64,000 nt of DNA from a bacterium. GTDB taxonomy: Bacteria > Oederibacteriota > CAKKQC01. The translations under genes were made by a program, and so were the position numbers. The notes below the pieces were generated by a model. The model saw only the letters and a program-made list of their open reading frames with translations. It searched no databases and was not told the origin of the DNA. This document shows positions 1 to 64,000 of this stretch, one piece after another. The stretch lies in the NCBI GenBank assembly GCA_919901855.1, contig CAKKQC010000027.1:62001-126000 (forward strand). The letters are read 5' to 3'. Position 1 is the first letter of the stretch. The number at the start of each line of letters is the position of its first letter.

Positions 1-437
1 CCGAACGCCCGGGACGCGGCGGCCTGCCTCAGCAGGCCGCGGGCCCCCGGAAGCGCCAGGCCCGCCACGATCGTGGCCACGAACAGGGGCCCGAACCCGA
101 GCCCGCAGAGCGCGAGCCCGAAGTTGGCCGACCCGAGGCAGGCGAACCCGAAGAGCACGGCGAGTGCGTGGCGCTCCCACGGCCGGATCCGGCGCGGCCG
201 GACGAGGGCCACGAGCGAACCACCCAGGCCGGCGAACGCGAGCGCCCCCGCCGCCGCCAGGACGAGCAGGATCGCGTGGCGTCCCGCGGCGCCGGTGAGT
301 GCCGGGGTGAGCATCGCGCGCCACGCGGGCATGCGCCAGAGCTCCCCGGCCCGCCGCCACCACATCACGATGTCGTCCGCCTGGCCAAGGCACACGCCCC
401 ACCACGCGACCGTGATCAGGATCGGCAGGCGGAGCAT
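1..437 (-). CDS. GT-C-type multi-pass membrane protein, N-terminal part (runs off the left edge)
   Basis: Reading the minus strand from an ATG at 437 gives an open frame to the window edge that begins MLRLPILITVAWWGVCLGQ. It is clearly a paralog of the N-terminus of the gene at 8859-11279: both share WWG(V/I)CLGQ, a second hydrophobic helix with GRHA(I/V)LL.LAAAGALAFAGLG, then an R-P-R turn and an ERHAL helix. The full paralog resembles GT-C fold membrane glycosyltransferases or their relatives, so a role in envelope glycan or glycolipid transfer is inferred by homology only; no catalytic region lies in this fragment. An AGGGAA element sits about 4 bases before the ATG, and the lipoprotein gene upstream ends 37 bases earlier, so the two are probably co-transcribed. 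Confidence 0.7.
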   Translation of the reverse strand, partial: MLRLPILITVAWWGVCLGQADDIVMWWRRAGELWRMPAWRAMLTPALTGAAGRHAILLVLAAAGALAFAGLGGSLVALVRPRRIRPWERHALAVLFGFACLGSANFGLALCGLGFGPLFVATIVAGLALPGARGLLRQAAASRAF

Positions 438-474
438 CCGTTCCCTCGTGCCACCGGCACCGGCCGGTGGACGC

Positions 475-1050
475 TCATCGCGGTCTGGTCGACCAGTCCC
501 GGTAGACGGAGGAATCCTCGAGCCGCGGCAGTTCCTGCTCGGGGGTGGTCTTGGTCATCTGGCCCGGGGAAAGCCGGAAGGAGAAACTCCAGGTTGCGAG
601 GCCGGCCAGCGTGCCGATGGCGATCGAGGACCCGAAGTCGCCTCCGCTCACGCCCTGCGCGCCGGCGCCCTGGTAGGCGCCGTACGCCAGCCGCGCCATG
701 AACCCGGCCACGAAACCGGACAGGAAGAACCGTCCGCGTTTCGGCTTCCCGGCCATCGGGCTCTCCGCCTGCCAGGAGTGGTGCTGCCCCCCCGAGGCCG
801 TCACCGGGTCCTCGGCCTTCACCTCGGCGATATAGCCCGTCTCGTCGGCCTGCGTTAGGAGACGCCAATCCTGGATCTCCGCGAGGGGAGCGGACCCCGG
901 ATACCGGTTCCCGGGCATCAGCCCGAACGAGGTGTCGTCGAACCGGGTGACCGGCGCGGTAACCGAAGTGGAGGCGCATCCGCCCAGGAGGATCCCCGCG
1001 GCGCAGGCACTCAGGAGGACGCGGACGGCGCGTATGACACGGCGGCTCAT
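475..1050 (-). CDS. Predicted lipoprotein, unknown function
   Basis: This 191-residue protein has a lipoprotein signal peptide: basic MSRRVIRAVR, a hydrophobic stretch, and the lipobox LLGGC with Cys at about residue 25. It is therefore expected to be lipid-anchored in the cell envelope. The mature part contains a glycine/alanine-rich hydrophobic segment near residues 109-155 that could insert in or lie on a membrane. I do not recognise a family. It begins an operon with the partial membrane protein gene ending at the left edge. A TAAGAT hexamer lies 9 bases before the ATG and no Shine-Dalgarno site is evident, which fits a leaderless transcript. Confidence 0.7.
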   Translation of the reverse strand: MSRRVIRAVRVLLSACAAGILLGGCASTSVTAPVTRFDDTSFGLMPGNRYPGSAPLAEIQDWRLLTQADETGYIAEVKAEDPVTASGGQHHSWQAESPMAGKPKRGRFFLSGFVAGFMARLAYGAYQGAGAQGVSGGDFGSSIAIGTLAGLATWSFSFRLSPGQMTKTTPEQELPRLEDSSVYRDWSTRPR

Positions 1051-1059
1051 CTCTTCGTC

Positions 1060-1065
1060 ATCTTA
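1060..1065 (-). promoter_or_regulatory. -10-like hexamer TAAGAT for the lipoprotein gene
   Basis: TAAGAT lies 9 bases upstream of the ATG at 1050 on the minus strand. It is one of nine TANNNT boxes in the window at a similar distance from a start codon. No good -35 box is seen. Confidence 0.4.
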
Positions 1066-1123
1066 GCATTGCCCGTGATATGCTCGGCTGGACCGATAGA
1101 GCGGCGGAACAGGGAGGCTTCAC

Positions 1124-1837
1124 ATGGCAACGGCACAGAGCAGGCTGGCGGGCAGGCGGGTCGTGATCACGGGCGTAAGCCGCGGCGTGGGATTTGAAGT
1201 CGCGAAGCGGTTCCTGGCCGAGGGCGCCGAGGTGTTGGGCGTCGCGCGCAGCCGGGCCAACCTCGCGCGCGCCGGCCGCGCCCTGCGGGCGTACGGCCGG
1301 GCCTACACGTCCCTGCTCGCGGACGTGGCCCTCCCGACCTCGGCCGCCCGGGTCGCGGCCGCGGTCAAGCGGCGCTGGGGCGCCCTCGACCTCCTCCTGA
1401 ACAACGCCGCCGTCAATCCGGGATCGGCCGCTTTCGAGGCGGACCGGGATCTCGAGGCCACCCTCCGGGTCAACGTCCTCGGCCCCCACCGCATGATGAA
1501 GGCGCTCCTCCCGCTCCTGCGCAAGGGGCATTACCCCCGGGTCGTGAACGTCTCCTCGGGCGCGGGCGACCGCCACTCGATCGAGACCGGGAAGGACATG
1601 TCCGCCTACCGGCTCTCGAAATGGTCGCTCAACGGGCTCACGAGGCTCTGGGCCAACGAGCTCAAGGGCCAGGTCTCGGTCGTCGGCATGGACCCCGGCT
1701 GGGTCAAAACCGACATGGGGGGCCCGCAGGCCCCGGACTCCCCCACGCTCTCGGCGCAACGCGCGCTCGAGATCGCGCTGCTGCCCCCTCATGTCACCGG
1801 CTCGTACCTGTGCGGCGCGAGGGAAGGGAGCTGGTAA
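1124..1837 (+). CDS. SDR-family oxidoreductase
   Basis: The 237-residue protein is a classical short-chain dehydrogenase/reductase. It has the NAD(P)-binding glycine motif TGVSRGVG at residues 16-23, the NNAA motif at about 93-96, the catalytic Ser in VNVSSGAG (144-145) and the YRLSK catalytic Tyr/Lys pair (Y162, K166). Length matches the family. An Arg two residues after the second Ser-containing beta strand (ARSR, about 41-44) suggests NADP preference, which is an inference. The start has a GGGAGG Shine-Dalgarno site about 7 bases upstream. It converges on the secreted-protein gene at 1850 with only 12 bases between stops, so its substrate is not indicated by context. Confidence 0.9.
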   Translation: MATAQSRLAGRRVVITGVSRGVGFEVAKRFLAEGAEVLGVARSRANLARAGRALRAYGRAYTSLLADVALPTSAARVAAAVKRRWGALDLLLNNAAVNPGSAAFEADRDLEATLRVNVLGPHRMMKALLPLLRKGHYPRVVNVSSGAGDRHSIETGKDMSAYRLSKWSLNGLTRLWANELKGQVSVVGMDPGWVKTDMGGPQAPDSPTLSAQRALEIALLPPHVTGSYLCGAREGSW

Positions 1838-1849
1838 GGAGTCGCGGCG

Positions 1850-3181
1850 TCAGCGGCGTTTGGCGGTGACCGTGACGTAGATCGTGCGACCCGTGACGCC
1901 GATGATCATCATGTACGGCACATCGATCGTCGCCGGCCGGTCGTACTGCAGGAGGCCGTTCCACTCCACCTCCCAGAGGTCCGGGCCCACGGACACCGGC
2001 GGCGCGAGCGGGATCAGGAACCTCCCTTCGCCGTCCGCGAGGTACGCGGTCATGGACGCCGACTCGGCGGGCGAGGCCTCGAACCGGTACCGCCCCTTCT
2101 CTCCGAACTCGGGGTAGAAGAAGATGCCGGCTTCCGGCGTCGGGCCGCTCGTCGCGCGGGCGAACCTCCGGCCGGAGACCCCGGACGTCAGGAACTCGAT
2201 CACGGCCTCCGGCTTCCGTTCCGGGAGCCGCACCCCCACGGTCGCGTAGTGAAAGACCCCGAGTTCGCCGATCGGCGACACGGCATAGTCGAACTGCACC
2301 GCCCAGCCGTTCGCGGCACGCCAGAGGCACCCGAGCCCGGCACGGGGCTGGAGCATCTCGGCACTGCCCGAGGCGCTTCGCAGCCCCGCCCGCAACAGCA
2401 CGGTCGTCCCGGACTCCGACATGTTGCCGAACCAGTACACGGCGCCCAACCCGCCGTGCAGCAGCCCTTCGCCGAGCCATTCGAGCTCGGTGCCCAGCGC
2501 CCATCCTTCCGCGGACTCCCACAGGCCGTGCGGGGTCTGCCTGAGCAGGCCCCCGCCCCCGACGACGTGGTAGGCGAACGACCGGGAAGCGCCCCGCCCC
2601 ATGGGCCCAGTGAGACTCCAGAGCGTGAGCACGGTGCCCTTGCCGATCGACCGGCTGCCCTGCCCGCCCACCTCCACCGCTTGGCCCGAGGATCGCCCCG
2701 CGTCGACCTGCTGGACCATGAGGCTCACGCGGGCCAATCCCGCGACCGTCCAGCCGCCCCGCCGGAGCACGATGCCCTGCCCGAGGATCCGGCCGCCGTA
2801 TTCGTTGAACGCGACGCTTCCCGCCTGGCCCCCGAAGCTTCCGTCGGCCAGCTCCGTCATCCTGGCCGGCCGCGGGGCGCCGAAGTAGAACCCCTCGGTC
2901 ATCACGCGGAACAGCGACTGACTGCCGAACTGGTAGCCGAACCCGATCCAGCGGAGGCCGGGTTCGAGGAGGATGGTGCTGACGTCCACGAGATCGCCGC
3001 GGCGCCACGGATCCTCCAGGGCGATGCCCCCGCTCCCCGCCTGACGCGCGGACATGAGCGATCCGAAGCGTTCGCCGAACCCCCCGCCGACGTCCGCCGA
3101 GCCGGCTGGCCGCGCCGCGACGAGCGCCGCGGCCGTCAAGAGGACCGCGCTACAGGCCACGCGGCTGCGGTGATTATTCAT
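1850..3181 (-). CDS. Secreted or outer-membrane protein, unknown family
   Basis: From the ATG at 3181 the protein has 443 residues and opens with MNNHRSRVACSAVLL, a typical Sec signal peptide cleaved after about residue 28 (GSA). A longer frame to 3217 would place a charged stretch before the signal and overlap the upstream gene, so the shorter start is preferred. The mature chain is rich in Gly, Arg and aromatic residues with alternating short hydrophobic strands (for example GLRWIGFGYQFG), which suggests beta structure, possibly a barrel or propeller. The C-terminal 80 residues look like a separate beta domain. It follows the giant surface protein gene by 13 bases and is probably in the same operon, hinting at a shared surface role. 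No family is recognised. Confidence 0.65.
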   Translation of the reverse strand: MNNHRSRVACSAVLLTAAALVAARPAGSADVGGGFGERFGSLMSARQAGSGGIALEDPWRRGDLVDVSTILLEPGLRWIGFGYQFGSQSLFRVMTEGFYFGAPRPARMTELADGSFGGQAGSVAFNEYGGRILGQGIVLRRGGWTVAGLARVSLMVQQVDAGRSSGQAVEVGGQGSRSIGKGTVLTLWSLTGPMGRGASRSFAYHVVGGGGLLRQTPHGLWESAEGWALGTELEWLGEGLLHGGLGAVYWFGNMSESGTTVLLRAGLRSASGSAEMLQPRAGLGCLWRAANGWAVQFDYAVSPIGELGVFHYATVGVRLPERKPEAVIEFLTSGVSGRRFARATSGPTPEAGIFFYPEFGEKGRYRFEASPAESASMTAYLADGEGRFLIPLAPPVSVGPDLWEVEWNGLLQYDRPATIDVPYMMIIGVTGRTIYVTVTAKRR

Positions 3182-3194
3182 CCACTGCCTGCCC

Positions 3195-6100
3195 TTACTC
3201 CACCACGATCGTGCCACGCCGCTTCCATTTCCCCTGCTCGGCGACCCACAGGTAGAGCCCGGGCGCCACCAGCCGTCCCCCCTCGTTCCTGCCGTTCCAC
3301 TCGATCAGGAACCCCGACGACGGTCCGCCCTCCCAGACCCGGAGACCCCGGGTCGTGTAGATTCGGACCCTGGCGCCCGGAGGCGCGTTCGCGAACTTCA
3401 GGGTCCCGCGCACGGCCGACTTCGGATCGAACGGATCCGGATATACGAGGAACTGCGACTCCAGCACGACGGCCGCTTCCCCGACGGCCTCCGGGAGCGG
3501 CTGGAGGACCGCGCTGAAGCCGTCCGCGACCGCCCGGTTGACCACGGTCGCGCCCGGCCCGTACTTCTTCCCGGCCAGGATGACCTTCACCACGACCTGC
3601 CCGCCGGGCGCGAGGTCGCCGAGCGTCCACGTCAGCGCGGGAGTCACGCCCGACGGAGGAGGGACGGCCGAGACGTAGAACAGCGCCGGCGGCACGAGAT
3701 CCCGCATCGTCGTCGCGAAGGCCGTATCCGTGCCCGTGTTGCGCACCGTGATCTGGAACTCCACGGGGCCCTCGACCGGCGCGGACGGAGGCCCCACCTT
3801 CGTGACGGCCAGGCGGGGGCCCAGGAGGCCGACGACCACCTCGTTGCTGGGCACCGGGGTGATCTCGGGACCCGAACTCGTCCGGCCTCCGAGGAGGGCC
3901 CGGTTGGGCGGCACCTGGTCTCCCGTCATGCTCGCCGGCACGAGGGTGAACACGGTCGCACTGCCGGCGGTCCCGGGCGGAATCGCCGGCAGGGTCCAGA
4001 CTACGAGGCCGCCCGCGACGCCGCATCCGGTCCCTCCACTGCACCCCGTGTAGACGAGGCCGGCCGGCAGGGTGTCCCAGATCCGCGCGTTCCACAGGGT
4101 GTCCGTGCATGTATTCGCCCACGTCAGCCGGTAGGCCACCGGTGATCCGGCCGCGCCGACGGGCGGCGTCGCGGATTTCGACAGGATGACCGCGAGGCTG
4201 GCGACGCCGACACGCACACGCGCCACCCCGGCGCGGGGGAGAGCCACCAGGCAGTTGTCGGCGGCATCGAGCGACGCCCCGAACGCGAGTTCCGGCACCA
4301 TGCACGAGAATCCCGACTGGAGGGTCAGGAGGAACGACTCGGAGGCCCCGGGGCCCATGACGGACCGGCTCCAGGCCAGGATGGACCCCGTCACGACGCC
4401 TCCCCCGGACGCCGAGACGAACGAGGCCCCGGCGGGAAGGGTGTCCCAGACGCCGATGTTTCGCGCCGCGTCGGTGCCCGCATTCCGGACCTGCACGGTG
4501 AAGAGGACGGGGTCCCCCGCCGCGACCACGGCGGAGGCCGCCCAGACCGTCACCGACACCTGGGGAGACCCGACAATCACGGACAAGGGGGCGCTGACCA
4601 CGACTGGGCGCGCCGCGCCGATGCTGTTCGCGCAGAACCCGGAGGCCAGGTCGGGCCCTATGCCGGTGCCGGTCACCGAGACCGTGAAGGCGACCGAGGT
4701 GGATCGCCCCGGACCGAGGGGCGCCAGCGTGAAGACCACGAGCGGACCGGCCGGCCCGCAGGACAGGCCCCCCGTGCATCCGGCCCACGCCGTCCCCGCC
4801 GGCAGGGTATCCCAGACCACGATGGCCGTCGCGGTATCCCCCCCCGTGTTGCGCACGCCGATGGTGTAGTCCAGGAGCGTGCACCGGCCCGTCCTCGTAT
4901 GGCTGGCCCGGAGGTCGAGCGCGAGCACGGCCTGGACCGCCTGGACCGTGACGGGCGGGGACGCGACGGGGGTACACGACACCCCAAGGCTGTTCGCGTA
5001 CCGCCCGGAGGCCGTGTTCGTGAACGATCCGTCCGCCGTGAAGCGCAGGGCGCACGACACGGACGTCGTCGCCGCGGGCGCGAGGTCGCCGAGCGTCCAG
5101 AGCACGCGCGTCCCGTTGAACCCGCACGACGAGCCGCCGCCGCACGATACGTACGTGGTTCCGGCGGGCAGGGTGTCCAGGACCCCGAGGCTCATCGCAG
5201 TGTCGTCGCCCGTGTTCGCGACCCCGATCGTGTACGTCACGAGGGCGCCGACCGGAGCCACGGACACGTCGGCCTGCTTCACGAGCGCGAGGACGGGCGC
5301 CGTAAGGTGCAGGCTGACGGGCGGGCTCACCGTCGGCGTCTGGGGCACGAGGGCGCTGTTCCGGCATTCCAGCGCGGCCCGGTTGGGCCCGATGAGGGTC
5401 TGACTGCCGTCCGCGACCGCCGTGAACTGGACGGTGCCCACGCCGCCCGGCGGCAGGTCGGGGACCGACCAGGTCACGACGGTGCCCACGAGGAGGCCCC
5501 CGCCCGTGGCCGACCCGAACACGAGTCCCACCGGCACCGTGTCCCAGACCGTGACGTTCACCGCAGTGTCGATGGACGCGTTGCGGTAGTCGATCGTGTA
5601 CGTGACCGATCCGCCCGCCGGCAGGCTCCAGCCGCTCGGGGTGTTCGTGAGCAGGATTTCGAGGCGGCTGACGGTCGTCGTCACCGGCGGGCTCCGGTAT
5701 ACCGCCGGGTCGAAGAGCTGGGTCGCGGAGGCGGCGTTCGTGACGGTGGCGCCCTCCGCCAGCGTGCCGGAGATCCCGGCCCGGAACCGGAGGAAGCCCG
5801 AGGCTCCCGGCACGACCCGGTCCACGACCCATCGCAGGAAGAGCGGCGTCCCGGACCCGCCGGGCGGCTCCCCGGAGATCCAGGCGCCTCCGAGCGCCGT
5901 GGACCACGCCGCGGACACAAGCGACGGCGCGCCCGTCCCGTCGGGTTGGCCCCAGAAGGCCAGGCTCGGGGATACCACGGTCGTCCCGTCCGGCAGGGTG
6001 TCCGTGACGGTGAGCGCCGCGATCGTCGCGACCCCCGCGTTGCTCCAGGACACCGTGTAGGTCAGGAGGCCGCCGGCCGAGACCGTTCCTCCGGGCACCA

Positions 6101-8744
6101 CCGTCTTCCTCAGCACGGGAACGCCCACCGTCCGCACGGTCACCTCGTTACTGCACGCCGGCGGGCGGGGGCGTCCCAGGGGATTCTCCCAGAACGCGCA
6201 GAAGACGTTCGGCCCGATCGGGTCCGCAAGCCCGGTCACGCTCACCGTGAACGAGACGCTGGCCGATCCGCCGGGAGCCAGCGGCGGCGGCGCCCACGTG
6301 ACGGCCGTGCCGCCGAACACGCCTCCGCCGGACACCGAGACGATGCTCAGCCCGGCGGGCAGGGTGTCCCAGAGGCCGATCGACACGGCCGTGGCCCCGC
6401 CCGCATTGCTGTACCCGAGGGTGTACGTGAGCACGTCCCCGATCGCGACGCGCCATCCGGAGGGGGTCTTGGTCAGGACGAGGACCGGCTCGATCACGGT
6501 CGTCGAGACCGCCCCGGCCGGGTAGACGGCGCTATCGTCCACCATGGTCGCGGAGGCCGGATTCGTCACCACGTCGCGGTCGGCCAGCGTCGCCGACAAG
6601 TCGGTCCGGAAGCGCAGGAGCCCGCTGGCTCCCGGCGCCACCCGGTCCACCGTCCATTGCAGGACGAGCGGCGGACCCGTGCCGTCCGGGGGCTCTCCCG
6701 CCGTCCAGGGCCCCGCCGCCCCGGTCGCCCAGGCGACACCGGCCAGGGCGGGCGTGCCGAGCCAGTCGCTCTGGGCCTGGAACTGGAGACTCCCCCCGGC
6801 GTACGCCACGCCGCCCGGCAGAGTGTCGGTCACGGTCAACCCCCACACCGTCCCCGCCCCCGCGTTCGACCACGAGATCGTGTAGGCGAGACTCGCCCCG
6901 CCCGACACGGCCCCTGGCGGAGACACGGTCTTGCCGAGCACGGGCACGCCCTTGAGCACGATCACGGTGACCGGCGTGCTCTCGACATAGGGCCGGATCC
7001 CCCCCGCGCATCCCTGGTAGTTGGAGATGGCGACGTTGGCGCCCAGCGCGGTCCCTTCCACGGACACCGAAAGCGCCAGGTAGACGCTGGCGGACGGCGC
7101 CAGCTCGGCGAGCGACCAGACGACCTTCGTCCCGTCGAAGACGCCGCCCGCGGACGCGCTCACGAACGAGGTTCCCGCCGGCACGGTATCCCAGACGACC
7201 AGATCGACCGCCGTTACGGCCGAGACGCTGGCGACCTCGATCTCGTAGGTGAGCGTCTCCCCCTGGAGGACCGAGGGCGGACCGCGTTTTCGGATCGTGA
7301 TCGCGGATCTCGCGCTGAAGCTACCGGCCCTGATGAATACGGCCGAGTCCAGCGCATAGTCCAGCGCGTCCGCGACCGCCATCTTGATGTGGTTGACGAC
7401 CCCGCTGTTCACCGGAGCCACCACGCTGAGCACGACGGTCAGGCCGTCCATCTCGGTGTTGATCGCTCCCCCCCCGTTGTCGAGGTCGTTGTTCCGGTAG
7501 AGTTCCGGGTGCGAGGCGCCGATGCCGTACGGATTCCCGCCGTTCACGGTGTCGATCGAGACCGCGATGCTCGTGCCCGGCAGGAGCGCCGCGTTCGTGC
7601 CGTTCACGTAAAACGCGAAGACGTCGTTGAAGCTGTAGACGAACTCGTTGTACTCCTCCGACGCGAACACGTAGTCGAACGACACGACCGTGCCGCACGG
7701 GGTGAAATCGAAGCTCAGCACCGCGGCATCGTTCGTATCGTCCGGCGCCACGATCAGGTCCAGGTCGGAATCGCCCGGCAATCCGAACTCGGTGGTGGTC
7801 CCGTCGTCGACGTTCGGCCCGACGACGGACGACACGCCCCCCGAACTCAGGACGATTCCGTTCTCGAACCCGATGATGCTCGTGCCGCCCGTGAACGTCC
7901 CGGCCGCCGTCGGGTCTCCCGTGTATTGGATGTTGGCGACCGATACGCCGGAACCCAGCAGGCTGTTCACGAGGTCCGTCGAGTTGAGCGTCGTCAGGTC
8001 CTGCGTGGACAGCCCGGGGGGCGGTGGCGGGGGGGGCGGCGGCTCCGGCGGCGCCGTGAAGTCGATGTCGTCCCAGTAGGCCTGACCCCCGCCATCAGCG
8101 GCCGCGGAACTGCCGATGAGAATCCGGTCCACGGCGATCGTCAAGACGGTGCCCGAGTACGCCGGAGAACCGGCGCCGTCGATATAGAGATCGAACGTGC
8201 CGCCGGCCGCGGTCTCCAGGCGGAACGTGTGCACGACCCCGACCGTCAGCATCCCGACGTACTGGAAGCCGAACGCGTCCAGGACGTACACGTCGCCCGA
8301 GCCGTCCACCGACACGTTCACCGCCGTCCCCCAGTCGCTCGCTCTGGCCAGCCTGAAGTTGGTCGACCCTCCCCCCAAGCTCGCGGTCGCCTCGAACGAC
8401 CAGGACAACGTGTATCCGATGGTGGCCAGCGGCACGGCGTGCCGGTACTCGCAGTACGAGGACATCACGCCGGTCAGCGCCACGCTCTGCACCCCGGTCA
8501 GCGGCGCGGTGTCGTCCACGTCGATCGAACCGGCCGAGTAGTTGTCCGAGTACTCCCATCCGCCCTGGCCGGCAAGGTCCCCGACGCCCAACGCCTCGAA
8601 GTCGTCGCCGAAATCCGCCGACGACGGCGCGGGACCGAGCAGGCACGCCGCCAGGAGGGCGGCCGCGGCGAGCGTCCCCGGCGGACGACTGACCGGCACC
8701 TCGGGCACTCCCGCCCGCCCGCCCGTCCCGGCCCCTGCTTTCAC
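3195..8744 (-). CDS. Giant surface protein: choice-of-anchor L, ten DUF11 repeats, FlgD-like C-terminus
   Basis: This 1849-residue protein starts at a GTG with AGGAGG nine bases upstream. After a signal peptide (to about residue 43) comes a LamG-like jelly-roll region (about 44-230), a proline-only hinge (about 232-244), and a choice-of-anchor L domain (about 245-475) recognised by FDYVFASEEYNEFV, DVFAFYVNG and a final H-I-K-x-A-V-A-D block. Ten DUF11 repeats of about 125 residues follow, each with a YTI-x-x-x-N-(A/T)G strand and a (W/L)DT(L/V)P(A/G)G signature. The last 80 residues form a FlgD-like Ig domain (VYPDPFDP, WNGRNEGG, PGLYLW). Such FlgD-like ends are common on proteins exported by bacteria that use PorV/type IX-like systems. 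Adhesin or cell-surface stalk function is inferred. The secreted protein at 1850-3181 follows by 13 bases. Confidence 0.88.
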   Translation of the reverse strand: MKAGAGTGGRAGVPEVPVSRPPGTLAAAALLAACLLGPAPSSADFGDDFEALGVGDLAGQGGWEYSDNYSAGSIDVDDTAPLTGVQSVALTGVMSSYCEYRHAVPLATIGYTLSWSFEATASLGGGSTNFRLARASDWGTAVNVSVDGSGDVYVLDAFGFQYVGMLTVGVVHTFRLETAAGGTFDLYIDGAGSPAYSGTVLTIAVDRILIGSSAAADGGGQAYWDDIDFTAPPEPPPPPPPPPGLSTQDLTTLNSTDLVNSLLGSGVSVANIQYTGDPTAAGTFTGGTSIIGFENGIVLSSGGVSSVVGPNVDDGTTTEFGLPGDSDLDLIVAPDDTNDAAVLSFDFTPCGTVVSFDYVFASEEYNEFVYSFNDVFAFYVNGTNAALLPGTSIAVSIDTVNGGNPYGIGASHPELYRNNDLDNGGGAINTEMDGLTVVLSVVAPVNSGVVNHIKMAVADALDYALDSAVFIRAGSFSARSAITIRKRGPPSVLQGETLTYEIEVASVSAVTAVDLVVWDTVPAGTSFVSASAGGVFDGTKVVWSLAELAPSASVYLALSVSVEGTALGANVAISNYQGCAGGIRPYVESTPVTVIVLKGVPVLGKTVSPPGAVSGGASLAYTISWSNAGAGTVWGLTVTDTLPGGVAYAGGSLQFQAQSDWLGTPALAGVAWATGAAGPWTAGEPPDGTGPPLVLQWTVDRVAPGASGLLRFRTDLSATLADRDVVTNPASATMVDDSAVYPAGAVSTTVIEPVLVLTKTPSGWRVAIGDVLTYTLGYSNAGGATAVSIGLWDTLPAGLSIVSVSGGGVFGGTAVTWAPPPLAPGGSASVSFTVSVTGLADPIGPNVFCAFWENPLGRPRPPACSNEVTVRTVGVPVLRKTVVPGGTVSAGGLLTYTVSWSNAGVATIAALTVTDTLPDGTTVVSPSLAFWGQPDGTGAPSLVSAAWSTALGGAWISGEPPGGSGTPLFLRWVVDRVVPGASGFLRFRAGISGTLAEGATVTNAASATQLFDPAVYRSPPVTTTVSRLEILLTNTPSGWSLPAGGSVTYTIDYRNASIDTAVNVTVWDTVPVGLVFGSATGGGLLVGTVVTWSVPDLPPGGVGTVQFTAVADGSQTLIGPNRAALECRNSALVPQTPTVSPPVSLHLTAPVLALVKQADVSVAPVGALVTYTIGVANTGDDTAMSLGVLDTLPAGTTYVSCGGGSSCGFNGTRVLWTLGDLAPAATTSVSCALRFTADGSFTNTASGRYANSLGVSCTPVASPPVTVQAVQAVLALDLRASHTRTGRCTLLDYTIGVRNTGGDTATAIVVWDTLPAGTAWAGCTGGLSCGPAGPLVVFTLAPLGPGRSTSVAFTVSVTGTGIGPDLASGFCANSIGAARPVVVSAPLSVIVGSPQVSVTVWAASAVVAAGDPVLFTVQVRNAGTDAARNIGVWDTLPAGASFVSASGGGVVTGSILAWSRSVMGPGASESFLLTLQSGFSCMVPELAFGASLDAADNCLVALPRAGVARVRVGVASLAVILSKSATPPVGAAGSPVAYRLTWANTCTDTLWNARIWDTLPAGLVYTGCSGGTGCGVAGGLVVWTLPAIPPGTAGSATVFTLVPASMTGDQVPPNRALLGGRTSSGPEITPVPSNEVVVGLLGPRLAVTKVGPPSAPVEGPVEFQITVRNTGTDTAFATTMRDLVPPALFYVSAVPPPSGVTPALTWTLGDLAPGGQVVVKVILAGKKYGPGATVVNRAVADGFSAVLQPLPEAVGEAAVVLESQFLVYPDPFDPKSAVRGTLKFANAPPGARVRIYTTRGLRVWEGGPSSGFLIEWNGRNEGGRLVAPGLYLWVAEQGKWKRRGTIVVE

Positions 8745-8858
8745 CTGGTCATTCCTCCTGCCACTCCCCCGGAGCCCATTATGTCACGTCCCCGGGAACT
8801 TGGACGGAACGGCCAGCCGGGGAAGGGCTTTCGGATCCGCAGCGGACCCTTGAAGCCC

Positions 8859-11279
8859 TCAGCGCCGGGGCAGGAGGCCGGCCGGGACCGGCGCGGGCGA
8901 CCGGCGCGCGGCCAGGAACGCGTGGAGCTCCCGCCGCCACCGGCCGACGGCCTCCCGCATGTAGGGCATGCCCTCGACGGTCCAGTCCGCGTAGCGTTCC
9001 GCGTCGGCGAACCGGCCCAGCCGGGCCGCGAGGTTCGCGGCCCCCCAGTAGTTCCCGTCGCACAACGTCCGGTGGCGAAGTGACGGCTGGAGATACTCCC
9101 AGGCGCGCCGTCCGTCCCCCGCGGAGAAGTACGCCTCGGCGGTGAGGGCGTCGACGAGGTCCACATGCGGGATCCGCGCGGCCACGCGCAGGGCCGCCTC
9201 CAGTCTCCGGACCGGCTCCCGCTCCGACGTGATCGCGTAGGACAGCGACGAGACGCCGGGCAGGTAGGGCAGGAACGCAGGCGGCACGGGCGCCGGCGCG
9301 TCCCGGAGCCGCCAGAAGCAGAAGCACCCGTTGAGGTTGTCCAGCCGCGCCGGCCGTACCGCGAGGTCGAGGTCGCGCTCGACGAACTCGCGCCAGACCG
9401 CGAGCATGCGGTCGTCCCACGCGTACGGCGTCACGATCGGCTGGGGATACCCCTCCGTCAGGAAGTTGTAGAGCACGTAGCGGACGCCGAGCTGGCGGAA
9501 CCGGATCCTGATCCGCGCGCGCGACGGGGCCGTCTTCGCCAGGTCCCACGCCCACGGGCACCCCCAGGTCCGCGTCGACAGCATCCGGACCGGCAGGCCG
9601 TGGAATCGCATGTCGCTGATCGCGATCATGCACCGCCCCCGGTCCCGGAGCGAGCCGATTACGATGCGGGCCCCCTCGAGGGTCGTGAGCCGCTGGGCCC
9701 GCCAGGTCCCGCGCGTGATCGCGCCCGCCAGAAAGGGCGCGGCCGGCACGGGAAGGACCCAGGCCCCGAGAAAGTAGCCGAGCGGCAGCCAGCAGGAAAG
9801 CGCCGCCGCCGCCACCGCCCCGCGCCGGAGCCATGGACGCCAACCGCCCACCACCCGGGTGGCCGCGATCGCGGCCGGCACCGCGAGGATGCAGAATCCT
9901 GGCGCCGCCAGCCGGACCCACTCCGACCGCATCGTGACCGCGCAGGCCGCCATCGCAAGCCCCGCGAACCCGAGAAGCCAGCGCTCGGGCCGCCCGAGCC
10001 CGCGCTGGCCGATCAACAGGAACGGCAGGGCCAGAGCCACCCCGGGCATCTCGCGCCAGAGGCTTCCGCCCGCCTCGCCGAGGAGGGCCTTCGCCGACGC
10101 CGGAAGCCCCCCGACGCCGCGCGAGATCAGGACGGACTGCGCATCCTCGGCCCGCCACCACGCGCCCGGCCACCACCCGGAGAGCGCCGGCCAAAGCGGG
10201 TCGCCGAACCAGAGCCAGCTCCGGACCAGCCACGGCAGGACGCCCAGCGCCGCCAGCAGGACCCACGCCGGCGCGCCGCGGCGAAGGCGCGCGACCGGCA
10301 GGAGGCAGGCGAGCGCCACGGCGGCGAGGACGTCTACGTTCCACTTCACCCCGCCCCCGAGCCCGAACAGCAGACCGCTCAGCCACAACCACGCCCCCTC
10401 ACCCTCGAGCGCGCGCGCCACCCCCACGGCGCCGGCCAGGGCGAACCCGACCGCTGACAGGTCGTTCTTGGCCACCGCCGCCTGCTGAATCGTCCCGGCG
10501 CAGGTCAAGATCGCGATCGCCGCCGCCCAGCCGGCCCCGGCCCCGCCCCGCCGGGCGGCCCACCCCGCCGCCAGCACGACCGCGGCCAGGAACGGCGCCG
10601 CCTGCAGCCAGTGCGACAGCTCCTCCCGTCCCAGCACGATCGCGATCGTATAGACGAACTCGGTCGTCAACGGAACCCCGGTGGTCAGCGAGGCGCCCAA
10701 AGACGTGAACCGGTGGGTGCGCAGAACCTGCTCCGGAATCGCAAGGTGATACGTCAGCGTGTCGATGTGGGCGTCGGGAACGAGCATCGCGAGAGCGGCG
10801 GGCACGAGCGGCCCCAGCGCGATCAGCCACCAGCCCCCCCCTATGGGCGCGGCAGGCCGGACCGCGACGCTCCGGGCCAGCGCGCGGGCCCCCGGCAGGA
10901 CCAGCGCGGCCGCCAGGCCGCCGGCCAGCAGGGCGCCGAACGCGAGCCCGCAGAGGCTGAGTCCGAACCACGCCAGCCCGGGCACCGCGAACCCGGCGAG
11001 CACCCCGAGCGCGTGCCGCTCCCGCGCCGTGAGACCCCTGGGCCGGAGGAGCGCCACCGGCTGACTACCCAGTCCGGCGAACGCGAGGGCGCCGGCGGCG
11101 GCGAGCCCGAGCAGGACCGCGTGCCGGCCCGCGGCGATCGCGAGCCCAGGGGTCAGCAGGCCCCACCAGTCCACGGCACCCCACAGGTCGAGCGCGTGCC
11201 GCCACCACGACACGGCCTCCGCGGACTGCCCGAGGCAGATCCCCCACCAGAGCACGGCGACCGGAACGAGGAGGTTCAC
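8859..11279 (-). CDS. GT-C-type membrane glycosyltransferase-like protein with C-terminal helical repeat region
   Basis: About 806 residues from the GTG at 11279, chosen because it aligns with the ATG start of the paralog at 437 (VNLLVPVAVLWWG against MLRLPILITVAWWG); an upstream TTG at 11318 is possible. The first about 520 residues hold some twelve hydrophobic segments. The first large loop has DAHIDTLTYHLAIPE, resembling the D-x-x-x-YH-L-P motif of bacterial GT-C/PMT-like glycosyltransferases that use polyprenyl-phosphate sugars. The C-terminal about 300 residues are soluble and end in TPR-like helices (AEAYFSAGDGRRAWEYL, AARLGRFADAERYADW). A role in envelope glycosylation is inferred; the sugar and acceptor are unknown. 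It lies 80 bases downstream of the ppdK stop, on the same strand. Confidence 0.7.
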   Translation of the reverse strand: MNLLVPVAVLWWGICLGQSAEAVSWWRHALDLWGAVDWWGLLTPGLAIAAGRHAVLLGLAAAGALAFAGLGSQPVALLRPRGLTARERHALGVLAGFAVPGLAWFGLSLCGLAFGALLAGGLAAALVLPGARALARSVAVRPAAPIGGGWWLIALGPLVPAALAMLVPDAHIDTLTYHLAIPEQVLRTHRFTSLGASLTTGVPLTTEFVYTIAIVLGREELSHWLQAAPFLAAVVLAAGWAARRGGAGAGWAAAIAILTCAGTIQQAAVAKNDLSAVGFALAGAVGVARALEGEGAWLWLSGLLFGLGGGVKWNVDVLAAVALACLLPVARLRRGAPAWVLLAALGVLPWLVRSWLWFGDPLWPALSGWWPGAWWRAEDAQSVLISRGVGGLPASAKALLGEAGGSLWREMPGVALALPFLLIGQRGLGRPERWLLGFAGLAMAACAVTMRSEWVRLAAPGFCILAVPAAIAATRVVGGWRPWLRRGAVAAAALSCWLPLGYFLGAWVLPVPAAPFLAGAITRGTWRAQRLTTLEGARIVIGSLRDRGRCMIAISDMRFHGLPVRMLSTRTWGCPWAWDLAKTAPSRARIRIRFRQLGVRYVLYNFLTEGYPQPIVTPYAWDDRMLAVWREFVERDLDLAVRPARLDNLNGCFCFWRLRDAPAPVPPAFLPYLPGVSSLSYAITSEREPVRRLEAALRVAARIPHVDLVDALTAEAYFSAGDGRRAWEYLQPSLRHRTLCDGNYWGAANLAARLGRFADAERYADWTVEGMPYMREAVGRWRRELHAFLAARRSPAPVPAGLLPRR

Positions 11280-11359
11280 GACCGGCCCCTGGAAACGCGC
11301 ACGGCGGGGGAAGCCCAAGGCCCCCCCGCCGCCGTCATCGCCCCTCTACCGGGCCGAGG

Positions 11360-14035
11360 TTACTTGCTCGTGTAGGCCGACGCCCCCAGCGCGGCCTGCG
11401 CCGCCGCGAGACGCGCCACCGGCACCCGGAAGGGCGAGCAGGAGACGTAGTTCATCCCCACCCGCGCGCAGAACTTCACGGAGTTCGGATCGCCGCCGTG
11501 CTCGCCGCAGATCCCGATCTTGATCTTCGGACGGGTCTTGCGCCCCCGCTCGATGCCGATCTTGACGAGGTCGCCGACGCCGTCCTGGTCGATCGTGACG
11601 AACGGGTCCTTCTCGAAGACCGCGATGTCGAGGTAGTTCGAGATGATCTTCCCCGCGTCGTCGCGCGAGAATCCGAGTGTCGTCTGCGTCAGGTCGTTGG
11701 TCCCGAACGAGAAGAACTCGGCGTCCCTGGCGATCTCCCCGGCCTGCAGGGCCGCCCGCGGGAGCTCGATCATGGTCCCGACCAGGTACTCGAGCTTGAC
11801 CTTCCTCTCCTTCATGACCGCCTCGGCCGTCGCGCGCACGATCTTCTCCTGGTGCTTGAACTCGCCCGCGAACCCGACCAGCGGAATCATGATCTCGGGC
11901 ACCGTCTTGACGCCCTCCTTGGCGAGTTCGCACGCCGCCTCGAACACCGCGCGCGACTGCATCTCCGTGATCTCGGGATACAGGATCCCGAGCCGGCACC
12001 CGCGCAGGCCGAGCATGGGGTTGAACTCGTGGAGCTCTTCCACCCGGGCGAGCGTCTTCTTCTTGTCGTCGAGCGCCTTGCCCTTCTGGCCCTTGGCTTC
12101 CATGACCGCGATCTCGACCATGAGCAGCTCGCGCTTCGGCAGGAACTCGTGGAGCGGCGGATCCAGGAACCGGATCGTCACCGGGAACGGCGCCATCTCC
12201 TTGAGCAGGCCCTTGAAGTCGCTGCGCTGGAACGGCAGGAGCTTGGCCAGCGCCTTCTTCCGGCCCTCGACGTCGTGCGCCATGATCATCTCGACCATGG
12301 CCGGGAGGCGGTCCTCGGCGAAGAACATGTGCTCGGTCCGGCACAGGCCGATGCCCTCGGCCCCGAACTCCCGGGCCTGCTTCGCGTCCCGCGGGATGTC
12401 CGCGTTGGCGCGCACGTTGATCTTCCGGAACTCGTCCACCCACTTCATGAAGACCCCGAACTCGCCCGTCATCTTCGGCTCGATCGTCGGGATCTTGCCC
12501 ATCATTACCTCGCCCGTGGACCCGTTGATCGAGATCCACTCGCCTTCCTGCACCGTCACCTTGCCGGCGACGAGGGTCTTCTTGTGCTCGTCCACCTTGA
12601 TGGATTCGCACCCGGCGACGCAGGTCTTGCCCATGCCGCGGGCCACCACGGCCGCGTGGCTGGTCATGCCGCCCCGGGCGGTCAGGATCCCCTCGGCCGC
12701 GTCCATGCCGTGGATGTCGTCCGGCGTGGTCTCGGGCCGCACGAGGATCGTCTTCTTCCCGTCCTTCTTCCATTCGGCCGCCGCGTCGGCGGTGAAGACC
12801 GCCATCCCCGTGGCCGCGCCCGGCGACGCCGCCAGGCCCTTCGCGATGACCTCCTTCTTCGCCTTCGGGTCGAAGACGTTGTGGAGGAGCTGCTCGACCT
12901 GCACGGGATCAACGCGCATGATCGCATCGTTCTTCGTGATGAGCTTTTCGCCCACCATGTCGACCGCGATCTTGACCGCCGCGGCGGCCGTGCGCTTGCC
13001 GGTCCTCGTTTGGAGCATGAAGAGCTTCTTGCGCTCGATCGTGAACTCGAAGTCCTGGACGTCCTTGTAATGGTGCTCGAGCATGCTCGTGACCTTGCGG
13101 AGCTCCTTGTAGGCCTCCGGCAGGTCCTTCCCGAGGTTCACGATCGGCTGGGGCGTCCGGATGCCCGCGACCACGTCCTCGCCCTGCGCGTTGATCAGGT
13201 ACTCGCCGTAGAACTTGTTCTCGCCCGTGGCGGGGTTGCGCGTGAAGCCGACGCCCGTCGCGGAGTCGTTCCCCATGTTCCCGAACACCATGCACTGGAC
13301 GTTGACCGCCGTGCCCAGGTTCGCCGGGATGTCGTTTTGCCTGCGGTAGTAGATCGCGCGGTCGTTCATCCACGAACGGAAGACGGCGTCGCGCGCGCCC
13401 TCGAGCTGGGCGAAGGGATCCTCCGGGAACGTCTTCCCCGTCTCCTTCTTGATCACGGCCTTGAATTCGGCCACGAGCTGCTTCAGGGCCTCGGCCGGCA
13501 GGTCCGTGTCGGACTTCGCGCCGGCCTTGTGCTTCTTCGCCTCGAGGAGCTTCTCGAAGAAGGGCTTACCCAGGTCCATGGCGGTGGACCCGTACATCTG
13601 GACGAACCGGCGGTAGCAGTCCCACGCCCACCGCGGGTTGTTCGAGTTCTTGATCAGGCCCTCGACGGTCGCGTCGTTGAGCCCGAGGTTCAGGATCGTG
13701 TCCATCATGCCCGGCATCGAAAACTTGGCGCCGGACCGGACGGAGACGAGGAGCGGGTTCTTCGGGTCGCCGAACTTCTTCCCGATCATGCCCTCGAGCT
13801 TGGTGACCGAGGCCTTCATGCCCGCGGTCAGGGCGGGCGGGAACCGCTTGCCCGAGGTGTAGTACATGGTGCAGACCTCGGTCGTGATCGTGAATCCCGG
13901 GGGCACATTGACGCCGGACCGCGACATCTCCGCGAGCCCCGCGCCCTTGCCGCCGAGCAGGTCCTTCATGGTCCCGTGCCCGTCCGCCTTGCCGTTCCCG
14001 AAGAAGTAGAAGTACTTGCCGCTCTTTGCCGCCAT
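11360..14035 (-). CDS. ppdK: Pyruvate, phosphate dikinase
   Basis: This 891-residue cytoplasmic enzyme interconverts pyruvate, ATP and phosphate with phosphoenolpyruvate, AMP and pyrophosphate. Length matches the family. The N-terminal ATP-grasp part starts with GGKGAGLAEM (28-37). The phosphohistidine domain carries GGMTSHAAVVARGMGKTCVAG with catalytic His460 and, two residues before it, Thr458, the residue phosphorylated by the PDRP regulator in other organisms. The C-terminal TIM barrel ends with GICGEHGGDP and the catalytic Cys in YVSCSPFRVP. The gene has a near-consensus sigma-70 promoter (14079-14108) and a strong AGGAGGG Shine-Dalgarno site, so it is probably well expressed. It suggests PPi-linked glycolysis or gluconeogenesis. 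The GT-C-like gene follows on the same strand. Confidence 0.97.
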   Translation of the reverse strand: MAAKSGKYFYFFGNGKADGHGTMKDLLGGKGAGLAEMSRSGVNVPPGFTITTEVCTMYYTSGKRFPPALTAGMKASVTKLEGMIGKKFGDPKNPLLVSVRSGAKFSMPGMMDTILNLGLNDATVEGLIKNSNNPRWAWDCYRRFVQMYGSTAMDLGKPFFEKLLEAKKHKAGAKSDTDLPAEALKQLVAEFKAVIKKETGKTFPEDPFAQLEGARDAVFRSWMNDRAIYYRRQNDIPANLGTAVNVQCMVFGNMGNDSATGVGFTRNPATGENKFYGEYLINAQGEDVVAGIRTPQPIVNLGKDLPEAYKELRKVTSMLEHHYKDVQDFEFTIERKKLFMLQTRTGKRTAAAAVKIAVDMVGEKLITKNDAIMRVDPVQVEQLLHNVFDPKAKKEVIAKGLAASPGAATGMAVFTADAAAEWKKDGKKTILVRPETTPDDIHGMDAAEGILTARGGMTSHAAVVARGMGKTCVAGCESIKVDEHKKTLVAGKVTVQEGEWISINGSTGEVMMGKIPTIEPKMTGEFGVFMKWVDEFRKINVRANADIPRDAKQAREFGAEGIGLCRTEHMFFAEDRLPAMVEMIMAHDVEGRKKALAKLLPFQRSDFKGLLKEMAPFPVTIRFLDPPLHEFLPKRELLMVEIAVMEAKGQKGKALDDKKKTLARVEELHEFNPMLGLRGCRLGILYPEITEMQSRAVFEAACELAKEGVKTVPEIMIPLVGFAGEFKHQEKIVRATAEAVMKERKVKLEYLVGTMIELPRAALQAGEIARDAEFFSFGTNDLTQTTLGFSRDDAGKIISNYLDIAVFEKDPFVTIDQDGVGDLVKIGIERGRKTRPKIKIGICGEHGGDPNSVKFCARVGMNYVSCSPFRVPVARLAAAQAALGASAYTSK

Positions 14036-14078
14036 TGAACCCTCCTATTGAATGTCGAGCACTCCTGAAAGCCGAATC

Positions 14079-14108
14079 AGTATGCGCACCTCGCCCTCGG
14101 ACTGTCAA
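14079..14108 (-). promoter_or_regulatory. Sigma-70-type promoter of ppdK
   Basis: On the minus strand TTGACA (14103-14108) is followed after 18 bases by CATACT (14079-14084), a near-consensus -35/-10 pair. It lies 44 bases before the ppdK ATG, leaving a leader of about 35 bases that contains AGGAGGG. Confidence 0.7.
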
Positions 14109-14153
14109 TCATCCAGCGCAGGTTCCGGGGCGGCGCGAGAGCCGGTCTTTGCT

Positions 14154-14184
14154 CGAAAAAAACGCCCCGGGCCCGGTCAGGCCC
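14154..14184 (-). terminator. Possible rho-independent terminator after the GH10 gene
   Basis: On the minus strand, right at the GH10 stop codon, GGGCC can pair with GGCCC across a six-base loop, and a run of seven T follows after a GGGGCG stretch. The gap between stem and T-run makes it imperfect. It would separate the GH10 gene from ppdK, which has its own promoter. Confidence 0.4.
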
Positions 14185-15379
14185 CGAGCCGGACCTCGAG
14201 GGCCGCGCCGCCGCGCGGCAGCACCGCATCCACCCCGGCTCGGGTCCCGCCCGCGGCAGCCGTGACCCGGTAGCCGCCCGCGAAGCCCCGGAGCGTGCAC
14301 CGGCCCTCCGCGTCCGTGACGCCCGCGACCTGCGCCGTCCACCACCGGCCGCGAACGAGCTCGAGCAGCCGGTCGTACGCGGGCTTCGGCGAGAGGTCCG
14401 CGCGCACGAGTCCCGCGGGAGCACCCTGCCAGGCCCCGTCATTGAAGTCCCACCACGTGACCGCCTCGACGGACGGATGCGAGAACAGGAGCGTGTAGAG
14501 GTCGGCGACGTAAGCGGCCTGGGCCGCCTCGCCCTCCGCCGTCGTCGGCCACGGGGCGGGCTTCAACCAGCCCGCCTCGCCCGAGAGCACCGTGAGTTCG
14601 GTGAAGTGCAGGGGCCGGCCGAACCGGGCATAGGTCTCGCAGACCTCCCATGCCCGCTCGAGCGTCCACGTGTTCTGGTGCATGTGCGACTGGATCCCGA
14701 TCGCGTCCACGGTCCGGGCCGGGAGGGCTTCGACGAGCGCCTCGAACTCGGGCGCGATGTTGTAGTCGTTGTAGAGCAGGCACGCCCGCGGATTCGCCTC
14801 CCGCGCCCACCGCACCGCCTCGCGCACCAGCGCGACTGCCCCGTCGCGTTTCGCCCAGGCGCCCACCCCGTTCGCGAACCGCTCCGACACCGTGGCCTCG
14901 TTCACGACGTCCCAGCGGTCCACGAGGCCGGCGAATCCCGCGACGATCGAGCGGACGCGGGCCTCGCTCAGCCGTTTCGCCTCGCCGGCATCCAGCGGTC
15001 CCCACTTCGGCCAGACCTCGTGCCAGACGAGCGGATGGCCCTTGACCGCGATCCCGCGTTCCGCGCACCACGCGGCCATCCGGCGGAGGTGCGCCTCGCG
15101 CGTTTTCCCGGGTTCGGCCTCGTATGATCCCCAGTAGAACGGGAGCGTGGCGTAGTTCAGCAGCGCGGCGAACCGCTCTCCGTAGGCGCTCTTCCCCGCG
15201 TCCTCGTGGTCGAGGACCGGAAAGATGTTGCACCCGAAGAGGAACGCGTGGCGCGTCTGCGCCATCTCCACCCGGGCCCCGGGCACCGGCTTCCCGGCCC
15301 CGTCCACGACCCGAATCCGGGCATTCCCCTTCCGGTGGAGTTCGATGCGGTCGGCGGCGCCCGCGAGGAGGTCTGTCAT
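14177..15379 (-). CDS. GH10-family glycoside hydrolase (endo-xylanase-like), no signal peptide
   Basis: The 400-residue protein has the full glycoside hydrolase family 10 barrel: HPLVWHEVWPKW on strand 3, the acid/base Glu in WDVVNEATV, and the nucleophile Glu in HFTELTV, followed by WWDFNDGAW. An N-terminal beta domain with (V/I)RVVD.AGKPVPGARVEM and a C-terminal Ig-like tail flank the barrel, a layout known in large GH10 enzymes. Family activity is endo-1,4-beta-xylanase or related. No secretion signal is present, so it would act in the cytoplasm or on imported oligosaccharides. I prefer the ATG at 15379 over that at 15388, since a TAGAAT box lies exactly 7 bases before it and no Shine-Dalgarno site is seen. 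Confidence 0.9.
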   Translation of the reverse strand: MTDLLAGAADRIELHRKGNARIRVVDGAGKPVPGARVEMAQTRHAFLFGCNIFPVLDHEDAGKSAYGERFAALLNYATLPFYWGSYEAEPGKTREAHLRRMAAWCAERGIAVKGHPLVWHEVWPKWGPLDAGEAKRLSEARVRSIVAGFAGLVDRWDVVNEATVSERFANGVGAWAKRDGAVALVREAVRWAREANPRACLLYNDYNIAPEFEALVEALPARTVDAIGIQSHMHQNTWTLERAWEVCETYARFGRPLHFTELTVLSGEAGWLKPAPWPTTAEGEAAQAAYVADLYTLLFSHPSVEAVTWWDFNDGAWQGAPAGLVRADLSPKPAYDRLLELVRGRWWTAQVAGVTDAEGRCTLRGFAGGYRVTAAAGGTRAGVDAVLPRGGAALEVRLGA

Positions 15380-15386
15380 TGCCGCC

Positions 15387-15392
15387 ATTCTA
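15387..15392 (-). promoter_or_regulatory. -10-like hexamer TAGAAT for the GH10 gene
   Basis: TAGAAT lies 7 bases before the ATG at 15379, the distance expected when transcription starts at the start codon itself. It decides the start choice for the GH10 gene. Confidence 0.45.
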
Positions 15393-15440
15393 GCCTAGCC
15401 GAAGCCTCTCCGGGTGGTCGGCGGTGCCGCCCATTGTATA

Positions 15441-15446
15441 TAGAAT
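15441..15446 (+). promoter_or_regulatory. -10-like box (TATATAGAAT region) for the helicase gene
   Basis: The AT-rich stretch 15437-15446 contains overlapping TATATA and TAGAAT hexamers; TAGAAT ends 5 bases before the ATG at 15452. No Shine-Dalgarno site follows. It fits a leaderless start. Confidence 0.45.
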
Positions 15447-15451
15447 GAACC

Positions 15452-17035
15452 ATGCCCGCCGTGCGCCCCGCCCTCGACCTGAACCCCGAGTTCCTGAGGG
15501 CCCTGCACCTCATGGAGCACGGCGCGGGCTCCGTCCTCGTGACCGGGCGGGCGGGCACGGGCAAGTCCACGCTCCTGCGTTATTTCCGGGACCGCACGCG
15601 TCTTCGCGTCGCGGTCGTCGCCCCCACCGGCGTGGCCGCCCTCAACGTCGACGGCGAGACGATCCACTCGTTCTTCCGGTTCCGGCCCGACGTCACGGAG
15701 GAGAAGATCAAGCGCGTGCGCGAGGGCGACCGCGACCTGTACGCCCGGCTGGACGCCCTCGTGATCGACGAGGTCTCCATGGTCCGCGCAGACCTCCTGG
15801 ACTGCGTGGACGCGCACCTCAAGCTCAACGGCCCCCGGAAGGGCGCCCCCTTCGGCGGCGTCCGGCTGTTCCTGATCGGCGACCTCTACCAGCTCCCGCC
15901 CGTGGTCACGAAGGACGACCGGCAGGCGTTCCGGACCACTTACGCGAGCCCGTTCTTCTTCAATGCCCGGTCGTACGCCGCCCTCGCGCCGGAAATCGTG
16001 GAGCTCGAGCGCGTCTACCGCCAGCACGACGAACGGTTCATCGCGGTCCTGAACGCGATCCGGAACAACACGGTCACGGACCACGATCTCGCCGGCCTGA
16101 ACGCCCGCGTGCGACCGGATTTCGAACCCCGTCCCGACGAGCTGGTCGTCTGCCTCACGCCCACGAACCGGGCCGCCGACGAGATCAACGCCCGCCGGCT
16201 TGCGGCCCTCCCCGGAGCCTCCCACGGCTTCCCGGGCCGGACCTCGGGGTCCCTGGAGCGGCGGGATCTGCCCGCCCCGCCCGACCTCGCCGTCAAGTCC
16301 GGCGCGCAGGTCATGATGCTGAACAACGACGCGGACGGCCGATGGGTCAACGGATCGCTCGGCCTCGTGCACCGGATCGTGCCCTCGCGCGACGGCCCCC
16401 ACCTCCTCGAGGTCGAGCTGACGGACGGACGGTGCGTGGAGGTGACCCCCCACACGTGGGACCTGCACCGGTACGTCTGGAACCGGAAGGCCCGGCGGCT
16501 CGACACCGAACCCGTCGGCTCGTACGTCCAGTACCCCCTGCGGCTCGCGTGGGCGGTCACGATCCACAAGGCGCAGGGCAAGACCTTCGACCGCGTGATC
16601 GTCGACCTGGGCGCGCGCGCCTTCGCCCCCGGCCAGGTCTACGTCGCGCTCTCCCGGTGCACGACGCTGCACGGCCTCGTCCTCCACCGCCCCTTGAGGA
16701 AGTCCGACGTCTTCGTGGACCGGCGGATCGTGAGGTTCCTTACGGCCAAGGCGTGGGGCGCCGCGGAGGCCGTACTGCCCTTCGACCGCCGTCTCGAGAT
16801 CATCCGGGAGGCGATCGGGAAGAAACAGGCGCTCGCGATGACCTACCTCAAGGCCAGCGACGTGAAGTCGCGCCGGGTCGTGACGCCGGAGTCCGTCGGC
16901 GAGATGACCTACCGGGCCAAGTCGTTCACGGCGATGCGCGCCCACTGCCACCTGCGCGGCGAGCTCCGGACCTTCCGCGTCGACCGCATCCTCGGGCTCG
17001 AGCCCGCGCCGTCCCCCCGTCCCCCACACTCCTAG
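15452..17035 (+). CDS. PIF1/RecD2-like superfamily 1 helicase fused to a WYL domain
   Basis: The 527-residue protein carries SF1B helicase motifs: Walker A GRAGTGKST (32-40), motif Ia APTGVAALN with a following IHSFF block, Walker B VIDEVSM (104-110), motif III GDLYQLPPV (143-151), and motifs V/VI near residues 370-405 (TIHKAQGKTFD, YVALSRCTT). These are typical of PIF1-like 5'-to-3' DNA helicases. The last about 80 residues (from about 440) form a WYL domain: an I-REAI-x-KKQAL-x-MTYL opening, a RRVV-x-P strand, and an AHC-x-L-RGE-LRTFRVDRI end. WYL domains bind nucleic acid or nucleotide ligands and regulate attached enzymes. A role in replication, repair or mobile element control is inferred. 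It stands alone, diverging from the GH10 gene. Confidence 0.85.
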   Translation: MPAVRPALDLNPEFLRALHLMEHGAGSVLVTGRAGTGKSTLLRYFRDRTRLRVAVVAPTGVAALNVDGETIHSFFRFRPDVTEEKIKRVREGDRDLYARLDALVIDEVSMVRADLLDCVDAHLKLNGPRKGAPFGGVRLFLIGDLYQLPPVVTKDDRQAFRTTYASPFFFNARSYAALAPEIVELERVYRQHDERFIAVLNAIRNNTVTDHDLAGLNARVRPDFEPRPDELVVCLTPTNRAADEINARRLAALPGASHGFPGRTSGSLERRDLPAPPDLAVKSGAQVMMLNNDADGRWVNGSLGLVHRIVPSRDGPHLLEVELTDGRCVEVTPHTWDLHRYVWNRKARRLDTEPVGSYVQYPLRLAWAVTIHKAQGKTFDRVIVDLGARAFAPGQVYVALSRCTTLHGLVLHRPLRKSDVFVDRRIVRFLTAKAWGAAEAVLPFDRRLEIIREAIGKKQALAMTYLKASDVKSRRVVTPESVGEMTYRAKSFTAMRAHCHLRGELRTFRVDRILGLEPAPSPRPPHS

Positions 17036-17079
17036 GCACACCGGAAGCGCCGGAACGCAGGGTCGAGGCTTGCCTCTGC

Positions 17080-17085
17080 TATCAT
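17080..17085 (+). promoter_or_regulatory. -10-like hexamer TATCAT for the first beta-propeller gene
   Basis: TATCAT lies 7 bases before the ATG at 17093 and overlaps an earlier in-frame ATG at 17084. This supports the later ATG as the real start. Confidence 0.35.
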
Positions 17086-17092
17086 GCCCTCC

Positions 17093-18382
17093 ATGAAGCT
17101 CATTCTGTCAGTCCTGATCGTGATGACCGCGAATGGAGCGGCACTCGCCGGGTCCGCGCCGGTGGATGCCGGCGAGACCTACCAGGATCTCGCCTCGATG
17201 CTCACCGCGACGCACGAGAAGGCCGCGGGCGCGCTGCTGGAAGTTGCCTCGACGCCCTGGATAGGCACCGAATCCGTTTGCGGCCTCGACATCGATGCCG
17301 CCGGGAACCCCGTTGCCGTCGGACCGGGGGTGGGGGGAAGATTCGAAGGCGGTAGGCTCGTCGAAATGTGGCACGAAACCCGGGTAACGAAGTTCGACTC
17401 CTCACTTCATCTCGTCTGGAGCAGATCCTCGGATCGGGTCGACATGCGCCGCCCCAACGCCGAAGCGTCCTTCCGCCCGGCTGATCTGGCCGTTGCACGC
17501 GACGGGTCCATTCTGATCGTAGGCGGCGGATCAGGTGGTTGGGAAATGCGCAAGTTCTCGCCCGACGGAGCGTTGCAGTGGACCGCGAGCCTCGACGGCC
17601 CTGATCCCTCCCGGAGCAGGCCGACGAGAATCGTGCTCGACACCGAAGGCAACGCCCTCGTAACTGGGATGGTCGGCTCGAACGGCTCCGGCGGAATTCC
17701 AGAGCTTCCAATCCTGAATGTTGATCCCGCCGGGAAAGTCGTCTGGCGGTCCGTGATCGGCCCTGCCGGGGAGGAACTCGCCGTCGAAGGGCTGGCCATG
17801 ACCGGGGACGGAGGACTCTTGGCGGCCGTCACCGGGCACTACAGCGGACATATCGTCCGGCTCGACGCCCGCGGAAAAGAGCGCTGGCGGCGCGCGTTTC
17901 CCTTGCGGGCCGGGTACCTCGGAAGAGTAGGCGACGTGGTCCTGGAGCCGGGAGGGGCAGCGTATGTGGTCGGCGTGGAATACAACCCGAAGAACTACAA
18001 CTACGACAGCTATCGCTGGACCCTCGCCAAGTATGCACCCGATGGAACCCTCGTATGGAGCCGGACAGGTTATACGTGGAGCAACAGCTCCAACCTCGAG
18101 TACGCAGGGAAGCTGCGGCGTACCGCGGACGGGGGGATCATTGTGGGCGGAGTATCCTGTCGCCCAACCTACGACTCTCCGGAGAACTGGTATCTCTTCG
18201 AGGTCCGGCCGGATGGCAGGATCGCCTGGTACTACGATGTCGGAACGGAAATGAACGAGAGGGTGGATAGGCTCGTCCTGAGCACAGACGGCACGATCCT
18301 CGTAGCCGGGTCTGTAGGGAGCGCGTTCATCAGGGTCTACCGCAAGAACCCATCCTCGACCCGGCCGGGAGCGCCGCGATGA
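17093..18382 (+). CDS. Secreted beta-propeller-like repeat protein
   Basis: From the ATG at 17093 the product has 429 residues and begins MKLILSVLIVMTANGAALAG, a Sec signal peptide. The mature part has recurring blade-like units with a (K/R)-(F/Y)-x-x-DG-x-L-x-W-x-R/T signature (for example KFSPDGALQWTAS and KYAPDGTLVWSRT) alternating with ...VDTEGNALVTG-type strands. This resembles delta-60/SBBP or PQQ-like propellers found in secreted bacterial proteins. No enzymatic motif is seen, so a binding or structural role outside the cell is inferred. Its stop overlaps the start of the next gene (ATGA at 18379), a paralog of the same layout. Confidence 0.75.
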   Translation: MKLILSVLIVMTANGAALAGSAPVDAGETYQDLASMLTATHEKAAGALLEVASTPWIGTESVCGLDIDAAGNPVAVGPGVGGRFEGGRLVEMWHETRVTKFDSSLHLVWSRSSDRVDMRRPNAEASFRPADLAVARDGSILIVGGGSGGWEMRKFSPDGALQWTASLDGPDPSRSRPTRIVLDTEGNALVTGMVGSNGSGGIPELPILNVDPAGKVVWRSVIGPAGEELAVEGLAMTGDGGLLAAVTGHYSGHIVRLDARGKERWRRAFPLRAGYLGRVGDVVLEPGGAAYVVGVEYNPKNYNYDSYRWTLAKYAPDGTLVWSRTGYTWSNSSNLEYAGKLRRTADGGIIVGGVSCRPTYDSPENWYLFEVRPDGRIAWYYDVGTEMNERVDRLVLSTDGTILVAGSVGSAFIRVYRKNPSSTRPGAPR

Positions 18383-19587
18383 CCGGCAACGCGCGGATCG
18401 CCGTCGCCGTCGCGGCACTCGCCTTCCTGCCGGCCTCCAAGGCGACGGCTGCCGCGATCCCGCTCAAGCTCGCGTGGATCAGGGCCGGAATGCAGATCCA
18501 GTTCACGCGCGTGATCCAGACCGACGCCGGGACCTTTGCTGGCGGCCTGGCGATGGCGTCGGACGAAAGAACGGGGCTCCCGAGTATCACGGGCGTGCTG
18601 GTGAGAATGGACCGGAACGGCAAAGACCTCTGGCGACGGGGTCTGCTCGATGATCCCGAAGCGATCGCGACGCTCAACGATCTCATCCTGGACGACGCCG
18701 GCAACCTCGTGGCCGCCGGTTTCGCGTCGCCCGAGGGAACCGTGCCGCTCCTGACGATCATGGGGTCCGAGCACGGTCGCCGCTGGGTGGTGGCGAAATA
18801 CGGCCCGGATGGCGCCATCCTGTGGAGCCGGACGTACAACCACTCTGAGCAGGATAACGACATGGCAAACGCGGTCGCGACGGATCCTGAAGGCGCGGTC
18901 TACGCGGTCGGGACCGAGCATCGGCACGATCTCGGACAGCAGGCCAACTGGCACATAAGGAAATACGACGCGCGTGGCGCCCTGCAGTGGACGGCCTCCT
19001 TCAGCGGCACGGCGGGTGGCGACGACGTGGCGGTAGCCGCACGGTGGCTGAAGACCGGCGAGTTGGCCGTCTACGGATCCGAGGCAACGGGTGGCTGGAT
19101 GATCCGCGGCTACGGACCGGATGGTGCGCAGCGATGGACCACGGGGCGCCTCTCGGAGGAAACGGCGGGTTCCGCAACCGACAAGCGGGGACTGGCATCG
19201 TCACCGGCGGGGGATGTGTGGGCGTATCACCAGCAGGGGGCCGACCTGATCACCGATATCGTGTCTGCGGGGACGGCTGGACGCGTGCGAAAGTCCGTCT
19301 TCAAGTCTCCTGGGACGAGTGGCGGCGCGTGGGGCCAGACGGCCGACGGGCGACCGTGCCATGCAGTCGTCCAGCAGGACCCGGTCGCACCCGGAAGGGA
19401 GCAGTTCGTTATCGAGGTGTTCAACCTTGATGGAACGATGACCCGCCGATTCATCTACACGCCGGACCGTCCCACGGGAATGAAAGCCGTTGATGTATGG
19501 ATCGACGAGTCGCACCGCGCCTGTTTCGTCTCGGGGCTGAACGCGGACGCCTCCGCGCTCTTCTGTCTGCGATTCGTCGAGCCCTGA
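18379..19587 (+). CDS. Secreted beta-propeller-like repeat protein, tandem paralog
   Basis: This 402-residue protein overlaps the previous gene by four bases and repeats its architecture: a signal peptide (MTGNARIAVAVAALAFLPASKATAA), then propeller-like units with KYGPDGAILWSRTYN, KYDARGALQWTASF and GYGPDGAQRWTT. The pair look like an old tandem duplication that has diverged. Function is unknown; secretion and a shared role with its partner are inferred from the overlap. The base composition of the pair appears somewhat lower in GC than the flanking genes. It converges on btuD with a 76-base gap containing only a weak CCCG-GTAA-CGGG hairpin. Confidence 0.75.
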   Translation: MTGNARIAVAVAALAFLPASKATAAAIPLKLAWIRAGMQIQFTRVIQTDAGTFAGGLAMASDERTGLPSITGVLVRMDRNGKDLWRRGLLDDPEAIATLNDLILDDAGNLVAAGFASPEGTVPLLTIMGSEHGRRWVVAKYGPDGAILWSRTYNHSEQDNDMANAVATDPEGAVYAVGTEHRHDLGQQANWHIRKYDARGALQWTASFSGTAGGDDVAVAARWLKTGELAVYGSEATGGWMIRGYGPDGAQRWTTGRLSEETAGSATDKRGLASSPAGDVWAYHQQGADLITDIVSAGTAGRVRKSVFKSPGTSGGAWGQTADGRPCHAVVQQDPVAPGREQFVIEVFNLDGTMTRRFIYTPDRPTGMKAVDVWIDESHRACFVSGLNADASALFCLRFVEP

Positions 19588-19663
19588 ACGGTCAGCCCGC
19601 CGGGATCCTGCAGGGCCTGCGTCCCGGTAACGGGCACCGCACCTTCCCCTCGCCCTGCAATCG

Positions 19664-20422
19664 CTACCCCACCACGGGGACGACCGAGCGGCCGCGGCCC
19701 GCGAGCCGGATGCGCACCCCGAACGCGCGCGCGCACGCGGACGAGGCCAGCACCCGGCGTGGCGGGCCGTCGGCCGTGAGCCGGCCCCGGTCGAGCAGGA
19801 GCAGGCGGTCGCACCCCCTGGCCAGTTGCCAGAACTCGTGCGAGGCGATGACGATCGTCCGGCCGCCGAGGGCAAGCCGCCGGAGCAGCCCGAGGAGGTC
19901 GAGCGCGTGCCGGACGTCGAGGTGGACCGTGGGCTCGTCGAGGAGCAGGACGCCGGCCTCCTGCGCCAACGCCCGCGCGATGACCGCGCGCTTGCGCTCT
20001 CCCCCGGAGAGCTCCTCGAGCAGGCGGTCGGCCGCCCGCTGAATATCCATCTCGCGCATCGCCAGCGAGGCCGCCAGCCGGTCCCGGCGGTGCAGCCAGC
20101 CGAACCTCCCCACGTAGGGCGTGCGGCCCAGCTCGACCAGCTCGCGGACGGTGAGCGGATGGGCCGCCGCCTCCTCCTGCGGCACCAGCGCGATCCGGCG
20201 GGCGACTTCCCGCGACTTGAGCCGGCCAAGGTCGTCGCTCCCCAGCGCGACCGAGCCCGCGGTCACCGGCAGGAGCCGCGCGAGGCACCTCAGCAGCGTC
20301 GACTTCCCGCAGCCGTTGGGCCCCAGCACGCCGGTCACCGTCCCGGGCTTCAGCGCGAACGAGATGCCGTGCAGGACCGCGTGCGCGCCGTATCCGGCCG
20401 AGATCCGCCGGCACGAAATCAA
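19664..20422 (-). CDS. btuD: Cobalamin/corrinoid ABC transporter ATP-binding protein
   Basis: The 252-residue ATPase has Walker A GPNGCGKST, Q-loop ALVPQEE, signature LSGGERKR and Walker B VLLLDEPTVHLD, all typical of the FecE/BtuD family that drives vitamin B12, haem or siderophore import. The frame stays open far upstream, but the start is the TTG at 20422: it overlaps the btuC stop (TTGA) and has GGGAGG six bases before it. It is the last gene of the cobalamin operon, next to btuC and btuF, which fixes the likely substrate as cobalamin or cobinamide. Confidence 0.92.
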   Translation of the reverse strand: MISCRRISAGYGAHAVLHGISFALKPGTVTGVLGPNGCGKSTLLRCLARLLPVTAGSVALGSDDLGRLKSREVARRIALVPQEEAAAHPLTVRELVELGRTPYVGRFGWLHRRDRLAASLAMREMDIQRAADRLLEELSGGERKRAVIARALAQEAGVLLLDEPTVHLDVRHALDLLGLLRRLALGGRTIVIASHEFWQLARGCDRLLLLDRGRLTADGPPRRVLASSACARAFGVRIRLAGRGRSVVPVVG

Positions 20423-21453
20423 TGAGCCCTCCCGGTCTGTCTCGCGTACCGCACGAGCAGGACAAGGAAGAACGGTCCGCCCAGGAGCGAGGTCACGACA
20501 CCAGCGGGCAGCTCGGAGGGCGCGACGACGACCCGGGCCAGCGCGTCCGCGAAGAGGACGACGGCGGCGCCGCACAGCGCCGAGGCCGGGATGAGCGCGC
20601 GGTGGTCCGGCCCCACCAGGATCCGGCAGATGTGCGGAGCCACGAGCCCCACGAACCCGATCGGGCCGGCGGCCGCGACCGCCGCCCCCGTGAGCAGGGA
20701 GGCGAGGACGAAGAGCCGGCGCTTCGCCGGCTCTATCCCGACGCCGAGCGACTCCGCGACCTCCTCGCCCAGGATCAGGGCGTTGAGGTCGCGGGCCTGC
20801 GCCCACGCGAGCGCGATGCCGGCGGCGGCGACCGCTCCCGTCCAGCGGATCGCGGACGGGGTCAGCGGCTCGAGCCGGCCCATGAGCCACGAGAGGATCT
20901 CGAGGTACCGCGGCCCCGAGAGGAACGCGAGCAGCATGGCCACCGCCGAGAGGAACGCGCTCACGACGACGCCCGCGAGGATGAGCGTCGTCACCTGGAG
21001 CCGGCCCCGCGCGTGAGCCAGGAGGTAGACGGCGGCCAGGGCCAGGAGCGCGCCGCCGAAGGCGACGAGGGGCATGGCGTAGATCCCGAATATGAAGGTG
21101 GGCAACCCCAGGAGGACGGCGGCGGTCACGGCGAGGGCCGCCCCCGACGAGACCCCGAGGAGATACGGCTCGGCAAGCGGGTTGCGCAGGAGACCCTGGA
21201 GGATCGCGCCCGAGACCCCGAGGAGCGCTCCCACGCAGGCCCCGGTCAGGATGCGCGGGAGCCGGACCTCGGCCAGGATCCGCCGGTGCGTCTCCGGGAG
21301 GTCCGCCCCGCCCCCGGCCGCCCACCGCGCGACTTCGGCCAGCGGGATCCCGGCCGGCCCGACGGCTACCGCGAGCACGGCGGCGGCGAGGACCGCGAGC
21401 GCGAGGGCCGCGATCCCGGCGGTTCGGCGATGTCCCGAAGCGTCCGGGCTCAC
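20419..21453 (-). CDS. btuC: Cobalamin/corrinoid ABC transporter permease
   Basis: This 344-residue protein belongs to the FecCD/BtuC permease family with about ten membrane helices. It shows the family landmarks RLPR(I/L)-x-x-G-x-x-VGA-x-L near residue 67, GA-x-LQG-L-LRNPLA-x-P-x-LLG, and the cytoplasmic coupling region with GPIGFVGL-x-APH. The start is a GTG at 21453 that overlaps the btuF stop (GTGA); the frame is open further upstream but that part overlaps btuF. Together with BtuF and BtuD it would form an inner-membrane B12 importer. Confidence 0.93.
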   Translation of the reverse strand: MSPDASGHRRTAGIAALALAVLAAAVLAVAVGPAGIPLAEVARWAAGGGADLPETHRRILAEVRLPRILTGACVGALLGVSGAILQGLLRNPLAEPYLLGVSSGAALAVTAAVLLGLPTFIFGIYAMPLVAFGGALLALAAVYLLAHARGRLQVTTLILAGVVVSAFLSAVAMLLAFLSGPRYLEILSWLMGRLEPLTPSAIRWTGAVAAAGIALAWAQARDLNALILGEEVAESLGVGIEPAKRRLFVLASLLTGAAVAAAGPIGFVGLVAPHICRILVGPDHRALIPASALCGAAVVLFADALARVVVAPSELPAGVVTSLLGGPFFLVLLVRYARQTGRAH

Positions 21454-22334
21454 TTCGGGTGGATCTTCCCGATCAGGACTTCGAGCCCGTCCACGAGCCG
21501 GGGGCCCGGCCGCAGGATCAGGTCCATGTTCAGGTCGCCGTACACCCGCCCCGCTTTGACGGCCTTCAGGCCGCCCCACCCCGGCCGCGACCCCACCTGG
21601 GCCACGGCGTCCGCGGCCCGGTCGCAACGCGAGAGCAGGATGACGTCCGGGTCCGCGGCCAGGATCGTCTCCGCCGAGAGCCGCGGGTAGTCGCCGACCG
21701 TCCCCGCCGCGACGTTCGTGCCGCCGGCGAGCCGGATCAACTCGCCCGCGTAGCTCGTGTCGCCGAACGACATGATCGGGTCCCCGCTCAGCTCGAAGTA
21801 GACCTTCGGGCGGGACGCCGCCGGAAGGTCCTTGAGTGGCGCCGTCAGCCGGGCCACCCGGCCCCGCAACGAGGCCACGAGCGCGGAAGCCGTCTCCTGC
21901 CGGCCAACCACCCGGCCCAGTAGGGTGATATTCCGGAAGACCCCCTCGAGCCCCGAGGGGTACATGACGAGCACGGGGATCGATCCCTGCCGCAGCCGCA
22001 GGACGAGGTCGCGTTGCGCCCCCCCGGTGGCCACCACGAGATCCGGGCGCTTGGCGAGGATCGCTTCGAGGGACGGCGCGAAGAACTCGCCCACGCCCGG
22101 GATCCGGGACGCCGCCGCGGGATAATCGCAGAGCGTCGTGACCCCCACGATCCGCTTCCCCGCCTGGAGCGCGAACAGGATCTCGGTCGCGCCCGGCGAG
22201 AGGCATACGATGCGGGCGGGGGCGCCCGCGATCAGGACCGTCGTCCCGACGTCATCGACGACGCGCAAGGGTGTCGCCGCGGAAGCAGGCGCTTCGCCGG
22301 CCAATATCGCAACGAGGAGCCAGGCGGCGATCAC
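21450..22334 (-). CDS. btuF: Cobalamin-binding periplasmic protein
   Basis: A 294-residue substrate-binding protein of the BtuF/FepB class. It has a short signal peptide (to about residue 19, ASA), then the class III binding-protein fold: RIVCLSPGATEILFALQ near residues 41-57, an IVGVTTLCDYP-x-x-A block, and E-x-ILAKRPDLVVA. The GTG start overlaps the stop of the preceding chelatase-like gene by four bases (GTGA). It would deliver corrinoid to BtuCD in the periplasm. Confidence 0.92.
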   Translation of the reverse strand: MIAAWLLVAILAGEAPASAATPLRVVDDVGTTVLIAGAPARIVCLSPGATEILFALQAGKRIVGVTTLCDYPAAASRIPGVGEFFAPSLEAILAKRPDLVVATGGAQRDLVLRLRQGSIPVLVMYPSGLEGVFRNITLLGRVVGRQETASALVASLRGRVARLTAPLKDLPAASRPKVYFELSGDPIMSFGDTSYAGELIRLAGGTNVAAGTVGDYPRLSAETILAADPDVILLSRCDRAADAVAQVGSRPGWGGLKAVKAGRVYGDLNMDLILRPGPRLVDGLEVLIGKIHPK

Positions 22335-23065
22335 GACAGGAGCCTCTGCGCTTCGGCCTCGATGATCGCGGCCAGCCGCGGATCATCGGCCAGCGGCTTG
22401 CCCAGGTAGATCTTGACGCCCCCGTACGAGGTCCGCCAGCCCTCGATCGCCCGCGAGAGGTCGCGCATGAAGAGGCCCCCGAATACCAGGCAGGGCAGGA
22501 CGGACACGAACGGCGGCCTCGCCGCCAGGACCTCGGACATGACGGCGGCCAGCAGCGGCTCCCCCTGGTCGAGGTACGCGTACCGGACCGCGAGCCCGGT
22601 CCGCATCCGGACCACGCCCGCCAGCCGCTCCACCGCGTCCCGGTTCGCGAGCGCCACCGACCCCGCGGCGATGAGCACGACGACCGACCGGGGCGTCTCC
22701 AGCGCCTCGACCGGGACCTCGTCCGCGAGGATGTCGGGCGTGGCCTCGTGATCGCCCAGCGGCTTCGCTACCCTGATCACGGCGCCGGGCCGGCGGGCCG
22801 ACGCCTCGGCCACCGTGTTCGCGAGATCCTCCTCCACGTGGCCCCCGGGAAAGAGGAAGCAAGGCAGGACGGCGATGGGGGCCGCGCCCGCCGCCAGGAG
22901 ATCCTGCAAGACCTCGAGGAGCAGGGGGCGGCCGGAGTCGAGGAAGGCGCTCTCGACCCGCCAGCCCGGCCGGCGGGCGCGGACCTCGCCCGCCAGCCGG
23001 ACGAACGCCTCGTTCCGCTCGGTCTCCCGCGACCCGAAGGACACGAGAACGACGGCGGGCTTCAT
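22331..23065 (-). CDS. CbiX/CbiK-like chelatase-family protein lacking most metal-site histidines
   Basis: The 244-residue protein consists of two similar chelatase halves, as in sirohydrochlorin cobaltochelatases that insert Co2+ early in B12 synthesis. The first half starts MKPAVVLVSFGSRETERN, like CbiK, and keeps the PGGH76-x-EEDL metal-binding His. Where CbiX has a His in its GHGSR loop, this protein has Phe10; the second half has IAAGS and GGLFMRDL in place of the two His motifs. So only one of four usual positions is His. Catalysis is thus doubtful; a corrinoid- or tetrapyrrole-binding role in salvage is an alternative. It overlaps cobS (ATGA) and btuF (GTGA). Confidence 0.75.
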   Translation of the reverse strand: MKPAVVLVSFGSRETERNEAFVRLAGEVRARRPGWRVESAFLDSGRPLLLEVLQDLLAAGAAPIAVLPCFLFPGGHVEEDLANTVAEASARRPGAVIRVAKPLGDHEATPDILADEVPVEALETPRSVVVLIAAGSVALANRDAVERLAGVVRMRTGLAVRYAYLDQGEPLLAAVMSEVLAARPPFVSVLPCLVFGGLFMRDLSRAIEGWRTSYGGVKIYLGKPLADDPRLAAIIEAEAQRLLS

Positions 23066-23814
23066 GCCATCATCCGGAGCGCGGCCGGCAGCGCCGCGAG
23101 CCAGACGAGCTCGCCAAGCTCGTTCACGGCCCCGAGCACGTCGCCAGTGATTCCGCCCAGGGCCCGGGCCGCAACGGCGCCGGCGAGCCAGGCCGCGACA
23201 AGCACGACGGTGGTCGCCACCAGCCCCGCGACGTGGAACAGCCCACCCGCGAGCGCCGCGGTCAGCGCCACCGCCACCGCCACAGTGACAGGGCCCAGAT
23301 ACTCGACGAACGGCGCCGCCGTGCCGCCCTCGCGCCTGGCGTACGGGAACGCCACGGCCGGGACCAGCATCGCGCACCGGCTCGCGGCGGCCATCGCGAC
23401 GAGCGCGGTCCACGCGATCGACCGCGGCAGGGAGGCGATGAGCGCGACCTTGAGGATCAGGACGAGCGCCACCGTGGCCGCGCCCATTGCCCCGATCCGG
23501 CTGTCGTCCATGATCCGCAGTTTCTCCTCCCGGCTCTTGTGCGACCCGAGGGCGTCCGCCAGATCGGCCACCCCGTCGAGATGGAGCCCGCCGGTGACGA
23601 CCGCGAGCACGGCCACGGCGACCGCCGCCGCGGCTCCCGGCCCGACGAACCGGGTCCATCCCACCAGCACTCCCGCCGCCAGCAGGCCGAGCAGGGCGCC
23701 GACGACGGGAAACCACGCCATGGCCCGGGCCAGCTCGGGCCCGCCGAACGCGGCCCGGATGCGCACGGGGATCACGGTCAGGAACTGGAGGGCGATCGGG
23801 AAGCCCAGCATCAT
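23062..23814 (-). CDS. cobS: Adenosylcobinamide-GDP ribazoletransferase
   Basis: This 250-residue, very hydrophobic protein is cobalamin synthase, which joins adenosylcobinamide-GDP and alpha-ribazole (phosphate) at the membrane as the last assembly step. The family motif GGLHLDGVADLADALG is present near residues 74-89, followed by R-I-MDDSRIGAMG. Length fits CobS. The ATG at 23814 overlaps the cobT stop (ATGA), and the gene's own stop overlaps the next start. Its place between cobT and the chelatase-like gene in a salvage operon supports the assignment. Confidence 0.95.
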   Translation of the reverse strand: MMLGFPIALQFLTVIPVRIRAAFGGPELARAMAWFPVVGALLGLLAAGVLVGWTRFVGPGAAAAVAVAVLAVVTGGLHLDGVADLADALGSHKSREEKLRIMDDSRIGAMGAATVALVLILKVALIASLPRSIAWTALVAMAAASRCAMLVPAVAFPYARREGGTAAPFVEYLGPVTVAVAVALTAALAGGLFHVAGLVATTVVLVAAWLAGAVAARALGGITGDVLGAVNELGELVWLAALPAALRMMA

Positions 23815-24872
23815 GACTCCATTCTCCCCGAGACCCCCGCCTCGCCGAAAGTCGCCATCCCGTCCATAACGTCCAGCGCGGCGTCGATCAGGGGCATGAC
23901 CAGCGCGGCCCCCGTGCCCTCGCCTAGCCGCAGTTCGAGGCTCAGGACCGGCTTCAAACCGAGGAATTCGAGCATGAGCCGGTGGCCCGGCTCCGCCGAC
24001 ACGTGGGCCGCGATCAGGCTGTCCTTGACGGCCGGCGCAATGGCCGCCGCGACGAGCGCCGCCGCCCCCGAGATGAACCCGTCGATCACGACCGGGACCC
24101 GGCGGGCGGCCGCCCCCAGCATGACCCCCGCCAGCCCCCCGATCTCGAACCCGCCGACCTTGGCCAGCAGTCCCACGCCGTCCGCGCGGTCCGGCCGGTT
24201 TACCTCGAGCGCCCGCGTAACCGCCGCGATCTTGCGCGCCAGCCCCTGGTCGTCGACCCCCGTCCCGCGCCCCGCGAGACGGTCCACGGGCAGCCCCGTG
24301 AGTACCGCCGCGATCGCCGTACTCGGCGTCGTGTTCGCGATCCCCATGTCGCCGGTGGCTACGAGGTCAAGGCCCCTCGCTATCTCCTCCTCCACGATCC
24401 CGATCCCGGCCTCGAGCGCCCGAACCGCGTCGGCGCGGCTCATCGCGGGCCCGCGGGCGATGTTGGCCGTCCCCGGCCCGATCCGGCGCGAGACCAGTGA
24501 CGGGTGCGGCGCGAGCGCCTCCGCGACCCCCATGTCCACGACGATCACGCGCGCGCCCGCCCGGCGCGCGAGCACGTTGATCGCCGCCCCGCCCGCCAGG
24601 AAGTTGATGACCATCTGCGGCGTGACCGCGGGCGGATAGGCGCTCACGCCCTCGGCCGCCACGCCGTGGTCTCCCGCCATCACGATCACGGCCTTGCGCG
24701 GCAGGGAGGGCCGCTCCGACCCCGTGATGCCCGCGATCCGCTCCACGAGCTCCTCGAGCCGGCCGAGGCTCCCCGGCGGCTTCGTGAGGCTGTCCAGCCG
24801 AGCGCGAGCCCGCGCCATCGCCGCCCGGTCCGGGGACTTGATCCTGGCGATAGTGTCTTCGAGCAGGCTCAT
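23811..24872 (-). CDS. cobT: Nicotinate-nucleotide-dimethylbenzimidazole phosphoribosyltransferase
   Basis: The 353-residue enzyme makes alpha-ribazole phosphate, the lower ligand, from nicotinate mononucleotide and dimethylbenzimidazole. Family blocks are clear: LTKPPGSLGRLE (30-41), VMAGDHGV, YP-x-VT-x-QMV-x-NF, GDMGIANTT and the near C-terminal RLGEGTGAAL holding the catalytic Glu. Length is normal. The ATG at 24872 overlaps the cobU stop (ATGA). The longer open frame upstream is not used, since it lies within cobU. Confidence 0.96.
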   Translation of the reverse strand: MSLLEDTIARIKSPDRAAMARARARLDSLTKPPGSLGRLEELVERIAGITGSERPSLPRKAVIVMAGDHGVAAEGVSAYPPAVTPQMVINFLAGGAAINVLARRAGARVIVVDMGVAEALAPHPSLVSRRIGPGTANIARGPAMSRADAVRALEAGIGIVEEEIARGLDLVATGDMGIANTTPSTAIAAVLTGLPVDRLAGRGTGVDDQGLARKIAAVTRALEVNRPDRADGVGLLAKVGGFEIGGLAGVMLGAAARRVPVVIDGFISGAAALVAAAIAPAVKDSLIAAHVSAEPGHRLMLEFLGLKPVLSLELRLGEGTGAALVMPLIDAALDVMDGMATFGEAGVSGRMES

Positions 24873-25402
24873 GGCTGCACCTCCCGCTTCAGTTCCACCG
24901 GATACCCGCTCACCATCAAGGTCGCCTCGCCGGCCGCACCCGCCACGATCTGGTTCGCGGCGCCCGCGAGGTCCCGGAACCTTCGTCCCAGCTCGCTGGC
25001 CGGCACCACGCCGGACCCGACCTCGTTGGAGACCACGATGACGTCCGGCCCGGGCCCGGCGGCTGCCGCCACGAAATCCCGCACCCGGCCCTCGATCGTC
25101 TCGTCCGGCTCGCCGGCCAGGATCCGGCTCGAGACGAACATCGTGAGGCAGTCCACGATCGCGACGTCGCACCGGCCCGCGGCGGCGCGAATCGCGCCCG
25201 CGACGTCCCGGTCCTCCTCGACCGTCTCCCACTCCGCCGGACGGGTACTCCGGTGCGCGGCCACGCGCCGCCGCATCTCGTCGTCGCCGGGGACGCACGT
25301 GGCGATGAACAGCACGCGGACGCCCCGGCGGCGCGCCAGCTCGACCGCCCGCCGGCTCTTGCCGCTCCGGACTCCGCCCGTGAGATAGGTGAGCCTCCCC
25401 AT
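24869..25402 (-). CDS. cobU: Bifunctional adenosylcobinamide kinase/guanylyltransferase
   Basis: This 177-residue enzyme phosphorylates adenosylcobinamide and adds GMP to it. It has the P-loop GGVRSGKS (9-16) and the CobU signature EMRRRVAAHRSTRPAEW with the guanylylated His, then a DCLTMF block and a late SNEVGSG motif. Length fits. The ATG at 25402 overlaps the btuB stop by one base (TAATG). With CobT and CobS it completes conversion of scavenged cobinamide to cobalamin; no ring-synthesis genes are visible here. Confidence 0.95.
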   Translation of the reverse strand: MGRLTYLTGGVRSGKSRRAVELARRRGVRVLFIATCVPGDDEMRRRVAAHRSTRPAEWETVEEDRDVAGAIRAAAGRCDVAIVDCLTMFVSSRILAGEPDETIEGRVRDFVAAAAGPGPDVIVVSNEVGSGVVPASELGRRFRDLAGAANQIVAGAAGEATLMVSGYPVELKREVQP

Positions 25403-27624
25403 TACCAGCTCATCCTCGCCCCCGCGAACCACGTCCGCGGCGGCGCCGGGTAGTTGTCGTCGGTGGCGTCGTTCCCGAACCTCGTCGCGTACTTCGCGTC
25501 CGCGACGTTGTCGATCCCGAGCCAGATCTCGGCCCGGCGGCCGATCCGCTTCGACGCGCGGACGGTCGCGGTCGTGAACGGCGCCAGCCGCTTGGTCGCC
25601 CACGCCACGTTCCCCGTGAACCAGTCGTCCTGCTCGAGGTACATGAGCCGCGTGCCCGCGTGCCGCAGGGCCCCGCCCAGCTCGGTATCCCAGGGCAGGC
25701 GTACGGTCAGCGTCGCGCCCGCCGTGTAGGCGGGCATGTGCGCGGCCGGCCGCTCCCGGACCACGGTCGCGACCGGCGCCCCGAAGGTGGGCGACATCCA
25801 GTCGGCGTCGATCGCCGTGACTTCCGTCTTCCGCTGGATTGCCCGGATCGTCGTCAGGCTTGCAGAGAGCCGCACCCGGCCCGCGCGGAACGTCCCCTCG
25901 GCCTCTTCCCCGCGGACGCGGACCTGGCCGACGTTTCCCGGCGTCCACTTGCCGGTCGCGTCCGGTGCCCAGTCGATCTGATCCCGGACCTTGCGAGCGT
26001 AGGCGCCAACGCGGCCCGTGAGGTGACCAGCCTGCCGCTCGATCGACCACTCGAACGTCCGGCCGCGTTCGGGCCGGAGCGCGGGGTTGCCCCCGTAGTA
26101 GGGCGTGGACGGTGTAAGCAGGTCGCTGAGCGTCGGCGCCCGGAACGTGGTACCCGCGGACGCCCGCGCCGTCGTGCCCTCGTACTCCCACGCCGCACCC
26201 GCGTGGCCGTTCGTGACCCCGCCGAAAAGCGAGTGGGAGTCGTACCGCGCCCCGCCCGCGAGAGTCAGCCCCTCGACCGCGGCGGGATCGACCCCGGGCG
26301 TCCCGGCCAGCCGAGCCAGCGGCCGGGCCGACAGCTCCGCATATCCCGCACCGGTCTCGGTCGCCGCCCGGAGTCCGGGCTGGTCAGCCGTGATGCCGGT
26401 GATCACATCGTAGCTTTCTTCCTTGTCCGCCATCCGCTCCCGCCGCCACGATCCGCCGGCCGTCAGCCGCGCGTGCTCGGCCGCCCAGGGCCCGGTCACG
26501 GCCTGCCCCTCCAAGCCCATCACTCGCGTGATCGTTCGGCTCGATCCGACGGAGGGGTTGGTGCCCCACATCGGTCCGGCATACGACCCGAAACTGGACT
26601 CGAGACGGTTCTCCTCCGCGTAGTGGCGGAGCGAGACCTCCCCCATCCCCGCGGCCTCGTACGTCACTCCCGTCATCACGTGCCGCCGGTGGTCCGCCTG
26701 CCGATCCACGAGCGAGGAGGAGAGCGCGTCGCCGAACCAGCCCTGCGTCGTGGTCCGCAGGAGCGGGTCCCCTGCGGGCTTCGGACCCGGCGTGCCGAGG
26801 CTGTCGTCGAACGCGCCCGCCTGGACATCGATCCGCGGATTCGTCGCCGTGGCCGCCTTCACGAAGGTGTCCTCGCTCCGCGCGTCCCCGTTGGGCCGGT
26901 AGCCGTCCGTACGCGTGCGCTCGTCGCGCAGGAGGAGCCGCACGGGACCCAGCGGTCCGCCGGCCTCGACCCGGGTCAGCCGGGTGCCGTACGTGCCGTC
27001 CTCGCCCGTGATCTCGCCCCGGAACCGGTCCGGCGGCTCGGCCGTGATCACGTTCACGACCCCGCCCAGCGGGCTGGAGCCGTACAGGAGCCCCGAGGGG
27101 CCCCGCAGGACCTCGACCCGGTCGATCGCACCGGCGGGGACGAGCGACGTATTCGCCTCGCCCGACGACACGGAGTTGAGCGGACGGCCGTCCTGCAGGA
27201 CGAGCACCTGGCTCCCCCGCGACCCCCGAACGCTGACGCTCGACAGGGAGCCGGGCCCCCCGTACCGGGCGACCTCGATCCCGGCCGTCCGCGCCACGGC
27301 GTCGCCGAGGTCGAGCGCGTGCGCGGGCGCGAGGTCGGACTTCCCCACGACGCTGACCGTGTCCGGCACTTCGGACCGCGACTGCGGCATCCGGGCCGCC
27401 GTCACGACGACCTCGCCCATCGTGGGCACTTCGGCGGCCCGGGCCGGCTGCGCCGATGCGGCCGGCTCCGCGGCCACGGGAAGTTCCGGCTCCGTCGCGG
27501 TCGACGTGAGCGCGACAGACTCGGGCAGGGGCTCAACGGCGGTCGTGGATGAGATATCCGCGGCGAGCGCGGGAGTTGCGAACAGGCAAAGCATGACGGA
27601 CATGAACCGAGTGACCCTCGTCAT
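25402..27624 (-). CDS. btuB: TonB-dependent cobalamin/corrinoid receptor
   Basis: From the ATG at 27624 the receptor has 740 residues; this start has AAGGAG six bases upstream and a clean signal peptide (MTRVTRFMSVMLCLFATPALA). After it come a linker, a Ton-box-like GEVVVTAARM, a plug domain with VLRGPSGLLYGSSPLGGVVNVI, and a 22-strand-type barrel ending in a terminal Trp (ARMSW). It would import corrinoids through the outer membrane with energy from TonB. It is the first gene behind the cobalamin riboswitch, so its substrate is well supported. Confidence 0.93.
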   Translation of the reverse strand: MTRVTRFMSVMLCLFATPALAADISSTTAVEPLPESVALTSTATEPELPVAAEPAASAQPARAAEVPTMGEVVVTAARMPQSRSEVPDTVSVVGKSDLAPAHALDLGDAVARTAGIEVARYGGPGSLSSVSVRGSRGSQVLVLQDGRPLNSVSSGEANTSLVPAGAIDRVEVLRGPSGLLYGSSPLGGVVNVITAEPPDRFRGEITGEDGTYGTRLTRVEAGGPLGPVRLLLRDERTRTDGYRPNGDARSEDTFVKAATATNPRIDVQAGAFDDSLGTPGPKPAGDPLLRTTTQGWFGDALSSSLVDRQADHRRHVMTGVTYEAAGMGEVSLRHYAEENRLESSFGSYAGPMWGTNPSVGSSRTITRVMGLEGQAVTGPWAAEHARLTAGGSWRRERMADKEESYDVITGITADQPGLRAATETGAGYAELSARPLARLAGTPGVDPAAVEGLTLAGGARYDSHSLFGGVTNGHAGAAWEYEGTTARASAGTTFRAPTLSDLLTPSTPYYGGNPALRPERGRTFEWSIERQAGHLTGRVGAYARKVRDQIDWAPDATGKWTPGNVGQVRVRGEEAEGTFRAGRVRLSASLTTIRAIQRKTEVTAIDADWMSPTFGAPVATVVRERPAAHMPAYTAGATLTVRLPWDTELGGALRHAGTRLMYLEQDDWFTGNVAWATKRLAPFTTATVRASKRIGRRAEIWLGIDNVADAKYATRFGNDATDDNYPAPPRTWFAGARMSW

Positions 27625-27649
27625 TCGATCTCCTTGGGTGCTCGGGAAA

Positions 27650-27674
27650 ACAGGGGAGGCAGACACCGGCCCCT
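27650..27674 (-). terminator. Possible terminator hairpin in the riboswitch expression platform
   Basis: On the minus strand AGGGG (27670-27674) can pair with CCCCT (27652-27656), and GTTTT follows. It sits between the riboswitch aptamer and the btuB Shine-Dalgarno site, where a switchable terminator would be expected. The stem is short and the T-run weak. Confidence 0.3.
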
Positions 27675-27689
27675 TGTCCCTCGAGGAAC

Positions 27690-27850
27690 CCGTACGTGGC
27701 GGTCAACTTCGGGGTCGGTCTCCTGACTCCCGCTTCATCCTTCCCCGCGCCTTCCCAGGTTTCCCCAGTGGCATCCAGCGAGGTCGTCAGCGGTCACAGT
27801 GGCGGGGCCGTCGCCGATTCTTCACGGCGTTCCCTTCACCCACGAAGCAA
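27690..27850 (-). promoter_or_regulatory. Cobalamin riboswitch
   Basis: The minus-strand leader of btuB has the conserved cobalamin (adenosylcobalamin-type) aptamer elements in order: GAAGGGAAC, then CGGCCCCGCCACTGTGACC, a GATGCCACTGG helix, CTGGGAAGGCGCGGGGA, and the B12 box AGTCAGGAGACCGACC at 27713-27728. Ligand binding in this class represses downstream genes when B12 is sufficient. The transcript start predicted from the promoter at 27864-27893 lies just upstream of the aptamer. Boundaries are approximate. Confidence 0.93.
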
Positions 27851-27863
27851 ATGTTGTGGTGAC

Positions 27864-27893
27864 TTTGTACCACTCCTCAATCGGTCTTGTCAA
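27864..27893 (-). promoter_or_regulatory. Sigma-70-type promoter of the cobalamin operon
   Basis: On the minus strand TTGACA (27888-27893) and TACAAA (27864-27869) are separated by 18 bases. Transcription would begin near 27857, just ahead of the riboswitch. Confidence 0.65.
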
Positions 27894-27895
27894 CG

Positions 27896-27913
27896 CGGCC
27901 CGAGGATGGGCCG
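27896..27913 (-). terminator. GC hairpin after the island-end gene fragment
   Basis: CGGCCC and GGGCCG form a perfect six-base stem around a six-base loop, five bases past the stop codon at 27919 and directly before the btuB promoter. There is no T-run. It may end transcription coming from the island. Confidence 0.4.
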
Positions 27914-27918
27914 AACGG

Positions 27919-28719
27919 TCAGCGGAGGACTTCGATGACTTCCGCGACCACCTTGACCTCGCCCTCCTCGACATCCTTCAGGACGATGGGCTTGAATTCC
28001 GGATTGGTGGGTTCGAGTCGAATCTCTGCGTGGCGCCACTCGCTCGTGCCGGTTGAAACCTTCGTGCTGGCGTATCTCTTGACCGTATAGGAGCCCCCGG
28101 TGTCCGGATCATGGATACCGTGATGCTGGACCAGGACGAGCGTGACCCCGACGGCCGCAGCCCACTCCCCGACGATCGTCGCGATGAACTCCGGCCCGTT
28201 GTCGCTCCGCAGGTGCGCCGGTACCCCGTACTGATGCCCGAGCCACTCGAGCAGCGCCACGACCTCCGCGGCCTTGAACGAGGGCGCCGCCACGAACGCC
28301 AGGCACTCCCGCGTGTATTCGTCCACCACAGCCAAGAGCCGGATCGACCGTCCGCCCAGCGTCCAGTCCTTCATGAAGTCCAGGCACCAGACCTGGTTCG
28401 GCCCCGTAGCCCGCAAACCCAACAGCTCCGGGATCGGCTTCTGCCGACGCCGTTTCCGCTTGCGGGGCTTCACTTGCAGCTTCAGTAGCTTCCAGATCCG
28501 GTGCACCGTGTTCTCCCCGATCCGCCCCACGAGGTCTCGGACCGCGTCCGTCGCCCGCCGGTATCCCTCGCGCGGAGCGTCCTGGGCCAGCACGGGCAGC
28601 AGCGCCTTCAGCTGCTCGTCCCGTGCCCGTCCGCGACTCACGTACCGCAGGGACGCCCGGCTCCACCCCAGCAGACGGCACGCCCCCCGCTGCGAGAGGT
28701 CCGGAATCGCCGCCAGCAC
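27919..28719 (-). pseudogene. IS3-family transposase OrfB, truncated and joined to the tail of another gene
   Basis: The first about 193 residues are an IS3-family OrfB: an HTH_21-like region, then the rve integrase core with the first Asp in VWCLDFMKDW (D114) and the second in RSDNGPEF (D173). The third catalytic residue, Glu about 35 residues later, is missing. Instead the frame continues into about 70 residues (DPDTGGSYTVKRYAS, then NPEFKPIVL and a VVAEVIEVL end) that do not belong to transposases. That tail looks like the end of an S24/LexA-like peptidase domain, with YTVKRY holding a possible catalytic Lys; this reading is uncertain. The junction lies near 28125-28145. The product cannot be an active transposase. 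Confidence 0.8.
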
Positions 28720-29096
28720 GTCCGCCAGCCGTGCCCGGCGTTCCGCCGGGCTCAGGCTTTTCCCCGTAAGGCCACGGAGAGGGCGCGGCGCGCCAGCTCC
28801 GATTCCGCCAGCAGTTCCTTGAGGTGCCCGTTCTCACGCTCCAGCTCCCGGAACCGCTTGGCCTCCGGCGTCGAGAGCCCGCCGTACTTGTGCCGCCACC
28901 GCACGAGCGTCGATTCGCTGATCCCGAGCACCCGGCACGCTTCCTCGACAGGCTTGCCCTGCGCCAGGAGCGCTTCCGCTTCGCGTACGATCCTGACCAT
29001 CTCCTCCATCGGCTGACGCTTCTTCATGTCGCCTCCTTGCCCCTCCGGGGCCGGCGACTGTCACTCTACCTGGACTCAAGAACCGGGGGCACTGCA
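28130..29096 (-). mobile_element. Truncated IS3-family insertion sequence
   Basis: The element starts at about 29096 on the minus strand with TGCAGTGCCCCCGGTTCTTG, a TG-starting end usual in the IS3 family, and this start falls inside hsdR. OrfA (28752-29027) and OrfB follow in the usual order. A GGGGAAAAGCC site at 28757-28765, just before the OrfA stop, would allow the -1 frameshift that makes OrfAB. The distal part of OrfB and the right terminal repeat are gone, so it cannot move on its own. Its insertion or a later deletion removed the 3' half of hsdR. Confidence 0.8.
28752..29027 (-). CDS. IS3-family transposase OrfA
   Basis: The 91-residue protein is the helix-turn-helix subunit of an IS3-family transposase. 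The HTH spans about residues 20-46 (AQGKPVEEACRVLGISESTLVRW), followed by a leucine-zipper-like coiled coil (FRELERENGHLKELLAE). It has a Shine-Dalgarno AAGGAGG seven bases ahead of the ATG. The slippery GGGGAAAAG run at its end would place ribosomes in the OrfB frame. It is intact, unlike OrfB. Confidence 0.9.
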   Translation of the reverse strand: MKKRQPMEEMVRIVREAEALLAQGKPVEEACRVLGISESTLVRWRHKYGGLSTPEAKRFRELERENGHLKELLAESELARRALSVALRGKA

Positions 29097-30923
29097 CGCC
29101 AGCTTCTCGCGCCGGGGCTTGTTCCGTATGTGCATCTGCCAGTCGGTCTCTGACGCCGATCCCGTCATGACGACCTTGATATGCCCCTTGGCGTCGTCAT
29201 CGTCATGCCAACCTGGCCTCAAAGCCGTGATGGCCCGGTACACGTCAACGCAAATCCGGCGGCTCATGCAGACGATCATCGCCTTCCCATCCATGGCTTC
29301 CTGCCGGGCATCGAAGTGAGCCAGGAGGTCATGGACCACGATCGCGGTTCGCTTGTCGGCCCCCACGACCGCCTCCAGCGCGGCCCACTTGGTCTTGAGC
29401 CGCTCCTTGCTCGGTGCTTCTTCCCCCTCCGTGATCTCCTCGAACTCCACGTCCAGCTTGGGTCGCTCAGCCTCATCCAGCTCGAGTTTCGCGAGCCGTC
29501 CTTCGTAGTAGATGGGCACCGTGGCCTTGTCGGCGACCGCCCGCTGGATGTCGTAGATGCTGATGTATTCGCCGAATACCGCCCTCGTGCTCCGGTCCGT
29601 GAGATCCAGCGGGGTCGCCGTGAACCCGATGAACGAGGCATTGGGCAGGGCGTCCCGCAGGTGCTTCGCCAGCCCGTCCATGAAGTCGTAGTGGCTCCGG
29701 TGCGCCTCGTCGGCGATCACGATGATGTTCCGGCGATCAGAGAGAAGCGGCATGGATTGTCCCTTCTTGTCCGGAAGGAACTTCTGTACGGTCGTGAAGA
29801 CGACGCCCCCAGCCGCCACTTTGAGCAGTTCGCCGAGGTCCGTGCGTTCGTCGGCCTGGACCGGCTTCTGGCGAAGGAGTTCCTGACACCGCGAGAACGT
29901 GCCATAGAGCTGGTCGTCGAGGTCGTTCCGATCGGTCAGGACAACGACAGTCGGATTCTCCATGGCTGGTTCGACGACGATCCGGCCGGCGTAGAACGCC
30001 ATCGTCAGGCTCTTCCCGGATCCCTGCGTGTGCCACACGACCCCGCAACGGCGGTCGCCCGAAGGACGCGATGCCTTGACGGTGGTGACAACCGCGTGCT
30101 CGACCGCATGGAACTGGTGGTAACCCGCGATCTTCTTGACCAGTGCCTTGCCATGATCCTCCTCGAACACGATGAAGTGACGCAGATACCGGAGGAAACG
30201 CCCGCGGTCGAACAGCCCTTTGACCAGCACTTCGAGTTCCGGCATCATCGCCGAGGCGGGCTCCTCGCCCCCGATGGTCCGCCACGGCAGGAACCACTCC
30301 CAGTCCGCGGTCAACGACCCAAACCTGGCCTCGTTTCCGTCCGACGCCACCAGGACTTCGTTGAACGTAAATAGTGGCGCGATCTCGTCCTTGTAGGTCT
30401 GGATCTGCTTGAACGCGGTCAGGACGGTAGCCTTCTCGTCCGCCGGGTTCTTGAGCTCGATGACCGCGATCGGCAGTCCGTTTAGGAACAGCACGATATC
30501 GGGACGCCGATGGTGCTGTCCCTCCATCACCGTGAACTGGTTCACCGCAACCCAATCGTTCTCATTGGGATCGCCGAAGTCCACGAGTCGCGCCTTGGCA
30601 TATGCGACCCGGCCGTCTTCCTGATACGAAACGTCCACGCCGTCGACGAGCATCCGGTGGAAGAGCCGGTTGCCCTGGGCCAGCGACGGCGCGCTCAGTC
30701 CGACGACTCTCCGGAAGGCATCCTCGATAGCTTCTTCCGGCAGCTTCGGGTTCAGGGTCTCCAGCGCCTCCCTCAACCGCCCGGCGAGGAGCACCTCCTG
30801 GTAGGTATCACGTTCAGCATCCCGCTCTCCCGGCGCGATCTCTGGTCCATGGAGAACCGTGTATTCGAGTTCGTCCAACCACCCGAGCGCCGCTTCTTCG
30901 ACCTCGGACTCAGTGAAGCTCAT
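29076..30923 (-). CDS. hsdR: Type I restriction enzyme R subunit, truncated by an IS3 element
   Basis: This 615-residue frame keeps the N-terminal nuclease domain (PD at 141-142 and ELK at 156-158, the PD-(D/E)XK site), Walker A HTQGSGKS (298-305), the DEAH box (405-408) and motif [10 protein letters not shown] (433-439). It stops soon after the conserved [12 protein letters not shown] segment, where the last six residues come from the IS end. Full HsdR proteins have about 1000 residues, so most of the second RecA-like domain and the C-terminal assembly region are missing. DNA translocation and restriction should be lost. It lies 34 bases after a small gene in the RM operon. Confidence 0.9.
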
Positions 30924-30957
30924 GGACGGCTCCCCTCGGCCCGCAGGCCCTGCCGCG

Positions 30958-31173
30958 TCACTCAGGTTGCAGGAGCTCTGCAGAGGAGCTCACCGGCTTG
31001 ATCTTGCCATTCTTGAACTCCGCCATCGCATCCGCGGCATACTTCCAGATCTCTGATTCGGGGACCATCCTGAGGGTGAACGTCTTGAAGGCGGCCGCCA
31101 GCGTGGTCGACGGCCCCTCACTCGGGACGTAGATCACCTCGTTGCGTTCGTCGATCCGCCTGCGCGTCTTCAT
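30958..31173 (-). CDS. Small protein of unknown function (71 residues)
   Basis: Starting at the ATG at 31173, which overlaps the stop of the preceding small gene (ATGA), the product has 71 residues. It starts [20 protein letters not shown] and contains a long amphipathic stretch ([31 protein letters not shown]). I recognise no family. Its tight packing between the other small gene and hsdR suggests it belongs to the RM operon, perhaps as a regulator or antitoxin-like partner; this is inference. Confidence 0.5.
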
Positions 31174-31364
31174 TTCGCGAAAAGACGTTGCATGTCCTCG
31201 ACCGTCGGGAGTTCCCGCTCGTCCCTGAGAATCTTCGTTTCCCGCATCTCGAACGACACCCCGCCGATGAGGACGCAAGAATCCTTCATGGCTGCGATCA
31301 GCTTCTCGACGGAAACGTCGGTCCCTTCGATACTGAGGACGATCTTCCTCCTGCCCATTGTCAC
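31170..31364 (-). CDS. Small protein of unknown function (64 residues)
   Basis: A 64-residue protein, MTMGRRKIVLSIEGTDVSVE onward, with alternating beta/alpha character and an acidic/basic C-terminal helix ending in RLFAK. Its stop overlaps the next start by four bases. It follows the DUF1828/1829 gene after 37 bases. No family is recognised; codon use resembles the other island genes. The pair with the next small gene may be a functional unit. Confidence 0.5.
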   Translation of the reverse strand: MTMGRRKIVLSIEGTDVSVEKLIAAMKDSCVLIGGVSFEMRETKILRDERELPTVEDMQRLFAK

Positions 31365-31401
31365 ACCCCCCTAGCTAGCCGAACCGCCCAATGCATCCAG
31401 G

Positions 31402-32169
31402 TCAATTGAGAAGAGGTTGTGCACTCGTCTCCCTTTGCGACCAGAGAATCGGATGAACTGAATATGCTCCGAGAGCCTCGAGAACATCGCCCCCCGCACT
31501 CCTCTCTCCATCGTTCAAAAAGGCAAAGGCCTCGACTCCCTTGCCTCGGCCCTCGCGGGTATCTTCCAGGGAAAAAAGGAAGGAGATGATCGAGTGCTTC
31601 GAAGGTGCATTGATGACCTGCACCAGGCGCTCCGGCCTGTTTCGAGAAGGCGGGATCAGAAAATCAACCGCATGGTCGTATCCGCTCTTGCCAGCCAACT
31701 TGACGCGTTCGTTGTATCGTACTTCCTTGAGATCAAGGTACTCACGCACATCCTCGTAGAACAGCGTTTCTACACGAGCTCGGGCCATGACGAACATGTC
31801 GCTGATGGCCAGCATTGCCTGAACGAGATTGTGGGTGCGTTGGCCGAGATTGCGCGGCGACGCCTCCACGACGAGGCGGCCACCGTCGTTCCTCACGCCG
31901 AAACCATTCAAGACCGACTGGAGAATGTCCTTCCGCTTGGGCGAGTTGAGGTCCAAGCCGCTGGCTCGTAGGTCCGCCATCGTGTAGCCGTCATCGGAAA
32001 GAATGACGTTTCCATTCTGCTTCTGCGCGTAGACCTGCACGTGGTCGTTGTGGCGATCAAGGAAGGGGGTCGTCAGCTCGCAGGAACCTCTGAGCTCCTG
32101 GGTCACAAGGCCCTTTCGAAGCCACGAAACGTAGGCTTCGATGAGGGTATCGCATTCCTGGCGGTTCAT
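31402..32169 (-). CDS. DUF1828/DUF1829 domain protein
   Basis: The 255-residue protein matches the DUF1828 plus DUF1829 architecture. The N-terminal part has ELTTPFLDRHNDHVQVYAQK and the LSDDGYTMADLRASG block (about residues 31-75); the C-terminal DUF1829 part lies at about 160-245 with SFLFSLEDTREGRGK. Such proteins are found near restriction and phage-defence genes, but no activity is established that I know of. Its ATG overlaps the DUF6978 stop (ATGA), so the two are co-translated. A two-gene toxin-antitoxin or defence pair is an inference. Confidence 0.8.
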   Translation of the reverse strand: MNRQECDTLIEAYVSWLRKGLVTQELRGSCELTTPFLDRHNDHVQVYAQKQNGNVILSDDGYTMADLRASGLDLNSPKRKDILQSVLNGFGVRNDGGRLVVEASPRNLGQRTHNLVQAMLAISDMFVMARARVETLFYEDVREYLDLKEVRYNERVKLAGKSGYDHAVDFLIPPSRNRPERLVQVINAPSKHSIISFLFSLEDTREGRGKGVEAFAFLNDGERSAGGDVLEALGAYSVHPILWSQRETSAQPLLN

Positions 32170-32597
32170 ATGAGACTCACCTGGATTTGAGGCACACCTT
32201 GAATATGGCAGAAGACACAGAAATCCTCCAGCGCTAACCCCATATCCTTCAGATCGTGAAACTCTGCCGGATCAGCAGCAACAGCCCACCGATCCTCGTA
32301 GCCCTCTCGATAGACGTGCATATGATCTGGACCAACCTGGCTCTCGTCCGGATTCGTGTGCGGGGCGCCCCCGAAATCCAGCCTCACGAGAATGATGGCC
32401 TTTCGTCCCCGCGTCTGATACCTCGCCTTGGAGAGGCGGATAGTGCCCCGCCAGATATCGAGGATGAACCTCTCCCGCCTGTCTTTGCTCTGGAGATCAT
32501 GGGATTCGTCCAAGCCCGGCTTGAGATAGATCGGCTGTGGATCCACAAAGTCCTTGTCAGCGGCGATGAGGGCGTCAGCTTCGGCCTGCGTCAACAT
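32166..32597 (-). CDS. DUF6978-like protein paired with the DUF1828/1829 gene
   Basis: This 143-residue protein begins MLTQAEADALIAADKDFVDP, resembling DUF6978-family proteins, and has a central beta-rich part (RLSKARYQTRGRKAIILVRLDF) followed by an H-T-N-P-D-E/H-M-H-V-Y-R-E-G-Y-E-DRWA segment with several conserved-looking His and acidic residues that might form a metal site. The overlap with the following DUF1828/1829 gene implies a fixed partnership. Function is unknown. About 250 bases without a clear gene lie upstream, perhaps holding its own promoter and one tiny reading frame. Confidence 0.65.
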   Translation of the reverse strand: MLTQAEADALIAADKDFVDPQPIYLKPGLDESHDLQSKDRRERFILDIWRGTIRLSKARYQTRGRKAIILVRLDFGGAPHTNPDESQVGPDHMHVYREGYEDRWAVAADPAEFHDLKDMGLALEDFCVFCHIQGVPQIQVSLI

Positions 32598-32606
32598 GGT
32601 TGGCTC

Positions 32607-32681
32607 TCAGCATAGACTCGTGCGGTCAGCAGCGGGCGCGTTTGCCGCGTCGATATTGAGCGCGAAGCCCATCTCAGCCAT
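32607..32681 (-). CDS. Possible 24-residue peptide upstream of the DUF6978 gene
   Basis: An ATG at 32681 preceded by GAGGAG eight bases upstream opens a 24-codon frame that stops 9 bases before the DUF6978 start. The peptide begins MAEMGFALNIDAANAP. The good ribosome site and position suggest a leader peptide or small protein, but so short a frame can be chance. Confidence 0.25.
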   Translation of the reverse strand: MAEMGFALNIDAANAPAADRTSLC

Positions 32682-32845
32682 GCTCGCTACTCCTCGCTTC
32701 CCGTGGGATCATCGGTTCGTCAGCCCCGGCCGACTACCGTTCATTCTAACGCGGCCCTACCTTCCGGCCGATGCTCGCCGCCTCTAGAATGCCAACCCGC
32801 TCACGTTTTCTGCTCGTGATTCTACAGCCTCTCGCGCCAGCCGGG

Positions 32846-33337
32846 TCATTTGGCGTATTCCGCCCAATGTGATTCGATGAATCCCCGCATGCCACCCTTG
32901 GGAGCGTACGCGGGATAGACTTTCCGGAATTCGTCCTCTGCGATCCCGAGGCTCGTCTTCGGCAGCACGTTCGTTTGTGAAACGAGATAGAGCAATCCTA
33001 GCGATGGAGCACGTGACTCACCTTGATTGCAGTGAATCAGCGCCCTGTCCCCAGACGCGATCGCTTCCTTCGTGAAGGCAAGCGCTTCGTCGACGATCTC
33101 CTTGGCGATGTAGGCTGGCTCTTCCACGTCCACGAGGTTGAGGAAGAGTCTCTTGTCCCGTCTTGCCCACAGGTACTCAGGATGGTCATTGGGGGCGCCA
33201 CGTCCTCGGTATCCGAGGAGTTCTCGGTGGTAAGGTTCCTTGCATGCGTGGACCGTCCACCATCCAGCCTGACCGATGACTGATTCCTCGAAGTCCGCTG
33301 CGGCTCCGACAAAGAGCCTCTGGCAGATCTCAACCAT
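32846..33337 (-). CDS. Dual-specificity/tyrosine-phosphatase-like protein
   Basis: The 163-residue protein carries the cysteine phosphatase signature IHCNQGESRAPS: catalytic Cys103 and Arg109 in a C-x5-R loop, with a likely general acid Asp70 in LNLVDVEEP. The fold size fits compact dual-specificity phosphatases. It would remove phosphate from proteins or from another phosphate ester such as a nucleotide or RNA end. It follows the GIY-YIG gene by 22 bases within the RM operon, which is unusual company and suggests a defence-linked signalling step. The partner and substrate are unknown. Confidence 0.85.
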   Translation of the reverse strand: MVEICQRLFVGAAADFEESVIGQAGWWTVHACKEPYHRELLGYRGRGAPNDHPEYLWARRDKRLFLNLVDVEEPAYIAKEIVDEALAFTKEAIASGDRALIHCNQGESRAPSLGLLYLVSQTNVLPKTSLGIAEDEFRKVYPAYAPKGGMRGFIESHWAEYAK

Positions 33338-33359
33338 TACTCGCCATTTTCATCTGCTC

Positions 33360-34217
33360 TCATCCGGCCACCTCGGCGTCCTGGATTTCCTTCAGCGTCC
33401 GGCCATCGGCGGCCTTCCATTCGACACGGCCGTTCGACGAACGTCCGAGGACGACCCCAGCGGCCGTAGAAGGAGACGAGAAGAGGTAGTTCTGCGAGAA
33501 GACGTACGCATCGCCCTCCGGCCTCAAGACGCCATTCTTGATCAGTGCCACACGCAACTCCACTATGTAGGCATGACATGAAGGGACCTCGGACTTGGCT
33601 GCGCGGCTCCCTGATCGCACCTCGAATCCCTGCGGCGTCTCCACACCATCGGCCTCGACTCCGCGCGCCCTGAGGTGCAGCGCCGGCCCAGCCCTTGTCT
33701 CCCCCATGGCCTCGGAAAAGACGCTGACCCCCAGCACAGGGAAACAGAGAAGCATCTCGGACAGAAAGCCCTCCGCGTCCGCCGCATCGGCTTCCGAAAG
33801 AGACGGGAGCTGAGGAGCGTTTCCGTTGTCCAGAACGCAGCGCTTCGCATCCGCCGCCAGCTTCACCAACCGGGCTTCGAGATACTGGACATGGGCTTTG
33901 TTCAGATTCTCGTCCTTGCTCGTGAAGGCAATGCAACTGATCCAGAAGTCCTTCTTCGCCGCATGCTGGTCGAGACGTGGCCGGATCGGATCTCCTTCGC
34001 CTACGTAAACCAGAGGAAGCCCCGACTCTTCCGAGGGGCCGGTCAGGACGTAGACGCCAGTGCGGTCAAACTCCTTGCGTTGTCTCGTCTCTCCGAACAG
34101 CGAACGCGGAACGACAAGCCCACTGCCATTCCAATTCGACTTCTCGATGGTCCGCAACCCATCCGGATTGCCCCCGGGCAGGAAGATCCTGATCGAATAC
34201 GGCTGACTACCAATCAT
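33360..34217 (-). CDS. GIY-YIG nuclease-family protein with C-terminal DUF4357
   Basis: From the ATG at 34217 (AGGAGG seven bases upstream) the protein has 285 residues. The GIY-YIG nuclease domain spans about 50-120: GVYVL (54-58), YVGEGD (71-76), conserved Arg in PIRPRL and metal-binding Glu114 in YLEARL. The C-terminal about 55 residues match DUF4357, a domain often found with type I RM proteins and GIY-YIG enzymes. It is likely a DNA endonuclease, perhaps aimed at foreign DNA. It lies directly after the MNT-HsdS gene with a 48-base gap, so it is part of the RM operon. Confidence 0.85.
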   Translation of the reverse strand: MIGSQPYSIRIFLPGGNPDGLRTIEKSNWNGSGLVVPRSLFGETRQRKEFDRTGVYVLTGPSEESGLPLVYVGEGDPIRPRLDQHAAKKDFWISCIAFTSKDENLNKAHVQYLEARLVKLAADAKRCVLDNGNAPQLPSLSEADAADAEGFLSEMLLCFPVLGVSVFSEAMGETRAGPALHLRARGVEADGVETPQGFEVRSGSRAAKSEVPSCHAYIVELRVALIKNGVLRPEGDAYVFSQNYLFSSPSTAAGVVLGRSSNGRVEWKAADGRTLKEIQDAEVAG

Positions 34218-34265
34218 GTGGTCGCCTCCTGGATGACCCATCCCATGCCAGCTTCTCCCACTAGG

Positions 34266-35855
34266 CTACTCCACTCTGAACCGGTGGGGGTCGATACTGA
34301 CCGGACCATCGACGCGGATTTCACCGGACAGAAGTCGAGGTAGGAGCGCGTCCCGCAGGGCGGCAAGGGTGCGACGTCCCGAGTCCCCCCGATCCACTCG
34401 CTCAGAGATTCCTGTTGCGTACTTGTCGAACTCCTCCAAGATCGGCGGTGGCGGAACAACTTGTTTGCTCATATACGCGAGCTTCCTGTTCAGGCCCGAC
34501 ACAGCAGAATCAGCGCCGAGCGACGCGAGATCGAGTATTTCGAGAGCGTGAAACAGGAATTGCATACTGCTACAAATCCCCGAAGGTACGACGAAGAAGG
34601 CCGTGTCAATGGCGAAGAAGTCCTTGGGAGCCCAAGTGACAGTGCCCGGATTCCCCTTTCGGCCGACCACAATCCCCGGACCACTGGCAAGCCGTTGGTT
34701 GTGCCATCCTATCTGGCCGTTCGAGCCATAGACCGGGACGTTGCCTTCCCGACGATCTCCCGCCTTCAGGGCTCTACCGTAGGCCAGTTCAAACACCTCT
34801 CCAAGCTCCTTCACCTCCCAGCCCGCAGGAATTAGTCCCAGTTCGGAGTCCTCGAAGGCACCGGGAAAGAGGTCAACGATCTCCGTGGGCAGGCAGGGAT
34901 CGCGGCCCTCGGACTTGGCGCGGACGGGGTCAAAGTCAACGAACCAGGACTTGAAGAGGGCGCGGGCCATGGACTCGAGAGTCTCGTTCATCCGCCGGTT
35001 GAGCTCGATTTTGTCGTCAAGGGCGCCTAGGACATGCGCGATGGCGCGTTGCTCGGGTTCGGGCGGTAGGAGCACACTTAGAGACTTCAGCTCATCGGTG
35101 TTCAGACGTCCCGTGCCGTGTCCCGCGGAGTCCACGAGGCCGAGCAGACGATCCTTGTTGCCCAAGAGGACATAGGGAAGGAAGTCGCTTCTAAGGTCGG
35201 GTTTGGGGCAGACGGCCTTCACGTCCTGGTTAAAAGCCATCGGGCGTTTGACGATACAGATGGGGACGTCATTGTGGAGCGTCATGCCTCTGACCAGGAG
35301 CATCACACTGCCGGCAGGCGTGAGTCTCGTGCCATTGGCCACGCCCAATTCCGTCACATGATCTTCCGTATCGTCGAGACGGAAGCGTTTCATGTCCTTC
35401 GCCGAAACCCAAGGAATCGATCCTCCCCAATACCGCGGATCGCCTTTGGCTGGCGTGCCACCGGAGAAGAAGTTAGCCACCGAGCCAAGGGATACCTCGC
35501 GCCACCCAACTGTCTTCCTTCGGTCATTCCCTTTACATACCTGAATCACCTCATACCCCTTCTCGATCACCTTCCTGAAGGAGTCAGAAATCCCGTGCCA
35601 GTCCAGGACGTCCACACGGATGGGAAGGTCGGAATCCGAAAAAGCCTCTTTGATCCGCGCGAGCAACTGCCAGTCGAGTTTCTCCTTGCCGACAATCGCC
35701 AGGTCGAGGTCGGAATGATCCTTGGCCGTCCATGTGGCGCGGGAACCGAAGGCCCGAACCTCGCGGTCGGGGACATGCTCATGGAGGATGTCGAGAACTA
35801 TCTTGAGATGATCGGGCCGGAGGTCAATCAACTGCTCGTTCCCGTATCTTCTCAA
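34266..35855 (-). CDS. hsdS: Fusion of MNT-type nucleotidyltransferase and type I RM specificity subunit HsdS
   Basis: A single 529-residue frame joins two proteins. Residues 1-105 are a minimal nucleotidyltransferase of the MntA/HI0073 type with the exact GS-x10-D-x-D motif (GS 37-38, D49, D51) and a third Asp near 82-85. Residues about 117-529 are a complete HsdS: TRD1 (WREVSLGSV, GGTPAKGDPRYWGG, IPWVSAKDM), a central helical spacer (LPPEPEQRAIAHVLGALDDKIELN), TRD2 (GWEVKELGEVFELAYGRALK) and a C-terminal spacer (LRDALLPRLLSGEI). No ATG, GTG or TTG lies between the domains, so no separate HsdS can start there. The start is a TTG (35855 or 35831) overlapping the HEPN gene. HsdS sets DNA specificity; the MNT half should modify the HEPN partner. 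Confidence 0.9.
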   Translation of the reverse strand: MRRYGNEQLIDLRPDHLKIVLDILHEHVPDREVRAFGSRATWTAKDHSDLDLAIVGKEKLDWQLLARIKEAFSDSDLPIRVDVLDWHGISDSFRKVIEKGYEVIQVCKGNDRRKTVGWREVSLGSVANFFSGGTPAKGDPRYWGGSIPWVSAKDMKRFRLDDTEDHVTELGVANGTRLTPAGSVMLLVRGMTLHNDVPICIVKRPMAFNQDVKAVCPKPDLRSDFLPYVLLGNKDRLLGLVDSAGHGTGRLNTDELKSLSVLLPPEPEQRAIAHVLGALDDKIELNRRMNETLESMARALFKSWFVDFDPVRAKSEGRDPCLPTEIVDLFPGAFEDSELGLIPAGWEVKELGEVFELAYGRALKAGDRREGNVPVYGSNGQIGWHNQRLASGPGIVVGRKGNPGTVTWAPKDFFAIDTAFFVVPSGICSSMQFLFHALEILDLASLGADSAVSGLNRKLAYMSKQVVPPPPILEEFDKYATGISERVDRGDSGRRTLAALRDALLPRLLSGEIRVDGPVSIDPHRFRVE

Positions 35856-36240
35856 GCAGATACTTCACGTCCGGCAGGAACCGCCGCGCCACCGCCAGCA
35901 CTTCCTCCGCGACCACCTCGTCGTAGGTATGCGATGTGATGTTGCGTTTCTTCAGGTACTCGAGCCACGGCTCGGCATCCCGGACCATGCCCTGCTCGAA
36001 GCCGAGACGGAAGAGATCCTTGCTCGCGATATCATCGGAGTCTTCCAGACCGTACATCTCCAAATAGCGCCTGAGGAACTTGCGGGCCAGCTCGAACGTG
36101 TACTCGAATCGCTGGATGACCGCGTCGCGGAGGAACTTCCTCTCCTTGGCCTCCACCCCCAACGCCGAGGCGTCGTACGCCAGGAGCACTTCCTCGAACG
36201 AACGCGCCGCCTTTTCGAAGCTGGTCAGGTCCAATGCCAC
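35824..36240 (-). CDS. HEPN-domain protein, HepT/HI0074 type (putative RNase toxin)
   Basis: The 138-residue helical protein belongs to the HI0074-type nucleotidyltransferase substrate-binding/HEPN family. It has the RX4HXY motif as R99-NITS-H104-T-Y106, the toxin signature of HepT proteins: Arg/His form the RNase site and the Tyr is the residue AMPylated by MntA-type antitoxins in studied systems. FEYTFELARKFLRRYL is the usual second helix. The GTG start has AGGAGG about ten bases upstream. Its stop overlaps the MNT-HsdS start, so toxin and antitoxin-HsdS fusion are translated together. Here HEPN activity is inferred from motif and context. Confidence 0.9.
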   Translation of the reverse strand: MALDLTSFEKAARSFEEVLLAYDASALGVEAKERKFLRDAVIQRFEYTFELARKFLRRYLEMYGLEDSDDIASKDLFRLGFEQGMVRDAEPWLEYLKKRNITSHTYDEVVAEEVLAVARRFLPDVKYLLEKIRERAVD

Positions 36241-36263
36241 GTTGACGCTACCTCCTCATGAGT

Positions 36264-37829
36264 TCATATCTCGTAGCCAAGCCCCTTCAGGTTCTGCTTG
36301 ATCGTCTTGTCCAGCCGCTCGCCTTCCGCCATCTGATCCTTGAGCGCCCCGGTCAGCCGCTTCATCTTCTCATCGAACGGCTCGCCGTCGTCGCGGGCCT
36401 CTTCGGCGCCCACATACCGGCCGGGAGTCAGGACGTGACCGTGGGCGCGGATCTCGGTCAGCGTCACCGACTTGCAGAATCCGGCCACGTCCGCGTACTT
36501 GCACTTGCCGTCCTTGTCGCCACGCCAGGCGTGATACGTCCCTGCGATCCTGGCAACATCCACGTCTGTCAGGTCGCGGTGGACGCGGTCCGCCATGGTC
36601 CCGAGCTTACGGGCGTCGATGAACAGGACTTCCCCGGCGCGGTCGCGGAACCGCCGATCCTTCTTCTCCCGCGCGAGGAACCACAGAGAGACGGGGATCT
36701 GGGTGGAGTAGAAGAGCTGACCCGGCATGGCCACCATGCAGTCCACGAGGTCCGCCTCGACGAGGTTCTTGCGGATCTCGCCCTCGTTGCTAGCCGTGCT
36801 GGACATACTGCCGTTGGCCAGTACGAACCCGGCCAAGCCGGTGGGACCCAGGTGGTGGATGAAGTGCTGGACCCAGGCGAAGTTGGCGCTCCCGGCGGGG
36901 GGGACGCCGAACTTCCACCGCTTGTCCTCGCGAAGCCGCTCTCCGCCCCAGTCGCTGGAGTTGAACGGAGGATTGGCGAGGACGTAGTTGGCGCGAAGGT
37001 CCGGGTGCAGGTCGCGGTGGAAGCTGTCGGCGGGCTCGGGTCCGAGATTCGCGTCGATTCCGCGGATGGCCAGGTTCATCTTGGCGAGCTTCCACGTCGT
37101 CGGGTTCGACTCCTGCCCATAGACGCTGATGTCGCCGACTTTGCCGCCGTGCTCCTGGATGAACCGCTCGCTCTGGACGAACATCCCGCCCGAGCCGCAA
37201 CACGGATCGTAGACCCGGCCCGAATACGGGGCCAGCATTTCCACGAGCACGCGGACGACGCACCGAGGGGTGTAGAACTGGCCGCCCTTCTTGCCCTCGG
37301 CGCTCGCGAACTCGGAGAGGAAGTACTCATAGACACGGCCGAGAACGTCCGTGGACCGGCTGGCCCGATCCCCGAGCGTAATCGTGCCGATGAGGTCCAT
37401 GAGCTCGCCGAGACGCTGTTTGTCGAGCGAAGGGCGGCCGTAGTCGCGGGGAAGCACGCCCTTGAGCGTATCCTTGTTCGCGCGCTCGATCGCGGCCATG
37501 GCGTCGTCGATCAGTCTGCCGATCGAGGGCTGTTTGGCGTTCGCGAGAAGGTGCGGCCAGCGGGCTTCCTTGGGCACCCAGAAGACGTTAGCCATCCGGT
37601 ACTCGTCCGGCTCTTCCGAATCGGCGCCCTTCTTCTTGTCGACGACCAACTGCTGGCGGCGCTCCTCGAAGGCATCGGAGACGTACTTGAGGAAGATGAG
37701 CCCGAGCACGACGTGCTTGTACTCAGCCGCGTCCATGTTGTTCCGGAGCTTGTCCGCCGCCAACCACAGCTTGGCCTCGAAGCCAAGATTGGCCCCGGTC
37801 CTCTGCGCGGATGCGGCCTTCTTCGCCAT
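36264..37829 (-). CDS. hsdM: Type I restriction-modification system DNA methyltransferase subunit
   Basis: The 521-residue protein is a complete HsdM, the N6-adenine methyltransferase that with HsdS methylates the host recognition site. An N-terminal helical domain (about 15-175) includes [16 protein letters not shown]; the catalytic domain has motif [10 protein letters not shown] (208-216) and motif IV NPPF (286-289), preceded by GGQFYTPR. It is the first gene of the RM operon, 48 bases after the GH42-like gene. A TAGACT box 6 bases before the ATG may drive it. HEPN follows after 23 bases. Confidence 0.97.
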
Positions 37830-37835
37830 TACCTC

Positions 37836-37841
37836 AGTCTA
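37836..37841 (-). promoter_or_regulatory. -10-like hexamer TAGACT for hsdM
   Basis: TAGACT ends 6 bases before the hsdM ATG on the minus strand, with only GAGGTA between. The GAGG could equally act as a Shine-Dalgarno site placed too close, so this is a weak call. Confidence 0.35.
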
Positions 37842-37877
37842 GCAAGTCGGCCGCCCGGGACCAGCGGGTCACGCCCG

Positions 37878-39290
37878 TCAACCCGCCAGGGGCAGTTGCG
37901 CCTTCCCGTGCTCGTCCTCGATCCCAGCCTTGTCCGGGAACTGGATGATCAGCCGGATGCCCGCCTTCTGCGCCTGGGTGAGCGCGTTGCGCGCGTCCCG
38001 GGCGATCACGCGGGCGAACGGGATATTGATGCCCGACGTGTACCGCCGGAGGAGGTCGGGCGCGGCGGCGAAGACGCCGTCCGAGATGACGTCGAGGTTC
38101 GTCTTCTTGCCCCCGTCCGTGGCCGCCATCCACAGGTTCCGGCACTGCTCGTAGTCGGTGCCGTCCCAGAACTGGAGCTCGGCCGCGCTCACGTAGATCG
38201 CGTGCCGGTTGTTGGCGGGCTGGGGCTGGGGCAGCGGCAGGACCTTGCCGAGCTCGCCCTCGAGGAGGCGGCCCGCCTCCTCGGTCAGCGGTTGCTGGAT
38301 CGAGAGCATGCCGCCGAGCCGGTAGACGTCGAGCCCCCACTTGACCAGGTCCTTCTCCGCCCCCTCCTCCGGTCCCGCCTTCGCCGCGCCGCCGGGCGTC
38401 GCCTCGACCCCCCAGCTCGCGCCGTTGACCTCGCACGCGGTCCGGATAAGGGCGAGCACGAACGGATCGGCGGCCTCCTCGGCCATGACGAGGTCCGCGT
38501 GCCGACTGTACCGGCCCAGGTCGAAAGCGAGCCGGTAGAGGTTGGTCCCCCACTTCTCCGTGGGCGTCCGGTACGCGTAACAAGCCCCGGGGAACCCGTC
38601 GTGCACGGCCTTACGCAGCGCGCCGACCCACGACGCGAGCGTCGAGTACCGGAACAGGTGGAAGTCGGCCTGCGAAGACTTGCGCACGCCCTCGCCCGCC
38701 TCAACCTTGTTCCAGTCCGGGAACGTCGAGTCCCAGGCCTCGTTCAGCGCCCGGATGTCCACGTACTTGTTCCGCAGCCACGTGCGGTAGGCCTCGAGGC
38801 ACTTGGGGCTATGGTCGAGGACGCCCCCGCCGGGCTGGTGCTCGAGGTCCTCCTTCAGGTGCTGGCTCAGGTCCTCGTACCACGACACCGTGTCCTTGAA
38901 GTGCGCGGCCGTGGCCGTGAAGAACGCGGCGACCCAGTCGCAGACCTGCTTGGCGTTCAACGTGAGCAGGGGCCGGCCGGACCGCCGCGACATGACCGGC
39001 GTGCCCTTGGGGTTCCGCATCCCGAACTCCTTCGTGTCGACCCAGCCCGGCGCAACGGAGTGGTCGAGCCCGAGCGCGACGTCGAGATGCTTCGCGCGCG
39101 CGAGCCGGACCGCCCACTCGACGGAGGAGACGTCGACCGGGCCGGGGCCCTTGGGGCACGCCCGGTCCCACCGGAGGTCGAACCGGACGCCCGTGTAGCC
39201 CTTGGCGGAGACCCCGTCGAGGAGCGGGCTGAGCGTCTGGGGCACCCACAGATTGGGCCCGAGGTTGAAACAAGCCCACAGGGGTCTCAT
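37878..39290 (-). CDS. GH42-like TIM-barrel glycosidase-related protein
   Basis: A 470-residue protein without signal peptide. The N-terminal part reads as a TIM barrel (GYTGVRFDLRWDRACP, then LDVALGLDH). The segment CLEAYRTWLRNKYVDIRALNEAW closely resembles the (F/Y)-x-x-WL-x-x-(R/K)Y-x-(S/D)-(L/I)-x-ALN-x-AW block of GH42 and related beta-galactosidases. I could not pick out both catalytic glutamates with confidence, so enzyme activity is open. The gene diverges from a small orphan gene and a SASA-type esterase gene, a grouping that suggests carbohydrate handling. A TACAAT box lies 9 bases before its ATG. Confidence 0.6.
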   Translation of the reverse strand: MRPLWACFNLGPNLWVPQTLSPLLDGVSAKGYTGVRFDLRWDRACPKGPGPVDVSSVEWAVRLARAKHLDVALGLDHSVAPGWVDTKEFGMRNPKGTPVMSRRSGRPLLTLNAKQVCDWVAAFFTATAAHFKDTVSWYEDLSQHLKEDLEHQPGGGVLDHSPKCLEAYRTWLRNKYVDIRALNEAWDSTFPDWNKVEAGEGVRKSSQADFHLFRYSTLASWVGALRKAVHDGFPGACYAYRTPTEKWGTNLYRLAFDLGRYSRHADLVMAEEAADPFVLALIRTACEVNGASWGVEATPGGAAKAGPEEGAEKDLVKWGLDVYRLGGMLSIQQPLTEEAGRLLEGELGKVLPLPQPQPANNRHAIYVSAAELQFWDGTDYEQCRNLWMAATDGGKKTNLDVISDGVFAAAPDLLRRYTSGINIPFARVIARDARNALTQAQKAGIRLIIQFPDKAGIEDEHGKAQLPLAG

Positions 39291-39299
39291 ACGGAAACC

Positions 39300-39305
39300 A
39301 TTGTA
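39300..39305 (-). promoter_or_regulatory. -10-like hexamer TACAAT for the GH42-like gene
   Basis: TACAAT lies 9 bases before the ATG at 39290 on the minus strand, with no Shine-Dalgarno site between. It shares a 48-base divergent region with the box at 39325-39330. Confidence 0.45.
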
Positions 39306-39324
39306 GCGCCCGCCGCCCCGCGGC

Positions 39325-39330
39325 TATACT
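39325..39330 (+). promoter_or_regulatory. -10-like hexamer TATACT for the 70-residue orphan gene
   Basis: TATACT lies 8 bases before the ATG at 39339, predicting a leader of at most two or three bases. Confidence 0.5.
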
Positions 39331-39338
39331 GGGCCATC

Positions 39339-39551
39339 ATGGATTTCAGCTTCGACGATGACCGGGGCGTAACCATCGCCATCCGCAAGGTGACGAACGG
39401 GTACGTGCTCAAGATGTACCGCCCCGCCAAGCCGTACCAGAACCACGAGCAGATCGAGGTCCACGAGATGGTCTTCATGGGTCTCGAGCCCTGCCTCGAG
39501 TTCGCGCGCAAGTTCCTCCAGAACCCCTGGGAAACCGAGGTCGGACGCTGA
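39339..39551 (+). CDS. Small acidic-to-neutral protein of unknown function (70 residues)
   Basis: The 70-residue product begins MDFSFDDDRGVTIAIRKVTN and continues with a beta hairpin (GYVLKMYRP) and a C-terminal amphipathic helix (EPCLEFARKFLQ). It is too short for domain assignment and I do not recognise it. The predicted transcript is leaderless, and its stop is one base from the esterase ATG, so it is the first gene of a two-gene operon and may be co-regulated with or modulate the esterase. Confidence 0.6.
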   Translation: MDFSFDDDRGVTIAIRKVTNGYVLKMYRPAKPYQNHEQIEVHEMVFMGLEPCLEFARKFLQNPWETEVGR

Positions 39552-39552
39552 A

Positions 39553-40944
39553 ATGAAGATCACGCGGGGGCTCGCGCCCTGCCAGGTGCTCCAGCGCGAC
39601 GCCCACGGCCGCGCGGCGGCCGAATTCGGGGGTACTGCTTCAGCCGAGGGCGAGGTCTGGGTCCGCGTCCGCCACGGCGCCGAGGACCTCGAGGGCCACG
39701 GCTGGAGGAAGGCCGGGCTCGCGCACGACGGCGCGTGGGAGGCGAAAGTCGCGAGCCTGCCCGCCGGCGGACCGTACCGCCTCGAAGCCGAGATTCGGCA
39801 CGAGGGCCACAAGCTGGCCGGCCTCCACGTGCCCGACCTCCTCGTCGGCGATCTCTGGGTCCTCGCGGGCCAATCCAATATGGAGGGAGTCGGCGTCCTC
39901 CGCGACGTCGAGGCGCCCCACCCGCTCGTGCGCAACTTCGAGATGAGCGGTGTCTGGAAGCGCGCGGAGGAGCCCCTGCACTGGCTGCCGGAATCCCCCG
40001 ACCCCGTCCACTGGTGGGGCATGTCAGAGGCCCAGCGCAACGAGTTCATCCCGACCTACCGCAAGGACCGCGACCGCGGGGCCGGGCTGGGCCTCCCGTT
40101 CGCGAAGCACCTGGCCGAGGCGACCGGCGTCCCCATTGGCCTCCTCCCCGTCGCGCACGGCGGGACGAACATGGACCAGTGGGACCCCGCGAAGCGCGAC
40201 ATGGCAGGAAACTCGCTCTACGGCTCCATGCTCCGCCACGTCAAGGCGGCGGGGGGCCGGGTCGCGGGCATCCTCTGGTACCAGGGCGAGTCCGAGGGGT
40301 TCGAGCAGGAGCCCTCGCCGTTCCTCGACCGGTCCCTCGCCTTCGTGAACGCCGTCCGGCACGACTTCGACGCGCCCGAACTCCCGTTCCTGTACGTCCA
40401 GATCGGCCGGGTCGTGATGCCCGAGGTGCCGGCGCGCCGCTGGACCGAGATCCGCGAGCTCCAGCGGCTCGCCCTCGATAAGCTCGCCCACTCCGCGATG
40501 GTCACCGCCGTGGACTTGCCGCTCGACGACGCGATCCACATGTCCACGCCCGCCCACAAGGTCCTGGGGATGAGGCTGGCGAAGCAGGCCCTGCGGCTCA
40601 TGGGCCGGGACAAGAAGATGAAGCCCGGCCCGGCGTTCAAGCGCGCGGACACCGAGGGCGAGAAGCGCGACCGGGTCCGGATCTGGTTCGAGGGGTTCAA
40701 CGGCGACCTGCTCCCCGAGCGGCTCGTCCGCGGATTCTCGGTCCGGGACGCCGCGGGTGCGGACCTGGGTCTCCTGTTCGACGCGATGCCCGATCCCCGC
40801 GAGCCGGGGTCGGTCCTGCTGATGCTGCGCGCGGCGGTCCCCGAAGGCTCGTCGCTGTTCTACGGCTTCGGCACGGACCCGGTCTGCACCCTCACGGACT
40901 CCGAAGGCTTCGCGGCCTCCGCCTTCGGTCCGGTCAGACTGTAG
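39553..40944 (+). CDS. SASA-family carbohydrate esterase (sialate O-acetylesterase-like)
   Basis: The 463-residue protein has the SGNH-type SASA domain: the nucleophile Ser108 in the block VLAGQSNMEG, a glycine/asparagine pair in HGGTNMDQW, WYQGES in the oxyanion region, and a C-terminal D-x-x-H in DDAIHMSTPAH. An N-terminal Ig-like domain (about 1-95) and a C-terminal beta domain (about 370-463) flank it, as in sialate O-acetylesterases and acetylxylan-type esterases. It would remove acetyl groups from sugars. No signal peptide is present. It is coupled to the small gene upstream and adjacent to glycosidase-like genes. Confidence 0.88.
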   Translation: MKITRGLAPCQVLQRDAHGRAAAEFGGTASAEGEVWVRVRHGAEDLEGHGWRKAGLAHDGAWEAKVASLPAGGPYRLEAEIRHEGHKLAGLHVPDLLVGDLWVLAGQSNMEGVGVLRDVEAPHPLVRNFEMSGVWKRAEEPLHWLPESPDPVHWWGMSEAQRNEFIPTYRKDRDRGAGLGLPFAKHLAEATGVPIGLLPVAHGGTNMDQWDPAKRDMAGNSLYGSMLRHVKAAGGRVAGILWYQGESEGFEQEPSPFLDRSLAFVNAVRHDFDAPELPFLYVQIGRVVMPEVPARRWTEIRELQRLALDKLAHSAMVTAVDLPLDDAIHMSTPAHKVLGMRLAKQALRLMGRDKKMKPGPAFKRADTEGEKRDRVRIWFEGFNGDLLPERLVRGFSVRDAAGADLGLLFDAMPDPREPGSVLLMLRAAVPEGSSLFYGFGTDPVCTLTDSEGFAASAFGPVRL

Positions 40945-40971
40945 CCCTTCGACTCGAGGACTCGCTCAGGG
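40945..40971. repeat. Short dispersed repeat, copy 1
   Basis: CCCTTCGACTCG followed after three bases by ACTCGCTCAGGG. The same two blocks recur at 41766-41812, separated by 23 bases. This kind of short repeat is common between genes in some uncultured bacteria; it begins directly at the esterase stop. Confidence 0.6.
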
Positions 40972-40993
40972 CTGACGCCGCAACCGGCGTCAG
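40972..40993. terminator. Hairpin between convergent genes, likely bidirectional terminator
   Basis: CTGACGCC and GGCGTCAG form a perfect eight-base stem around the loop GCAACC. It overlaps the stop codon of the FecR-domain gene and lies 28 bases after the esterase stop. There is no T-run on either strand. Confidence 0.5.
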
Positions 40994-41742
40994 GGGAAGC
41001 CGAAGCCGCCGCCGCCGGGAAGACCCGGCAGCCCGGGAGGCGTGGGACTCGAAGGGGATTTCGTCCCCGGGGTCTTCCCCCAGTCGTCGAACGGATTCGG
41101 GAACCCGGGCGGGATCGGGACCGGCGAGGGGAACGGCTTGCCGGGCATGATGCTCATCATCTTGCCCGCGGCAAGCTGGAGCCCGACGTTCCCGAGGATC
41201 GCGGAGAGGAAGATCTTCTCGACCTGGTCGAGGTCCTTCTCGTCCTTGATCTCGGCGACGTTCACCTTCCCGTCGTCCACGAGCACCTGCACGAGACCGT
41301 CCGGTAGTTTCACGACGTCCCAGCCCGTGCCCTTGACGGCCGTGACCGTCGTCGAGGCATAGACGCCGAAGTCGGTCTCGCCGCGCATCCGGTCCACCTT
41401 CGCGCGGACCCGGCCCGAAATGAGCTTGACCAGCCAGCGCATGGCGCCCTTCTTCGGCATCCGCGCGATCACGATGCTCGAATCGCCGGCCAGACTAAGA
41501 ATCCGTCCGTCGCCGAAGTTGATCCGGCACTTGGCGTCCTTGAGCGTGAAGACCCGGGCGCCCTCCACTAGCGTCGCGCCGGCCTCGGCCGGCCGGATGG
41601 CGGCTCCTTCCGCATCCTGAACGCGGACCAGCCGCGTCACCGTGTCGATCGTCGCTAGAAAGACCCTTCCGTCGGTGCCGGCCAGGGAGACGCCGGGGTA
41701 CGCGAACGTGACCAGCGAAAGCAACAGCCACCGGAATGTCAT
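40990..41742 (-). CDS. FecR-domain secreted protein
   Basis: From the ATG at 41742 the product has 250 residues: a signal peptide (MTFRWLLLSLVTFAYPGVSLAG), then a FecR-like beta domain with G-ARVFTLKDAKCRINFGDGRILSLAGDS, a G-R-V-x-A-K-V strand and the typical T-VTAVKGTGWDV motif. A glycine/proline-rich C-terminal tail (from about residue 200) follows. FecR domains sense or bind in the periplasm; here there is no sigma factor or membrane segment beside it, so it may be a periplasmic structural or binding protein. The longer upstream frame is rejected because the signal peptide and a TAGGAT box 7 bases before this ATG fit the shorter start. Confidence 0.8.
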   Translation of the reverse strand: MTFRWLLLSLVTFAYPGVSLAGTDGRVFLATIDTVTRLVRVQDAEGAAIRPAEAGATLVEGARVFTLKDAKCRINFGDGRILSLAGDSSIVIARMPKKGAMRWLVKLISGRVRAKVDRMRGETDFGVYASTTVTAVKGTGWDVVKLPDGLVQVLVDDGKVNVAEIKDEKDLDQVEKIFLSAILGNVGLQLAAGKMMSIMPGKPFPSPVPIPPGFPNPFDDWGKTPGTKSPSSPTPPGLPGLPGGGGFGFP

Positions 41743-41749
41743 CTGCCCG

Positions 41750-41755
41750 ATCCTA
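41750..41755 (-). promoter_or_regulatory. -10-like hexamer TAGGAT for the FecR-domain gene
   Basis: TAGGAT lies exactly 7 bases before the ATG at 41742 on the minus strand, matching the leaderless pattern seen elsewhere in the window. Confidence 0.4.
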
Positions 41756-41765
41756 GCATGCCCTA

Positions 41766-41812
41766 CCCTTCGACTCGCCCTTGGGGTGCGGCTCCGCGGG
41801 ACTCGCTCAGGG
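41766..41812. repeat. Short dispersed repeat, copy 2
   Basis: CCCTTCGACTCG and ACTCGCTCAGGG again, here 23 bases apart with a GGTGCGGCTCCGCGG insert. It lies between the FecR-domain gene and tonB. Confidence 0.6.
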
Positions 41813-41843
41813 TGAGGCCTGCCAAGGGGAGAGCGCATGGGCC

Positions 41844-42512
41844 TCACTCCGGTTTGAAGTGGAATGTCAGCTCGCCCCACTGCGCCACCTGCGGCGTGTC
41901 GTGCGGCAGGGGCGCGAAGACGTATCTCCGCAGGGTTTGCGTCGCGAGCAGGTCAAGCTGGCGGTACCCGGACGTCACGGGCACGATGATCTGGTCGTCC
42001 ACGGTCCCGTCCGGGTTGACCTTGAACCGGAGCACGACCTTGGCGTCCACGCCTTCCTTCTTGGCCCAGTCCGGGTATTCGAGCGGCTCCTGGTACTTGA
42101 TCTTGCGGCCCGTGCCGCCCGGGCCGCCCGGCCCCGCCGACGCCGGCCCTTGCGGCCCGCCGCCCTCGCCCGCGGCCGTACCCATCAGGTCCTCGCCGCT
42201 CCGCCGGGGTCTGCGCCCCACGGGCACGAAATCGGGGGTCGCGACGGTGACCTGGCCGCGGACCGCGGGACCGGTGCGGACCGCCGCGGTCCCGTGCCGG
42301 CCCCCGGGCTTCACCTTCTCGATCGCGGCCCCCTGCGGCCCCGGGCTGCCGCCGCCCGGACCGGAGACCAGCGAGATCTCCGTGATCCGCGGGAGCGTAC
42401 CGGCGAAGGGGCCGCCACCGATGAACAGGAGCAGGAGGACGACGAGGTGGACGAGGAAGGACATTCCGAGCGACGAGGGCAGGCCGGCGGACTCGCGCGG
42501 CTTCAGCGCCAC
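41844..42512 (-). CDS. tonB: Energy transducer TonB
   Basis: The 222-residue protein has the TonB layout. One N-terminal membrane helix (about 15-35, GMSFLVHLVVLLLLF) carries the conserved Ser and His spaced by three residues that contact ExbB/ExbD. A glycine/proline-rich spacer crosses the periplasm (about 45-140). The C-terminal domain (about 145-222) has YPDWAKKEGVDAKVVLRFKVNPDGTV, the typical TonB_C fold that touches receptors. It follows exbD after 7 bases in an exbB-exbD-tonB operon and could energise BtuB and the receptor-like barrel next door. Confidence 0.92.
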   Translation of the reverse strand: MALKPRESAGLPSSLGMSFLVHLVVLLLLFIGGGPFAGTLPRITEISLVSGPGGGSPGPQGAAIEKVKPGGRHGTAAVRTGPAVRGQVTVATPDFVPVGRRPRRSGEDLMGTAAGEGGGPQGPASAGPGGPGGTGRKIKYQEPLEYPDWAKKEGVDAKVVLRFKVNPDGTVDDQIIVPVTSGYRQLDLLATQTLRRYVFAPLPHDTPQVAQWGELTFHFKPE

Positions 42513-42519
42513 GACTGGC

Positions 42520-42942
42520 TCACTTTCTCGCGGGCGACCGGGGCAGGGGCTCGGTCGCGATCGCGAGCCGCTCGGCCCCCGCGCCCTTGGCGACGTCGAG
42601 GGCGCCAGCGACCACGGAGAACGCGAGCCGGGCGTCGGCCTGCACGACCACGAGCTTGTTCCCGATCCGGAGCTCCCGGAGATAGTCGCCGAGCCGCGTC
42701 TTGGGCACCTCGGTGTTGTTGACGTAGTACCGCTCGTCCGACGTGACCGCGAGGATGATGTCGCGCTCGGAGAGCGACGGCAGGGCCTGGGTCCTCGGCA
42801 TCTTGATCTTGATCCCCGCCGTCATGATCAGGGGCGTCGTCACCATGAAGATGATGAGGAGGACGAGGAACACGTCCGTGAGCGGCGTGATATTGATCTC
42901 GGCCATCGGCTCATGGGCCTCGACCGGCGATCCGACTTTCAC
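42520..42942 (-). CDS. exbD: Biopolymer transport protein ExbD/TolR family
   Basis: The 140-residue protein has one N-terminal membrane helix with the family block AEINITPLTDVFLVLLIIFMV, including the Asp used for proton flow, and a periplasmic domain (RDIILAVTSDERYYVNN, LRELRIGNKLVVVQAD). With ExbB it forms the proton-driven motor that powers TonB. It lies 12 bases after exbB and 7 before tonB. The C-terminal RSPARK tail is basic. Confidence 0.93.
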   Translation of the reverse strand: MKVGSPVEAHEPMAEINITPLTDVFLVLLIIFMVTTPLIMTAGIKIKMPRTQALPSLSERDIILAVTSDERYYVNNTEVPKTRLGDYLRELRIGNKLVVVQADARLAFSVVAGALDVAKGAGAERLAIATEPLPRSPARK

Positions 42943-42954
42943 CGGGGGCTCCCG

Positions 42955-43593
42955 CTATTTCCCGGGCGCGAGGACGTCGAGCGCCTCGCCGATCCCGAGC
43001 TCGAGCTCGGTCGCCGTGCGGCGCACCACGCGGATGAAGTAGTTGTACGCGGCCACCGCCGGGATCGCGACCAGAAGGCCCGCCGCCGTCGCGACGAGGG
43101 CCTGCGCGATGCCCGACGCCACGACCGTGGCCCCGCCCGATCCCGCGGACGCGAGGTCGCGGAACGCGTTCATGACGCCGAGGACGGTGCCGTAAAGCCC
43201 GATGAACGGCGAGATCGCGCCCATGGTCGCCAGGATCGAGAGGAACTTTTCCATCTCCACGATCTGCCAGCGGGCGTGCCGCTGGAGCTGGGCTTCGAGC
43301 TCGTCGCGGCGCACGGGCTTCTCCATCACCCGGCGCACGCCTTCCTTGAGGAGGGCGGGCAGGGGGCCCGGGGTCTCGTCGCACAGGACGATGAGCGCGC
43401 CCAGGTCGTCGCCCTTCTTGTGCGTCCGGCGGAACCGCAGGAAGAATTCGTGCACGTTGATGCGGCACCGGCGGAAATAGATGAACCGCTCGAGCATGAC
43501 GCCGAGCGAAATAACCGAGCACGCGATCAGGAGCCACATCGTGCCCCCACCCCGGCTCACCAGTTGCCAGAACCCCATGTCGGCGATGTTCAT
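42955..43593 (-). CDS. exbB: MotA/TolQ/ExbB proton channel family protein
   Basis: The 212-residue protein has three membrane helices: about 17-35, about 118-145 with the signature ISPFIGLYGTVLGVMNAF, and about 160-185 with GIAQALVATAAGLLVAIPAVAAYN. These are diagnostic for ExbB/TolQ, the channel part of the TonB energiser. It has AAGGAGG six bases before the ATG. It is the first gene of the exbB-exbD-tonB operon and has its own TATAAT box upstream. Confidence 0.93.
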   Translation of the reverse strand: MNIADMGFWQLVSRGGGTMWLLIACSVISLGVMLERFIYFRRCRINVHEFFLRFRRTHKKGDDLGALIVLCDETPGPLPALLKEGVRRVMEKPVRRDELEAQLQRHARWQIVEMEKFLSILATMGAISPFIGLYGTVLGVMNAFRDLASAGSGGATVVASGIAQALVATAAGLLVAIPAVAAYNYFIRVVRRTATELELGIGEALDVLAPGK

Positions 43594-43614
43594 CCGCCCT
43601 CCTTGTCAGTCTGT

Positions 43615-43662
43615 CGGTTCGTCCGAACCGCCGGCCCCTTCCGGACCATTGGCCTGATTATA
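43615..43662 (-). promoter_or_regulatory. Promoter -10 box and leader hairpin of the exbB operon
   Basis: A perfect TATAAT (43657-43662) lies on the minus strand 64 bases ahead of exbB, just past the stop of the receptor-like gene; no convincing -35 is seen. The leader contains a perfect hairpin, CGGTTC-GGAC-GAACCG (43615-43630), shortly before the Shine-Dalgarno site. Confidence 0.45.
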
Positions 43663-43676
43663 CCCGTCAGGAGAAA

Positions 43677-45404
43677 CTAGAACGCGGCGAGCACGCCGAG
43701 GGATACGAGCCGCCGGGGCTCCGGGTAGCCCGCCCAGCGCTCGATGTCGGCCCCCCCGAGATTGTCGGCACGCAGCCGGACCTCGAAACGGGCGGCGGGC
43801 CGCCAGCCCAGGCTTACCCCCACCGCGGCGAAGCCCCGCAGGGTCCCGGCCGAGGCAACCGCCGACCGCGGACGCTTGGCCCGGACCTCGACGTTCAGCC
43901 CCGCCGTCAGCGCATTCCACGCGTACTCGGCGCCGGCCGTGGCTTCGCCGCGCGGCAGGTTCGCCATCGCGCCCCCGGTCGCCGTGATCGCCCGCGCGCT
44001 CGCCGCGGCGAAGAGCGTCAACGGCTTCAGCCCGGCCCACCGGCCCGACGCGAGGAACTCGTGAACGCGCAAGCCGGGCAGGGCGACGGGGGCGAAGAGC
44101 CCGAGCGACGGTATCAGGCCCCACGACCGCGCGTCGCGCGTGGCCGTCATCCGCCACGCGACCCGGATCTCGTCGCCCCGCCACCACCCCTGCCGCGCCC
44201 CCACCTCGAGGTTGGCGAGCTCGCGCATGGGCACCAGCCGCGCGCCGAAGACCGAGTACGGCGACTCGACCGCGTCGCGCGAGAGCCACGGGGCGCGGAG
44301 CGATGGCGCGAAGACCGCGGTCACCTCGGGGCCCGGCGGGCTCGTCCACGCGACGCCGCCGACGGGACGCAGCGACCCCGCGAAGACCCGGCCCCCGAAG
44401 ACGCCCTCGGTCCGGAGCCCCGCCTGCGCGCGCCAGCGGGTCGCCGGCACCCACGACCCCTCCAGCGTGCCGCCCGCTAGGAAATGGTCGCCGGACGCGT
44501 CGGCGAACTCGGCCTCCGCGCGGCCGACGAACCGGACCGCGAGGGACCCCCGCTCCCACACGTGGACGGACCCCGTCCCCGCCAGGCCCGCGGCCCCGAC
44601 GCTGCGGACGGGAGTGCGCAGGTGTACGATCTCGAGCCGCTGCTCGCCCGACCAGCCCGTGCCGGCACGGGACTCGTCGCCGGCCGCCCAGACGCGCGTG
44701 AGCCGGCGCGCCGTGTCCGCCTTGGCGGCGTTCCACGGAAGGTCGCGCCACGACTCGCGCCACCCCGCCCCCGCATGCACGAGGTCGGGGTCCGCGCCGA
44801 GCGACAGGAACGAGAGCCACGCCGGCGGCGTCCCGGTCCAGCCGCCCGACACGGCGGCCCCGGTCTCGAACCCGCCCGCCCGCCCCCCCGACCCGGCCGG
44901 CCCCGCGGGCTCGCCCCGGAGCGTCGAGCCGTCGAGGTCGAGCCCGACCGCCGAGTGGTCCGTCTGCCGTCCGGCCCAGAGCCCGCCGCCGAGCCACCCC
45001 TTCGTGCCCCCCTCGAGCTTGACCGCGAGTCCGGTCCCCGTCCGCGTGGGGTGGGTGATCGCGGCGGGCTCTCGACGGCGAAGCGCCGTGACCGAGGATT
45101 CCTCCTTCTCGAGCAGGGGCGCCTCGTGCAAGCCCCGGAGCGGCGAGCCCGCGAGCGCCTCCTTCTGCGCCATGATCCGGGCGCGATTCTCGCCGATGAT
45201 GACGAGCTCGGGGAGCTGGAACACGGGCTCCTCGACCGACTTCACCGGTGCCGGGGTCGTCGCCTCCGGCGCCTTCGCCCCCACGGTATCGGGCGGCGGC
45301 GCCGGAGCTTCCGGCCCGGCCGGGCGGCCCGACTTCTCGGCCGCCACGGCCGCGAGAGGCCAGCACAGCACCAGCGCCAGAAGAGTGCGCCGCGGATCAG
45401 TCAT
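43677..45404 (-). CDS. Outer-membrane beta-barrel, TonB-receptor-like without clear plug
   Basis: The 575-residue protein has a signal peptide (to about residue 22), a proline/alanine-rich region, a short PELVIIGENRARI segment resembling a Ton-box/pre-plug strand, then about 450 residues of amphipathic beta strands ending in FEVRLRADNLGGADIERWAGYPEPRRLVSLGVLAAF in form, with a terminal Phe. The end closely follows the pattern of TonB-dependent receptors (R-x-DNL-x-x-x-x-x-x-W-x-GYPEP-x-R). A normal plug domain is not evident; the barrel is also short. It overlaps the TPR gene by 8 bases and precedes exbB-exbD-tonB, so it probably works with that motor. Confidence 0.7.
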   Translation of the reverse strand: MTDPRRTLLALVLCWPLAAVAAEKSGRPAGPEAPAPPPDTVGAKAPEATTPAPVKSVEEPVFQLPELVIIGENRARIMAQKEALAGSPLRGLHEAPLLEKEESSVTALRRREPAAITHPTRTGTGLAVKLEGGTKGWLGGGLWAGRQTDHSAVGLDLDGSTLRGEPAGPAGSGGRAGGFETGAAVSGGWTGTPPAWLSFLSLGADPDLVHAGAGWRESWRDLPWNAAKADTARRLTRVWAAGDESRAGTGWSGEQRLEIVHLRTPVRSVGAAGLAGTGSVHVWERGSLAVRFVGRAEAEFADASGDHFLAGGTLEGSWVPATRWRAQAGLRTEGVFGGRVFAGSLRPVGGVAWTSPPGPEVTAVFAPSLRAPWLSRDAVESPYSVFGARLVPMRELANLEVGARQGWWRGDEIRVAWRMTATRDARSWGLIPSLGLFAPVALPGLRVHEFLASGRWAGLKPLTLFAAASARAITATGGAMANLPRGEATAGAEYAWNALTAGLNVEVRAKRPRSAVASAGTLRGFAAVGVSLGWRPAARFEVRLRADNLGGADIERWAGYPEPRRLVSLGVLAAF

Positions 45405-48400
45405 GGGCCGCCGCCTTCCTCTTCGCCGGCGCCCCGCTCGCGGGCTTGCCCGTGCGGCTCGGCTTCTGGCCCTTCGGCTTAACTTGGGGCTTGGCCTTGG
45501 GCTTCGCCGGCGTGGCGGACGGCGTCGTCTCGTCCTCTTCGCCGGAGACCCCGGGCGCGGCCGCGGTCCCGAGGGCCTTGAGCCGGTCGGTCGCCGCGCG
45601 CAGGAGGTCGGGCGGGGGGTTCCGCTTCACGCACTCGAGGTACATCTGCTTGGCCTGCCCCGGCTTGGCCAGCGCCTCGTACCGCTGACCAATCCCGAAG
45701 TACGCGGTCGCCATCCACTCCGGGGTCGCGTCCTCCTTCTCGAGCACTCTGCGGAACATGTCGACCGCCTCGTCGTGCCGCCCGCCGGCGGCCAGCGCGT
45801 CGGCCGCCGCGAACGCGCACTGGACCGACCATTCGCCGCCCTTGGGCAGGCCGTTCGCCCCCTTCGTCCACTCCTCTAGAGCCTTCGTCTTGTCCCCGGA
45901 CGACGACGCCGCGTCCCCGAGCGCGTACGACGCCTCGGCCGAGAGGTCCAGGAACCCGCACGCCTGCACCGCCTCGAAGTGCGGGAGGGCCTCCGCCTTC
46001 GCCCCGCGATCCCCGAGGAAGTACGCGAGCACGAGGTGCGCCTGGGCCGCCGCGCGCGCGCGCGGGAAGCTCCGGTCGAGCCGCTTGACCGCCGACTCCA
46101 TCCCCGCCTGGTCGCCCTGCTTCTTCCGGACGAGACAGAGGTTGTAGAGCGCCTCGGGCGCGCGCGGGTCGGTCACGTCGTCGGCCACCCGCCCGAACAG
46201 CTCGACGGCGCCGGCGAAGTTGCCCGCCGCGTACCGCACCAGCCCGAGCCGGAACGAGGCCTCCTTCGCGAGGGCGTGCTTCGGGTACTTCGCCAGGAAG
46301 GTCGCGTACGCGACCTCGGCTTCGGGGAACCGGCCCAGGTCCTCGAGGGCCTCCCCGCTCTTGAGCCGGGCCGAGACCGCGAGGTCGGAGTCCGGATACT
46401 TCTCGATCAGGCCGCGGTACTGCTCGAGGGCGTCGAGGGGCTTCTTCTCCCGGCGGAAGCTCTCGGCAACCATGAGCTGGACCTCGGCCGCGAGGCTGGC
46501 CTGCGGGAACCTCGTCAGGAATTCGCGCGCCTGGTTCCGGGCGGCGTCGTAGTCGCCCATCTGGAGGTACGCCCACTGCATGCCGTAGAGCGCCTCGATG
46601 AGGCGAGGCGACTCCGGGTACCGGGCCGTGTACTCCCGGTACGCGAGCACCGCCGGGCCGTAGGACTTCGCGTTGTAGAGGCAGTCGCCGATGCGCAGGG
46701 CCGCGGTCTCGGCCAGCTCGGGCACGGGTGAGGCGCCCGCCGCGGCTTCCGTGGCGAGCCGCCGGAACGCGGTCTCGGCCGCCGCGTACTGCTCCCGCTG
46801 GAAGAGCGTCTCCGCCGACGCCTGGAGCGCGAGCACGGCCTCCGCCGTCCCGGGCCACCGTCGCCGGAGCTGGTCCCACGTCCGCCGCGCCTCGTCGGGA
46901 TCGTCGGAGCGGAACGCGCACCAGCCGAGCTGGAGCTGGGCCCACCGGGCCAGGTCCTCCTCGGGGCCGGCCACGACCTGCGTGTACGCGCCCCTAGCGT
47001 CCCCGAACCGCTTCTGGTTGAAGAGCGCGTCCCCGAGCCGGACGCGGGCGCGGTTCTTTATCCGCGCGTCCGTGGCCTCGCCGAGCGCAGCCCTGAACGC
47101 GGTCTCGGCCGTCTTCCAGTCGCCGGCCGCGAATCCGCACCAGCCCTGGCCGATCAGGCCCTTGATCCGCGTCTCCCCCGTCGCGGCCGCCGCGATCCCG
47201 TACGCGCGCCCGGCCCGGGCGTACTCGTGCAGGGCGAACGCCGCCTCGCCCTCCGCCAGGGCGGCGTCGGGGGCGAGCGGGGATTTCGGGTAGCGGGCGG
47301 CCAGCAGGTCGAGATGCGGGAGGGCCTCGGCGGCCCTTCCGTCGAGCAGCGCCGCCCAGCCCGCCCACAGGAGGGCTCCGTCCGCGAGCCCGGACGACGG
47401 GAGGTCTGCGGCGAGGGAGACGAACTCGCGCTCGGCCTCGCGGAAGTGCCGCTCCTGGAGGAGCGTCGACGCCAGCAGGTACCGCGCGGGCGCCACGAGC
47501 TTGCCCGACGGATACTGGTCGAGGAGCGCACGGAAGGCCGCCTTCGCCTCGTTGAACCGCCCTAGCGAGAGGTGGATCCAGCCGCGGCTGTAGGTGGCCC
47601 ACTCCCCGACCTCGTGGCCCGGCCAGCGGGCGGCGACGTCCTTGAGCTCGAGGAGCGCGTCGTCGGGCTTCCCCAGATCAAAGAGGCAGAGCGCGGCGCG
47701 GTACGCGGCGAACGGCGCGGCCGGCTCCTGGGGATAGTCCTTCACGACCCCGAGGAAGGTCGCGCGGGCGCGCGGGAATTGCCGCTGCTTCAGCGCCGCC
47801 CATCCGAGGCTGTAGGTCAGCGGCGCCTTCGCCCGGGCGTCGGGCGCTCGCGCCAGCGCGGCGTCGAACAGCTTGTCCGCCCCCGCGAAGTCGTCGGTCC
47901 GGTACGCGCACTCGGCCTGGCCCACGAGCGCCTCTTCCGCGCTGCGGCGGTCCGGCCCCGCGGCTGCCGCGTCGAAGACCGCGCGCGCTTCGGGGGTGCG
48001 GCCGGCCTGCAGGAGCACCCAGCCCCGTTGGAGCGACGCCGACGCCGAGAGCGTCCGATCGAGCCTCTCCGCCAGCTCGAAGTGCGCGAGCGCGGCATCG
48101 GACGATCCCTGCCGGCTCTCGACCCAGGCCATCCGGTAGGCCGCGGAGCCCTCGTACGGGCTCCCGCGGTAGGTTGTCAGCACCTCGCCGAACGCGCGGC
48201 CGGCCGCCGCGTCCTCGCCGAGCTGCCACGCCGCCTCCCCTTCCCAGAACGCGGCCGCGTCGTCGACCGGGGAGGGTCGCGACCAGGCCCGGACCCGGCG
48301 GAAATCCTCCCAAGCCGGTTTCGGGAGGTGGTTCGATAGCGCCGCGAGCCCGAGCCCGAGCTGGGCCCGGCTCCGGCCCGGCGCCAGGGGCTCGTGCGCG

Positions 48401-48675
48401 AGCCAGTCCGCGTAGGCGGGCTCGGCGTCGGTGCCGCCGTCGAGCCTGAACCCGGCGCGCAGGAGCGCGAGCCGGGCCTCGTCCTCGCCCGAAGCGGGGA
48501 CGGCGTCGCGGACGGCCAGGACGCCGGCGGGGCGGGACATCCCGAGGCGCGCGAGCTCATAGGGCGTGAACCCGCCGGACGAGGCGGCGGAAGGGCTTTC
48601 GGTGCCGCGGGCGGAATGCGCACAGGCCAGCATCAACACTCCGACTGACAAGCGGAGCGGCCTGTGTGATATCAT
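45397..48675 (-). CDS. Large periplasmic TPR-repeat protein
   Basis: This 1092-residue protein starts with a signal peptide (MISHRPLRLSVGVLMLACAHS) and consists almost wholly of TPR-like helical pairs. Repeats such as Y-x-x-x-L-x-x-YPKSPLAPDAALAEGEAAF and QFP-RARATF-x-x-V-x-x-YP recur about every 35-40 residues, with the LIEKYPDSDLAVSARLKSGEAL form known from outer-membrane TPR (YbgF/BamD-like) proteins. The C-terminal about 55 residues are lysine/proline/alanine-rich. A scaffold role at the outer membrane is inferred. It overlaps the receptor-like barrel gene by 8 bases; TPR proteins with TonB/ExbB/ExbD are a known grouping in FCB-type bacteria. Confidence 0.85.
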   Translation of the reverse strand: MISHRPLRLSVGVLMLACAHSARGTESPSAASSGGFTPYELARLGMSRPAGVLAVRDAVPASGEDEARLALLRAGFRLDGGTDAEPAYADWLAHEPLAPGRSRAQLGLGLAALSNHLPKPAWEDFRRVRAWSRPSPVDDAAAFWEGEAAWQLGEDAAAGRAFGEVLTTYRGSPYEGSAAYRMAWVESRQGSSDAALAHFELAERLDRTLSASASLQRGWVLLQAGRTPEARAVFDAAAAGPDRRSAEEALVGQAECAYRTDDFAGADKLFDAALARAPDARAKAPLTYSLGWAALKQRQFPRARATFLGVVKDYPQEPAAPFAAYRAALCLFDLGKPDDALLELKDVAARWPGHEVGEWATYSRGWIHLSLGRFNEAKAAFRALLDQYPSGKLVAPARYLLASTLLQERHFREAEREFVSLAADLPSSGLADGALLWAGWAALLDGRAAEALPHLDLLAARYPKSPLAPDAALAEGEAAFALHEYARAGRAYGIAAAATGETRIKGLIGQGWCGFAAGDWKTAETAFRAALGEATDARIKNRARVRLGDALFNQKRFGDARGAYTQVVAGPEEDLARWAQLQLGWCAFRSDDPDEARRTWDQLRRRWPGTAEAVLALQASAETLFQREQYAAAETAFRRLATEAAAGASPVPELAETAALRIGDCLYNAKSYGPAVLAYREYTARYPESPRLIEALYGMQWAYLQMGDYDAARNQAREFLTRFPQASLAAEVQLMVAESFRREKKPLDALEQYRGLIEKYPDSDLAVSARLKSGEALEDLGRFPEAEVAYATFLAKYPKHALAKEASFRLGLVRYAAGNFAGAVELFGRVADDVTDPRAPEALYNLCLVRKKQGDQAGMESAVKRLDRSFPRARAAAQAHLVLAYFLGDRGAKAEALPHFEAVQACGFLDLSAEASYALGDAASSSGDKTKALEEWTKGANGLPKGGEWSVQCAFAAADALAAGGRHDEAVDMFRRVLEKEDATPEWMATAYFGIGQRYEALAKPGQAKQMYLECVKRNPPPDLLRAATDRLKALGTAAAPGVSGEEDETTPSATPAKPKAKPQVKPKGQKPSRTGKPASGAPAKRKAAAHD

Positions 48676-48756
48676 GTCTTCCGGCTTTCAGAATAACAGT
48701 TTTGCACCCCGAAGCGTTGGCAATGCCGCCGGGGGCGAGACATCCAGAGGTGGACC

Positions 48757-49539
48757 ATGCAGGCGACCGAGCTGACCGTTGAACTCCGCGAGAAGACCGG
48801 CAAGGAAGGCGCCGCCAAGGTGCGGCAGGCCGGAGGCATTCCCGCCGTCCTCTACGGCGCGGGCGCGCCCCCGCAAGCGCTTTCCGTGAGCTCGGCCGAG
48901 ATCGACCGCCTGCTGAACCGCGCGGAACGCCGCCTCTCCCTGCTCACGCTGAAGGTGAAGGCGAACGGGACGGAGACGACGTCGGCCGCCGTCATGAAAG
49001 CCATCCAGCGCCACCCGGTCAACGAGGCCATCACGCACATCGACTTCCTGCGCGTGGACCTCTCGAGGAAACTGACGCTCGAAGTGCCGGTCATCATCGA
49101 GGGGTCCTCCCCGGGCGTCAAGCTCGGCGGCGTGCTCCAGCAGATGTTCCGCCATGTCCGCGTCCGCTGTCTCCCGGATCTCATCCCCGAGGGCGCGACC
49201 GCGGACATCTCCCATATGGAGATCGGCCACGTGCTCAACGCCGGCCAGCTCAAGCTGCCCGAGGGCGTCGAGCTCCTGACCGCGCCCGCCACGGGCATCC
49301 TCTCCATCATCGTGATCCACTATGAGGAGGAGAAGCCGGCCGAAGGCGAAGCCGCCGCCGCAGGGACGGCCGCGGCCCCGGCCGCGGATGCCGCCGCCGC
49401 ACCCTCCCAGCCCGAGGTCATCGGCGAGAAGGAGCGCGAGGAGCGCCGCCTCAAGAAGGACGAGGAGAAGGGCACCCGCACCAAGGAAAAGGCCGAGCTC
49501 AAGGAAACGAAGGCGAAGGAAGAAAAGAAGAAGAAGTGA
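48757..49539 (+). CDS. rplY: 50S ribosomal protein L25/general stress protein Ctc, long form
   Basis: The 260-residue protein is the long TL5/Ctc form of L25, which binds 5S rRNA. It starts MQATELTVELREKTGKEGAA and carries RQAGGIPAVLYG near residues 28-39; the beta-rich C-terminal domain runs to about residue 190, with VPVIIEGSSPGVKLGGVLQQ and a LPEGVELL block. The last about 70 residues are an Ala/Lys/Glu-rich tail likely unstructured. It has AGAGGTGG before the ATG and lies 21 bases upstream of pth, the usual neighbour of this gene. Confidence 0.95.
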   Translation: MQATELTVELREKTGKEGAAKVRQAGGIPAVLYGAGAPPQALSVSSAEIDRLLNRAERRLSLLTLKVKANGTETTSAAVMKAIQRHPVNEAITHIDFLRVDLSRKLTLEVPVIIEGSSPGVKLGGVLQQMFRHVRVRCLPDLIPEGATADISHMEIGHVLNAGQLKLPEGVELLTAPATGILSIIVIHYEEEKPAEGEAAAAGTAAAPAADAAAAPSQPEVIGEKEREERRLKKDEEKGTRTKEKAELKETKAKEEKKKK

Positions 49540-49548
49540 CCGGCCTGA

Positions 49549-49554
49549 TACAGT
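49549..49554 (+). promoter_or_regulatory. -10-like hexamer TACAGT for pth
   Basis: TACAGT lies 6 bases before the pth GTG. The intervening AAAGGT contains AAAGG, which could instead serve as a close Shine-Dalgarno site, so the call is weak. Confidence 0.3.
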
Positions 49555-49560
49555 AAAGGT

Positions 49561-50121
49561 GTGTCCTTCAAGCCGGAGTCTCCGCTTCTCATTGTCGGCC
49601 TCGGCAATCCCGGCTCCCGCTACGACGGCACGCGCCACAACGCCGGCGCCATGGCGGTCGCCCGGCTCGCGGAACTCCTCGAGACCCGGTTCCACCGGAG
49701 CTTCTTCAAGCACGCCTGGATCGCCAAGACCCCCCGCGCCATCCTGGCCCGGCCCAACGCCTTCATGAACGAGTGTGGCCCCGTCGTCGCCCGGCTCGCG
49801 AAGTCCTTCGGGCGGCCCCTCGTCGTGCATGACGACCTCGACCTGCCTCTCGGCGCCCTGCGATTCCGCACGAAGGGTTCCGCCGGGGGCCACAACGGCG
49901 TCGCGTCGGCCATCTCCTTTCTCGGCACCCCCGACTTCCCGCGGCTCAAGATCGGGATCGGCCGGCCGGCGAGCAAGGACGAGGTCGTGGACTGGGTCCT
50001 GACCCGGTGCGACGGGCCGGATCGCGCGGCGTTCGACGGCGCGATCGTTCGCGCGGCCGACGCCCTCCGGGCCGCCGTCGACCTGGGGCTCGACCGCGCC
50101 ATGACGGAGCTCGCGGCGTGA
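49561..50121 (+). CDS. pth: Peptidyl-tRNA hydrolase
   Basis: The 186-residue enzyme frees tRNA from peptidyl-tRNA that drops off ribosomes. It shows GLGNPGSRYDGTRHNAG (13-29) with catalytic His26, the PNAFMNECG block (about 65-73), HDDLDLPLG with the conserved Asp, and GSAGGHNGV. Length matches bacterial Pth. The start is a GTG. It follows rplY and overlaps the next small gene (GTGA), forming a compact plus-strand cluster. Confidence 0.96.
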   Translation: MSFKPESPLLIVGLGNPGSRYDGTRHNAGAMAVARLAELLETRFHRSFFKHAWIAKTPRAILARPNAFMNECGPVVARLAKSFGRPLVVHDDLDLPLGALRFRTKGSAGGHNGVASAISFLGTPDFPRLKIGIGRPASKDEVVDWVLTRCDGPDRAAFDGAIVRAADALRAAVDLGLDRAMTELAA

Positions 50122-50267
50122 GCCCCTTGCCCGAAGCTGCCGTCGGCGCCGAGCGCCGCGCGCGCCGCCTGCACCTCGCGCTGCTGGTCGTGCTCGCGGC
50201 CGGCGCCGTCCTCTGGCTCTGGCGCGTCTACGGCTTCGCCCCCTTAAGGATCGTGGAGCCGCGATGA
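50118..50267 (+). CDS. Small single-span membrane protein (49 residues)
   Basis: A GTG overlapping the pth stop (GTGA) opens a 49-codon frame: a short N-terminal charged part, one membrane helix (LHLALLVVLAAGAVLWLW) and a C-terminal RVYGFAPLRIVEPR. Its stop overlaps the next start (ATGA). Overlaps on both sides and a good membrane segment make it likely real. Function is unknown; it may be a partner of the lipoprotein that follows. Confidence 0.6.
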   Translation: MSPLPEAAVGAERRARRLHLALLVVLAAGAVLWLWRVYGFAPLRIVEPR

Positions 50268-51199
50268 TAATCCGCGGCGCCTCCGCCCTCGCGCTCGTGG
50301 CGGCCCTATCGGGTTGCGCAGGGCGCATGTCCGTCATCCGCCCGTACACGGCGCATCCTACCCAGGTGCTCGAATCCGAGAACGACCTCGTCGACGTGCA
50401 GGGGGGCGTGCGGACCACGATCCGGCACATGTCGCCCGAGGAGCTGGACGACGTGTTCCGGAAGCCCGGCAAGGGCGTTACCGAGACCGGTAACCCGTTC
50501 CTCTACCGGCCGCCGCACGCGCCGATGAAGTTCACGGTCTTCCAGTTCCGGATCCGGAACGAGTCGGACTTCGACATCGTCGTCGACCCGGCCAAGATCC
50601 TGCTCCGGGACGCCGAGGGAACCGAGTTCCATCCCCTGACGGCCAAGGCGCTCACCGACTACTGGATCGGCCGGGTGGCCATCGAGCTGGGGAAGCCACG
50701 GACCTGGACCGCCCAGATGGAGTCGATCAGCCGCCGCGACATCAAGGAGAAGCTGCGGAGCGAGACGGTCTACGAGGGCGGGCTCCTGCCGACGCGGGGG
50801 GAGCACACGGGCTACATCGCGTTCAGCGGGCTGTCCGAAAAGATCCACGGCCGCTCCACCGCGATCTACCAGATCGGCGGGTTCGTCGCGGGCGCCGGCC
50901 TGGGCGCCCTGACCTCCAGACAGGTCATCCGGGCGGCCGGAGGAGAGCCGAACCGGGTATGGGTCTCGCTCGGCGCCATCGCCGGCGGGCTGCTGGGCCG
51001 CTGGATCTCGACCTGGCTCATCCCCGATCCCGACCCCCGGCTCAACCGCGTCTCCATCGTGCTCGAGGTCGTGACCCGCTCGTCCCGGTACGGCAACCCG
51101 CTCAACGTCGCCCTGTTCGAGTACAACTTCAGCCGCAGCCGTGTCGAGCGCCTCCCCAAGGGCGAGATCGACCCCTCCGAGGAGTGGCGGAACCACTAA
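50264..51199 (+). CDS. Predicted lipoprotein, unknown function
   Basis: The 311-residue protein has a lipoprotein signal ending in ALSGC (Cys at about residue 18). The mature part has a beta-rich domain with FTVFQFRIRNESDFDIVVDPAKILLRD in pattern, like DUFs that form Ig-type sandwiches around a conserved N-x-T/S, then two glycine-rich hydrophobic segments (IGGFVAGAGLGAL and SLGAIAGGLLGRWI, about 206-252) that may form a hairpin in a membrane. I do not recognise the family. It is the last gene of the rplY-pth cluster and converges on the antiporter gene with a 28-base gap. Confidence 0.7.
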   Translation: MIIRGASALALVAALSGCAGRMSVIRPYTAHPTQVLESENDLVDVQGGVRTTIRHMSPEELDDVFRKPGKGVTETGNPFLYRPPHAPMKFTVFQFRIRNESDFDIVVDPAKILLRDAEGTEFHPLTAKALTDYWIGRVAIELGKPRTWTAQMESISRRDIKEKLRSETVYEGGLLPTRGEHTGYIAFSGLSEKIHGRSTAIYQIGGFVAGAGLGALTSRQVIRAAGGEPNRVWVSLGAIAGGLLGRWISTWLIPDPDPRLNRVSIVLEVVTRSSRYGNPLNVALFEYNFSRSRVERLPKGEIDPSEEWRNH

Positions 51200-51227
51200 G
51201 GGTCGCGGACGGCCTTCTCGGACCTGC

Positions 51228-52736
51228 TCACCACCTGAAGCCCGAGCCGGGCTTGATGTCCGGATCGGCGGGGGCCACGGCGATGATCTCCTCGGGACGG
51301 GCCGGCGCCGAAACCACGGGTTTCGGCGCCGCGGGACGCGCCGTCAGCGGGGCCATCGACGGCGGCCGCGGCGGGATCGCGGGCGGCACCCAGGCCGGGG
51401 CCGGAGGAACCGGCGCGGGCGCGGGCCGTGGCGGTGGAGGCGGCGTCGGCACAGGCGTGGCCCACAAATCTTCCGCCATGACCGGCGGAGGAACCACGGG
51501 TGAGGGGGCAACCGGCAGCGGGCTCGGCGCCGCGACTGCCGGAGCCGGCCCTATCGCGGAAGAAGGCGCCGTCTCGACTGCACGCGTCGACAGCGGGAAG
51601 ACGACGGCGAAGAGCGCGACTGAGGCGAAGACGCACCCGGCGACGAGGCCGGGCAGGGCGGGGTCGCCCGGCACCCAGCGGCTCCACGCCAGCGCGCCGA
51701 GCACCCCGGCCACGAGCCCGCGCGGCATGCAGGCGTTCAGGACCGGACGCGATGCCGCGACCGGGGAGCCCTCGCCGGTCACGAGCGCGACGGCGGGGCG
51801 GCGCGCGGCCAGGGCCACGACCGCGAGTCCCGCGCCGATCGCGACGGGGCCCCAGGGGGGGCCGAGCCGGGTGCCGAGGAAGACGAAGAAGAACGCCTTG
51901 ATCAGGAACGCAAGCTGGCTGTGGTACCCGCGCACGTCCTCGCCGAGGTCGAGGACGTCGTTGAGTTTCAGCCCGCGCGAGATCGCGGGGGCGTTGCCGA
52001 GCACGAGCGCGGCCCCGAGCACGGCCATCGCGGGAACGCCCCCGGCCCGCTCGACGCCGACCGAGAGGCAGAGGAGGAGGCCGAGCGTGATCGAGTAGGC
52101 GTGGTTCGTGGCCCGGACCGTCTTCAGGAACAGGAGCCAGACCAGCCCGGCGATGATCCCGATCGCGAGGGCGGAGCCGAAGGCGCGGACGGGCCCGGGC
52201 ACCGCGAGGGCGCACGCGGCGACGATCGCGAGCGTCTCCCCCGTCGCCGACTCCAGCGAGGCGACGGAGGCGGCCTTGAGATCCACCCGGGCCCGCAGGA
52301 GCGCGGGCAGGAAGACGGTCGAGCTCGCCCCCCCCAGGATCGCGCCCAGGAGCAGGGCCCGGCGCCAGTCCCAGTCGGCCGGCAGCCAGTGCATGGTCAC
52401 GGCGAGCATGGCGACGGCGGCCACGGCCAGGACCGACGAGGCGAACGCGAGGATGCCGAGGACGGCCGCCCGGCGGTGCGGGCCCGCGAGCTCCGCGATA
52501 CGGCACCGGCTCCCGGTCTCGAAGACGACGACCGCGAGCGCGAGGGAGGCGAAGTACGGGACGGCGGGGTCGAGGGCCGAGGGCGTCGCCACCCCCAGCC
52601 AGGGCCCGAGGCAAAAGCCGCCGAGCATGAGCCAGAGCACGTCCGGGAACCCGGTCCGGCGAAACACGAGCTCGCCGAGAGCACCGACGAGGAGAATCCC
52701 GGCAGCGGAGAGCAGGAAGACGGCGACGGGGTCCAT
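51228..52736 (-). CDS. CPA-type cation:proton antiporter with a long proline-rich tail
   Basis: The first about 390 of 502 residues form 12-13 membrane helices of the Kef/NhaP-like monovalent cation:proton antiporter fold: GELVFRRTGFPDVLWLMLGGFCLGP near the start, FETGSRCRI at the second conserved loop, ILGGASSTVFLPAL and LESATGETLAI at the ion site, and AFFFVFLGTRLGPPW later. It would exchange Na+ or K+ for protons across the inner membrane. The last about 110 residues are a Pro/Ala-rich cytoplasmic tail ending in KPGSGFRW, without a known regulatory domain. It follows the PorV-like gene by 23 bases and may be in that operon. Confidence 0.82.
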   Translation of the reverse strand: MDPVAVFLLSAAGILLVGALGELVFRRTGFPDVLWLMLGGFCLGPWLGVATPSALDPAVPYFASLALAVVVFETGSRCRIAELAGPHRRAAVLGILAFASSVLAVAAVAMLAVTMHWLPADWDWRRALLLGAILGGASSTVFLPALLRARVDLKAASVASLESATGETLAIVAACALAVPGPVRAFGSALAIGIIAGLVWLLFLKTVRATNHAYSITLGLLLCLSVGVERAGGVPAMAVLGAALVLGNAPAISRGLKLNDVLDLGEDVRGYHSQLAFLIKAFFFVFLGTRLGPPWGPVAIGAGLAVVALAARRPAVALVTGEGSPVAASRPVLNACMPRGLVAGVLGALAWSRWVPGDPALPGLVAGCVFASVALFAVVFPLSTRAVETAPSSAIGPAPAVAAPSPLPVAPSPVVPPPVMAEDLWATPVPTPPPPPRPAPAPVPPAPAWVPPAIPPRPPSMAPLTARPAAPKPVVSAPARPEEIIAVAPADPDIKPGSGFRW

Positions 52737-52759
52737 GGGCTACGGGACCCGGGAGGGGA

Positions 52760-54019
52760 TCAGTAGGGGATGGTCGTGGACTGGGGCGATGCCACCGACT
52801 CGCGCGGCGGCGTCGACGCGTCCACGGTCTTCACGACGAAGAAGTAGCGGACATTGGTCTCGAGCCCGCCCACGATGATCGTCGTGGACGCCACGGGCTC
52901 GTTGTTGTACTTCGAGTAGTCGCGGTCGCCATCGCGCCGGTAGTAGACGTTGTAGCCCTGGAGGCTGGACGCCTGCGGCGCGTCCCACTTGAGCAGGACG
53001 CTCCCCTCGCCCGCCTCGGCCTGGAGGTAGGGTGGCGCGGGCGGCAGGGGGCCGGTCGGCGACACCGACCGGACCTCGCCCACGTTCGACCCCGGGATGG
53101 GCAGGCTCACGAGCGGCCAGATCTCCCAGTTGAGCGAGACGCGGTGCGTGGTGCCCAGCGCCGCGAACGGCGCGAACGCGTAGTCCACGCGCAGGGTCTC
53201 CCACCGCACGCCGATCCCGGCGGCGAACCCCACGAGCCCCGAGAGGTCCGTCTGCTTAACCGCGTATCCCGCGCGCAGGGCGAAGTACCGGCCGCCCCAG
53301 AACTCGACGCCGAAGGCGGGGTTGAACAGGTTCGCGGGTGGCAGGTACCAGTCGAGGTCGGCCGCCGCGATGAGCTGGCCGAAGTCGCTCTCGAGCCCCT
53401 TCCAGGCGATCGCGATCTTCGCCTGGATCGGCAGGGGGTCCGACTTCGACTCGAAAGCGGACACGGCGCCGAGGTTCATGATCGCCCCACCCAGGGTCAC
53501 GCCCCGGACCGGGGTGTAGAGCACGCCGGCGTCGATCGTCCCCCCCGAGGAATTGAAATCCGAGATCTTCTCGTTCAGGATCTTGGCTCCCGCGCCGATC
53601 GTGAGGTTCTCCATGAGAGTCCGCGCCCACGCGAGCCGGATCAGGAAGCTCGACGCCTTGAAGCTCGCGACGGACGTGCCCTCGATGGTACCGACATCGA
53701 GCAGGTTGATCGCGCCGCCAATCGTGCCGAGGAACGGGATCAGGTGCGCCCCCGCAACGGACCCGAAGTTAACGTCGGCGAGCCACCGGCTGTACATGAA
53801 CGAAACCTGGCTGTTCGTCAGCAGCCCGAGCCCGGCGGCGTTGTACTCGAGCGCCCCGAGGTCGTCCGCGACCGCGCCGAAGGCGCCGGCCATGCCGGCC
53901 GCCCGGGCCGAGAGGCCGATCTTGAGGAACTCGGATTGGGTGGCGCCGGCTCCGGCGTGCGCGCCGGCCGCCAGGCCCGCCGCCATCACCGCGCCCAGCA
54001 GGACGGGGAATTTCTTCAC
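52760..54019 (-). CDS. PorV/PorQ-family outer-membrane protein with fibronectin type III C-terminus
   Basis: From the GTG at 54019 the protein has 419 residues. A signal peptide (to about residue 24) is followed by a PorV/PorQ (UPF0164-like) barrel with the typical FLKIGLSARAAGMAGAFGAVADD and ALEYNAAGLG start, and a long run of barrel strands to about residue 320. A fibronectin type III domain closes the protein (about 330-415, LQAEAGEGSVLLKWDAP). PorV proteins shuttle type IX secretion substrates to the surface in Bacteroidota and relatives. Here it follows, at 7 bases, three coupled genes for proteins with FlgD-like ends, which are possible clients. Confidence 0.88.
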   Translation of the reverse strand: MKKFPVLLGAVMAAGLAAGAHAGAGATQSEFLKIGLSARAAGMAGAFGAVADDLGALEYNAAGLGLLTNSQVSFMYSRWLADVNFGSVAGAHLIPFLGTIGGAINLLDVGTIEGTSVASFKASSFLIRLAWARTLMENLTIGAGAKILNEKISDFNSSGGTIDAGVLYTPVRGVTLGGAIMNLGAVSAFESKSDPLPIQAKIAIAWKGLESDFGQLIAAADLDWYLPPANLFNPAFGVEFWGGRYFALRAGYAVKQTDLSGLVGFAAGIGVRWETLRVDYAFAPFAALGTTHRVSLNWEIWPLVSLPIPGSNVGEVRSVSPTGPLPPAPPYLQAEAGEGSVLLKWDAPQASSLQGYNVYYRRDGDRDYSKYNNEPVASTTIIVGGLETNVRYFFVVKTVDASTPPRESVASPQSTTIPY

Positions 54020-54026
54020 GGCGGGG

Positions 54027-55520
54027 TCATTGTAACACGGCCAGCTTGCGGGTGTCCTTCGACCGGTACGACTGGAACAGCAGCAGGTAGACCCCGCTCG
54101 CGAGTTTCTGCCCCGAGCGGTTCCTTCCGTCCCAGACCTCGCCGTAGACCCCCGTGGCCAGGACCTCGCTCTCGAGCGTCCGAACCAGCTCCCCCGCCAG
54201 CGTGTAGACCGCGACGGAGACGGGGCGCCCGGCGTCGTCGGGAGACACCGCGTAGCAGATCTTGAGGGGGCCGGTCCGGGGACGCCAGGGGTTGGCCGAG
54301 AACCCGCAGAACCCGGACCGGCTCGCGACGACGAAGAGCGGCCGGGCCGCCCCCGTCGCGATCGCGGGCGCTCCCGTCCAGGCCTCGGTGGCCACCGGTT
54401 CGACGAACAGCACCCCAAAGCCGGGCGGCAGGTTCGAAGGCACCGGGAACTGGAGCGTGAAGGTGCGGACCTGGCCCGGCTCGTAGCAGATCGGGAGCAG
54501 GGAATCCCCGAGCTCCCTCAGCACGAGAGTCACGGACGGACGGACCGTGCCCTGATCCTCGATCGACACGTTGAACGCGCTCTGGCACACCGGGGTCGTG
54601 CCCAGGTTCGTGACGGCCACCTGGTACATGACCAGCTCCCCCTGCACGACGCCCTCCGCGCCCGTCACCGTGTAGCTCAGCACCGGCGGCACCGGGACGG
54701 TGAAGGTCGTCGCCGTGGCGTTCGAGTAGACGGCCATCCCGTCGTTGTGGTCCGTCCCGGCGGCGGTCACGTTGACCGAAATGTCGCCCGGTCCGTCCGC
54801 GCGGTACAGCCAGGTGAACCGCGTGGCCGAGTTGTGCTCGACGGTGGCCATCATGGAGGCCGGGTTGTCCGGGCAGAGGGGCGCCAGCGGCGGACAGGCC
54901 AGCGGCGCCAAACGGCCCGACCCCGCCACCGTGATCGAGAACCGGATGACGCCGTCGGCGGACGCATCGCCGAAGTTGTAGACGTCCAGGTACACGGTCA
55001 CCGAGTCCCCGTACCGCACGGCCCCGGACGACGACGTCGTGACCGTCGCCGACAGGGCCGCGGGATTCTGGATCAGGAGCGTGACGGTGTCGACGGCCTT
55101 GGGGAACCCCGGGCCGCCGACCTCGCGGCCGATCGCGGACACGGTGAAGTCGACGGCGCCGGCGCCCGTCGCGGAGAACGTCCAGGTGAAGCTCGTCGTC
55201 ATGCCCTGGAGGAGGAACGCCTGGACCTGCGGCTGGGGCTGGGACCCCAGGACCTCGCCTGCGTTGCCGCCCGCCTCCGGCGTGACCCAGATGCAGTCCG
55301 GCGCCGGCAAGGGCAGGGTGGGATAGTAGCTGGGACACGGAAAGACGAAGTTCACCTGCGTGTCGCCGCTGTTGAAGAGCCGCGCCTCGACCGTGAAAAC
55401 CGCCCCCACGTTGACCCGGGAGACCGGCACATAGACCGTGCACGACAGCGACGGATTGCCGGCGGCCCGGGCGGCGCCGGGGGCCAGCAGGACCGCCAGG
55501 CACGCGGCGGCTATCTTCAT
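54027..55520 (-). CDS. Secreted protein with CARDB-like repeats and FlgD-like C-terminus
   Basis: The 497-residue product starts at an ATG that overlaps the previous stop (ATGA) and has a signal peptide (MKIAAACLAVLLAPGAARA). About three Ig-like repeats follow, each with a strand such as GDSVTVYLDVYNFGDASAD or GELVMYQVAVTNLG. The last about 90 residues are a FlgD-like domain: SANPWRPRTGPLKI, VAVYTLAGELVRTL, VWDGRNRSGQKLASGVYLLLF. Surface display or a sorting role for this end is inferred from other such proteins. It is one of four similar genes in a row. Confidence 0.85.
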   Translation of the reverse strand: MKIAAACLAVLLAPGAARAAGNPSLSCTVYVPVSRVNVGAVFTVEARLFNSGDTQVNFVFPCPSYYPTLPLPAPDCIWVTPEAGGNAGEVLGSQPQPQVQAFLLQGMTTSFTWTFSATGAGAVDFTVSAIGREVGGPGFPKAVDTVTLLIQNPAALSATVTTSSSGAVRYGDSVTVYLDVYNFGDASADGVIRFSITVAGSGRLAPLACPPLAPLCPDNPASMMATVEHNSATRFTWLYRADGPGDISVNVTAAGTDHNDGMAVYSNATATTFTVPVPPVLSYTVTGAEGVVQGELVMYQVAVTNLGTTPVCQSAFNVSIEDQGTVRPSVTLVLRELGDSLLPICYEPGQVRTFTLQFPVPSNLPPGFGVLFVEPVATEAWTGAPAIATGAARPLFVVASRSGFCGFSANPWRPRTGPLKICYAVSPDDAGRPVSVAVYTLAGELVRTLESEVLATGVYGEVWDGRNRSGQKLASGVYLLLFQSYRSKDTRKLAVLQ

Positions 55521-57691
55521 GGCGCCGCCACCTGGAACGGCCGGTCCTGGTGCCAAGGAGCGTCCCCGGGCCATCCCAACGGCCCGGAATCGGCCCCCGT
55601 CGTCGAAGAGAGGGCCGATGGCGGGAGCGTAACCGGGGATCCCGAAGGACCCGCGAGACGCATGAGGTAGGAACCAGGCGCCGTCCAGCGTCCCGGCCCC
55701 GAGTCTCCCCGCCACAACTCCCGGTAGCGGCCGGGCTTGACGGGGCCGAGCGGCCGCAGGACGCTGACCAGCCGGCCGGCGGGCGTGATCACCGCGACCC
55801 CGAGCTCGCCTTCCATCGTCGAGGTCCAGTCGACGAACAGCAGCGGGTCCAGGGGAGGCCGGAAGTAGTCGTCCGGCTCGACGACGTTGATCCGGGTCGT
55901 GCGGGGACGGACGTCGACCAGGGGGCGCGCGGGCAACTGGGCCGCGAACGGCACGCGCTGAGCGGTCACGACGCCCGTGGCGCTGAACAGGCCCGTGACC
56001 GAGTAGGCCGCCTTCGTGGCCGGCGGGAAGAAGGTGAACGCGAGGGTGGCGCCCGCGCCGGCCCCGAGAGCGAGGGGCGCGGGACCGGTCCGGACCAGCG
56101 GGAGCGGCACGCCCGCCGAAGCCGCGAGCTTGAGCGTCATGGTCTCCAACCGCAGGTCATCGGGCCCGCCGTTCCGGAGCACGAACCGGACGGTCGAGCT
56201 CGCCCCCTCCCAGGCCTCGCCCGGCAGGGCGAACAGCAGCAGCCGCGGCGGGGCCACGGACAGGATCCGGACCGGGTCGGAGGCGATCGTGATCCAGTCC
56301 CCCCCCCGGTCGCCCCGCCCCGTGACCTGCGCCACGATTTCCACGGGGCCCGGCTCGTCCGGCGTCAGGGCGCCGGCGAACCACGCGGTAGCACCCGCTG
56401 GAACGCCCTGGTAGAGCGGCGTGAACGGCTGGAGGGTCACGGCGCCTTCGCGCACCGTGACGAGCGGCGTCAACCCCTGGGTGGCGTTCTTCGACCGGTT
56501 CACGACGCCGATCCGGACCGGCACCCGGCTCCCGGCCAGGACCGGGGCGGTAGCGACCTCGAGCACGCAACCGAGGTCGGGCGGCGCCTGCACCGCGAGC
56601 AGGCGGGTGACCGGCGCCGCCTCGATCCGGCGGCCCGTGTCGGCCTCCCGTCCGCCGGCGGAGACGGTGAGCATGAGCGGACCCGCCTTCAGGAGCTCGA
56701 GCGTGAACGCCGCGCGCGCGGGCGGGCCCGAGGGATCGAGGGCGCTGGCCGACAGCGTCGCGGCCGCGAGCCGGGCCGCCTCCGGCGGGGACCAGCTTAA
56801 GCGCGCGCCAACCTCCCGCGCGCCCGTATCCCCCGCGACCCGGATGTCGGCGCGCACGGCGAACGTGCGTCCCACCGCCGTCGGCGCGGCGGGCGGAGGC
56901 ACGCCGAGTTCGAGCACGGCCGGCTGCCGGATCGCGACGGGTTTGGTCATCATGATCAACCCGGCCGCCGCGATCCGGAACACGGCGTCGCCCGGCCCGA
57001 CGGCGCGGAAACGCCACGTGACGCGGACCGAAGAGCCCGCCGGCAGGAGCATGTGCTCGCCGTCGAGTACCGACGCCGGCTCCACGGCCGGCCCGTCAAT
57101 CTGCGTGGCGGGAGGGGCCGCGCGGCCGATCATCTCGACGTCCGCGGCGGGGCGTCCGAAGACCGCCCACTCGGGCGCCCGGTTATGCAGGGTCAGGACG
57201 ATCTCGATCGGGTCGCCCGGCCCCGCGTGCCGCGGGGAGACGTCGAGCGTGCTGTCCAACGGGACCGGCATCAACGTGACCGGCGGCGTGAACGCGTCGA
57301 GATTCTCCGCCGCGCCCGTCACGCAGGCCAGCAGGGAGACCGTCACCCGGAACCGGACGGTTCCCTCGCGGACCGCCGTCCACCCGTACCAGCCTTCGCT
57401 CCGGCCGCCCGCGGTGCATGTGAAGGCCGGCGGCGCCACCGCTCCCGCCGGTACCACGAGCCCGGCCGGCTCCGGCACGACGTTGACCTCCATGACGTCC
57501 GCCCCGTGTCCCGCCGTCTCCTCGATCGCGACGGAGACCGTGATCGTCCGCGTGAGGTAGACGGCCGCGGGGCCGGCGCGCAAGCCGTCCGGAGCGAACC
57601 GGACCGCCAGCGCCGGAGAGGCGAGCAGCACTTGCGCCAGCAGGAACGCGGGACCCAGGAACCTCGCGAGGCCGGCGGCGGGACAAGTCAC
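55517..57691 (-). CDS. Secreted multi-Ig-repeat protein with degenerate FlgD-like region
   Basis: The GTG at 57691 overlaps the stop of the kelch protein gene (GTGA); the frame is open further but that part lies inside the kelch gene. The product has 724 residues: a signal peptide (ends near ALA, residue 29), about five Ig/CARDB-like repeats, and near the end a FlgD-like stretch (GELGVAVITPAGRLVSVL, RELWRGDSGPGRWTAPGSYLMRL). Unlike its neighbours it adds about 40 further residues after that stretch, ending in QDRPFQVAAP. So the usual terminal domain is not terminal here. It is coupled to the genes on both sides. Confidence 0.82.
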   Translation of the reverse strand: MTCPAAGLARFLGPAFLLAQVLLASPALAVRFAPDGLRAGPAAVYLTRTITVSVAIEETAGHGADVMEVNVVPEPAGLVVPAGAVAPPAFTCTAGGRSEGWYGWTAVREGTVRFRVTVSLLACVTGAAENLDAFTPPVTLMPVPLDSTLDVSPRHAGPGDPIEIVLTLHNRAPEWAVFGRPAADVEMIGRAAPPATQIDGPAVEPASVLDGEHMLLPAGSSVRVTWRFRAVGPGDAVFRIAAAGLIMMTKPVAIRQPAVLELGVPPPAAPTAVGRTFAVRADIRVAGDTGAREVGARLSWSPPEAARLAAATLSASALDPSGPPARAAFTLELLKAGPLMLTVSAGGREADTGRRIEAAPVTRLLAVQAPPDLGCVLEVATAPVLAGSRVPVRIGVVNRSKNATQGLTPLVTVREGAVTLQPFTPLYQGVPAGATAWFAGALTPDEPGPVEIVAQVTGRGDRGGDWITIASDPVRILSVAPPRLLLFALPGEAWEGASSTVRFVLRNGGPDDLRLETMTLKLAASAGVPLPLVRTGPAPLALGAGAGATLAFTFFPPATKAAYSVTGLFSATGVVTAQRVPFAAQLPARPLVDVRPRTTRINVVEPDDYFRPPLDPLLFVDWTSTMEGELGVAVITPAGRLVSVLRPLGPVKPGRYRELWRGDSGPGRWTAPGSYLMRLAGPSGSPVTLPPSALSSTTGADSGPLGWPGDAPWHQDRPFQVAAP

Positions 57692-60600
57692 TTGAGGATC
57701 GCGACCTTGGCGACCTTCGAGAAGGTCGGGCTCTCGATGCGCGCCAGATACACGCCGCTGGCGCAGCGCTGCCCCGCGTCGTTCCGCCCGTCCCAAGGCA
57801 CGCTCTTCTCCTCGATGACCGCCGGCTTGTCGACCAGCGTGCGCACGAGGTCGCCCGTGATCGTGTAGATCCGGAGCGTGGTCCGGCCGCCCTGCCGCCC
57901 CGGGTCGGCGATCTGGTAGCTCAGGACCGCCATCTCCTTCAGGATCTTCGCCGGGTTGTTCTCCACCACGAGCTTGTTCTGGAGCGAGATGAGCCGCGTG
58001 GTGACGGCGCCGCCGGTGTCGACCGCGGGGAACGGCAGGCCGGTGGCCGCGTCCATGGCCACGAACTGGCTGCCCTGGGCCACCCGGATCTCGACCGGCC
58101 CGCTTTCCGCGTTCCGGTGCGCCACCACCGTCACGTCGATCGTCCGGCATTCGCCGGACTGGAGCAGCACCGGCGGGGGCGGAAGCACGTCGTACTGGTC
58201 CGTGACTTTCGCCCCCGTGGCCGCGAGGAAGAACTGGAACGCCGGCTCGCCGCTCTGGAGGCTCGCGGGCGTATCGCCCGGATTGCACACCTTGACCTGC
58301 ACCGGGAACTCCTGCCCAGGGGCGATCTGGTTCGGCACCCCGACCAGCGAGAGGCCCATCGGGAACCTCGCCCGGATCTGCGCGCAGGTGGTCCAGCCGT
58401 CGCAGTACAGGGTCACCCCGGTCGCGTTGTCGTTGCCGAAGGCCTCGACGTGCACCTGCAGGCATCCGAGCCCGGCGGGCGCGTACCGCCAGACCGCCGT
58501 GCCGGACGCCAGCGTCCCGAGCGGGGTCGGCGGCTGGATGGGCATCCCGGGCTCGAGGATCGCGGACCCGGACACGCAGGACCCGACCGGGATGCAGGTG
58601 CGCAGCGCCGGCGGCGCTCCGCTCAACGACACGGCCACGTTCCCGACCGGAATATCGCCGAAGTTCGAAAGGTCCATGGAGACGTTCAGGCACCCGGACC
58701 CCGTCACCCGGTCGCATCCGGATTCCGGGGGGCACCCGGTGCACGAGACGGACATGGTGACGACGGGCGTCGCCTGCGGTGGCCCGCACGCGAGCTGGGC
58801 GCTGCTCGCAATCTTGATCACCGGAGTCTGGCACGTCGTCATCTTCCAGGTGCCGCAGCCGGCGTCCCAGCCCATCGCGGTCGCGGTGAAGACGACCTTG
58901 CCCTTGCTCAACGTCTGGAACTGCCAGGTGAAGGTCTGGTTCGACGCGAACGGTGGGGGGGAAGTGCAGGCGTTGCTCCCCGTGTAGACGGCGGGCGGAG
59001 CCGGCACGGGCCCGACGGCAGGCCCCACCGCGGCTCCCAGGAACGTCGTGGGCCAGGTCCCGACCCCGAAAGTCGTGAGGTCGTCGCCGCCCTCGTTCGA
59101 CACGCTGAAGTACACGGTGATCGTCTGCCCGACCGAGCATTCCATCTTGTCGGTCCAGATTGAACACGACAGGTACGCCGGCTGGGTGATCGTCACGGCC
59201 GGGGCCGTGCCGCCCCAGTCGGCCCCGTCCGCCGGGTTGATGACGCCGAGCGTCTTGCAGTTGACCGTGTAGCCCTCGACCATGCGGTAGGTCTTGGAGA
59301 AGCACCCGAAGCTGAGCACGCCCCCGGGCGTCGGCGGACAGCTCGCGTCCATGTACCACGTCACGAGCTGGGTCCCGTTCGCCGGAATCGTGAAGGGCAG
59401 GGGCGGCTGGGGACTCGCGAATGCCGGGTACGGCGCCGGCGCGTTCGCGTACGGGTTGGCGTACCCGATCGGGAAGCTGTCCGGGAAGTTGTTGTCGCAG
59501 AACTGGGTGACGACGGCGCAGTAGATCGAGCTCGTGTTCCTGATGCCGAGCTGGACCAGCACAGTCTGCCCGTTGTCGTTGCACGACACGGGCGGGCCCG
59601 CCGTGAAGAGGCTCGTCGAGAAGGACCCGGGGATGATAACGAACATGCGGCCAGTCGGGTAGAACCCGTCCGTCGAGTTGCAGTAGGTGGGCTGGGCCGT
59701 GCCCTTGCGGCACGCGATCTGGCAGGGCGGCGGCACGGACTTGAAGTCGAGCCCCGCCTGGACCCGGACCTCCCCCGGCACGTCGGCCGAATACACCCAC
59801 GACAGCGTCCGCGTCTGCCCCGCGTTCCACGCGAGCGGCGGCGGCGCCGGCGAGCTCGTCCAGCTCACGGACCCCCCGAACGAGGACGTGGACAGGTAGA
59901 ACGACGCCGCGGCGTCCAGGATGAAATCCCGGTTCTCCGTGTTCGTGGCGTACAGGTTCATCGTGAACGAGCCCAGGGGCGCCGTGGACGGAATGTCGAA
60001 CGTGAGGAACCGGGTTCCCGGAGTCGTGCCCAGGGGCACCGCGTCGAAAGGGCGGAACGGCACGTCCGAAACCTCGACCGACTGCGTCGCAGCGGCGCCG
60101 CGCGCGGCGGCGGTGAAGGTGGCCACGTTCCCGATCACGGACGGCGCGCAGGAGTCGAGCGTCCCGCCCGGCGTGCGCGTGAACGCCCACACCACGGTCG
60201 CGCTCTGCCCGGGCGCCAGCAGGAGGGCCGCGGACGGCGTCGGGCCCTGGATCATCATGAAGGCCGTGGCATCGAAACCGCCCACGGCGATGTCGGGCTG
60301 GACGTCGAACGTGTAGAGCGTGCTCGTGTTCGTGAAGATGAACGTGGCGTCGATCGATTCCTGGCCCATGTAGTAGTAGTACCCGGCCGCGCCGCCGGCC
60401 GTGGTGCCCATCGGCACGGCGAGCAGGGGGCCGGCCGGCCCGTCGGGGTCCACCCACGCGGTCGCCGTGATGCGCAGGGGCGCGGGCTGGACGTATATCC
60501 ACGGGGTCTCGGACTTCGCGCCCTGGATGAGCACGTCCCAGTACGCCGTCCCGGACCCGGTGCCGCCGGTCGAACATCCCCCGAAGCCGGGGAAGAACGC

Positions 60601-62649
60601 GTTCCCGGACACCAGGAAGTCCCACGCGTACTGCGTGACGTTGGCGGGGTAGGCTGAGAGGGCCGGGATGTTGTCCGGCAGGGACGGGGACGACGGCTGG
60701 GAGTTGTTGACCGAGCAGGCCCCCGGCGGGGTGGCCGGGACGATACAGACGTTCCCCTTGGGCGGCGACGGCGCGCCGTTGGGCGGATCGATCGGGCCGT
60801 ACGGGTGGTACGCGCAGCAGGCGTCGATCCCGTTCAGCGTGGCCGCGGCCCCCGTGTTCGTGATCGTGGTCTGGACCTGGACCGAGTCGCCGAGGTAGGC
60901 GACGTTCGCCGGCCGCGTGCCCGCGCCCGAGACCACGGCCCGGGAGGAGCACTTGAACTGCGACACGATGTTGAGCGTCCCGCCCCAGGAGTCCGTGAAG
61001 ACCTGCTGGAGGGTGCTGTCGCCCTGGTAGCCCCCCGAGGGCGGGATGCTGCAGTCGAAGTAGCTGCCCTCCCACGACCCCGCCGGGCTGGCGAAGTCAG
61101 TGTCGTCCTGGTCCGCGGCGAAGACGGTGAAGTCGAGCGAGGGCCATTCGGTCCGGGCGACGAACGTCCAGGAAACCCGGGCCGTGTTGTTCGGCTGGCC
61201 GTAGGCCACGTTCACGTCCGTGTACTGGAGCCCCGTGAACCCGCCGACGGCGTAGACCCGGTCCAGCACCCCGTCGTTCCCGGCCGCCGCCCCCAGCCAC
61301 GTCCGCGGCGTCGGCATGTTCGCCTTGGTCGCCCAGGCGCCGCCGCCGGGGTCGTACTCCTCGTTGTTGACGCTCGAATCCGGGGCGCGGTCGATGAGGA
61401 CGCCGAAGTTCTGGACCCCGCCCACGGCGTAGAGCTTGCCGCCGACGGCCGCCATCGCCAGCCGGCTCCTCGGTTCGTTCATGAATCCGCCGGTGTTCCA
61501 TCCGTCCAGGACGGGATCATACCCTTCCATGTAGGGATCCACGGACGCCCAGTCCCAGCCGCCCGCGGCCCAGACGTAGGAACCATCCGACGCGGCCGCG
61601 AAGTCGCCCCGGAGCGTGAACGCCGGGGAGGGAGCAGGCGTACTCCACGTATTCAAGGAAACGTCGTAGATCTCGAAGGCGGCACTGAGCCCCCCCCACG
61701 ATCCGTCGAGCCCGCCGGGGACGTAGATGAGGTCGCTGCCGAAAGGTGCCAGGGTCGCCGCCGCGATGCCGTACCTCGGCGTGGGACACGGCATCTTCGT
61801 CGCCCACGTGTTTGTCCCGGGGTTGTATTCCTCGACGACGTTGAGCACGGCCCCCCCGTCGCCCCGTCCGCCGATCGCGTAGATCTTGCCGTTCCCCACC
61901 GCCACCGCCAGCCCCTCCCGCGGGGTCGGCATCGGCGCCTTCGCCGCCCAGGCATCGGTCGTCGGGTCGTAGGCCTCGACCGCCGGGGAGAGCCCGGCGG
62001 CAGACCGGCCACCGATGGCGTAGATAATGTTCCCCACGGCGACCACTCCGAGCCGCGCCCGTGGCGTCGGCATGGACGCCTTCGTCGTCCAGACATCCCC
62101 AGCCGGGTCGTAGGCCTCCACGGTGCCCAGGAAGACCCCGTTGTATGCGAACGTCGTGACCGGCTCGACCGCGATCAGCCCCACGGGCGACCCGACGGGA
62201 TCCGGGTACAGGCCCTGCTTGAGGCAGTCCCCGGTGACGGGCCACACCCAATACTGGCCGGGCCACTGCCCCCAGATCCCCGAAGCCATGTTCCCGTTGT
62301 TCTCGATGAGGCCGTCGAATCCGTCGGCGCCGAACCCGCACGTCATCGCGTTCGGCTGGGGCACGCCGATCCCCGGGGGGGAGCCCGGATCGGCGCACAG
62401 GTTGCCGAGCAGGCCGCTGTTGTCCTCGAGGGTCATCGTGATCCGGAACCAGTCTCCGATCGTGATCGTGTCCCCGGGATTCACGTTGTACCAGGTCCCC
62501 CCGGAATCGAAGCTCCGGGATACGGAAAGGCTACCGCCCACGATCCGGAGGGCGGCAGCGGGGGCCGGGAGCATCGTGGCGAGGAGGAGGGCGGCGAACG
62601 CATATATATGGAAGGGCTTTCCGGAGCGCGCCCGGGCGCCGGAATCCAT
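57688..62649 (-). CDS. Large secreted kelch-repeat protein with FlgD-like C-terminus
   Basis: From the ATG at 62649 (GGAGG five bases upstream) the protein has 1653 residues; an ATG at 62670 is an alternative. After the signal peptide (ends AAA near residue 33) and a first beta domain come about six kelch repeats (about 190-490) with signatures such as YDPTTDAWAAKAPMPTPR and IYAIGGR, which should close into a beta-propeller. Many Ig/CARDB-like repeats fill the middle. The last about 90 residues are FlgD-like (LRIYTITGDLVRTL, VPWDGRNDAGQRCASGVYLARI). Cysteine pairs are frequent. A surface or adhesion function is inferred. It heads a coupled set of genes and has a possible promoter upstream. 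Confidence 0.85.
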   Translation of the reverse strand: MDSGARARSGKPFHIYAFAALLLATMLPAPAAALRIVGGSLSVSRSFDSGGTWYNVNPGDTITIGDWFRITMTLEDNSGLLGNLCADPGSPPGIGVPQPNAMTCGFGADGFDGLIENNGNMASGIWGQWPGQYWVWPVTGDCLKQGLYPDPVGSPVGLIAVEPVTTFAYNGVFLGTVEAYDPAGDVWTTKASMPTPRARLGVVAVGNIIYAIGGRSAAGLSPAVEAYDPTTDAWAAKAPMPTPREGLAVAVGNGKIYAIGGRGDGGAVLNVVEEYNPGTNTWATKMPCPTPRYGIAAATLAPFGSDLIYVPGGLDGSWGGLSAAFEIYDVSLNTWSTPAPSPAFTLRGDFAAASDGSYVWAAGGWDWASVDPYMEGYDPVLDGWNTGGFMNEPRSRLAMAAVGGKLYAVGGVQNFGVLIDRAPDSSVNNEEYDPGGGAWATKANMPTPRTWLGAAAGNDGVLDRVYAVGGFTGLQYTDVNVAYGQPNNTARVSWTFVARTEWPSLDFTVFAADQDDTDFASPAGSWEGSYFDCSIPPSGGYQGDSTLQQVFTDSWGGTLNIVSQFKCSSRAVVSGAGTRPANVAYLGDSVQVQTTITNTGAAATLNGIDACCAYHPYGPIDPPNGAPSPPKGNVCIVPATPPGACSVNNSQPSSPSLPDNIPALSAYPANVTQYAWDFLVSGNAFFPGFGGCSTGGTGSGTAYWDVLIQGAKSETPWIYVQPAPLRITATAWVDPDGPAGPLLAVPMGTTAGGAAGYYYYMGQESIDATFIFTNTSTLYTFDVQPDIAVGGFDATAFMMIQGPTPSAALLLAPGQSATVVWAFTRTPGGTLDSCAPSVIGNVATFTAAARGAAATQSVEVSDVPFRPFDAVPLGTTPGTRFLTFDIPSTAPLGSFTMNLYATNTENRDFILDAAASFYLSTSSFGGSVSWTSSPAPPPLAWNAGQTRTLSWVYSADVPGEVRVQAGLDFKSVPPPCQIACRKGTAQPTYCNSTDGFYPTGRMFVIIPGSFSTSLFTAGPPVSCNDNGQTVLVQLGIRNTSSIYCAVVTQFCDNNFPDSFPIGYANPYANAPAPYPAFASPQPPLPFTIPANGTQLVTWYMDASCPPTPGGVLSFGCFSKTYRMVEGYTVNCKTLGVINPADGADWGGTAPAVTITQPAYLSCSIWTDKMECSVGQTITVYFSVSNEGGDDLTTFGVGTWPTTFLGAAVGPAVGPVPAPPAVYTGSNACTSPPPFASNQTFTWQFQTLSKGKVVFTATAMGWDAGCGTWKMTTCQTPVIKIASSAQLACGPPQATPVVTMSVSCTGCPPESGCDRVTGSGCLNVSMDLSNFGDIPVGNVAVSLSGAPPALRTCIPVGSCVSGSAILEPGMPIQPPTPLGTLASGTAVWRYAPAGLGCLQVHVEAFGNDNATGVTLYCDGWTTCAQIRARFPMGLSLVGVPNQIAPGQEFPVQVKVCNPGDTPASLQSGEPAFQFFLAATGAKVTDQYDVLPPPPVLLQSGECRTIDVTVVAHRNAESGPVEIRVAQGSQFVAMDAATGLPFPAVDTGGAVTTRLISLQNKLVVENNPAKILKEMAVLSYQIADPGRQGGRTTLRIYTITGDLVRTLVDKPAVIEEKSVPWDGRNDAGQRCASGVYLARIESPTFSKVAKVAILK

Positions 62650-62706
62650 CCCGACCTCCGCTGGTGTCATGCCGTCCCCCCTGTCGTGCGCCACTCCCTT
62701 GATTCT

Positions 62707-62736
62707 GTTGTAGCATCCGGCCGGGGGGGTTGTCAG
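62707..62736 (-). promoter_or_regulatory. Possible sigma-70-type promoter of the kelch/PorV operon
   Basis: On the minus strand CTGACA (62731-62736) and TACAAC (62707-62712) are 18 bases apart, within the 95-base gap before the kelch protein gene. The match to consensus is moderate. Confidence 0.4.
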
Positions 62737-62744
62737 GCGGGGAT

Positions 62745-64000
62745 CTACTTGACCACCGCCAGCTTCTTCGTCACCTTGAGGCCGGAGCCCTCGAATCTCA
62801 GCAGGTAGATGCCGGCGGCCACGGGCTGGCCGGATTCGTTCCGGCCGTCCCAGAGCACGGTCCCTTGCAGGGACGCGTTCCGCTCGTCCAGCAGGGTCCG
62901 CACGAGTTCCCCCGCGAGGTTGTACGCCTTGATGGTCAGCCGGCCGCCGTCGGGAGCCACGAACGTGACCGGCAGGGGGCCGCGAAGCGGGTGCCACGGA
63001 TTCTCGCCGATCTCGAAGACCATCTTGTTCGGCAGGACGGTCACGGCGAAGGCGGGGCCCGGGATCACGGGAACCGCGACCGGCGACTTGCCCGACACGT
63101 CGGCCGCCGTGAACGATCCGCCGGACAGCAGGAGCTTGTCGGCTCCGGCCGGCGCGGAAGCGAGCGCGGACATCCGCGCGGTCAGGGACCCCGTCGAGAA
63201 CGGAAGTACATTCACCACGCCCGGCCCGGGGGCCAGCTCCACGAGCCCGCCGCTCGCGGACGTGACCACCGGGAACCCGGGCGTCACCCGCATGGTCACG
63301 GAACTGCCGTTGGTCACGAGGAGTCCGACATCGAAGTTGCGGCCCTGGACCACGTACGCGGGAGCGGAGACGATCGTGGCGTAGACCGCGGGCCAGACCG
63401 TGATGCAGAAGCGGTCAGACCGGCTCAGCGGTCCGCCCGTGTCCGACCGGATCCCGGTCACGGTCACCGCGAACTCGAGGCTTCCCTCGCCGCCCGGCGT
63501 CGTCGTGAAGAACCAGTCGAAACTCGCGGAGTTGCCGCAACCGGAGAGGCCCGCCGCGGTGTCGGCATAGCCGGTGCCCGTCAGGAGCGGCACGCGCGCG
63601 GGACGGCCTCCGCAGGCCGCGGTGCCCGTCACGCTCCAGGTCTGGATCCAGACGTTGTCCGCCCGGACCTGGCCGCCGTTGGTCACGGTCAGCCGGACCT
63701 GAAGCGGCGTGCCCGAACCCGCCGTCGGAGCGGGCAGGAACACCAGGTACGATCCGCCGAGAACGGGAGCCGTGAAGCACCGGGTATCCGCCGTCGTCGC
63801 CGCGGCATACACGATGCTCCCACCCGTCTGTTCCACCCCCACGGCGCTCAGCGTGAACGAGACGCACCCGGCCTGGGCCGGGGTGTAGAGCCAGTCGTAG
63901 AAGGTGACTCCCGGCCGGAGGATGTCCCCGGCCGAGGGCGTCGCGGTGAAGGCCACGAACCCCGGAGATGAAGGGTCGCCCCCCAGCGAACTCACGTACA
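62745..64000 (-). CDS. Secreted Ig-repeat protein with FlgD-like C-terminus (runs off the right edge)
   Basis: The frame is open to the window edge, so the N-terminus is missing; at least 416 residues are visible. They comprise about three CARDB/DUF11-like repeats (PLQVRLTVTNGGQVRADNV, NFDVGLLVTNGSSVTMRV) and a C-terminal FlgD-like domain (IGENPWHPLRGPLPVTFV, IKAYNLAGELVRTLLDE, WDGRNESGQPVAAGIYLLRF). The layout matches the gene at 54027-55520 closely, including the NPWxP block, so they are paralogs. It precedes the kelch protein gene by 95 bases on the same strand. Confidence 0.85.
   Translation of the reverse strand, partial: YVSSLGGDPSSPGFVAFTATPSAGDILRPGVTFYDWLYTPAQAGCVSFTLSAVGVEQTGGSIVYAAATTADTRCFTAPVLGGSYLVFLPAPTAGSGTPLQVRLTVTNGGQVRADNVWIQTWSVTGTAACGGRPARVPLLTGTGYADTAAGLSGCGNSASFDWFFTTTPGGEGSLEFAVTVTGIRSDTGGPLSRSDRFCITVWPAVYATIVSAPAYVVQGRNFDVGLLVTNGSSVTMRVTPGFPVVTSASGGLVELAPGPGVVNVLPFSTGSLTARMSALASAPAGADKLLLSGGSFTAADVSGKSPVAVPVIPGPAFAVTVLPNKMVFEIGENPWHPLRGPLPVTFVAPDGGRLTIKAYNLAGELVRTLLDERNASLQGTVLWDGRNESGQPVAAGIYLLRFEGSGLKVTKKLAVVK

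Follow-up and report, generated by a model that had tools for sequence, protein, structure and literature searches.

The window, by which we mean the whole stretch of 64,000 nucleotides analysed here (positions 62,001 to 126,000 of contig CAKKQC010000027.1, assembly GCA_919901855.1, from a bacterium of the phylum Oederibacteriota), contains a type I restriction-modification (RM) operon whose hsdR gene is truncated beside an element of the IS3 family. The genes and features concerned are as follows.

36264..37829, minus strand: hsdM, N6-adenine methyltransferase, 521 aa, full length (PF02384, E 7.7e-106; PF12161)
35824..36240, minus strand: HEPN (HI0074/HepT-like) predicted RNase toxin, 138 aa (PF08780, E 9.4e-35)
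34266..35855, minus strand: MNT-HsdS fusion, 529 aa from a mechanically assigned TTG start (PF01909/PF18765, and PF01420 in two stretches)
33360..34241, minus strand: accessory gene, DUF4357, PADLOC candidate PDC-S14
32846..33337, minus strand: gene with a weak dual-specificity phosphatase match (PF00782, 24.0 bits, below the cut-off of 33.5)
32166..32597, minus strand: accessory gene, DUF6978, PADLOC PDC-M24A
31402..32169, minus strand: accessory gene, DUF1828/DUF1829, PADLOC PDC-M24B
29097..30923, minus strand: hsdR 5′ fragment, 608 codons, with the HSDR_N nuclease and first RecA-like domain retained
28141..29096, minus strand: truncated IS3-family element, left end TGCAGTGCCCCCGG, inner boundary uncertain by about 10-15 bases
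29027-28752, minus strand: orfA of this element, IS3-family match
from 28719, minus strand: orfB of this element, IS3-family match, ending before the catalytic Glu
27919..28140, minus strand: 3′ remnant of a large Eco57I/DrmMI-like methylase gene, 73 codons and a stop, from the S24-like C-terminal domain

How much of hsdR is left? The reading frame at 30923-29076 (minus strand) encodes 608 residues that align with HsdR proteins, followed by six codons that belong to the insertion sequence. Pfam identifies the HSDR_N domain and the first SNF2-like ATPase domain in the stump, which covers the hsdR profile TIGR00348 up to position 578 of 674 and the best PADLOC type I REase profile up to position 615 of 1029. 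The alignment ends exactly at 29096, where TGCAGTGCCCCCGG starts. Comparison with nine relatives that carry an uninterrupted hsdR confirmed the truncation: the intact proteins run 412-438 residues beyond the junction point, and the first block lost past the junction is LVIVRDMWLTGFDxP...QAIARVNRVF, which corresponds to helicase motifs V and VI. The preliminary description, which had HsdR losing most of its second helicase domain, was correct in this respect; with 608 of about 1024-1075 residues, the operon does not encode an HsdR that has both helicase lobes plus the C-terminal domain. The missing 3′ part was absent from the rest of the genome, which is 93.5% complete; about 40% of the gene has been deleted, rather than the gene having been split into two halves. 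Because motifs V and VI and the C-terminal domain have been lost, restriction by this operon should be dead, in that such a stump would be expected neither to translocate nor to cut DNA.

The insertion sequence is itself incomplete. Its orfB covers the IS3 profile only up to position 303 of 369, and, when aligned with ten transposases of the IS3 type, the sequence departs from the family soon after the second Asp (SDNGPEF), before the PG.P..N...ESFNG block. Thus, orfA and the first two Asp residues of the DDE triad are present, and the Glu has gone through truncation. Only the left end of the element exists, with neither paired terminal inverted repeats nor a target-site duplication; no right inverted repeat matching the left end was found in the region, and no credible one in the genome. 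A match to the IS end with three mismatches on another contig (C21) fell within the control count and was rejected both as a right inverted repeat and as a second copy, and the genome holds the element in a single copy. The element is a dead remnant of the IS3 family. Of the original proposal that such an element had cut hsdR in half, the truncation and the IS3-family left end at 29096 hold good, but the element is partial and the 3′ part of hsdR is deleted rather than displaced.

On the far side of the element, the final 74 codons of the reading frame given as a transposase (28140-27919) are not transposase sequence but the tail of a methylase gene. This remnant shares 65% identity over its 74 codons with the C-terminus of a 1471-aa protein from a genome of the same phylum (G008; L054:6267-10682), and similar ends are present in further genomes. 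Pfam assigns Eco57I/N6 methylase domains to the 1471-aa protein, together with a C-terminal domain that is S24-like, and the protein matches the DrmMI and type IIG models of PADLOC; the remnant in the window, with only the C-terminal 74 codons, lacks the Eco57I/N6 methylase domain that marks a DrmMI or type IIG protein. The remainder of the gene is absent from the genome to which the window belongs. An 80% match to the methylase tail on contig C1 had no counterpart at the protein level and was taken as chance. In G008, the 1471-aa methylase gene comes after two helicase genes, which encode an MrfA-like Zn-binding helicase and an SNF2 helicase, and this three-gene system (L054:202-10682) resembles DISARM in parts.

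The remaining genes of the operon are in better condition. HsdM carries the motifs DPCCGSGG and NPPF within N6_Mtase and HsdM_N domains, as in type I systems, and is 65% identical across its whole length to the HsdM of a Nitrospirae locus (L011). The HEPN protein scores 94.5 bits against TIGR01987 (cut-off 55.8) and carries RNITSHTY, which conforms to the RX4HXY motif of HepT. In the MNT-HsdS protein, for which an alternative TTG start at 35831, overlapping the HEPN stop, is equally likely, residues of approximately 9-106 form the MNT part, in which GSRATWTAKDHSDLD at residue 37 conforms to GSX10DXD, and an HsdS with two target recognition domains (PF01420 in two stretches; PADLOC Specificity_I) follows from approximately residue 117. 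An internal GTG start may also produce a separate HsdS. A single-base frameshift was considered as the origin of the fusion, but the existence of a fused protein in Zymomonas, together with a PADLOC profile (PDLC03138) that covers MNT plus HsdS, makes a real fusion likelier. Four genes (31402-34241), namely PDC-S14, the gene with the weak phosphatase match and the PDC-M24A/B pair, sit between hsdS and hsdR. Both HsdM (521 aa) and MNT-HsdS (529 aa) are open and full length, in agreement with the initial impression that they were intact. Type I enzymes need no HsdR for methylation, which the M2S complex carries out. The apparently intact HsdM and HsdS can presumably still form a methyltransferase, and methylation could continue. 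The earlier statement that restriction is dead while methylation can go on is therefore well founded in its first half and plausible by inference in its second.

Class I HepT/MntA toxin-antitoxin pairs, among which those of PF08780 and PF01909 are counted, are recognised by the combination of RX4HXY and GSX10DXD; the Tyr of the first motif is the residue that MntA AMPylates (PMC7641770). Judging from these motifs, the HEPN RNase is probably held inactive through AMPylation by the MNT part of MNT-HsdS. The HepT and MntA equivalog models of NCBIfam gave 19.3 and 33.7 bits, respectively, below their cut-offs of 60, and we therefore assign the pair to HepT/MntA by motif and Pfam family and not as equivalogs. 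In Shewanella oneidensis, the type VII toxin-antitoxin system HepT/MntA likewise has an RX4HXY HEPN beside a GSX10DXD nucleotidyltransferase (PMC7641770); in the window, by contrast, HEPN is the upstream gene, the MNT part is joined to HsdS, and the pair is a predicted one. The clustering of HEPN genes with R-M operons was described in 2013, along with PrrC, an RNase whose RM partner keeps it inactive (PMC3710099). The operon in the window resembles PrrC/PrrI in that an RNase is encoded within an hsd operon, possibly as a second line of defence, and differs from it in having an HI0074-type HEPN with an MNT partner, whereas PrrC has its own NTPase domain (PMC3710099).

The closest overall counterpart is on plasmid pZMOB01 of Zymomonas mobilis (NC_017180.1), which shares the order hsdM-HEPN-MNT-HsdS-hsdR (hsdM at 30878-32470, HEPN at 3-392), the MNT-HsdS fusion (WP_014466389.1, 527 aa) and both the RX4HXY and GSX10DXD motifs. 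Its HsdR (WP_014466390.1) is 50% identical to the stump; unlike the window, pZMOB01 has a complete hsdR, no accessory genes between hsdS and hsdR, and no IS. Acetobacter plasmids (e.g., NZ_CP021512.1, NZ_CP042810.1 and NZ_CP021923.1) have the same order, hsdM-HEPN-MNT-hsdS-hsdR, and include operons that are complete, but in these plasmids MNT is a separate gene that overlaps or adjoins hsdS. In NZ_CP021923.1, hsdR is also shortened, beside an IS (IS1380A), and in A. pasteurianus pAP1468-1 an IS lies in both hsdS and hsdR. On an A. ascendens LMG 1591 plasmid (L077:4138-11727), the N-terminal part of hsdM has been lost near an IS1380 copy and HEPN, MNT, hsdS and hsdR remain, a mirror image of the hsdR loss in the window. 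The closest HsdR proteins are found in four Nitrospirae loci (L011, L012, L017 and L018; 65% identity in L011), in two of which, the Nitrospiraceae loci L017 and L018, the M24A/M24B pair also lies on the upstream side of hsdR; unlike in the window, HEPN/MNT was not found in these four loci. Internal losses affect hsdM in L012 and both hsdM and hsdR in L018, and in L016 hsdM and hsdR are split into pieces (tblastn). Decay of this RM clade, or else faulty assembly, seems to be frequent in draft genomes. The operon type is already known, and the truncation is an ordinary loss of restriction; what the window offers is an example of RM decay into a solo methyltransferase.

When might hsdR have been lost? 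The 608 codons of the stump contain neither a stop nor a frameshift. At sites invariant in four relatives, the same four for both proteins, the stump and HsdM have changed at 29/267 and 28/266 positions, respectively, a ratio of 1.03 in a test that is coarse, with five sequences; the same ratio is 0.51-1.77 in lineages with an intact hsdR. Against nine relatives, 8.1% of the invariant sites of the stump are broken, but relaxed constraint was rejected as the cause, as HsdM is equally high with matched taxa and the figure thus reflects a long branch. Because the stump is unbroken and as conserved as HsdM, the loss of hsdR looks recent. A close relative with an intact locus was not found among 45 genomes of the phylum; the intact HsdR homologues in these genomes (G039, G007 and G011) share 51-60% identity with the L011 query. 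The operon was absent from the one genome of the same family examined.

We consider it quite probable that the region is a defence island gained by horizontal transfer, and that its type I operon, of the form hsdM-HEPN-MNT-hsdS-(accessory genes)-hsdR, recently lost hsdR through IS insertion and subsequent deletion. Third-position GC, which is 0.65-0.90 in the island and 0.90-0.95 in the flanks, is consistent with acquisition. An IS3-family element inserted into hsdR after codon 608, as the junction at 29096 shows. A later deletion, extending from inside orfB into the 3′ end of the neighbouring Eco57I/DrmMI-like methylase gene, would then have removed the right end of the IS, the 3′ part of hsdR and most of the methylase gene, as suggested by the second junction; the order of the two events is deduced. 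The remaining genes would be intact mainly because the loss is recent.

Could the junctions have been created by the assembly, with unrelated fragments joined at the IS in a population that has an intact hsdR? IS elements often break assemblies, and a chimeric join at about 28140 is conceivable in a draft of 91 contigs. However, the element is present only once in the genome, the second junction falls inside orfB, where a misjoin caused by repeats would not place it, rather than at an end of the IS, and neither the missing part of hsdR nor the rest of the methylase gene is on any other contig; we therefore regard this explanation as very unlikely. A truncated HsdR retained because it serves a separate purpose, such as regulation or partnership with a methyltransferase, would also agree with the 608 open codons and the uneroded conserved sites. 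Yet recent loss accounts equally well for both, no relative was found whose HsdR stops at this position, and helicase function requires the motifs V and VI that have been lost here, so that such a role appears extremely improbable.

A further explanation concerns the genes that remain. If the HEPN toxin were neutralised only by an MNT domain fused to HsdS, then MNT-HsdS, and hence the methyltransferase, could not be lost after restriction had died. Such addiction is possible and is allowed by the sequence: the motifs are those that define Class I pairs (PMC7641770), the fusion occurs both in the window and in Zymomonas, and HEPN and MNT are still annotated on pAP1468-1 in spite of its IS insertions. 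It is, however, not needed. No observation points to a loss so old that the retention of these genes would call for an explanation; if the loss is recent, the intact neighbouring genes require no addiction. Moreover, MNT-HsdS could be deleted harmlessly together with HEPN, MNT and HsdS may be uncoupled by an internal start, the toxicity of HEPN is a prediction, and the pair stays below the equivalog cut-offs. We thus think addiction unlikely here, and we find it quite improbable that the operon has turned into a stable methyltransferase, fixed by a HEPN toxin whose antitoxin lies inside the specificity subunit, with methylation outlasting restriction. The suggestion in the preliminary description that loss of MNT-HsdS could be harmful gains sequence support from the two motifs, but the puzzle of the retained operon, which it was meant to solve, does not arise with a stump that is unbroken and as little changed as hsdM. 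Apart from recent hsdR loss, the location of HEPN-MNT inside a type I RM operon, where MNT forms one protein with HsdS both in the window and in Zymomonas, would constitute a putative link between a toxin-antitoxin pair and DNA specificity that can be tested in the laboratory.

On contig C10 (L053:6197-13212), the genome encodes another type I system, which is complete, with an HsdM of 832 aa, an HsdS of 472 aa and an HsdR of 1007 aa. With 30% identity to the L011 HsdR where the two align, this HsdR does not represent the missing part, and we infer that it probably does not act with the HsdM and HsdS of the window. A full hsdR elsewhere in the genome had been named as evidence against the truncation; a complete one does exist, but it belongs to an unrelated system. 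The description of a methylation-only RM system accordingly suits the window operon and is weakened for the organism as a whole. Beyond the second system, a 238-aa ORF lies at 14103.

Follow-up and report, generated by a model that had tools for sequence, protein, structure and literature searches.

A predicted HEPN/MNT toxin–antitoxin pair with its antitoxin enzyme fused to HsdS recurs in type I restriction-modification operons

The window analysed here, a stretch of DNA of 64,000 nucleotides to which all coordinates refer, carries a type I restriction-modification (RM) operon in which a predicted nucleotidyltransferase of the MNT type is joined covalently to the specificity subunit HsdS, next to a HEPN gene. 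As judged from the genomes compared, this arrangement is real and recurrent across bacterial phyla and one archaeon, and its function is predicted. The reading that we prefer, with a probability of about 0.58, is that the operon contains a type VII-like HEPN/MNT toxin-antitoxin pair whose antitoxin is carried on HsdS, so that loss of HsdS would free the toxin. RM systems frequently lie next to toxin-antitoxin systems. That a predicted antitoxin enzyme is repeatedly joined to HsdS in one polypeptide is direct evidence, at the level of genomes, of a functional link between them, and it would tie cell survival to a working restriction subunit.

All genes of the operon lie on the minus strand, in the order hsdM (36264-37829), HEPN (35824-36240), MNT-hsdS (34266-35831), a DUF4357 gene, other genes and hsdR (29076-30923). 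The hsdM gene encodes an intact type I N6-adenine methyltransferase subunit of 521 residues (PF02384 8e-106, PF12161 8e-27). As the initial annotation had described, the HEPN gene and the fusion directly follow it, with a gap of 23 nt; HEPN and MNT-hsdS overlap by 8 nt, and 24 nt separate MNT-hsdS from the next gene. The 138-residue HEPN protein, a putative RNase toxin, belongs to the HI0074/NTase_sub_bind family (PF08780 9e-35, PF01934 2e-8, TIGR01987 5e-27). It bears the exact RX4HXY motif claimed for it, RNITSHTY (R99, H104 and Y106; 35923-35946), in which Y106 is the expected AMPylation site. Both HsdM and HsdS are complete. The HsdS moiety (34266-35507) has two target-recognition domains and two long helices (PF01420 7e-26, in two stretches; 1yf2 at 4e-30 by sequence and, with Foldseek, at 6e-27 by fold).

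The proposal that a nucleotidyltransferase and a complete HsdS share one reading frame was borne out. The frame is open without a stop over 529 codons (34266-35855), and Pfam places a Polbeta/NTP_transf_2 domain at its residues 18-100 (PF01909, 4e-8), followed by two Methylase_S stretches. The GSx10DxD catalytic motif is matched exactly by GSRATWTAKDHSDLD (35703-35747). The start of the gene is likely TTG 35831, residue 9 of the earlier frame, and 35855 likely too early, because several relatives have an ATG at the position of this TTG with the same 8-nt overlap with the HEPN stop. From this start the protein has 521 residues, of which the first 100 (35532-35831) form an HI0073-like MNT domain (PF18765/PF01909; 1no5, 1e-25), a putative antitoxin adenylyltransferase. 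Being part of the HsdS polypeptide, this putative antitoxin does sit on the DNA-recognition subunit. Across the junction the protein reads YEVIQ (the final strand of MNT), VCKGNDRRKTV and GWREVSLG, the last being where homology to HsdS begins; the short linker (35508-35531) comprises about 10 residues. The initial annotation had seen no start codon between the two parts, which is correct for in-frame ATG and TTG but not for GTG: an in-frame GTG at 35549 (35547-35549) lies within the final strand of MNT and might in principle initiate an HsdS-only product.

Two out-of-frame ATGs lie near the junction, at 35538 and 35527, and the second opens a frame other than that of HsdS. None of 98 related genomes carries a near-identical copy of the gene, so that the exact bases at this junction come from a single assembly. 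These points would suit an assembly or frameshift artefact that joined two normal genes in this window. Such an artefact is nevertheless highly improbable, and we rejected it in view of 42 other loci that carry the same one-frame fusion with similar linkers, among them isolate genomes and one complete plasmid; the fused chain is, moreover, modelled confidently by AlphaFold. The fused relatives, by encoding the two parts in one frame, exclude a frameshift as the general cause. Among the 98 related genomes compared, only the genome of the window carries the fused gene; its absence from the others suggests horizontal acquisition.

The AlphaFold model of MNT-HsdS, built on a 35-sequence alignment, has a mean pLDDT of 91.4 and a pTM of 0.73. 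It places the MNT domain at residues 1-100, ahead of a two-TRD HsdS, and residues 102-106 of the linker are of low confidence (pLDDT below 50). The fusion is accordingly modelled as two well-folded parts and a flexible linker. For the MNT part, Foldseek retrieved HI0073 (1no5) at a TM of 0.94 and 1.2 A, MntA complexes and, at a TM of 0.87, the MNT antitoxin of Legionella (8xeo). In the model, the final MNT strand leads into HsdS at the place where MntA has its HepT-docking helix.

Related loci were collected by a scan of 84,980 genomes, which favours contiguous matches and from which the best 80 loci were kept. Combining the best scan loci with those from whole-genome searches and from plasmids, and removing duplicates, we found 43 distinct loci with the order hsdM-HEPN-[MNT-HsdS], the window included, that is, at least 42 others. 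From record titles and tree labels they belong to Chloroflexota, Poribacteria, Rhodothermota, Gemmatimonadota, Acidobacteriota, Actinomycetota, Nitrospirota, Pseudomonadota and Thermodesulfobacteriota, with one archaeon, Cenarchaeum. The initial annotation had proposed a search for N-terminal MNT domains on HsdS beside a HEPN gene; in these loci HEPN lies immediately upstream in 43/43, GSx10DxD is present in 43/43 and RX4HXY in 39/43. Pattern count and listed sequences show that the third acidic residue is mostly Asp, and Glu in four. The median linker in the fused relatives is 12 residues. It is free of an in-frame ATG in 31 of the 43 genes; the 12 that have one are L034, L009, L021, L053, L062, L073, L076, L080, L119, L158, L182 and L188. 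Through such an ATG or GTG, HsdS without MNT may be made from some fused genes, as far as their sequences indicate. In one locus (L044:576-1797), three consecutive HEPN-like genes stand between hsdM and MNT-HsdS. The MNT domain had no match in 50,697 phage records, and matches in IMG/VR were HsdS-like only, without the MNT part.

How common the fused form is was estimated from 398 genomes drawn evenly from the phylum to which L034 (Methylolobus) belongs. Eight of the 77 MNT-gene loci in this sample were MNT-HsdS fusions; PF08780 pairs are hence mostly stand-alone, fusions making up the smaller share in this phylum. In the same sample, six of the nine MNT loci with hsdM directly upstream were fused, and the three that were not had an hsdM fragment only (two) or a divergent M (one). 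At L186 and L187, HEPN and a stand-alone MNT lie next to what is left of hsdM, a short piece, which looks as though the two genes had outlasted the RM system.

The class I definition of HEPN/MNT (type VII) pairs couples a PF01934 or PF08780 HEPN carrying RX4HXY with a neighbouring NTP_transf_2 protein carrying GSx10DxD, and explicitly takes in PF08780/PF01909 pairs (PMC7641770); the pair of the window has all these features. The description of the nucleotidyltransferase as MntA-like stands as regards the class I motif and the PF01909 match, but not at the level of the equivalog: against the NCBIfam pair NF047751/NF047752, the HEPN protein scores 19.3 and the MNT domain 33.7 bits, with a cut-off of 60 bits for each, and we did not file them as HepT and MntA equivalogs for this reason. 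The HEPN protein does exceed the TIGR01987 (HI0074) cut-off (94.5 versus 55.8 bits). By sequence, the pair is of the HI0073/HI0074 subfamily within the published class I definition. The PDB sequence matches of the HEPN protein are HI0074 and a Legionella HEPN toxin (8xdj, 2e-13). In the latter, the Mg-binding residues Q44 and E47 are essential for RNase activity, R98 and H103 are dispensable, and Y105 is AMPylated (PMC11586414). Alignment and conservation make Q43 and E46 (36103-36114) the counterparts of Q44 and E47, and Y106 that of Y105. In the 43 fused loci, E46 is retained in 39, Y106 in 40 and Q43 in 30; since another residue occupies the Q43 position in 11, a metal site of the Legionella type is not universal.

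Four fused loci (L019, L075, L068 and L069) combine a damaged RX4HXY with an intact MNT. The HEPN proteins of L068 and L069, which are related, come from two phyla and lie upstream of MNT-HsdS at about position 6001, have lost the R, H and Y of the motif. These apparently RNase-dead proteins suggest that in some lineages HEPN may serve a second purpose other than as a toxin, and they are the best evidence, for such lineages, of another explanation, in which HEPN and MNT form a two-part nucleotidyltransferase: HEPN would bind the substrate, and the enzyme would tune restriction or modification by modifying a subunit of the RM system or some other target, instead of acting as a toxin-antitoxin system. 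The first description of HI0073/HI0074 was of a nucleotidyltransferase made of two proteins (title of 1no5), and where HEPN domains are fused to MNT they have often lost RNase activity (PMC3710099). Retention of RX4HXY in 39/43 and of Y106 in 40/43 speaks against this explanation, as does the nearest PF08780 HEPN to have been characterised, a toxin AMPylated by its MNT (PMC11586414). We regard it as quite unlikely.

The damaged motifs also bear on how the genes are lost. Eighty RM loci collected by HsdS similarity, partly chosen for MNT, contained HEPN with MNT in 34 cases, an MNT call only in two (one of them a weak, distant match) and HEPN alone in none. The lack of HEPN-only loci, together with damaged HEPN motifs beside intact MNT, is the pattern expected if HEPN without MNT is harmful. 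This asymmetry fits a toxic HEPN and falls short of proof, the loci being partly MNT-selected.

We then considered how the fusion arose. In a tree of MNT domains (138 rows), the fused label requires 18 changes, at least 10 of them on well-supported (starred) branches; with 97 columns this count is rough, and gains and losses of the fusion are indistinguishable. These changes do not support a single ancient fusion. One fused locus, L179, sits in a clade of another MNT type whose other members are stand-alone. Acetobacter plasmids have an unfused arrangement, hsdM-HEPN-MNT-hsdS-hsdR, with genes that overlap or abut, and the fused form is found on the complete Zymomonas plasmid pZMOB01. The published hsdSp deletion in Zymomonas ZM4 (PMC8432527) was not counted as a natural test of the fusion.

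These observations can also be accommodated if HEPN and MNT are a working toxin-antitoxin pair and the fusion has no regulatory meaning: overlapping MNT and hsdS genes with coupled translation fuse by single indels, and the result would be tolerated because the HsdS N-terminus is free. The 8-nt overlap between MNT and hsdS in Acetobacter, the out-of-frame ATGs at the junction in the window, the in-frame ATG left in 12/43 fused genes and the frequent changes of the fused label on the tree would all suit such a passive origin. On the other hand, most sampled MNT loci directly after hsdM were fused (6/9), the unfused ones having only an hsdM fragment or a divergent M, and fusion has recurred at one end of one subunit, through linkers that are short and with catalytic motifs preserved, which is more than drift needs. 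A fusion devoid of regulatory meaning seems to us unlikely, and its recurrence across loci argues for functional coupling of MNT and HsdS.

The toxin-antitoxin reading with the antitoxin on HsdS would work as follows. By analogy with studied class I pairs, we infer that HEPN is a toxic RNase and that MNT-HsdS would transfer AMP from ATP to its Tyr106, which would keep the RNase off. Neutralisation would need ongoing HsdS synthesis; were the operon lost, or HsdS itself lost or degraded, newly made HEPN would stay unmodified, cut RNA and stop growth. The outcome would be selection to keep hsdS, a form of addiction, and the module could serve as a second line of defence. The exact class I motifs in both genes, the constant HEPN partner, the PDB relatives, the lack of HEPN-only loci, the linkers free of in-frame ATG in 31/43 and the recurrence of the fusion were counted in support of this reading; the NCBIfam scores, the four damaged HEPN motifs, the missing MntA C-terminal helix and the ATGs or GTG at linkers were counted against it. 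A further point against it is that an antitoxin held by a covalent tether may be more stable than antitoxins usually are. We further infer that HsdS amount, assembly or DNA binding might gate the antitoxin, as the initial annotation had proposed for the making, folding and binding of HsdS and for phage inhibition of the RM complex. In the more specific form of this idea, MNT would read the state of HsdM2S, AMPylating HEPN while HsdS is assembled or bound to DNA and ceasing to do so on encountering a phage inhibitor or unmodified DNA. This form is unlikely; if true, the specificity subunit would itself be a sensor, with restriction and an RNA-based arrest of the cell as its two outputs.

In the window, hsdR breaks off near residue 610 out of roughly 1030 (PADLOC REase_I alignment 4-615 of 1029), so that the C-terminal 40% of HsdR is gone. 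The reading frame ends at an IS3-type element (27919-29027, minus strand; PF00665 and HTH_21 in orfB) that takes the place of the hsdR 3' end, and whose own orfB continues into unrelated sequence; no other piece of the missing part was found in the genome. The operon therefore lacks a complete HsdR, which is present in most fused relatives having enough flank. From its sequence the type I system of the window is degraded, and given the truncated HsdR, restriction has probably been lost here, with methylation and the HEPN/MNT module remaining. Retention of the module after loss of hsdR fits addiction, as a single case that could also be recent decay. The truncated HsdR speaks against a simple back-up to restriction here.

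Genes between hsdS and hsdR (31402-34241, minus strand) match PADLOC phage-defence candidates: PDC-S14 with DUF4357 (33360-34241), PDC-M24A with DUF6978 (32166-32597) and PDC-M24B with DUF1828/1829 (31402-32169). A DSPc-like phosphatase gene (32846-33337) lies among them on the same strand. Further along, at about 27640-27850 (minus strand), a TonB-dependent receptor-like gene has a leader that resembles, by eye, a cobalamin riboswitch.

The predicted system could explain both the resistance of type I systems to loss and the response of cells to a phage block, and it is testable, as it combines a single polypeptide, known active sites and a defined target tyrosine. In text searches of open-access papers we found no description of an MNT-HsdS fusion. 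Fused proteins are nevertheless present in current resources under the name of HsdS: the PADLOC profile Specificity_I (PDLC03138) already spans the MNT domain, with residues 1-124 of the window protein aligned on profile positions 1-121 of 485, and the NCBI 'restriction endonuclease subunit S' WP_014466389.1 of Zymomonas is a fused MNT-HsdS protein. Both label these proteins as HsdS only, leaving the MNT part and the HEPN partner unnamed; the HsdS annotation thus conceals an enzyme domain.

Among known systems, the initial annotation had noted that MNT enzymes AMPylate the tyrosine of RX4HXY in studied pairs, and the family does include such pairs (PMC7641770, PMC11586414). HepT/MntA of Shewanella oneidensis (PMC7641770) likewise consists of an adjacent HEPN with RX4HXY and MNT with GSx10DxD. 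Here, in contrast, the HEPN is of the HI0074 subfamily, its gene comes first, and the MNT, which is fused to HsdS, resembles HI0073 and is missing the C-terminal helix with whose help MntA docks HepT. This helix is also absent from the MNT of the Legionella pneumophila HEPN-MNT pair (8xdj/8xeh/8xeo), which still AMPylates its HEPN (PMC11586414). The Legionella pair resembles ours in its HEPN sequence, in the equivalents of Q44/E47 and Y105 and in its MNT fold, but its MNT stands alone, whereas that of the window is joined to HsdS. For both domains, HI0073/HI0074 of Haemophilus influenzae (1no5/1jog) rank with the nearest relatives of solved structure; they are separate small proteins without an HsdS fusion, described as a two-protein nucleotidyltransferase. 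HEPN toxins coupled to or guarded by RM systems have been predicted in general, with PrrC/PrrI as the worked example (PMC3506569, PMC3710099), and the HEPN domains associated with RM fuse to nucleases and ATPases, not to methylases (PMC3710099). In PrrC/PrrI (type Ic), as here, the HEPN RNase is encoded inside a type I RM operon; it is held in check by the RM complex and freed upon phage inhibition (PMC3710099). PrrC, however, is an anticodon nuclease that combines HEPN with an ABC ATPase and is silenced by the RM complex, whereas the HEPN of the window is a stand-alone protein, probably silenced covalently by an enzyme domain carried on HsdS.
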